DNA from: Eubacterium sp.
GTDB taxonomy: Bacteria > Bacillota > Clostridia > Lachnospirales > Lachnospiraceae
Assembly: GCA_022776205.1 (NCBI GenBank)
Contig: JALFIK010000114.1
Coordinates: 1 to 32,187 of the forward strand
Direction of reading: 5' to 3'
DNA length: 32,187 nt
Shown here in pieces: positions 1 through 32,187 of this stretch (position 1 is the first letter of the stretch; the number at the start of each line of letters is the position of its first letter). The notes under the pieces are model-generated. The model had not been told where the DNA came from. It saw only the letters and a list, made by a program, of their open reading frames with translations, and did not search any database. Position numbers and translations under genes: made by a program.

Positions 1-363
1 GATGAGATTAATATTTTGCAGGCAACTTATGAAGCAATGCGAAGGGCAATCGATTCCCTTGGAATGAAGCCGGATCTTTTATTAAATGATGCGGTGAGGA
101 TTCCGGAGGTGGATATTCCTCAGGTTCCCATCATTAAAGGGGACGCAAAAAGTATTTCAATCGGTGCGGCAAGTATTGTGGCAAAAGTATACCGGGATCA
201 GATGATGACAGAGTATGATGCCATATTCCCCGGGTATGATTTTGCCTCGAATAAGGGCTATGGGTCTAAAGAGCACATTGAGGCAATCAAAAGAATCGGT
301 CCCTGCCCGATTCACAGGAGAAGTTTTATTAAAAATATTTACGGGCAGCAGGACCCGGATTAA
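1..363 (+). CDS. rnhB: Ribonuclease HII, C-terminal part (5' end outside window)
   Basis: Open from base 1 ([16 protein letters not shown]...); [22 protein letters not shown] and [29 protein letters not shown] motifs typical of RNase HII. Confidence 0.95.
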
Positions 364-374
364 GAGGCAGGAAA

Positions 375-743
375 ATGGATCAGAGGAAAGAACGTGGCCG
401 GCTTGGAGAGCAGGAGGCTGCCTCTTTTCTTTTACAAAGAGGAGTTCTTATCAGAGAAAGGAATTTTCGCTGCCGTTTCGGAGAAATCGATCTGATCGGT
501 GAGGGAGAAGGGTACCTTCTTGTCATCGAAGTGAAGACGCGAAGAAAGCAGTGTGCAGGCTATGGTGCGGAGGCAGTTGATCTTAAAAAACAAAAGAAAA
601 TCTGTCTCACACTGCGTTATTATTTGGCAAAAGAAAAATTGAGCGATCATGTTCCCGTCCGGTTCGATGTGATTGTGGTAGACCGGGCAGGGCATTGCCG
701 CTGGATAAAAAATGCATTTGGTTTTCAGGAGGGATGGACATAA
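375..743 (+). CDS. YraN/UPF0102 family endonuclease-like protein
   Basis: GRLGEQEAASFLLQRGVLIRERNFRCRFGEIDLIG...LLVIEVKTRR pattern; directly follows rnhB. Confidence 0.9.
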   Translation: MDQRKERGRLGEQEAASFLLQRGVLIRERNFRCRFGEIDLIGEGEGYLLVIEVKTRRKQCAGYGAEAVDLKKQKKICLTLRYYLAKEKLSDHVPVRFDVIVVDRAGHCRWIKNAFGFQEGWT

Positions 744-1585
744 TGGATTTAAAATATGCAAATGAGAACCATTCAACGATAATAAATCAAAAAGACGGAG
801 TCGTCTTTCTTACATTTCCCAAACTTGTGGAGGCGGGAGTGATCCACGGGTTTTCCACGAGAATCGGAGGGGTGAGTGAAGGATGTTTTTCCTCTATGAA
901 CCTTTCTTTTACCCGGGGAGATGATCCAAAGAAAGTGGCACAGAATTTCCGGAGAATTGGGGATGCCATCGGTTTTGATGCAAAAGATCTGGTGTTATCG
1001 TCCCAGGTTCATGAAACGAAAATCCGTCCGGTCACAAAAAAAGACCGGGGAGACGGAATCATCCGGGAGACCGTTCCGGGAATCGATGCCCTTGTGACAG
1101 ATGAGCCGGGGGTCCCTCTGTATACGTCCTACGCAGATTGTGTTCCGTTACTGTTCTTTGATCCGGAGCACCGGGTGATCGGGATGGCCCACTCCGGCTG
1201 GCGGGGAACGGTGGCGAAGATCGGCGCTAAATTTGTCCGTTACCTGGAAGAACATTATGGTACAAAACCGGAGAACATTGTGGCGGCCATCGGCCCGTCC
1301 ATCTGCCGGGACTGCTATGAAGTGGGAGAGGAAGTGGCAGAGGAATTTTGCCGGGTGTTTGATAAAGAGGAAATTCCTCTTCTTATGGATAAAAAAGAAA
1401 ATGGAAAATACCAGCTGGATTTGTGGAAGGCGAATGAACTGATTTTAACCGGGGCAGGAATACGGAAAGAAAATCTGGATATTACTGATATCTGTACCTG
1501 CTGTAACAGTGATGTGCTTTTTTCCCACAGGGCAAGTAACGGGCACCGGGGAAATCTGGGCTGTTTTATGTATCTTGATAAATGA
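743..1585 (+). CDS. pgeF: PgeF/YfiH family (peptidoglycan editing factor / multicopper polyphenol oxidase-like)
   Basis: HGFSTRIGGVS, ADCVPLLFFDP, GMAHSGWRGTVAKI, CTCCNSDVLFSHRASNGHRGN motifs; start at 743 overlaps the yraN stop by 1 nt (the ORF track start 695 is upstream). Confidence 0.9.
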   Translation: MDLKYANENHSTIINQKDGVVFLTFPKLVEAGVIHGFSTRIGGVSEGCFSSMNLSFTRGDDPKKVAQNFRRIGDAIGFDAKDLVLSSQVHETKIRPVTKKDRGDGIIRETVPGIDALVTDEPGVPLYTSYADCVPLLFFDPEHRVIGMAHSGWRGTVAKIGAKFVRYLEEHYGTKPENIVAAIGPSICRDCYEVGEEVAEEFCRVFDKEEIPLLMDKKENGKYQLDLWKANELILTGAGIRKENLDITDICTCCNSDVLFSHRASNGHRGNLGCFMYLDK

Positions 1586-1594
1586 GGAAAAGAA

Positions 1595-2944
1595 ATGAGC
1601 AGACATATACACAAAATTGTATCTGTAGAAGAAGGAAGCATTGCCTGGGAACTGGGACTCGAGCCGGGTGACGGGATTGTCTCGATCAACGGGCAGGAGA
1701 TCCTTGATATTTTTGATTACCAGTATTATGTGGAAGAGGAGTATTTAAATGTCCTCGTTCTCACAAAGGATGGAGAGGAATGTACCCTTGAGATCGAAAA
1801 AGAGGAAGATGAGGATCTGGGAATCACCTTTGATTCCTCTCTTATGGATGAGTACCATTCCTGCTGTAATAAATGTGTCTTCTGTTTTATTGACCAGATG
1901 CCTCCGGGAATGAGAAAGACCCTTTATTTCAAGGATGATGATTCCCGGCTGTCTTTTTTACAGGGAAATTATATTACATTAACTAATATGAAAGAAAAGG
2001 ATATAGACCGGATCATCCGTTATCACCTTTCTCCCATTAATATATCCGTTCATACAACCAACCCGGAACTTCGCTGTAAGATGCTCAATAACCGGTTTGC
2101 GGGAGATGTGCTGGAAAAAATCCGCCGTTTTGCCCAGGCGGGAATTCGCATGAACAGTCAGGTCGTCTTATGTAAGGGATTAAATGACGGGGAAGAGCTG
2201 GATCGTACCATAAGGGAACTGGGGCAGTTTATTCCGGCGATGGAGAGTCTGTCCGTCGTTCCGGTCGGCCTTACAAAATATCGGGAGAATCTTCCCAAAC
2301 TCTCTCTTTTTGGAAGAGAAGATGCTCGGAAAGTTCTTGCCCGGATTCAGTCCTGGCAGGAATATTTCCGGAAAAACTATCATACATCTTTCGTACATGC
2401 CAGTGATGAGTGGTTTATTCTTGCAGGGGAAGAATTTCCACCGGAAAGTTATTATGAGGGATACGGGCAACTTGAAAATGGTGTGGGCATGATGCGTCTT
2501 CTGCTTGAAGAGGTAAAAGAACGCTTAGAAGAACTGGAGGGAGACGGACGCAAAAGAGAGGTTTCCGTTGCCACGGCCCGACTTGCCTTTCCGACCATCC
2601 GGAAACTTGCCCGGGATGTGGAGGAGAAGTTTCCGGGAATACGGGTCCATGTATACTGCATCACCAATGAATTTTTTGGGGAACAGATTACCGTTTCCGG
2701 TCTCCTTACCGGGCAGGATATCATAGGACAGCTGAAAGGAAAGGAACTGGGAGAAGTTCTTTTTCTTCCCGAAAATGTATTAAAGGCGGACGAAGATATT
2801 TTTCTTGACGATATTTCCTTAAAGGAAATGTCCGATTCTTTACAAGTTCCTGTAAATGTTATACAATCAGAAGGAAGAGATTTTGTAGATAAAATTGCCG
2901 GTATAAAAGGCGAAGAGATAGAAGATGGAGGACAATATGAGTAA
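1595..2944 (+). CDS. DUF512 protein: PDZ-like N-terminus plus radical-SAM-like CxxxCxxC core
   Basis: N-terminal PDZ-like [68 protein letters not shown]. Confidence 0.9.
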
Positions 2945-4259
2945 ACCTGTTGTTGCGGTGGTAGGCCGCCCGAATGTGGGAAAATCCACACTGTTTAATG
3001 CCCTGGCAGGAAGCAGAATTTCGATTGTGGAAGATACCCCCGGAGTGACAAGAGACCGGATATACGCAGAGGTAAGCTGGCTGAATTACCAGTTTACACT
3101 GATTGATACCGGCGGAATTGAGCCGGAATCCGATGATATTATCCTTTCGAGGATGCGTGAGCAGGCAGAGACAGCCATTATGACGGCAGATGTCATTCTG
3201 TTTCTCACCGATGTGCGTCAGGGTGTGGTGGATGCGGATTTTAAAGTGGCAGATATGCTGCGCCGTTCCCATCGTCCGGTACTTCTTGTGGTAAATAAAG
3301 TGGATGACTTTAATAAATATATGCCGGATGTGTATGAATTTTATAATCTCGGCCTGGGAGATCCCATCCCGGTTTCCGCCCAGGGTAAGCTTGGAATCGG
3401 CGATATGCTTGATGAAGTGGTAAAACGATTTGACCCGGCGCAGATGGAGGAAGAAGAGGATGACCGCCCGAAGATTGCCGTGATCGGAAAGCCGAATGCG
3501 GGTAAATCCTCGATTATTAACCGTCTCCTGGGTGAGGAGAGAGTCATTGTTTCCCCGATTGCGGGAACGACCCGGGATGCCATTGACACCACGGTGAAGA
3601 GAAACGGCCGGGAATACGTATTTATCGATACGGCAGGTCTTCGCAGAAAGAGTAAGGTGAAGGAAGAACTGGAGCGGTACAGTATCATTCGTACTGTCAC
3701 TGCCGTGGAGCGCTGTGATGTGGCGGTTCTTGTGATTGATGCCACGGAAGGCATCACAGAGCAGGATGCAAAGATTGCGGGAATTGCCCATGAGAGGGGC
3801 AAGGGAATGATTATTGCCGTAAATAAATGGGATCTGGTGGAGAAGGATACTTCCACCATGAAGAAATTCAGCGAGAAGATCTGGCAGAAACTTTCCTCTA
3901 TGCCATATGCGGAACTGATCTTTTTATCCGCAAAAACAGGACAGAGACTGCCAAAGCTTTTTGATGTGATCGATGCAGTCATTGAAAACTGTGCCCTGCG
4001 TGTTCAGACCGGTGTGCTGAATGAAATCCTTACCGAGGCGATGGCGATGAAGCAGCCGCCGTCTGACAAGGGAAAACGCCTGAGGATTTATTATATTACC
4101 CAGGTTTCTGTCAAACCGCCGACCTTTGTCATGTTTATCAATGATAAGAAACTGACACATTTTTCTTATACACGTTATATTGAAAACCAGATTCGTACCA
4201 CCTTCGGTTTCCGGGGAACTCCGATTCATTTTATTTATCGGGAGAGGAAGGAGAAATAA
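2937..4259 (+). CDS. der: Ribosome biogenesis GTPase Der (EngA), two GTPase domains
   Basis: Two P-loops ([18 protein letters not shown]), NKVD and NKWD motifs, C-terminal KH-like domain; GGAGG at 2928-2932 before ATG 2937. Confidence 0.97.
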
Positions 4260-4901
4260 ATGATTGGATATTATGTACTTGTGGTTGTAGTTGCCTATCT
4301 GTTTGGCTGTATTGAGAGCGGTTACCTTGTTGGCAAACTGTGTGGAATGGATATCAGAGAATATGGAAGCGGAAATGCAGGAACAACAAATGTTCTCCGG
4401 GTCCTCGGAAAAACCCGGGCACTTCTTACCTTCCTGGGGGATGCTTTAAAGAGTTTTATCCCGGTTATGTTTGTCAAATATGTACTCTGTCCGGCTGTGC
4501 CGGAATTAAATGCCGGACTGATTCAGCTTGTGACCGGATTTGCTGCAGTCATGGGGCATGATTATCCGGTATTTCTGAAATTTAAAGGGGGTAAGGGAAT
4601 TGCCACAACAGCCGCAGCAATTATGGCCTTTGACTGGAGAATGGGACTGATCAGTTTTATCATATTTGTGACGATCACCGCCTGTACCCGTTATGTCTCT
4701 CTGGCATCTATTACGTTGTCGGCTGCCCTTGTCATTGAAATTTTAATTTTCCATCCTGGAAGATGGGATTTATTTGTTATGTGCGTTCTTTTTGCCTTTT
4801 TTGCAATCTATCGTCACAGAGCAAATATTAAACGTCTTTTATCGGGAACGGAAAGCAAGATCGGGCAGAAAGTTAATGTAAATGATAAGAAGAATCAATA
4901 A
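4260..4901 (+). CDS. plsY: Acyl-phosphate glycerol-3-phosphate acyltransferase PlsY
   Basis: GSGNAGTTNVLR, HDYPVFLKFKGGKGIATT; start abuts the der stop. Confidence 0.95.
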   Translation: MIGYYVLVVVVAYLFGCIESGYLVGKLCGMDIREYGSGNAGTTNVLRVLGKTRALLTFLGDALKSFIPVMFVKYVLCPAVPELNAGLIQLVTGFAAVMGHDYPVFLKFKGGKGIATTAAAIMAFDWRMGLISFIIFVTITACTRYVSLASITLSAALVIEILIFHPGRWDLFVMCVLFAFFAIYRHRANIKRLLSGTESKIGQKVNVNDKKNQ

Positions 4902-4929
4902 TCAGACGAAAGTGAATTAATGAAAAAGC

Positions 4930-4976
4930 AAAGCGGAAAACGCATTATCTTTTCTAATGCGGCTTCCGCTTTTTTA
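4930..4976 (+). terminator. Rho-independent terminator after plsY
   Basis: AAAGCGGAA...CGCATTA/TAATGCG...TTCCGCTTT followed by a T run. Confidence 0.85.
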
Positions 4977-5076
4977 TTTGATGGGAAATTATTCCATTTC
5001 CTATTTACAAAAACAAAAATATTTGAAGGAATACACAAACAATAATTCGTTTGTGCAGGGAAAACCACCGAATATC

Positions 5077-5104
5077 TTGACAAATATAAGATTAATGATA
5101 GAAT
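5077..5104 (+). promoter_or_regulatory. SigA-type promoter for the condensing enzyme gene
   Basis: TTGACA (5077-5082), 16 nt spacer, TAGAAT (5099-5104). Confidence 0.65.
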
Positions 5105-5171
5105 AAATATAAATAAAATGAAATTTTATAATAAAAATTATGCATTTATTGGATTTCAATAGAATGGAGAG

Positions 5172-6590
5172 ATGACAATGGAGATGGATAACCGTTCCGT
5201 CCGGCTGAATGAAAAATCAAATTTACTGAAACTGGAAGAATATATGTATCCTCTGGTGGATACGGATAAACCGAATGTATTCCGCAATCTTTTCCCGTAT
5301 GATGAGGTGCCCAAGATTGCGTTTAATGACCGGATCGTTCCCCATGAGATGCCGGAAAATATATGGATCACCGATACGACTTTCCGTGACGGACAGCAGT
5401 CACGGACTCCTTATTCCACGGAGCAGATCGTACATATTTATGATGCTTTTCATCGTTTAGGCGGCCCGAAGGGAATCATTCGTCAGTGTGAATTTTTCCT
5501 TTACAGTAAAAAAGACCGGGATGCTGTTTATAAATGTCTTGAGAGGGGATATGAGTTTCCTGAGGTTACGAGCTGGATTCGTGCGAGCAAGAAGGATTTT
5601 GAGCTGGTAAAAGAAATTGGACTGAAAGAAACGGGTATCCTGGTAAGCTGTTCGGATTATCATATTTTTTATAAAATGAAGATGACAAGAAAACAGGCGA
5701 TGGAACACTATTTAAGTGTGGTAAGAGAGTGTCTGGAAACAGGAATTAGTCCGAGATGTCATTTAGAGGACATTACAAGATCGGATATTTATGGTTTTGT
5801 GATTCCGTTTTGTCTTGAGCTTATGAAGCTAAAAGATGAGTACGGGATTCCGGTAAAAATTCGTGCCTGTGATACGATGGGCTACGGAGTCAATTTCTCC
5901 GGTGCCGTAATCCCCCGTTCCGTGCCGGGAATTATTTACGGATTAAGACAGCATGCCGGTGTTCCTTCCGAACTGCTTGAATGGCACGGACATAACGATT
6001 TTTATAAGGCAGTGAATAACTCAACGACCGCATGGCTTTACGGTGCTTCCGCCGTAAACAGCTCTCTTTTTGGTATTGGGGAACGTACCGGAAATACTCC
6101 CCTTGAGGCAATGGTTTTTGAAGATGCCCAGCTGCGCGGTACTTTAGACGGGATGGACCCGACGGTGATTACAGAGCTGGCAGAATATTATGAAAAGGAG
6201 ATCGGATACCATATTCCGGAAAGGACACCGTTTGTCGGAAAGAACTTTAATGTGACAAGAGCGGGCATTCATGCGGACGGCCTGTTAAAGAATGAGGAGA
6301 TTTATAATATCTTTGACACGGACAAAATTCTGAATCGTCCCGTACTTGTTGCTGTTTCGAATACAAGCGGTCTTGCGGGGATTGCCCACTGGATGAACAC
6401 TTATTATCAGTTAAAAGGAGAACAGGCAGTGGATAAGAAAAGTCCTCTGGTTGCTGAAGTGAAGAAGTGGGTTGACAAGGAATACGAGACAGGCAGGGTG
6501 ACGGCGATTACCGATGATGAGCTTGTGAAAGTCATTAATGAAAATTGTGATAAGCTCGGACTTGCACATTATGTGAAAAAAGGGCTATAA
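5172..6590 (+). CDS. DRE-TIM metallolyase condensing enzyme (isopropylmalate/homocitrate synthase-like; candidate Re-citrate synthase)
   Basis: ITDTTFRDGQQSR, LEWHGHNDF, GIGERTGNTPLEAMVF, FNVTRAGIHADGLLKNEEIYNIFDT motifs. Confidence 0.8.
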   Translation: MTMEMDNRSVRLNEKSNLLKLEEYMYPLVDTDKPNVFRNLFPYDEVPKIAFNDRIVPHEMPENIWITDTTFRDGQQSRTPYSTEQIVHIYDAFHRLGGPKGIIRQCEFFLYSKKDRDAVYKCLERGYEFPEVTSWIRASKKDFELVKEIGLKETGILVSCSDYHIFYKMKMTRKQAMEHYLSVVRECLETGISPRCHLEDITRSDIYGFVIPFCLELMKLKDEYGIPVKIRACDTMGYGVNFSGAVIPRSVPGIIYGLRQHAGVPSELLEWHGHNDFYKAVNNSTTAWLYGASAVNSSLFGIGERTGNTPLEAMVFEDAQLRGTLDGMDPTVITELAEYYEKEIGYHIPERTPFVGKNFNVTRAGIHADGLLKNEEIYNIFDTDKILNRPVLVAVSNTSGLAGIAHWMNTYYQLKGEQAVDKKSPLVAEVKKWVDKEYETGRVTAITDDELVKVINENCDKLGLAHYVKKGL

Positions 6591-6613
6591 AAACTGCCGG
6601 CTGAGCAGTAAAT

Positions 6614-6667
6614 AGTCTTCCGGAGACGGTATACAATCATGTGTTCCGCCATCCGGAAGACTTTTTT
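6614..6667. terminator. Bidirectional intrinsic terminator between convergent genes
   Basis: AGTCTTCCGGA...TCCGGAAGACTTTTTT. Confidence 0.8.
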
Positions 6668-8588
6668 ATTCAGATAACAGTTCCCACTGTTCATAAAGTT
6701 CTTCTAATTTTTCCTCATTTTTTTCCAGGGTCTCGTTGAGTTCCATAAGCTTTGAGACGTTTGTGGCATTTTCCGGAAGTGCCATCTCTTCCTTTAGTTG
6801 TTCATTTTCCTCTTCAAGACGACTGATCTCATTTTCACATTTTTTAAGATCGTTGGCACGCTTGCGCTGTCTGGCAGCTTCCTCCCGGGAACGCTTCCAG
6901 TCTTCCCTGGCATTTTCCGGGGATGTTCTTTTTTCATCTTTCTCCGGGGCAGTGACATTATCACTGTCGGCAGAAATATTTCCGGCTTCTTTTTGTGCCA
7001 GATAATAATTATAATTTCCTTTGTAATTTACGATTCCTTCCGAAGACAGGTCAAGAATTCTCGTGGCGGTCTGATTGATAAAATAACGGTCATGGGATAC
7101 ATAGAAAACCGTTCCCTCATAATTGTTGATCGCTTCTTCAAGAATTTCCCGGGACTGAATATCCAGATGGTTTGTCGGCTCATCAAGGATGATAAAGTTT
7201 GCATTGGAAAGCATGAGTTTTGCAAGGGAAACCCTGCCCTTTTCTCCGCCACTTAAAGTTCCGATCACCTGAAAGACGTCCTCTCCGGTAAAAAGGAAGG
7301 CGGCAAGGACATTCCGAATGCGGGTGTTCGTAAGCTTTGGGTAGGCATCGGAAATTTCATCAAAGATTGTCTTGGAATCATCAAGCACATGCTGTTCCTG
7401 ATCATAATATCCGATGGAAACCTTGGAACCGTAACGGATTTTTCCGGAATCAGCGCGAAGCTGACGGTTGATGATCTTAAGAAGAGTAGTCTTTCCCGTA
7501 CCGTTTGCCCCTAAAAGAGCGACAACTTCTCCCCTCCGGATGTCAAGATTTAAATTTCGGAATAATGTCTTTTCTCCAAAAGATTTGGAGAGCCCCTCAA
7601 TGGAAAGTACATCATTTCCGCTGATCACTTCCGGTTCCAGGGTGATACGCATTTTTGAATTAAGTACGACAGGTTTTTCCACCCGTTCTATCTTACTGAG
7701 CACTTTTTCCCGGCTCTCCGCCCGCTTAATGGATTTCTCCCGGTTAAAAGAGCGCAGTTTCGTGATCACTTCCTCCTGGTGATGGATTTCTGCCTGCTGG
7801 TTCATATAAAGTTTCATCTGGGCATCCCGCTGTTTTTTCTTTTTTTCGGCATAGGCACTGTAATTTCCCTGGAAAACCTGCCCTTGTCCATTCTCAATTT
7901 CAATGACCTTGCTCACGACTTTATCAAGAAAATACCGGTCATGGGAGACAATCAGAACCGCACCCCGGTAGTTGGAAAGAAAGGTTTCGAGCCAGCGGAT
8001 GGATTCCATGTCCAGGTGGTTCGTTGGCTCATCAAGAAGGATGAGATCCGGATGCATAAGGAGAATCCGGCTTAAGGCAACCCGGGTCTTTTGTCCGCCG
8101 GAAAGAGTGTGGATTGGCGTGTCGAATTCCTCCGGAGAAAATCCAAGTCCCTTTAAAACACCGGTAATCTCACTTCTCCAGGCATATCCGTTCGCCTTTT
8201 CAAACCAGTCGGTAAGACGGGCATAGGATTCCATTGCCTGTTCTAGCTGTTCACCGGACAGTTGACTGATTTCTTTTTCAAGGGCACGAATCTTTTTTTC
8301 CGTTTCAATGATCTCTTTTTTTGCGTCGAGCATCTCTTCATAAATCGTGCGGTGGGAGCTTACATCGATGACCTGGGAAAGATACCCCCAGGAGGCCCCT
8401 TTCTGGAAAAAAACCTCTCCTTCATCGGCTTCATACTCTCCGGTAATGATTTTAAAAAGGGTTGTTTTTCCGGCACCGTTGATTCCGATGACCGCAGCCT
8501 TCTCCCCTTCGTTAATTATAAAATTAACATTATTTAATACGGATTTCCCGCCAAATGCCTTTGTGATTTTCTGACAGGCTAAAATCAT
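6666..8588 (-). CDS. ABC-F family ATP-binding protein (two ABC domains, C-terminal coiled coil)
   Basis: Two Walker A (GINGAGKTT, GANGTGKTT), two LSGG signatures, HDRYFLDK/HDRYFINQ; ATG at 8588 with GGAGGTT upstream. Confidence 0.95.
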   Translation of the reverse strand: MILACQKITKAFGGKSVLNNVNFIINEGEKAAVIGINGAGKTTLFKIITGEYEADEGEVFFQKGASWGYLSQVIDVSSHRTIYEEMLDAKKEIIETEKKIRALEKEISQLSGEQLEQAMESYARLTDWFEKANGYAWRSEITGVLKGLGFSPEEFDTPIHTLSGGQKTRVALSRILLMHPDLILLDEPTNHLDMESIRWLETFLSNYRGAVLIVSHDRYFLDKVVSKVIEIENGQGQVFQGNYSAYAEKKKKQRDAQMKLYMNQQAEIHHQEEVITKLRSFNREKSIKRAESREKVLSKIERVEKPVVLNSKMRITLEPEVISGNDVLSIEGLSKSFGEKTLFRNLNLDIRRGEVVALLGANGTGKTTLLKIINRQLRADSGKIRYGSKVSIGYYDQEQHVLDDSKTIFDEISDAYPKLTNTRIRNVLAAFLFTGEDVFQVIGTLSGGEKGRVSLAKLMLSNANFIILDEPTNHLDIQSREILEEAINNYEGTVFYVSHDRYFINQTATRILDLSSEGIVNYKGNYNYYLAQKEAGNISADSDNVTAPEKDEKRTSPENAREDWKRSREEAARQRKRANDLKKCENEISRLEEENEQLKEEMALPENATNVSKLMELNETLEKNEEKLEELYEQWELLSE

Positions 8589-8698
8589 GATAACCTCCAA
8601 AGTATATATATATAGTAAGAACTGTTGACGATTTCTGAAGTATTTTATCACGAAAAAAAAGAGAAGTAAATATCAGTTAGATTTTGTGACAATCTTAT

Positions 8699-8727
8699 TT
8701 GACAATAAAAGGGTTTTTCGATATAAT
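8699..8727 (+). promoter_or_regulatory. SigA promoter of rex
   Basis: TTGACA (8699-8704), 17 nt spacer, TATAAT (8722-8727). Confidence 0.85.
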
Positions 8728-8778
8728 TGAGACACGAGTGCATTAAAAATGGGAATTTTTTATCAAAGGGAGGATTTT

Positions 8779-9447
8779 ATGCCAGCCAACAGCAATAAAT
8801 CAATTGTGAAATCAGGAAGTGAAAAATCTATTTCTCCGGCAGTGATAAAAAGATTGCCCCGTTATTACAGATATCTTGGAGACTTATTAAAAAATAATGT
8901 TGTTCGGATCTCTTCAAAGGAACTGAGTGAGAGAATGAATGTCACAGCCTCTCAGATTCGTCAGGATCTTAATAATTTTGGCGGTTTTGGCCAGCAGGGA
9001 TACGGTTATAATGTGGAGTTCCTTTATAACGAGATGGGGAAGATCTTAGGACTGGACCGCACGAACAATATTATTATCATTGGAGCCGGAAATCTTGGAC
9101 AGGCACTTGCCAATAACCAGGATTTCGATAGTAATGGATTTAAGATCATCGGATTGTTCGATGTGAATCCGAAATTGATAGGTATGACAGTGCGGGGTGT
9201 GGAAGTATATGATATTGACATGCTGGAGACATTTATTAAGGAGCATGAGGTGATGATTGCCGCTTTGACCCTGCCGAAGTCGAAGGCACCGAAGGTTGCG
9301 GAGAAACTTGTCAGCCTCGGGATTAAGGCTTTGTGGAACTTTGCACCGGTGGATTTGCATTTTTCGGAGGATGTTCTCGTGGAGAGTGTGCATCTTTCGG
9401 AGAGTATCATGACTTTATCCTACCGGATCCACAGTCAGAATATATAG
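8779..9447 (+). CDS. rex: Redox-sensing transcriptional repressor Rex
   Basis: SPAVIKRLPRYYRYL, RISSKELSERMNVTASQIRQDLNNFGGFGQQGYGYNV, GAGNLGQAL Rossmann motif; GGGAGG before ATG 8779. Confidence 0.96.
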   Translation: MPANSNKSIVKSGSEKSISPAVIKRLPRYYRYLGDLLKNNVVRISSKELSERMNVTASQIRQDLNNFGGFGQQGYGYNVEFLYNEMGKILGLDRTNNIIIIGAGNLGQALANNQDFDSNGFKIIGLFDVNPKLIGMTVRGVEVYDIDMLETFIKEHEVMIAALTLPKSKAPKVAEKLVSLGIKALWNFAPVDLHFSEDVLVESVHLSESIMTLSYRIHSQNI

Positions 9448-9591
9448 AATGGGAAATTAAATATTTGGCATAACAGGGTGAGAGGATGAAAGATCTTTCC
9501 GGCATGAAAAAGCCGTAGGAAGATTTTCGTCCTTTTCTGTTATGGACAGCTGCAGTGGATGAATGCACTTTTATGGATGGAGGAAGAGAAA

Positions 9592-11103
9592 ATGAACTAT
9601 ATTGCTTCAAGGGAAGAGATGCAGAATATTGATTGTTTCAGTATTGAAAAAATCGGGATTCCCGGGATTGTTCTCATGGAAAAGGCAGCCCTTGCCATGG
9701 AAGAGATTTTTCTTGATCGTGTGCCGACAGACAGCCGGATTCTTATTGTGACAGAGAAGGGAAATAATGGAGGAGACGGACTTGCCCTGGGAAGACTCTT
9801 ACTAGAAGAAGGATATCAGGTGGATTTTTATGAAGTTGGCGTGATCCCCCATGATTCGGAGTCTCATCAGATTCAGAAAAATATTTTATCCCAGATGGAT
9901 GTGGAATTTTTGATGAAATTTCCCGAAAATGACTACGATGTCATCGTGGATGCCATTTTTGGTGTGGGACTTAAGCGTGATGTGGCCGGGCGGCATAAAG
10001 ACGTGATTGAACGATTAAACCAGATGCCCGGGCTTAAAGTGGCGGTGGATGTTCCTTCCGGTGTGGATGCTTCAACGGGCCAGATTCTTGGAATCGGATT
10101 TAGGGCAGATATTACCATCACATTCGGTCTTTCCAAAATCGGGCTTTTGCTTTATCCGGGTGCAGACTACAGTGGAGAAGTTATCGTAAAAGAGATTGGA
10201 TTTCCCGGAAAAGCGGTGGAGGAAATCGCACCGAAGATGATTTCCTACACGAAGGAGGATTTGTCCCGGCTGCCGGAAAGAAAGGCATGGTCCCACAAGG
10301 GAACTTATGGAAAAGTGCTGCTCATTGCCGGGGAAAAGGATATGGCCGGAGCGGCAATTTTTAGTGCAAAGGCAGCCTATAAAAGCGGAAGCGGTCTGGT
10401 GCGTCTGTTTTCCTGTGAAGAAAACAGGGTGATTTTGCAAAATCAGATTCCGGAGGCAATTCTCACAACGTATGATTCCGAAGAAACGGCCATGGAGCTC
10501 CTTCCCGAATGTCTCTCCTGGGCTTCCGTAATCGGAATCGGACCGGGAATCGGGCGGAGCGTTTTTGCAAAAAAACTGGTAAGAACAGTATTAAAAACAG
10601 CAAAGGCTCCCCTGGTCATTGATGCGGACGGACTCAACTGTCTTTCTGAACTTCTCAAAGAGGAAGAGATGCAGATTTTATTTAAGGAGTATGAGGGCGG
10701 AATGATTCTGACACCTCATCTTAAAGAAATGTCCCGCCTTCTTTCCATGCCGGTGGATGAGATCCGGAAAAATCTTCCGGAGGCGGCAGGAAAAATGGCA
10801 GATAAAGGTCATGTGGTCGTGTTAAAAGATGTGCGTACGATCGTGACAGACGCAAGTATCCCTGCATATATTAATTTAAGTGGAAATAACGGTATGGCTG
10901 TCGGCGGAACGGGAGATGTCCTTACAGGCATAATCTGTGGCTTTCTTGCAGGAGGGCTTTCCCATTTAGAGGCGGCAAGGCTCGGTGTGTACTGCCACGG
11001 ACTTGCCGGGGATGAAGCCGTAAAAGAGAAAGGAGAATATGGTCTTCTTGCGGGAGATCTTCCGGAGTATCTTGATAAAGTACTGCGGAAAGCCACATTG
11101 TAG
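9592..11103 (+). CDS. nnr: Bifunctional NAD(P)H-hydrate epimerase / ADP-dependent dehydratase
   Basis: N-terminal YjeF_N-like (GNNGGDGLALGRLL, VDVPSGVDASTG), C-terminal ribokinase-like (SGNNGMAVGGTGDVLTGIICGFLA). Confidence 0.94.
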   Translation: MNYIASREEMQNIDCFSIEKIGIPGIVLMEKAALAMEEIFLDRVPTDSRILIVTEKGNNGGDGLALGRLLLEEGYQVDFYEVGVIPHDSESHQIQKNILSQMDVEFLMKFPENDYDVIVDAIFGVGLKRDVAGRHKDVIERLNQMPGLKVAVDVPSGVDASTGQILGIGFRADITITFGLSKIGLLLYPGADYSGEVIVKEIGFPGKAVEEIAPKMISYTKEDLSRLPERKAWSHKGTYGKVLLIAGEKDMAGAAIFSAKAAYKSGSGLVRLFSCEENRVILQNQIPEAILTTYDSEETAMELLPECLSWASVIGIGPGIGRSVFAKKLVRTVLKTAKAPLVIDADGLNCLSELLKEEEMQILFKEYEGGMILTPHLKEMSRLLSMPVDEIRKNLPEAAGKMADKGHVVVLKDVRTIVTDASIPAYINLSGNNGMAVGGTGDVLTGIICGFLAGGLSHLEAARLGVYCHGLAGDEAVKEKGEYGLLAGDLPEYLDKVLRKATL

Positions 11104-11171
11104 AATACTCGCGGGGTTTTGTGGAAATACTTCATTTATAACGAAGAAGAAAAATGGAGTGAGCAAAATTG

Positions 11172-11516
11172 ATGATAAAAAGAGGCGATATTTATTATGC
11201 AGATTTACGGCCGGTTGTCGGTTCGGAACAAGGAGGGGTTCGTCCGGTCCTGATCATTCAGAATGATGCGGGAAACCGGCACAGCCCGACGGTGATCTGT
11301 GCGGCAATCACGAGCCGGATGAACAAAGCAAAACTGCCAACCCATGTGGAACTTTCAACCAGGGAATGTGACATCACAAAAGATTCCGTAATCCTGCTCG
11401 AGCAGATCCGGACGATTGATAAGCAGCGCCTTAAGGAGAGGGTCTGTCATCTGGATGAAAGAACATTAAAAAGGGTAAATCATGCGTTAAAAATCAGTCT
11501 GGAACTGATTACATAG
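11172..11516 (+). CDS. mazF: MazF/PemK family endoribonuclease toxin
   Basis: [31 protein letters not shown]...VICAAITS...[17 protein letters not shown]. Confidence 0.93.
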
Positions 11517-11539
11517 GATCAGACTGTGGATTTGGGCAC

Positions 11540-11568
11540 TTGACGCAAAAATGAAACGGTGCTAAACT
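11540..11568 (+). promoter_or_regulatory. SigA-type promoter of yebC
   Basis: TTGACG (11540-11545), 17 nt spacer, TAAACT (11563-11568). Confidence 0.65.
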
Positions 11569-11617
11569 ATTTAAAGTTATGCGTACGAAACTAAAAGAAA
11601 AGTGAGGAGAATAGAAT

Positions 11618-12349
11618 ATGTCAGGACATTCCAAATTTGCGAATATCAAACATAAGAAAGAGAAGAATGATGCGGCGAAAGGTAAGATTTTCACTGTCAT
11701 CGGTCGTGAGATTGCGGTTGCCGTAAAAGAAGGCGGTCCGGATCCTGCGAATAACAGCAAGCTTCGTGATGTGATTGCAAAGGCAAAGGCGAACAATATG
11801 CCGAATGATACCATCGACAGGGGAATCAAGAAGGCAGCGGGAGATGCCAACTCCGTTGATTATGTACAAAACACTTACGAAGGATACGGTCCGAACGGGA
11901 TTGCAATCATTGTAGAGACATTGACGGACAATAAGAACCGTACGGCAGCCAATGTGCGTTCTGCTTTCTCAAAGGGAAGAGGAAATATCGGAACGACCGG
12001 CTGTGTATCATTCATGTTCCAGAAGAAGGGACAGATTATTGTATCCAAGGAAGAATATGAGACGGATCCGGATGAGTTCATGATGCTTGCTTTAGATGCA
12101 GGTGCCGAAGATTTTGTGGAGGAAGATGACAGTTACGAGATTACCACAGATCCGGACTCTTTCGGTGAAGTGAGAGAGGCTCTTGAGAAAGAAGGAGTGC
12201 CGATGGCTTCCGCCGAGGTGACCATGATTCCGGATACATATGTAACACTTACCGATCCGGAAGATATTAAGAATTTAAACCGCACTCTTGATCTGCTCGA
12301 TGAAGATGATGATGTGCAGGCGGTTTATCACAACTGGGATGAAGAGTAA
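11618..12349 (+). CDS. yebC: YebC/PmpR (TACO1) family protein
   Basis: [54 protein letters not shown]. Confidence 0.96.
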
Positions 12350-12369
12350 TCCGGGTGTATATTAAAAAA

Positions 12370-12415
12370 GAAGAGTGTCTGGCCTGGAAGGACAGGTTCT
12401 GGCACTCTTTTTTTG
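12370..12415 (+). terminator. Intrinsic terminator after yebC
   Basis: AAGAGTG...CCTG/CAGG...CACTCTTTTTTT. Confidence 0.8.
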
Positions 12416-12445
12416 GTGACAGTTTCATTTCCTGTCATATTTTAC

Positions 12446-12474
12446 TTGCATTTTACCGGGGTATCAGCTATAAT
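12446..12474 (+). promoter_or_regulatory. SigA-type promoter of amino acid ABC transporter operon
   Basis: TTGCAT (12446-12451), 17 nt spacer, TATAAT (12469-12474). Confidence 0.75.
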
Positions 12475-12539
12475 ACTTTAGTGTAGTACATCGGTAAAAC
12501 TGCATAGAATTACAAAGAGAAAGAAAAGGAGAGAATACT

Positions 12540-13412
12540 ATGAAAAGATTAACTGCCATGCTTCTTGCACTTGTGATGTGCGTTTCGTGTCTGGCAGGCT
12601 GCGGTTCCTCTAAGAAAGAGGGTAGTGAAGCCGGCTCCACAAGCGAAGCAACGAAAGATTCCGACTGGGCTTATGTCAGCGGTAAGGGAGAGCTTACAAT
12701 CGGTATGACATTATTTGCACCAATGAACTATTATGATGACAAGAACGAATTTGTCGGATTTGATACCGAACTGGCAAATGCAGTAGGAGAGAAACTCGGA
12801 TTAAAGATCAACTTTGAGGAGATCAACTGGGATGCCAAGGAAACAGAGCTTAATTCCAAGAACATTGACTGTATCTGGAACGGAATGTGCATCACTCCGG
12901 AGAGAAAAGAGAACATGAGCATTTCTGATCCATATCTTTATAATACGCAGGCTATGGTTATGAAGAAAGACAGAGAAGCAGAGATCATGAAGGATGTATC
13001 CGGTCTTACAGTGACTGCGGAGACAGGTTCCACGGGTGAAGGCAAGATCCAGGGAACGATCCCGGATGATGAGACAGTGAAAGTGTCTGCCCAGGATTAT
13101 TTTAAAGACTGCAATTATGTTGCATCTGATTCCATGGCGAAGGCTCTTATGGAAGTGAAATCCGGTACGGCCGATATCGCAGTAGTCGACAGTGTATGTG
13201 CCCTTGGTATGGTTGGTGAGGGAACGGATTATGAAGACCTTACGATTAACCTTGACAACAACTTTGGACAGCAGGAATACGGTATTGCATTCCGAAAAGG
13301 CAGCGATATCACGGAGAAGGTTAATGCAGCAATCAAAGAACTCTATGATGATGGTACCGTTGATAAGATTGCACAGAAATATGAACTTCAGGATATGCTG
13401 ATTAAGAAATAA
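12540..13412 (+). CDS. Polar amino acid ABC transporter substrate-binding lipoprotein (SBP family 3)
   Basis: Lipobox LAGC; GELTIGMTLFAPMNYYDDKNEFVGFDTELANAV. Confidence 0.93.
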   Translation: MKRLTAMLLALVMCVSCLAGCGSSKKEGSEAGSTSEATKDSDWAYVSGKGELTIGMTLFAPMNYYDDKNEFVGFDTELANAVGEKLGLKINFEEINWDAKETELNSKNIDCIWNGMCITPERKENMSISDPYLYNTQAMVMKKDREAEIMKDVSGLTVTAETGSTGEGKIQGTIPDDETVKVSAQDYFKDCNYVASDSMAKALMEVKSGTADIAVVDSVCALGMVGEGTDYEDLTINLDNNFGQQEYGIAFRKGSDITEKVNAAIKELYDDGTVDKIAQKYELQDMLIKK

Positions 13413-13450
13413 GATCGTTAAAATATTTCGAAAGTGAAGAAATAAATGGA

Positions 13451-13508
13451 GAATCCGGTATTCCGGTTTTCCTCTTTGTCAAAGAAGGGAAAATGGAAGA
13501 CCGGATTC
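13451..13508 (+). other. Intercistronic stem-loop between SBP and permease genes
   Basis: GAATCCGG (13451-13458) / CCGGATTC (13501-13508), nested TTTTCC/GGAAAA and TCTTT-GTC-AAAGA; no long T tract follows. Confidence 0.7.
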
Positions 13509-13570
13509 TTGCACGATATGACATGATCTCATTGGTGTCAGTAAAATTTAACAGAAAGAAGGAAAAAATT

Positions 13571-14215
13571 ATGATGGCAGCAAGCCCTTGGGAATCCTTA
13601 AGTACAGGATTTATTTTTAACGTGAAGCTGTTTTTCATCACCCTGCTTCTGGCTTTGCCCCTTGGCCTGGTGATTACTTTTTGTTCCATGTCAAAATTCC
13701 GGCCGGTAAAATGGCTGAGCAGAACTTTTGTCTGGATTATCCGTGGTACTCCGCTGATGCTCCAGCTTTTCGTTGTTTTATATGCACCGGGACTTCTTTT
13801 TGAAATTCCGATGACTTCCCGTTTTACAGCGGCAGTCATTGCGTTTGTCATAAATTACGCGGCATATTTTTCTGAAATTTACCGTGGCGGGATCGAGAGT
13901 GTGTCCGTGGGACAGTATGAGGCCGGACAGGTTCTCGGCATGACAAAATCGCAGATTTTCTTTAAGGTTATTCTCCTTCAGGTAATAAAACGAATCATTC
14001 CTCCGATGAGTAATGAGGTGATTACCCTTGCCAAGGATACTTCTCTTGCCCGTATCATCGGTCTGGCGGAAATTATTATGTGTGCAGAGCGTTTTACAAA
14101 ACAGGGTCTGATCTGGCCTCTGTTTTCCACCGGTTTATTCTTCCTTGTCTTCAACGGAATCCTTACGGTTCTCTTAGGATGGGTTGAGAAGAAGATGGAC
14201 TATTTCAGAGTCTGA
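13571..14215 (+). CDS. Amino acid ABC transporter permease (HisM/GlnP-like)
   Basis: Hydrophobic; [45 protein letters not shown] 13571 chosen over the 13493 start, which lies inside the hairpin. Confidence 0.92.
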
Positions 14216-14226
14216 GGAGGTTTAGA

Positions 14227-15012
14227 ATGTCTATTTTAGAAGTAAAAGGGTTAAAGAAAAATTTTGGAAATCTTGAAGTCCTGAAAGGAATTGATTTTTC
14301 CCTGGAAAAGGGAGAGGTACTTGCCATGATCGGGGCTTCCGGAAGTGGAAAGACGACACTCCTCCGGTGCCTTAATTTCCTGGAGGAGCCAACAGAGGGG
14401 AAAATTCTGGTCAATGACGAAGTGATTTTCGATGCGCAGGATGAGAAGACCCTGAGTGAGTCCCAAATTCGGAAAAACCGTCTGCATTTCGGTATGGTTT
14501 TTCAGTCATTTAATCTGTTTCCCCAGTATACGGCTCTTAAGAACTGTACACTGGCAAGAGAGCTGATGGCGAAAAATGACCCGGAATTTAAGGCAAATAA
14601 AAAGAAAATTTTAAATCAGATCCAGGAGGAAGGTGCGGCGATTCTTGACAGTGTGGGCCTGCGGGAAAAGATAGATTATTATCCTCATCAGTTGTCGGGA
14701 GGCCAGCAGCAGCGTGTGGCCATCGCAAGAGCATTAATGCTTCAGCCGGATATTTTATGCTTTGACGAGCCTACTTCCGCTCTTGATCCGGAACTGACCG
14801 GTGAGGTACTGAAGGTAATCCGCAGTCTTGCAGACAAACATACCACCATGGTCATCGTTACCCATGAGATGCAGTTTGCAAGGGATGTTTCTGATCAGGT
14901 ACTCTTTCTTGATAAGGGAAACATCGCGGAATACGGAACACCGGAACAGGTATTTGAACATCCGAAGGAGGAAAGGACAAAACAGTTTCTGGAACGTTAT
15001 TTTGAAAATTAA
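14227..15012 (+). CDS. Amino acid ABC transporter ATP-binding protein
   Basis: [49 protein letters not shown]. Confidence 0.96.
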
Positions 15013-15016
15013 TGAG

Positions 15017-15057
15017 AGAACCGGATTATCCATGAAAGGAGGAGTCCGGTTCTTTTT
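15017..15057 (+). terminator. Intrinsic terminator of the ABC transporter operon
   Basis: AGAACCGGA...TCCGGTTCTTTTT. Confidence 0.85.
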
Positions 15058-15109
15058 CGTGCGCCTGGCAGCGCACGTCGCTAATGGAAAAAGTTTATGT
15101 ACGTTGTTA

Positions 15110-16291
15110 TTATCGTTCCTCAATGAGCTCTTTAAAAATCGGAAGAGCCTTTTTTACCCGTACTGTCGGCACGCAGTAGGCGATGCGGAAGTGGCCCGGG
15201 CAGCCGAAGATGTCTCCCGGAACAAGCATAAGATCTTTTTTTCTTGCTTTTTCACAAAATGCGTAGGAATCCGGTTCCGGAGAACGTGGGAACATATAAA
15301 AAGTCCCACCCGGTTCCACACATTCATATCCGAAGGAAATGAGCGCATCATAGAGAATTTTTTTATTCGTTTCATATACGCGAAGATCAGAGGTATCATC
15401 ACAGGTGTCCGCAATGACTCGCTGCATCAGGGAAGCTGCTCCGTTTTGCCCGATGGTGCGGGAAATCTGTGGACAGATTTCAATGATTTGATCTGCCTGG
15501 TTACAATCCGGGTTTACAGCAAGGTATCCGATTCTCTCGCCCGGAAGGGACAGGGATTTGCTAAAAGAATAGCAGGTAAGTGTATCCGGGTAGTAGCCGG
15601 CAATATAAGGAGAATCTACCCCTTCAAAAATAATATCCCGGTAAGGTTCATCGGAGATCAGGTATATGGGATGACCGAATTCTTCGGATTTCTTCTGTAA
15701 AATGCGGGTCAGCCTGAGAATCGTTTCCGTGGAATAGACGATACCGGACGGATTATTCGGAGAATTAATGAGGATGGCGCTTACTTTCGGATTCAACCGT
15801 TTTATAAAGGCATTAAAATTAATCTGGAACGTATCCGTGTCTGCCGGGATGATGGTGAGGTGAAGTCCGGCACCGGCGGTGTAAGGCTTATATTCAGAAA
15901 AACAGGGAGCAAAAGTGATGATTTCATCTCCGGGATTAGTGACGGCGCGCAGAGCGTGGGCAAGGGCACCGGCAGCGCCCATTGTCATAAAAATATTTGA
16001 TGCCCGGTAATTGGTGTGAAACCGTCTGTTTAAGGATGCGGCAATTTTCTCCCTGGCTTCCATAATGCCAAAACTTGGACTATAGCCGTGGAGAGAGAGG
16101 GCGTCTGTATTTTTCACTTTTTCAATTATGGTACGATTCACAAGATCCGGCGCAGGTACGGAAGGGTTCCCAAGACTAAAATCGAAAACATTTTCCTCTC
16201 CGATTTCCTCTGCTCGTTTTGTGGCATACTGAAAGATTTCGAAAATAATGTCCTTTTCCTGCAGCATACCAGTATACTGTCTATTTAACAT
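15110..16291 (-). CDS. Class I/II PLP-dependent aminotransferase (aspartate aminotransferase-like)
   Basis: FDFSLGNPSVPAP, INSPNNPSGIVYS, LISDEPYRDI, YSFSKSLSLPGERIGY (PLP lysine). Confidence 0.94.
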   Translation of the reverse strand: MLNRQYTGMLQEKDIIFEIFQYATKRAEEIGEENVFDFSLGNPSVPAPDLVNRTIIEKVKNTDALSLHGYSPSFGIMEAREKIAASLNRRFHTNYRASNIFMTMGAAGALAHALRAVTNPGDEIITFAPCFSEYKPYTAGAGLHLTIIPADTDTFQINFNAFIKRLNPKVSAILINSPNNPSGIVYSTETILRLTRILQKKSEEFGHPIYLISDEPYRDIIFEGVDSPYIAGYYPDTLTCYSFSKSLSLPGERIGYLAVNPDCNQADQIIEICPQISRTIGQNGAASLMQRVIADTCDDTSDLRVYETNKKILYDALISFGYECVEPGGTFYMFPRSPEPDSYAFCEKARKKDLMLVPGDIFGCPGHFRIAYCVPTVRVKKALPIFKELIEER

Positions 16292-16460
16292 GGATTGCTC
16301 CTCCTTTTTAAAATCTTACTTGAGTGTATCACAGGGAAGGAAAAAGAACAATGAAAATTGCAGGAAGAGACACGGACAGAGTTCACAAAATCTCCATAGG
16401 GCGGTTATTGACGAAACAGAGTTTGCCAATTATAATAAAACGGACAGAAAGGAGATTGTT

Positions 16461-17537
16461 ATGGAGAATTATTCGGTTCGGGTCCCTTCCTATACGGTCG
16501 GGCCGGATGCATACAGTCAGATTGAGGATAAATGTCGTATTTACGGAAAAAAAGCTGTCGTAATCGGCGGGAAAAAAGCAATGGCGGCAGCAAAAGACAA
16601 GCTTCTTTCGGCAGTGGCCGGAACGGAGCTTGAGATCATAGATTTTGTCTGGTTCGGGAAAGATGCCACCTTTGAAGGGGCGAAACGTCTGGAAGAAGAA
16701 GAAGCGGTAAAAGAGGCGGACATGATCTTTGCCGTGGGCGGAGGAAAGGCGGTCGATACCTGTAAACTTGTCAGTATTGATCTAAAGAAGCCTTATTTCA
16801 CTTTTCCGACGATCGCTTCGAACTGTGCAGCGGCATCTGCCGTATCAATCGTGTATCATGAAGACGGAACATTTTGTGAATTTGTTCATTTTGATGATCC
16901 GGCAAAACATATTTTTATTGATACAGACATCATTGCCCGGGCACCGGGAGAGTACCTGTGGGCAGGAATGGGCGATACGATTGCAAAGTATTATGAAGTA
17001 AGTATTTCCGCCCGCGGGGAGAAACTGGAACATTATAAGGCCATGGGTGTGGAGCTGAGCCGGATGTGCATGGAGGCAGTTCTCGAACACGGAAAACTGG
17101 CGATGGAGGATAATAAGAAAGGACGGGCATCTTTTGCCCTTGAACAGGTTGCCCTCGCCATTATTATAACGGCCGGCTGGGTTTCCCTTCTTGTGGCAAG
17201 GGAGCATACGATGGATTATAACGGCGGTGTGGCGCATGCCTTTTTCTACGGGCTTTGTAATCTGCCCGGCTTCGATGAGAACCATCTTCACGGCGTGGTA
17301 GTCGGTTTTGGTGTCCTTTTGCTCCTTTTGATTGACGGAAGAGAAGAAGAATGCAAAAAGCTGATTTCTTTTTATCAGACAGTCGGGATTCCTGTTACCC
17401 TTTCCGAGGTGGGAGTCAGTGTAGAAGAAGTTGCCCGCTGTGCATCATTTATGGTAAAAGATGAGGATCTCGAGCATTATCCGTATGAAGTGACCCGGGA
17501 GATGATTATCACGGCGGCAAAAAAACTGGAGAAATAA
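16461..17537 (+). CDS. Iron-containing alcohol dehydrogenase / glycerol dehydrogenase-like oxidoreductase
   Basis: FAVGGGKAVDTCK, AGMGDTIAKYYE (metal Asp), VAHAFFYGL and HLHGVVVGFG (metal His); AAAGGAG before ATG 16461. Confidence 0.9.
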   Translation: MENYSVRVPSYTVGPDAYSQIEDKCRIYGKKAVVIGGKKAMAAAKDKLLSAVAGTELEIIDFVWFGKDATFEGAKRLEEEEAVKEADMIFAVGGGKAVDTCKLVSIDLKKPYFTFPTIASNCAAASAVSIVYHEDGTFCEFVHFDDPAKHIFIDTDIIARAPGEYLWAGMGDTIAKYYEVSISARGEKLEHYKAMGVELSRMCMEAVLEHGKLAMEDNKKGRASFALEQVALAIIITAGWVSLLVAREHTMDYNGGVAHAFFYGLCNLPGFDENHLHGVVVGFGVLLLLLIDGREEECKKLISFYQTVGIPVTLSEVGVSVEEVARCASFMVKDEDLEHYPYEVTREMIITAAKKLEK

Positions 17538-17554
17538 AACCGGAGGTGGAGAGA

Positions 17555-18067
17555 ATGAATTTCAGAGAAATTGATGTAACAAAGGAAGTAATCAATCCTT
17601 TCAGACAGATTGGGCAGGAGTGGATGCTCCTGTCTGCAAAGAAAGGAGATAAAGTAAACACAATGACGGCATCCTGGGGGACGATGGGCGTTTTCTGGGG
17701 AAAGAACATTGTGACGGTGGGGATTCGCCCACAGCGCTATACGAAAGAGTTCGTGGACGCAGGAGAGATGTTTACCCTGACTTTTTTTGACGGAGAGAGA
17801 AAAAAAGAAATGGGATATCTTGGAAGTGTATCCGGAAGAGATGAGGATAAAATAAAGAAATCCGGTCTTCATGTGACGTTCACTGAGGAGGGAGAACCGA
17901 CCTTTGAGGAAGGAACCATGGTACTTGTGTGTAAGAAACTCATGGAAGTACCTCTTGACCCGAAAGACTTTAAAGAAGACTGGATTGATGAAAAATGGTA
18001 TCCGGATAAGGATTATCATCAGATCTATACGGCGCAGATTGTTGCAGCATATCGTATGGAGGCATAA
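17555..18067 (+). CDS. Flavin reductase family / FMN-binding split-barrel protein
   Basis: WMLLSAKKGDKVNTMTASWGTMGVFWGKNIVTVGIRPQRYTKEFV; GGAGG before ATG 17555. Confidence 0.88.
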   Translation: MNFREIDVTKEVINPFRQIGQEWMLLSAKKGDKVNTMTASWGTMGVFWGKNIVTVGIRPQRYTKEFVDAGEMFTLTFFDGERKKEMGYLGSVSGRDEDKIKKSGLHVTFTEEGEPTFEEGTMVLVCKKLMEVPLDPKDFKEDWIDEKWYPDKDYHQIYTAQIVAAYRMEA

Positions 18068-18094
18068 ATCGTAATAGTATCAGGAGGTGTTTTT

Positions 18095-18796
18095 ATGTAC
18101 GGATATTATGGAATGTTCTGGGATCCGACTTATTTTCTTGTGATTATCGGAATGCTGATCTGTCTTGCCGCATCAGCAAAGGTCAAAACAACTTATGCAA
18201 AATTTAACAGGGTGAGGAGCCATTCCGGCATTACTGCAGCCCAGGCAGCGGAGATGATCCTTCACGGAGCAGGAATCTATGATGTGCAGATTGCTCCCAT
18301 TGCGGGAGATCTGACGGATAACTATGATCCGAGAGACCGGGTACTTCACCTGTCTGCTTCCACTTATCAGTCTACCTCTGTGGCTGCCATTGGAGTGGCT
18401 GCCCATGAGTGCGGTCATGCGATTCAGGATGCACAAAGCTACGTGCCTCTTCGAATCCGCGGCGCTATTGTTCCCGTAGTAAATTTTGGAGCGACCATTT
18501 CCTGGCCACTTATCCTTATCGGAATTTTACTCGGGGGAAGCCATACCCTTATTATGCTTGGAATCTTATTATTTTCCTTTACGGTTGTGTTCCAGCTTGT
18601 GACCTTGCCGGTGGAATTCAATGCTTCGTCCCGTGCCCTGGGAATCCTTAGAAACAGCGGGATGTTGTATGATGACGAATTAAAGGGTGCAAGGAAAGTA
18701 CTTTCTGCAGCGGCTCTTACTTATGTGGCCGGTGCGGCTTCTTCCATTTTACAGCTTCTTCGTCTTTTCCTGTTATTCGGCAACAGGGATGACTAA
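18095..18796 (+). CDS. YugP-like membrane zinc metallopeptidase
   Basis: HEXXH motif in GVAAHECGHAIQDAQSYVPLRIR, several TM segments, AGG AGG RBS. Confidence 0.92.
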   Translation: MYGYYGMFWDPTYFLVIIGMLICLAASAKVKTTYAKFNRVRSHSGITAAQAAEMILHGAGIYDVQIAPIAGDLTDNYDPRDRVLHLSASTYQSTSVAAIGVAAHECGHAIQDAQSYVPLRIRGAIVPVVNFGATISWPLILIGILLGGSHTLIMLGILLFSFTVVFQLVTLPVEFNASSRALGILRNSGMLYDDELKGARKVLSAAALTYVAGAASSILQLLRLFLLFGNRDD

Positions 18797-18808
18797 AAGT
18801 AAGGGAAG

Positions 18809-19261
18809 ATGAAAGGAATGAAGATAATCTGTGTGGGCAGGATAAAAGAGGATTTTTTCCGGGAAGGAATTGGATATTTTACCCGGGAAATCCGGAAAAA
18901 ATATCCGATGGAGATTGTGGAATGCCAGGATGAACCCACACCGGATGCCTGTCCCCAATCCTTAAATGACAGAATCCGCCGGACAGAAGGAAAGCGGATT
19001 CTTGAAAAAATTAAGGAAGATGACTATGTAATTGCCCTGTGTATTGACGGAAAGCATTACCGTACGGATTTGTGGAAAAAGAGGATGGGCAGGATTCTTT
19101 CCGGGACAGAGGGGAATGTCACTTTTGTAATCGGCGGTTCTCTGGGACTCTCGGATGAAGTGATTTCGCGGGCAGATGAAAAATTAAGCTTTTCTGCCCT
19201 GACATTTCCACATCAGATGATGAGGCTTATCCTCTGTGAGCAGATAGCCCGCATAATTTAA
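18809..19261 (+). CDS. rlmH: RlmH-type 23S rRNA pseudouridine-1915 N3-methyltransferase, lacking the canonical C-terminal tail
   Basis: MKIICVGRIKEDFF, VTFVIGGSLGLSDEV, LSFSALTFPHQMMRLILCEQ; ends EQIARII* before the expected ...RGxxYHK tail. Start may be 18809 or 18818. Confidence 0.93.
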   Translation: MKGMKIICVGRIKEDFFREGIGYFTREIRKKYPMEIVECQDEPTPDACPQSLNDRIRRTEGKRILEKIKEDDYVIALCIDGKHYRTDLWKKRMGRILSGTEGNVTFVIGGSLGLSDEVISRADEKLSFSALTFPHQMMRLILCEQIARII

Positions 19262-19266
19262 ATGAT

Positions 19267-20820
19267 TTATAAATGCCTGTTCTGTCTGGAACAGGCTTTT
19301 TTTTCTTTTTTAATATGTTCCCGGAAAAATTGTATGGCAAAAAAGAAACAAAAATATGTCAGACCGCCCACGGCCAGAAAATAAAAGGAAGGCAGGGAAA
19401 AATGAAGAGAGAGTACCTCAAATAATTTTTTTGATAAAATTCCTCCACAGACAGCGGTGCATACCGGAAAGAGAAACGAGTTTTCCGGATAGAAGGAAAA
19501 AGGTACCAGACGATATATTTTGATCAGATTGAGGCACATCTGGAGACAGTATCCGGCAAGAAGACCGTAAAAATATCCCCGGATGCCGTAAACCGGAATG
19601 GCGGTGAGTATGAAAAAAATTCGTACGGCGATGCCTAATAAATTATGATACAAAGTCTGTTTTGTTTTGCCAAAACCATTTAAGATGCTTGAAGAGGCCT
19701 GGGTGACATACATAAAAGGACACAAAAGAGCGAAGGAATACACATATTCTCCTGCTTCCCTGCTGTGAAAGATCGTTTCTCCCAGGGAGTGCCCGTAAAT
19801 CAGAAAGGCAAAAGCAGAAAAAATACCGATGAGCAGACAATAATGAAGGCTTTGTTCAATGGTTTCCCTAAGCTGATGGATTTTCTTTTCTTTATGAGAA
19901 GAGGAAACAGCGGGCATAAGCATTACGGAAAGAGAATTTGTGACAGCTGCGGGAAAGAAGAGGAACGGAAGCGCCATTCCTGTAAGGGTGCCGTACATTT
20001 CCAGTGCCCGTGTGTGATCCCCGCAGAATATTTTTAACATAAAGGGAATGAGAATGGTTTCCACACTGCTTACTATGGTGAGACAAAAATGATTGAAGGC
20101 GACCGGAAGACTGAAGTCGAAAAATTCCCGGAGCATTTTATTTAAAGAAACAGGAGAGCAAAGGACTGCTCTCTTTTTTTTGCCCGAAAAAAACTCGTGA
20201 AAAAAATAGGCAGCAATGGTGTAGAGCGTGGAAAGAATTTCCCCGAGAACCATGCCCCAGGCGGCGATCCGTGCATCTGCAGACAGAGCAAAGAGAGTGA
20301 CAGACAGCAGATAAATACTCCCCACCCGGCTAAACTGTTCCACAATCTGGCTGATGGCAGGAACACCGGAGCGGTTTTTGCCGATATAATATCCATGAAT
20401 ACAGGATTTTACGGAAACAAAGGGCAGGGACAGGGCGGAAATTTTTAATGCCGGGGCAGCGGAAGCTTCTTTCAGAAGATGAATGCTGAAAAAATCGGCA
20501 CAGCTAAACAGAATCCCCGCAAGAATGACAGACAGGGAGAAGGAAATCAGACAAATACACCGAATAAACTTTTTCGTATTACTGTTTGGGCCGTGGGAAG
20601 AAAAACGGGAAATAAGATTTGCCGTTCCTGTCTCGAAACCGTGGCAGCACAGAGAAAAACAGAGCATGTAGACCGGAAAAATCAGCTGATAGATACCAAG
20701 TTCTTTGGCACCAATCAGGCCGGAAAGGAATATTCTGTTATAGAACCCAAGAATTCGGGAAAGAAAACCGGAAAGAGTCAGAATCAGCGTTCCGGTTAAA
20801 ATTGTTTTTTTGTATGACAT
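19267..20820 (-). CDS. Polysaccharide biosynthesis / SpoVB-like MATE-superfamily flippase
   Basis: Multi-TM; TLILTLSGFLSRILGFYNRIFLSGLIGAKELGIYQLIFPVYML; alternative GTG start at 20835. Confidence 0.85.
   Translation of the reverse strand: MSYKKTILTGTLILTLSGFLSRILGFYNRIFLSGLIGAKELGIYQLIFPVYMLCFSLCCHGFETGTANLISRFSSHGPNSNTKKFIRCICLISFSLSVILAGILFSCADFFSIHLLKEASAAPALKISALSLPFVSVKSCIHGYYIGKNRSGVPAISQIVEQFSRVGSIYLLSVTLFALSADARIAAWGMVLGEILSTLYTIAAYFFHEFFSGKKKRAVLCSPVSLNKMLREFFDFSLPVAFNHFCLTIVSSVETILIPFMLKIFCGDHTRALEMYGTLTGMALPFLFFPAAVTNSLSVMLMPAVSSSHKEKKIHQLRETIEQSLHYCLLIGIFSAFAFLIYGHSLGETIFHSREAGEYVYSFALLCPFMYVTQASSSILNGFGKTKQTLYHNLLGIAVRIFFILTAIPVYGIRGYFYGLLAGYCLQMCLNLIKIYRLVPFSFYPENSFLFPVCTAVCGGILSKKLFEVLSLHFSLPSFYFLAVGGLTYFCFFFAIQFFREHIKKEKKACSRQNRHL
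19275..19303 (+). terminator. Intrinsic terminator of rlmH, embedded in the 3' coding end of the convergent flippase gene
   Basis: GCCTGTTC tgtctg GAACAGGC followed by T run. Confidence 0.85.
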
Positions 20821-20904
20821 AGAAACACCGTGCACAAAGGGTCATTTGATTGTATGCGGGTAAAAAAAATAAATGTATCAGGAGCAGGAAAAAGGAGAAG
20901 AAAA

Positions 20905-22134
20905 ATGGAAGTCATTTATCTGGATAATGCGGCAACCACGCCAATCCGTCCGGAAGTAAAAGAGGCGATGGAACCGTATTTCAATGAAATGTATGAAAAC
21001 CCGTCAGGGGCATATCCGTCTGCCATCCGGTGCAGGGAGGAAATAGAAAAGGTCCGTGCCGTGATTGCAGGAACCATACATGCAAGGCCGGAAGAAATTT
21101 ATTTTACCTCAGGAGGAACGGAGTCGGATAACTGGGCAATCCGGGAAACGGCCCGGTTATTAAAAAAGAAGGGAAATCATATCATTACTTCCGCAATTGA
21201 GCATCATGCTGTTTTAAACACGTGCAGAGCACTGGAGAAGGAGGGCTTTTCCATCACTTATCTGGGGGTGGATGAAGAGGGGAAAATCAGATTGTCTGAG
21301 CTCGAGAGAGCAATCCGTCCGGAAACGATCCTGATTTCCATTATGTATGCAAATAATGAAGTTGGAACGATTCAGCCGGTAAACCGAATTGGGGAAATTG
21401 CACAAAAGTATGGGATTCTTTTTCATACAGACGGCGTTCAGGTATATGGTCATCTTCCTGTTGATGTAAGAAAGAGCCATATTTCCATGTTTAGTGCCAG
21501 TGGCCATAAGCTAAACGGACCCAAAGGAATCGGATTTCTATATGTAAGAAAAGAGATCCCTTTGTCCTCTCTGATTTACGGTGGAGGACAGGAGAAGGGG
21601 AAACGGGCCGGAACGGAGAATGTTCCCGGGATTATTGGCCTGGGAAAGGCGGCGGAGATTTCCTGTGCCATGCAGAAAGAAGAAGAAAAACGAATATGGG
21701 AACTGAGAGAACATCTCATTACCCGTCTTTTATCAGAGATACCCTACTGTCGCGTAAATGGGAGCAGAAAGAACCGGCTGCCCGGAAACTGTAATGTAAG
21801 TTTTCAGTTTCTCCGTGCCTCCTGTCTGCTTTGCCAACTGGGGAAAAAGGGAATTTGTGCTTCCGCCGCATCTGCCTGCAGTACAGGATCGGCAGAGCCT
21901 TCCCATGTGCTTACTGCCATGGGGCTTCCGAGGGAACTGGCCAACGGGACACTGCGGCTGACGCTCGGATATCAGAATACGATGGAAGAAATGGATCAGG
22001 TGGCAGATCAGATAAAAGAAATGGTGGAAACGTTACGAGGAAAATCCGGACAATACCATGAGTTCCGGGGAAAAAATCTCGGGGAAAAAATCTTTCCTGA
22101 AAAATGGTTGATTCCTGAGAAGGAAAAAGTATAA
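20905..22134 (+). CDS. Cysteine desulfurase (NifS/IscS family)
   Basis: YLDNAATTPIRPEV, TSGGTESDNWAI, SASGHKLNGPKGIGFLYVRK (PLP Lys), ICASAASACSTG catalytic Cys loop. Confidence 0.95.
   Translation: MEVIYLDNAATTPIRPEVKEAMEPYFNEMYENPSGAYPSAIRCREEIEKVRAVIAGTIHARPEEIYFTSGGTESDNWAIRETARLLKKKGNHIITSAIEHHAVLNTCRALEKEGFSITYLGVDEEGKIRLSELERAIRPETILISIMYANNEVGTIQPVNRIGEIAQKYGILFHTDGVQVYGHLPVDVRKSHISMFSASGHKLNGPKGIGFLYVRKEIPLSSLIYGGGQEKGKRAGTENVPGIIGLGKAAEISCAMQKEEEKRIWELREHLITRLLSEIPYCRVNGSRKNRLPGNCNVSFQFLRASCLLCQLGKKGICASAASACSTGSAEPSHVLTAMGLPRELANGTLRLTLGYQNTMEEMDQVADQIKEMVETLRGKSGQYHEFRGKNLGEKIFPEKWLIPEKEKV
22066..22093 (+). repeat. Tandem duplication of a 14-mer (CGGGGAAAAAATCT x2) near the 3' end of the cysteine desulfurase gene
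   Basis: Two perfect adjacent copies at 22066-22079 and 22080-22093. Confidence 0.95.
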
Positions 22135-22175
22135 TAATGGGAGAAGAAGAAAATTTACGAAGGAGGCAGGATATC

Positions 22176-22976
22176 ATGGAACTTACAATGCTTGGAACAG
22201 GCAATGCACTGGTAACAGAATGCTATAATACCTGTTTTGTTTTACAGGAAGAAAAGCAATATTTTTTGGTTGACGGAGGCGGAGGAAATGAGATTCTGCA
22301 CCGTCTGAAGATAGCCGATATCAACTGGAAGGAGATTCGTACGATTTTTGTAACCCATAAACATGTGGATCATCTCCTGGGAATCCTCTGGATGATCCGC
22401 ATGATTTGTCAGAAAATGAACAGGGGAGAGTACGAAGGGGATGCCACGATTTATGCCCATGAAGAAGTGGCAGATCTTCTCAAGGATATGGCAGAAAAAC
22501 TTTATGTGGAAAAAGAAACAAAATTTATCGGAAAGAGACTTCATATTTTGACAGTGGGAGACGGAGACGAGAAAGAGATTCTCGGCAGGAAGGTGACATT
22601 TTTCGATATCGGCTCCACAAAGGCAAAACAGTTCGGTTTTTCCATGGATCTTGGCGAGGGGAAAAAACTGACCTGCTGTGGGGACGAACCTTACAGAAAT
22701 TTAGAAGAAAAGTATGCGAAAGACAGTACCTGGCTTTTGCATGAGGCGTTCTGCCTTGAATCGGAAGCGGATATCTTTCATCCTTACGAAAAGCATCATT
22801 CCACTGTGAAAGATGCCTGCGAGCTGGCGGAAAAGCTGAATGTAAAAAATCTGCTTCTTTATCATACAGAGGATAAAAATATAAAAAACAGAAAGAAGCT
22901 ATATGAAGAGGAAGGTAAAAAATATTTTCACGGTAATTTATATGTACCGGATGATCTTGAGAAAATAAAAATATAA
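22176..22976 (+). CDS. Metallo-beta-lactamase fold hydrolase (RNase Z-like)
   Basis: MELTMLGTGNALVTECYNTCF, FVTHKHVDHLLGILW (HxHxDH); AGGAGG before ATG 22176. Confidence 0.9.
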   Translation: MELTMLGTGNALVTECYNTCFVLQEEKQYFLVDGGGGNEILHRLKIADINWKEIRTIFVTHKHVDHLLGILWMIRMICQKMNRGEYEGDATIYAHEEVADLLKDMAEKLYVEKETKFIGKRLHILTVGDGDEKEILGRKVTFFDIGSTKAKQFGFSMDLGEGKKLTCCGDEPYRNLEEKYAKDSTWLLHEAFCLESEADIFHPYEKHHSTVKDACELAEKLNVKNLLLYHTEDKNIKNRKKLYEEEGKKYFHGNLYVPDDLEKIKI

Positions 22977-23027
22977 AAAGAACGGGGTCATTATACATTA
23001 CATATTTGCAGAGCTCCCTGAAAATAT

Positions 23028-23077
23028 AAAAATCCCATCGCAGTTACCGGGCACAACCCGGACTGTGATGGGATTTA
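23028..23077 (-). terminator. Intrinsic terminator of the tRNA-Arg gene (probably also serving the convergent MBL gene)
   Basis: AAATCCCATC/GATGGGATTT with inner CAGT/ACTG and CCGGG/CCCGG pairing and T tract on the minus strand. Confidence 0.75.
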
Positions 23078-23085
23078 ACATTTAC

Positions 23086-23159
23086 CGAACCAGAAGGGAC
23101 TCGAACCCCCGACACACGGTTCCGGAAACCGTTGCTCTATCCAACTGAGCTACTGGTCC
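23086..23159 (-). tRNA. tRNA-Arg, anticodon CCG; CCA end not encoded
   Basis: Reverse complement folds by hand: GGACCAG acceptor / CTGGTTC, D-stem GCTC/GAGC, anticodon stem ACGGT-TTCCGGA-ACCGT, T-arm with TTCGAGT. Confidence 0.95.
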
Positions 23160-23179
23160 ATAAATAATGTCCGTCGTTT

Positions 23180-23208
23180 ATAATACTATATTTTTTGTTA
23201 GAATGCAA
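23180..23208 (-). promoter_or_regulatory. Promoter of tRNA-Arg
   Basis: On minus strand TTGCAT, 17 nt, TATTAT. Confidence 0.65.
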
Positions 23209-23269
23209 GAGATTTTTTGCGAGTCAAAAATATAAATCAATTGTTTTTCCAAAAATGTAAAAATTTCCA

Positions 23270-23298
23270 TGGACATACCGGATATGCTATGCTATAAT
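23270..23298 (+). promoter_or_regulatory. Promoter of the leader peptide / RlmH-like paralogue unit
   Basis: TGGACA (23270-23275), 17 nt spacer, TATAAT (23293-23298). Confidence 0.7.
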
Positions 23299-23322
23299 GC
23301 ACATACATATTAGGAGATGGCA

Positions 23323-23373
23323 ATGGGAATGACAGTGCCCCGGGAAGATCAGGGGCAGGATTGTGTAATATGA
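23323..23373 (+). CDS. Putative 16-aa leader peptide MGMTVPREDQGQDCVI, stop overlapping the RlmH-like start
   Basis: AGGAG at 23312-23316, ATG 23323, TGA 23371-23373 overlapping ATG 23370 (ATGA overlap). Confidence 0.5.
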   Translation: MGMTVPREDQGQDCVI

Positions 23374-23894
23374 AGTATGAAATATATATAGAAGAACCAA
23401 AGAAAATGCAGCCATTTTATAAAAAGGCCATTGCCGAGTATGAGAAACGACTTGGCCGGTATTGTAAAATCAGCTGCCATATTGTAAAAAAGGAGAAAGA
23501 CTGGGCGAAGTATTTAAATAATCAGACGGGAACTCAGAGTTTTCTGGTGATTCCCGGAGAGGCCCGGATGACTTCTGAGATATTAAGCGAGCAGATTGGA
23601 GAATGGGAGAAAACCGGGGAGAAAAAGATATTATTTTTTATACCCGCCCTGCAGGAAGGGCAGAATCGCCAAACCGGCACACCGGTGGCATCTTCTAACT
23701 GTGCGGGCGTGCATACCCCGGAAGATTATTTGACAGTAGAAGATGTTTCAATAAAAAAAATCAGAGACCGATATGATCTGATGCCTCTGATTCTTTCTGA
23801 TTTTGTAATGTCACCATCCATGACAGGCATGATTCTTTATGAGCAGATTTACCGGGGGTACCGGATTCTTCATCATCATCCCTATCATAAATAA
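23370..23894 (+). CDS. Divergent RlmH-like SPOUT protein: degenerate SAM-binding motifs, intact C-terminal tail
   Basis: N-term KKAIAEYEKRLGRYCKI and C-term MILYEQIYRGYRILHHHPYHK match RlmH; the GGSxGL position reads IPALQEGQ and the F/LPH position reads MSPS. Confidence 0.8.
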   Translation: MKYEIYIEEPKKMQPFYKKAIAEYEKRLGRYCKISCHIVKKEKDWAKYLNNQTGTQSFLVIPGEARMTSEILSEQIGEWEKTGEKKILFFIPALQEGQNRQTGTPVASSNCAGVHTPEDYLTVEDVSIKKIRDRYDLMPLILSDFVMSPSMTGMILYEQIYRGYRILHHHPYHK

Positions 23895-23909
23895 AGTAAT
23901 ATAGTCTGA

Positions 23910-24374
23910 TTATTTCTCTTCTTCAAACACCTCTTCCTCCACGGCAATGCCGACACCTCTGGGAGGAACAGCAGTGGAAAAGACAATCTGAGTCTGTGTA
24001 TTGCCAAATTTCTGCAGATGTCCGATAAAGGTGTCAAGTTCCATCGTGCTGGGAAATGCAACTTTGAGCATAATGGAATAGGCTCCTGTCACACAGTTAC
24101 ATTCCAAAACGTTTGGGCATTCCTTTACATATGGATAGAACTCATCTTTCTGCTTGGGATCCAGAGTGAGATTGATAAAAGCTGTAATGTGATATCCGAG
24201 AGCAACCGGGTCCACAGATGCATGATAGCCTGTGATGATACCAGCCTTCTCCATTCTTTCAATTCGGGTAGAGACAGCCGGGGAGGATAAAAATACTTTC
24301 TGAGCCAGATGTTTTAATGGATACCGTGCATTTTCCTGCAGCAGGGAAAGAATTTTTCTGTCAATTTTATCCAT
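23910..24374 (-). CDS. Lrp/AsnC family transcriptional regulator
   Basis: MDKIDRKILSLLQENARYPLKHLAQKVFLSSPAVSTRIERMEKAGIITGYHASVDP; start at 24374. Confidence 0.95.
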   Translation of the reverse strand: MDKIDRKILSLLQENARYPLKHLAQKVFLSSPAVSTRIERMEKAGIITGYHASVDPVALGYHITAFINLTLDPKQKDEFYPYVKECPNVLECNCVTGAYSIMLKVAFPSTMELDTFIGHLQKFGNTQTQIVFSTAVPPRGVGIAVEEEVFEEEK

Positions 24375-24423
24375 AATAGTTACCTCCAAGTTTAAATAAG
24401 TAAGCAGATGGTAATACTCCCCC

Positions 24424-24466
24424 TGCCCTGAATAACGATGGTTGGCAAAAGGAAGTATTCAGGGCA
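24424..24466. promoter_or_regulatory. 11-bp perfect inverted repeat upstream of the lrp-like gene
   Basis: TGCCCTGAATA (24424-24434) and TATTCAGGGCA (24456-24466), 21 nt apart. Confidence 0.75.
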
Positions 24467-24487
24467 ATGTATGATAATGCATGATCA
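24467..24487. promoter_or_regulatory. 21-bp element, inverted copy of 25999-26019; core is a near-palindrome TGATNATGCATNATCA
   Basis: ATGTATGATAATGCATGATCA, exact reverse complement of TGATCATGCATTATCATACAT at 25999-26019. Confidence 0.8.
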
Positions 24488-24552
24488 GGGGAGAGTTCTG
24501 TTGTATAAAAACAGAGCGTGCCGCCATTTTTCAAACAGTATGTCTGAAAAAA

Positions 24553-24588
24553 CAAAAAGGAGCATCCCATAAATGGAACACTCCTTTG
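24553..24588 (-). terminator. Intrinsic terminator downstream of gdhA
   Basis: Minus strand AAAGGAG...TCC atttat GGGA..CTCCTTTTTG. Confidence 0.7.
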
Positions 24589-24650
24589 CGTCGTAACTAT
24601 TATATACTAATCTGAAAATGATTTCAAGTATAAAATATAAATTCCCGAAA

Positions 24651-26186
<1,536 letters not shown>

Positions 26187-26286
26187 TTAAGGGAAAACGG
26201 ACATAAAATGATTGAAAAGGAAATAATAATTTCATTTTTTAAGAATGGGGAGATAAATAGAAATGTGAAAATATTGTGAAATAATT

Positions 26287-26302
26287 AATCTGTTCACAGA
26301 TT
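26287..26302. promoter_or_regulatory. Palindromic operator candidate upstream of the GldA/F/G-like operon
   Basis: AATCTGT-TC-ACAGATT, 7-bp perfect arms. Confidence 0.5.
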
Positions 26303-26358
26303 CATCGTAAATTAAGAATATGATGGAAAAAGTTCATTGAAACAGGAGGACTATTTTT

Positions 26359-27396
26359 ATGATAGAAGTGAAAAATTTAGTCAAGGACTATGGAAAACAC
26401 CATGCCGTAAAAGACATTAGTTTTTCCGTACCTGAGGGACAGATTGTTGGTCTGCTCGGGCCGAATGGTGCCGGAAAGTCCACGACGATGAATATCATCA
26501 CCGGATACATTTCTGCCACTTCCGGAGAGGTGAAGATCGGAGGATATGATATCTTTGAAGAACCGCTGATGGCAAAAAAATTGATCGGCTATCTGCCGGA
26601 AATTCCACCACTTTATGAGGATATGACGGTGGAGGAATATCTGAATTTTGTCTGTGATCTGAAGGGGATCCGCAAAAAAGAAGAAAAAAATTCTTCCATT
26701 CAGGAAGTGACGGAAGCGGTAAAAATTTCTGACATAAGAGGGAGACTGATAAAGAATTTATCCAAGGGCTACCGACAGAGAGTTGGACTTGCACAGGCTC
26801 TGATTGGAAATCCTCCGCTTCTTATTCTCGATGAGCCAACGGTCGGACTTGACCCGAATCAGATCATTGAGATTCGGTCTCTGATAAAAAGTCTCGGAAA
26901 AAAACATACGATTATTTTGAGCTCACACATTTTATCTGAGGTGAACGCGGTATGTGATTATGTTCTTATTATCGATAAAGGTTCCCTCGTGGCGGAAGAC
27001 ACTCCGGAAAACCTTTCGGAGCATTTTTCAAAAAATGACCGGATTTCCATGTCTGTGAAAGGGGAGAAAGAGGCAGTAGAAGAAGTTCTTCGGGCTTCCT
27101 CTCACATAAAGGAATACCGCATCACCGGTGAAAAAGAGGGAATTGTTGACGTGGAGGCACAGACTCCATCGGGAAAAGATGTGAGAGATGACCTCTTCTT
27201 TGAATTTGCGGAACAAAAACTGCCAATTATTAAAATGGAAAGAGAAAACCTTTCCTTAGAAGATGTATTCCTCAAACTGACCGGGCAGGATGCACAGACT
27301 GTAGAATCTGAAGCGGAAAAAGCAACAGAGAAGATCGAGAAGCAGAGACATTTTCATTTCAGGAAAAAGAAAAAGGAAAAAGGGGAGGAAGAATAA
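26359..27396 (+). CDS. ABC transporter ATP-binding protein (GldA/NatA-like), charged C-terminal tail
   Basis: GPNGAGKSTTMNIITGYI, LSKGYRQRVGLAQAL, DEPTVGLDPNQI. Confidence 0.95.
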   Translation: MIEVKNLVKDYGKHHAVKDISFSVPEGQIVGLLGPNGAGKSTTMNIITGYISATSGEVKIGGYDIFEEPLMAKKLIGYLPEIPPLYEDMTVEEYLNFVCDLKGIRKKEEKNSSIQEVTEAVKISDIRGRLIKNLSKGYRQRVGLAQALIGNPPLLILDEPTVGLDPNQIIEIRSLIKSLGKKHTIILSSHILSEVNAVCDYVLIIDKGSLVAEDTPENLSEHFSKNDRISMSVKGEKEAVEEVLRASSHIKEYRITGEKEGIVDVEAQTPSGKDVRDDLFFEFAEQKLPIIKMERENLSLEDVFLKLTGQDAQTVESEAEKATEKIEKQRHFHFRKKKKEKGEEE

Positions 27397-27397
27397 G

Positions 27398-28264
27398 ATG
27401 AAAGCCATTTATTTAAAAGAAATGAGATCCTATTTTCACTCGCTGGCAGCCTACCTTTATTTTGCTCTGTTTATTGCTGCATCCGGCGTGTATTTTTCTG
27501 TAATCTGCATGTCCTATGGATATACAGATTATTCACAGTACGTATTTTCAAACTGTACGATTCTGTATATAATTATTGTTCCGATTCTTACAATGCGATT
27601 GTTTGCAGAAGAAAAAAAACAGAGAACAGATCAGCTGCTATTAACCGCACCGGTCAGGACGAGCGGGATCGTGGCAGGGAAATATCTCGCATCCGTGACT
27701 CTCCTGGCCATGTCCATGGTTGTAAGTATTGTGGAAGCGGGAATTTTAAGCAGATTTGGCACGGTTAACTGGAAGACCGTTTTTACAGGATGCCTTGGAT
27801 ATTTTCTTCTGGGAGCCTGTCTGATGGCCGCGGGAATGTTTGTTTCTTCCCTGACAGATAACCAGATGATTTCTGCCGCTTTATCCTTTGCCGTGGTACT
27901 CTTTTGTATGCTCTTACCGAATATTTCAAATGTTGTGCCGGGAAGGGCAAGATATACGTATGTTGTCTGCGCTCTTGCGGTGATTTTTCTTGCATGGTTT
28001 TTTTATGATGAGACGAAAAATGTAAAAATTACAGCAGGCGTGGCAGTGATCGGTGTGGCAGTGATTGCCATTGTTAGCAAAGTGAAACCGGATATTTTTG
28101 ACAATGGACTGGCAAAGATCATAAACTGGTTTTCCGTAATGGACCGTTTCAATGATTTTTGCAGCGGCATATTAAATGCTTCTTCTATTGTATATTATCT
28201 GTCGTTTATTGCCGTTTTTCTTTTCCTTACCATACAGGGAATTGAAAAACGCAGATGGAATTAG
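27398..28264 (+). CDS. ABC-2 type permease (GldF-like)
   Basis: MKAIYLKEMRSYFHSLAAYLYFALFI...FAEEKKQRTDQLLLTAPV; multi-TM. Confidence 0.9.
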   Translation: MKAIYLKEMRSYFHSLAAYLYFALFIAASGVYFSVICMSYGYTDYSQYVFSNCTILYIIIVPILTMRLFAEEKKQRTDQLLLTAPVRTSGIVAGKYLASVTLLAMSMVVSIVEAGILSRFGTVNWKTVFTGCLGYFLLGACLMAAGMFVSSLTDNQMISAALSFAVVLFCMLLPNISNVVPGRARYTYVVCALAVIFLAWFFYDETKNVKITAGVAVIGVAVIAIVSKVKPDIFDNGLAKIINWFSVMDRFNDFCSGILNASSIVYYLSFIAVFLFLTIQGIEKRRWN

Positions 28265-28275
28265 GAGGGCATGAG

Positions 28276-29700
28276 ATGAATAATGAAAATAAAGAAAAGA
28301 AAAAAGTTCTTTTCAAAGACAGAAAAGTAAAAAAGGGAATGTTTTCCGCCGTTGCCGTTGTTTTCGTAATCGTGGCTGTGATTGCGGTGAATGTTTTCGT
28401 AACAAATAAAAATTATACAGTGGATGTGACATCTAATAAAATATATTCCCTGTCAAAACAGACAAAAAGTATCTTAAAAGGACTGGATGACGATGTTACC
28501 GTTTATGTGATCAATAAAAAATCAGATGTGAATTCTTCTTATGCCCAGGTGTGGAAAGAATATGAGAAAGAATCTTCCAGGGTAAAGTTTGTATATAAGG
28601 ATCCTTCCCTCTACCCGAATTTTACCAAGAAATATGTGGCAGACGGAGAGGAAGCAGCCGCTGACAGTGTGGTTGTAAAATGTGGGGACAAATATCGTTT
28701 TATCTCTTCCTCAAATTATGTATCTTACAGCTATGGAAGTGATTATTCCTATACGGCGGATTCTCTGCAGTTAGAAAGTCTTATGACGGAGGCAATCAAT
28801 TATGTGACTTCCGAAGAGACACCGGTCATTTATACGCTGAGCGGCCATGGAGAACAAAGCTTCACTTCCGGAGTGACCAGTAGTTTTGAAGGCGACAATT
28901 ATTCCGTGAAGGCCCTGAATCTGCTTACCCAGAATAAAGTCCCTGAAGATTGTGCGGTTCTTTTTATCAATGGTGCCCAGAAAGATATTTCAGAGAATGA
29001 AAAAAATCTGATGGATGCCTATATGAAAAAGGGCGGGAAAATGTATGTTTTTTTGGATGCCAGTGTGGAAAATCTGAAAAATTTGTATGCTTTATTAAAA
29101 GAATATAATGTGGTTGTGCAAAAAGGTGTTGTAGTGGAAACGGATTCAGATCATTTCACCCAGTATCCGATCTATCTCCTTCCGGAAATTGAGAGTGCAG
29201 AAGCGACCAATGCCCAGTATGACAGCAATATTTATGTTCTTGCTCCAAGTGCAAAGGGACTGAAAGAAGGCGGAAATGAGGAGAGCGGTTATACGGTATC
29301 TCCACTTCTTTCAACCAGTGAAAATGCCTATTCCAAAGTGGATACGACAAGCTCCACTCTCGAAAAAGAAAAAGGGGATATTGATGGTCCGTTTCACATT
29401 TCTGTTGCAGTGTCCGATGAGAATGAAGGACGAATGATTGTAACGGGATGTACCAATATGCTTCTTGATGACATAGACCAGGCGGTGGGCGGTGCCAATA
29501 CAGATTTCGTTTTAAACGGAGTGAATTATCTCACAAAGCAGGAGAACAAGATTTCAATTCGTGCCAAAAGTCTTAAGACGGAAAATGCCATGGTGCCGGC
29601 ATTTGATCAGAAAATGACTCTGATTATGACCGTGTTCATCGTGCCACTTGTCATGCTTGCGGCAGGTATCATTATTGTTATAAAGAGAAAAAAATTGTAA
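28276..29700 (+). CDS. GldG-like gliding-motility/ABC auxiliary family protein (extracytoplasmic domain with TM ends)
   Basis: VDVTSNKIYSLSKQTKSILKGLDDDVTVYVI, VIYTLSGHGEQSF; N- and C-terminal TM segments. Confidence 0.85.
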   Translation: MNNENKEKKKVLFKDRKVKKGMFSAVAVVFVIVAVIAVNVFVTNKNYTVDVTSNKIYSLSKQTKSILKGLDDDVTVYVINKKSDVNSSYAQVWKEYEKESSRVKFVYKDPSLYPNFTKKYVADGEEAAADSVVVKCGDKYRFISSSNYVSYSYGSDYSYTADSLQLESLMTEAINYVTSEETPVIYTLSGHGEQSFTSGVTSSFEGDNYSVKALNLLTQNKVPEDCAVLFINGAQKDISENEKNLMDAYMKKGGKMYVFLDASVENLKNLYALLKEYNVVVQKGVVVETDSDHFTQYPIYLLPEIESAEATNAQYDSNIYVLAPSAKGLKEGGNEESGYTVSPLLSTSENAYSKVDTTSSTLEKEKGDIDGPFHISVAVSDENEGRMIVTGCTNMLLDDIDQAVGGANTDFVLNGVNYLTKQENKISIRAKSLKTENAMVPAFDQKMTLIMTVFIVPLVMLAAGIIIVIKRKKL

Positions 29701-29705
29701 TTGTT

Positions 29706-30521
29706 TTATAATTTATAAAAAACCGGTTTTTTCTTACGAAAGATTGCGTAGTGGGAAAAACCGGCTTTTTTTAATATACCAGGAAGCTTTTGAAATTCCC
29801 AGGCCATATGTTTTGGTTTATGCCCGTCGCTTCCGATGGTGATGATTTCCCCACCCAGTTCCCGGTATCTTTTCAGTATGGAGATATGTGGGTTTGGCCA
29901 GTCCATGCCGTACTTGAGACCGGCTGTATTTACTTCAAGCCCCTTGCCTGCGGATATTATTTCATTCAGAATCGCATCAAGAATTTCCCTGAAGTCCCCG
30001 TAAACAAACAAAGGGGAATTTTCCGGGAGATAACGGCAGACATAATCTAGATGACCGGCAGCCTGATAATCAGGAAATACTTTAAGATTTGACAGGATCG
30101 TTTCGAAATAAGTCTCTATGCCCTCATGGGGTGTCATTTCATTAAAATAAACTCCGTCATAAGGATCCATTCCCTTTACAATGTGGCACGAATTAATAAT
30201 AAAATCAAAATCCTGCCCGTATTGCCGGTAAAAATCAGAAAGTGTACCGCCCAGATGAGGCTGTACACCAATTTCCAGTCCGTAAAGAACTTCAATTTCC
30301 GGGGCATACTTTTCCTTCAGGGTAAACAGAGTCTCTTTATAGTTTTTAAAATCCGGCAAAAAATCAAGTCCTTCCGGATTGTCCGGATAGTCCGGATCAA
30401 AATGCTCCGTAAAACAGATTGTCTTTAGTCCCAGACGGATGCCCTCCTTTATCATATCTTCCATCGGGGCTTCCGAATCAGAAGAAAATGCCGAGTGAAG
30501 ATGGGTGTCACAACAAATCAT
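29706..30521 (-). CDS. PHP-domain histidinol-phosphatase (HisK/HisJ-like)
   Basis: CDTHLHSAFSSDSEAPMEDMI, TEHFDPDYP, GSDGHKPKHMA. Confidence 0.9.
   Translation of the reverse strand: MICCDTHLHSAFSSDSEAPMEDMIKEGIRLGLKTICFTEHFDPDYPDNPEGLDFLPDFKNYKETLFTLKEKYAPEIEVLYGLEIGVQPHLGGTLSDFYRQYGQDFDFIINSCHIVKGMDPYDGVYFNEMTPHEGIETYFETILSNLKVFPDYQAAGHLDYVCRYLPENSPLFVYGDFREILDAILNEIISAGKGLEVNTAGLKYGMDWPNPHISILKRYRELGGEIITIGSDGHKPKHMAWEFQKLPGILKKAGFSHYAIFRKKKPVFYKL
29716..29772 (+). terminator. Intrinsic terminator of the Gld-like operon, embedded in the 3' coding end of the convergent PHP gene
   Basis: AAAACCGGTTTTTTC...GGAAAAACCGGCTTTTTT. Confidence 0.75.
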
Positions 30522-30666
30522 AAATTGCTCCTTTCTCAGACTCTTTTAGTAAAAAAGTGTATGTCAAACTGCACAATAACTGCATATTTTATCAGAAAAA
30601 TGACGACAATATCATAATAGCATAAAAGTAGTAAAAAAAAATAATTAATTTTATGCAAAATACTAC

Positions 30667-30695
30667 TTGAAATCTTGTTAATAATTCGGTAGAAT
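30667..30695 (+). promoter_or_regulatory. Promoter of gap
   Basis: TTGAAA (30667-30672), 17 nt spacer, TAGAAT (30690-30695). Confidence 0.65.
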
Positions 30696-30796
30696 AGTTA
30701 AAGATTTGACAGGGGAAGTCAAATGTATTTTCAGAATCATGCTTTTTTTTCTGAAAAAAGAACAATAAGAATTTCTAAAACTTAGGAGGAATTATT

Positions 30797-31813
30797 ATGG
30801 CAGTAAAAGTTGCAATTAACGGTTTTGGTCGTATCGGTCGTCTTGCATTCAGACAGATGTTTGGTGCAGAAGGTTATGAAGTTGTTGCTATCAACGACTT
30901 AACAAGTCCTGAAATGTTAGCTCATTTATTAAAATATGACTCTTCTCAGGGAAGATACGCATTATGCGATACCGTTTCCTATGGGGAAGATTCCATCACA
31001 GTAGACGGAAAAGAGATTAAGATTTACAAATTCCCTGATGCAAATGATTGCCCATGGGGAGAAATTGGTGTTGATGTAGTATTAGAGTGCTCCGGTTTCT
31101 ATACAAGCAAAGCAAAAGCACAGGCTCATATTAATGCCGGCGCTAAGAAAGTTGTTATTTCTGCTCCAGCAGGAAATGATCTGCCGACAGTTGTTTACAA
31201 TACTAACCATGAGATTTTAAAACCGGAAGATACTATTATCTCCGCTGCATCCTGTACAACAAACTGTTTAGCACCAATGGCTGATGCATTAAATAAATAT
31301 GCACCGATCCAGAGTGGTATTATGTGTACAATTCATGCTTACACAGGAGACCAGATGACTCTTGACGGACCTCAGAGAAAAGGTGACAAGAGAAGATCCC
31401 GTGCAGCAGCAGTTAACATCGTTCCGAACAGCACAGGTGCTGCAAAGGCAATCGGTCTTGTTATTCCTGAATTAAATGGAAAATTAATCGGTTCCGCACA
31501 GCGTGTACCAACCCCTACAGGATCCACAACAATCTTAACAGCAGTTGTTAAGGGAACAGATGTGACGGTTGAGGGAATCAACGCAGCTATGAAAGCAGCA
31601 TCCAATGAATCTTTCGGATACAATGAAGACGAGATCGTTTCTTCTGATATCGTTGGAATGAGATATGGTTCCTTATTCGATGCAACACAGACAATGGTTA
31701 ACAAAGTATCTGATGACTTATATGAGGTACAGGTTGTATCATGGTATGATAATGAGAACAGCTACACATCCCAGATGGTTCGTACGATCAAATACTTTGC
31801 TGAGTTAGCATAA
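30797..31813 (+). CDS. gap: Type I glyceraldehyde-3-phosphate dehydrogenase
   Basis: [56 protein letters not shown]. Confidence 0.98.
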
Positions 31814-31842
31814 GATAAATAAAAAAGTTAAAAAATATAAGA

Positions 31843-31891
31843 CTCAAACATGGGTCCGGTCTTATGGGCCGGACCCATAGTTGTTTTTGAG
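31843..31891 (+). other. Strong gap-pgk intercistronic stem-loop (attenuator/processing candidate)
   Basis: ATGGGTCCGG (31850-31859) / CCGGACCCAT (31869-31878), outer CTCAAAC/GTTTTTGAG, imperfect T tract. Confidence 0.8.
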
Positions 31892-31915
31892 ACCGTTTTA
31901 AAAAGGAGATTACTG

Positions 31916-32187
31916 ATGCTGAATAAAAAATCTGTAGATGATATCAATGTAAAAGGCAAAAGAGTTCTGGTACGCTGTGATTTTAACGTTCCTTTACAGG
32001 ATGGAAAAATCACGGATGAGAACCGTCTTGTTGCCTCCCTTCCGACAATTAAGAAATTAATCGCCGACGGAGGAAAAGTTATTCTCTGTTCCCATCTTGG
32101 AAAGCCGAAGGGAGAGCCGAAACCGGAATTATCCCTGGCACCGGTTGCAGTGCGTATGTCAGAACTTCTCGGACAGGAAGTGAAATT
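31916..32187 (+). CDS. pgk: Phosphoglycerate kinase, N-terminal part (3' end outside window)
   Basis: [49 protein letters not shown]...[18 protein letters not shown] before ATG 31916; open at window end. Confidence 0.97.

Follow-up and report, generated by a model that had tools for sequence, protein, structure and literature searches.

Two complementary RlmH homologues as a candidate heterodimeric rRNA methyltransferase in Anaerobutyricum and other Bacillota

The window analysed here, a whole stretch of 32,187 nucleotides from a genome of the genus Anaerobutyricum, carries two genes of the RlmH family, and it raises the question of whether two proteins that each lack a different part of the active site may together form one enzyme. 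An earlier note had described the first protein (A, 18809-19261) as keeping the SAM-site motifs and stopping at EQIARII with no tail, and the second (B, 23370-23894) as possessing a full C-terminal tail, with IPALQEGQ standing where GGSxGL is expected and MSPS where FPH is expected; the open reading frames and the PF02590 profile confirm both descriptions.

The two genes of the window

18809..19261, forward strand: rlmH-A, 150 aa, putative SAM-binding half of a split RlmH, without the C-terminal catalytic tail (open reading frame, PF02590, AlphaFold2)
19133..19150, forward strand: GGSLGL codons, rlmH-A residues 109-114, SAM bight 2 (column conservation)
19205..19213, forward strand: codons of F133-P134-H135 of rlmH-A, SAM bight 3 (column conservation)
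19275..19296, forward strand: terminator-like hairpin directly 3' of rlmH-A, nine pairs and then TTTTTTTT (consensus match only)
23270..23298, forward strand: promoter-like site of rlmH-B, TGGACA-17-TATAAT, its second hexamer preceded by TG (consensus match only)
23370..23894, forward strand: rlmH-B, 174 aa, ATG at 23370, putative tail-bearing half with degenerate SAM loops (open reading frame, PF02590, AlphaFold2)
23640..23663, forward strand: IPALQEGQ, where rlmH-B has lost the glycine-rich SAM loop (sequence, column counts)
23808..23819, forward strand: MSPS, where rlmH-B has lost the FPH loop (sequence, column counts)
23841..23891, forward strand: part of helix 5 and the catalytic tail of rlmH-B, EQIYRGYRILHHHPYHK, with E138, R142, Y152, H153 and K154 (E. 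coli numbering)

Protein A, which ends in ...LILCEQIARII*, matches PF02590 from profile position 3 to 143 (of 154) with 134.6 bits, and B matches it with 60.4 bits, in two pieces and up to position 154 (gathering cut-off 27). Both stay below the NCBIfam cut-offs for RlmH equivalogs, A with 160.1 and B with 47.6 against 172 (NF000985), and with 116.8 and 33.5, respectively, against 149.7 (TIGR00246). The AlphaFold2 model of A (pLDDT 93.3, pTM 0.89) has B. subtilis RlmH (1to0, E 2.3e-15) as its closest solved fold; for the model of B (pLDDT 86.9, pTM 0.81), the top 15 fold matches are all RlmH/OrfX chains. Confidence in the B model is low at its very C-terminal end and in an extra insertion, which spans about residues 92-125. 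Judged by these best PDB matches, both proteins are predicted to take the RlmH-type SPOUT fold. The promoter-like site of rlmH-B agrees with the consensus at 11 of 12 positions and is the best of its region, where the number of such sites does not exceed that in shuffled sequences.

Truncation of A by a frameshift was rejected, as reading through the stop codon yields no tail sequence, either in the window or in the other A loci inspected, and an assembly artefact was rejected for the window pair, which is also found in closed genomes. The presence of a canonical rlmH elsewhere had been named beforehand as a refutation of a split enzyme; however, no third PF02590 locus was found in the window's own assembly, and no further RlmH stands beside A and B in the closed genomes G004, G336, G349, G422 and G931.

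Partition of the composite active site between A and B

In the RlmH homodimer of E. coli, SAM is held by one monomer, while the tail, R25, R26, R142 and R154 come from the other; mutants at E138, Y152, H153 and R154 are inactive, and one SAM is tightly bound per dimer (PMC5430550). Comparing 54 A and 59 B proteins column by column in E. coli numbering, we found that the SAM-side residues of this structure are kept in 93-100% of A, except for K42 and R43, which are SAM-side by assignment and kept in 48% and 61%. The glycines G103, G107 and G104 are present in 100%, 100% and 98% of A and in 49%, 3% and 12% of B, and P128 and H129 in 100% of A and in 7% and 0% of B. The tail-side residues R25/K, R26, E138, R142, Y152, H153 and R/K154 are present in all 59 B proteins, whereas in A the frequencies of R25/K, R26, E138, R142, Y152, H153 and K154 are 48, 13, 83, 31, 2, 2 and 2%. 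The GGxxGL and PH loops and the E138-R142-Y152-H153-R/K154 tail never occur together in one A or B chain. Thus, the earlier claim that each protein keeps the half lost by the other is borne out position by position, and the split follows the published composite site, including R25 and R26, which that claim had not used. Moreover, both genes are under purifying selection, with omega at 0.11-0.16 in A and at 0.06-0.13 in B.

Since the SAM loops and the tail are divided over two genes, a full site would be possible only in a dimer of A with B. Hence, with a probability of about 0.83, we propose that A pairs with B in an obligate heterodimer that has a single composite active site, which replaces the RlmH homodimer and was probably fixed by a ratchet. 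Protein A would bind SAM in its intact knot; B, having lost SAM binding, would dock in the usual antiparallel RlmH dimer, so that the basic residues of its helix alpha-1 and its C-terminal E-R-Y/H-K tail reach over the SAM of A. Such a dimer, whose existence and activity we infer, would methylate pseudouridine 1915 of helix 69 with a single composite site, where the ancestral dimer had two. The composite site of RlmH was earlier deduced by crystallography and mutation of a symmetric enzyme; the sorting of the same residues onto two genes by evolution would test that mechanism independently, together with the reason why one SAM per dimer suffices.

Recurrence of the pair and origin of B

The pair occurs in 20 of the 24 genomes of the genus, in nine further genera of the family, in 12 further genomes of the order, in five more of the phylum and in Clostridium prolinivorans; the cultured species Anaerobutyricum hallii (DSM 3353) is among its carriers, which include bacteria of the gut and of soil. 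The co-occurrence of tail-less and knot-degenerate RlmH across relatives, which the earlier note had proposed to look for, is thus found from genus to phylum, and the complementary pair recurs far beyond chance. Two genomes (G101, G235) were rejected as pairs, as their genes are canonical and the pieces lie where contigs end, and so were three others (G341, G396, G414), in which the canonical copies are in fragments. Over the loci listed, which are most of them, A and B are linked in varied arrangements; some pairs are convergent, with 3' ends overlapping or at most 32 bp apart, and in one genome (G325) convergent genes lie 13.5 kb apart with transporter genes in between. An ancestral gene neighbourhood was rejected, as the neighbours in the window do not as a rule adjoin canonical rlmH (88 loci).

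The B proteins form one clade in an unrooted tree (SH-aLRT 99.5), whereas the A and canonical states require at least four changes on the starred branches, and A of the closed genome G931 is placed among the canonical copies of its own genus. On these trees, tail loss occurred in at least several independent events nested in resident host RlmH lineages. The claim that RlmH was subfunctionalised here is supported as regards the complementary split, but not as plain subfunctionalisation of a local duplicate, given the single B clade, the repeated tail loss and the role of B as island cargo in Paenibacillus.

In Paenibacillus, B is carried by serine-recombinase islands that sit in the 3' end of rlmH. 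In six genomes attL lies in the rlmH 3' end (core GAACCGTATC) and attR holds the displaced end (GTGAACCGTA(T/C)CA(T/C)AAGTA(G/A), with GTGAGCC in G1306), with B in between. Insertion changes the RlmH end from ...PYHK to ...PYRL, RR or RF (His-Lys-stop to Arg-Leu, Arg-Arg or Arg-Phe-stop). The tail is altered in six of eight genomes with an intact B and a located rlmH, as against 0 of 36 without an intact B (Fisher p 4e-6, uncorrected for kinship). Placed by Pfam domains or motif, a serine recombinase adjoins rlmH in five genomes, namely a large one with PF00239, PF07508 and PF13408 in G547 and recombinase-motif reading frames in G969, G983, G549 and G1306; by the same means, none was found beside rlmH in G1304. 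In P. faecalis and P. alkaliterrae B is present beside an intact RlmH, so a partner that lacks the tail is not a fixed requirement of B, and G1330 combines a broken B with an intact RlmH tail. These candidate intermediates (B beside intact RlmH, att-site tail change, broken B beside intact tail) open the passage from a homodimer to an obligate heterodimer to direct testing.

We suggest, at just short of even odds, that islands carry the B family as a rescue subunit: on inserting, the element would disrupt an rRNA methyltransferase, and the partner that it brings would restore the active site in trans by forming a heterodimer. Repeated domestication of this device would have given an obligate two-gene RlmH in many Bacillota lineages. 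In the main reading, that of the obligate heterodimer, B probably came first. A single B family spread, in Paenibacillus demonstrably as cargo of islands whose integration at the rlmH 3' end exchanges the final codons; since B would give the tail in trans, the resident tail would be free to decay and the pair would become obligatory. Possibly, the clostridial pairs likewise started from such an island. Spread of B by phages or plasmids was rejected, as the phage and plasmid matches are of canonical RlmH length (about 440-480 bases, as against about 400), and a search of IMG/VR returned no match.

Alternatively, the clostridial pairs arose with no island involved, from a duplication inside Clostridia, and the Paenibacillus islands gained B later and had no part in its origin, which we consider possible, if some way below even odds. 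No serine or tyrosine recombinase was found by motif search near the window pair or the clostridial pairs, and island remnants around them were rejected on these grounds; B is most diverse in Clostridia and rare in Paenibacillaceae (11 of 400), and the unrooted B tree gives no direction of transfer. However, A-type loss is scattered and nested in separate host lineages, yet B is one clade, so that one local duplication would be insufficient without later transfer of B. A duplication origin would leave the heterodimer reading intact.

Other functions and known systems

Two other explanations concern what the pair does. It is improbable that B took on a new job, either non-methylating ribosome binding (e.g., at H69) or another target together with A, with m3Psi1915 lost in these lineages. 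RlmH is altogether absent from 10 of 298 relatives in the family and 24 of 294 in the order, so the modification is dispensable there and its loss tolerated, and ribosome binding by the E. coli enzyme requires R154 (PMC5430550); but the SAM site of A is essentially unchanged, the residues retained by B are precisely the catalytic ones, superfluous for a plain binder, and the 23S substrate loop H69 is unchanged in relatives bearing A and B, where found. Even less probable is that A alone is active, in a homodimer without tails where the C-terminal carboxylate or some other residue does the work of the tail, and that B is a decaying paralogue or one of unrelated purpose: the SAM site of A is complete, H153 is the last residue in some RlmH orthologues (PMC5430550) and one genome, 92% complete, has a single tail-less copy with no detectable B (G424), but the whole E-R-Y-H-K network is invariant in the strongly constrained B, R26 and R142 of the tail side are also lost from A, and the E. 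coli mutants at Y152, H153 and R154 are inactive.

RlmH homodimers and rlmH-targeting islands are already known; our literature search found no description of a split RlmH, of an island-borne tail partner or of such a cargo. A and B share fold, family and active-site residues with RlmH/YbeA/OrfX (PF02590, COG1576), the homodimeric m3Psi1915 methyltransferase (PMC5430550), but their residues are distributed on two genes, B being without the SAM loops and A without the catalytic tail. The eukaryotic Trm61/Trm6 enzyme (m1A58), derived from homomeric TrmI, likewise has SAM on one subunit and a paralogue that does not bind SAM yet is required (PMC6382703); it differs in being eukaryotic, non-SPOUT and without a link to mobile elements, and in A-B the catalytic tail sits on the non-SAM partner. 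In trypanosomes, the active methyltransferase PRMT1-ENZ requires the inactive paralogue PRMT1-PRO (prozyme) as dimer partner; this is a protein arginine methyltransferase, and in the part of the source consulted the prozyme stabilises its partner and is not said to supply catalytic residues (PMC10908127). Among yeast proteins, Ygr283c/Ymr310c include a diverged SPOUT paralogue earlier proposed as an inactive heterodimer subunit (PMC1829167), but these belong to another SPOUT family (COG2106), the proposal was a suggestion only, and no known active site is split. Finally, SCCmec, enterococcal ECC and SCC-like islands in rlmH resemble the Paenibacillus islands in their large serine recombinase, an attB in the rlmH 3' end and a far-end repeat of the last rlmH codons (PMC6222049, PMC10061031), whereas the Paenibacillus islands change the RlmH end to PYRL, PYRR or PYRF and carry a tail-bearing RlmH partner. 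If our reading is true, rlmH-targeting islands, the group that includes SCCmec, would gain a new kind of cargo, a protein mending the insertion damage in trans.

Partition of active-site residues between the two homologues

The pair lies on contig C127 of a draft assembly of 1.96 Mb in 226 contigs, 99.6% complete, from the genus that includes Anaerobutyricum hallii:

18809-19261 (+), A: RlmH with a SAM site, ending EQIARII, without the C-terminal catalytic tail
23370-23894 (+), B: RlmH homologue, tail EQIYRGYRILHHHPYHK kept, both SAM loops absent

Reading of the open reading frames and the PF02590 profile confirmed the claims of the earlier note that A is tail-less at EQIARII and that B keeps the tail without the two SAM loops; the window's B also has an extra insertion. 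The proposed search for another RlmH elsewhere in this genome revealed no third PF02590 protein. A terminator-like hairpin follows A and a good sigma-70-like site precedes B (both consensus matches only), hence A and B are probably transcribed apart.

In E. coli RlmH, the SAM-binding monomer contributes L72, I74, 103-GGPEG-107, L108 and L122-V132, and the other monomer supplies R25, R26, R142, R154 and the tail; the E138A/Q, Y152F, H153F and R154A mutants are inactive, and R142A lowers activity at least 30-fold (Koh et al., 2017; PMC5430550). To this enzyme we aligned canonical (60), A (54) and B (59) proteins. On the SAM side, A conserves G103 (100%), G104 (98%), G107, P128 and H129 (100% each), the values in B being 49, 12, 3, 7 and 0%, respectively. 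On the tail side, K25, R26, E138, R142, Y152, H153 and K154 are each present in 59/59 B proteins, and in A at 48, 13, 83, 31 and, for the last three, 2% each. The loss of R26 and R142 from A, beyond that of the tail, did not figure in the original argument and is what the composite-site model predicts. K42 and R43 depart from this pattern: they belong to the assigned SAM side, yet A conserves them at just 48% and 61%. In the alignment, B also lacks most of the helix segment at about E. coli residues 45-62.

Our best-supported account, to which we give a probability of roughly 0.83, is that A and B would form an obligate heterodimer with one composite active site. Among pairs with measurable dS, NG86 omega ranged from 0.11 to 0.16 in A and from 0.06 to 0.13 in B. 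AlphaFold2 single-chain models reached pLDDT 93.3 (A) and 86.9 (B), and their strongest PDB matches were all RlmH/OrfX chains. The sequence of 23S helix 69, which holds pseudouridine 1915, is unchanged in pair-bearing relatives with assembled rRNA; the draft assembly that contains the window yielded no helix 69 sequence.

Distribution of the pair among relatives

Tail-less and knot-degenerate genes, whose co-occurrence across Lachnospiraceae the earlier note proposed to test, co-occur in the genus, family, order and phylum. Exactly this pair is found in 20/24 genomes of the genus; the exceptions hold B only (G008, 697 bp from a contig end, and G014, 76% complete), A only (G019, 70% complete) or neither (G011, 84% complete). 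Among 298 genomes of the family, the pair occurs in nine further genera, and nearly all of the remainder encode one canonical RlmH, as judged by scores and, where listed, matches reaching the profile end rather than individually. Both halves were also detected in 12 more genomes of the order, from five other families (f3, f4, f7, f18, f20), in 5/399 genomes of the phylum, and in Clostridium prolinivorans. In the closed genomes G004, G336, G349, G422 and G931, A and B are the sole RlmH-type genes, so gaps in assembly do not explain the missing canonical copy. Many loci show A and B linked, in variable arrangement: tandem, 2-8 kb apart, in Anaerobutyricum, and convergent at twelve loci, where the 3' ends either overlap (by no more than 26 bp) or are separated by 32 bp or less.

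By PF02590 and the B profile, RlmH is absent from the relatives G048, G067, G091, G123, G138, G162, G218, G236, G271 and G281, and from several genomes of family f4 (e.g., G322, G351, G361), all at least 90% complete; its loss seems frequent in f4. Since several relatives lack any RlmH, the modification is not indispensable. Other relatives carry a single RlmH of divergent sequence, whose loops read AGSLGP and FTH and whose tail is complete (G247:C26:30763-31233, L065); a lone tail-less RlmH (...EILCRALIKY) with no B found in a 92% complete genome (G424:C194, L259); a sole RlmH broken by stops and frame changes, which looks like a pseudogene with a still readable tail (G420:C125, L260); and, in a closed genome, two RlmH matches, both full-length and separated by 3 kb, one of which contains a TAA (G339:C1:4540042-4543633).

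Islands in Paenibacillus and the history of the pair

B was found in 11/400 genomes of the Paenibacillus family. The resident RlmH ends in EPYRR in G547 (P. sanguinis), EPYRL in G549 (P. barcinonensis), G969, G983 and G1304, and EPYRF in G1306, versus EPYHK. The DNA of these altered genes diverges at a core, GAACCGTATC, whose rlmH side continues into sequence common to the islands, in most ...TTTAAGGGTAAAATA; at the far end, 11-22 kb away, the core recurs with the displaced CA(T/C)AAGTA(G/A), encoding His-Lys-stop. A large serine recombinase adjoins and overlaps the rlmH end in 5/6 islands, and B lies between both ends in 6/6, oriented towards rlmH. Because E. coli H153F and R154A are inactive, a homodimer of RlmH ending in Arg-Leu would be expected to have no activity. 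Across all genomes read, the altered end occurs in 6/8 of those in which B is intact and rlmH was located, and in 0/36 of those lacking an intact B (Fisher p 4e-6, uncorrected for kinship); the two exceptions, P. faecalis and P. alkaliterrae, have an unaltered EPYHK end. In the G547 genus, 35/35 B-less genomes with a complete rlmH have the YHK end, and G1330 combines a pseudogenised B with an intact RlmH tail. No rlmH lay within the stretch read in G1287 and G1195.

In G1306:C5:626142-638221 (L397), the rlmH-end core occurs five times at intervals of 2-5 kb, as if several tandem cassettes occupied the far end of the B island and the DNA beyond it. In G946:C3 (L337), an intact rlmH (1228-1719) is accompanied, 10 kb off, by a broken second copy (11283-11615) ending EPYYD and adjoining another att-like end. 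In loci L336 (1037-3232) and L354 (12657-14483), the open frame of the serine recombinase continues, in antisense orientation, into the 3' portion of the rlmH gene.

In trees of these short proteins, built by a quick search and with many forks open, B forms one side of a branch when placed together with canonical and A copies (SH-aLRT 99.5; B tree unrooted), and without the tail columns the A/canonical states require at least 8 changes, of which starred branches force 4. The A protein of G931 groups with canonical copies of its own genus and that of G590 with one canonical copy of its family; in Paenibacillus, the altered copies group with the RlmH proteins of that genus. Hence, one B family would have met several RlmH lineages, which then lost their tails. 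It is attractive to suppose that islands targeting rlmH may have been the first vehicle of B, and that the clostridial pairs may be domesticated forms; no recombinase was found beside these pairs. Duplication within Clostridia, to which we give somewhat less than an even chance, might instead have produced the pairs; this origin would leave the A-B heterodimer intact.

In the open-access literature that we searched, we found neither a heterodimeric RlmH nor the RlmH of Anaerobutyricum treated in any paper. Among RNA methyltransferases, heterodimers that arose from homomeric enzymes have a precedent in Trm61/Trm6 (PMC6382703), and an earlier suggestion for yeast invoked a SPOUT heterodimer (PMC1829167). 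SCC-like islands at the rlmH 3' end have already been described (PMC6222049, PMC10061031).
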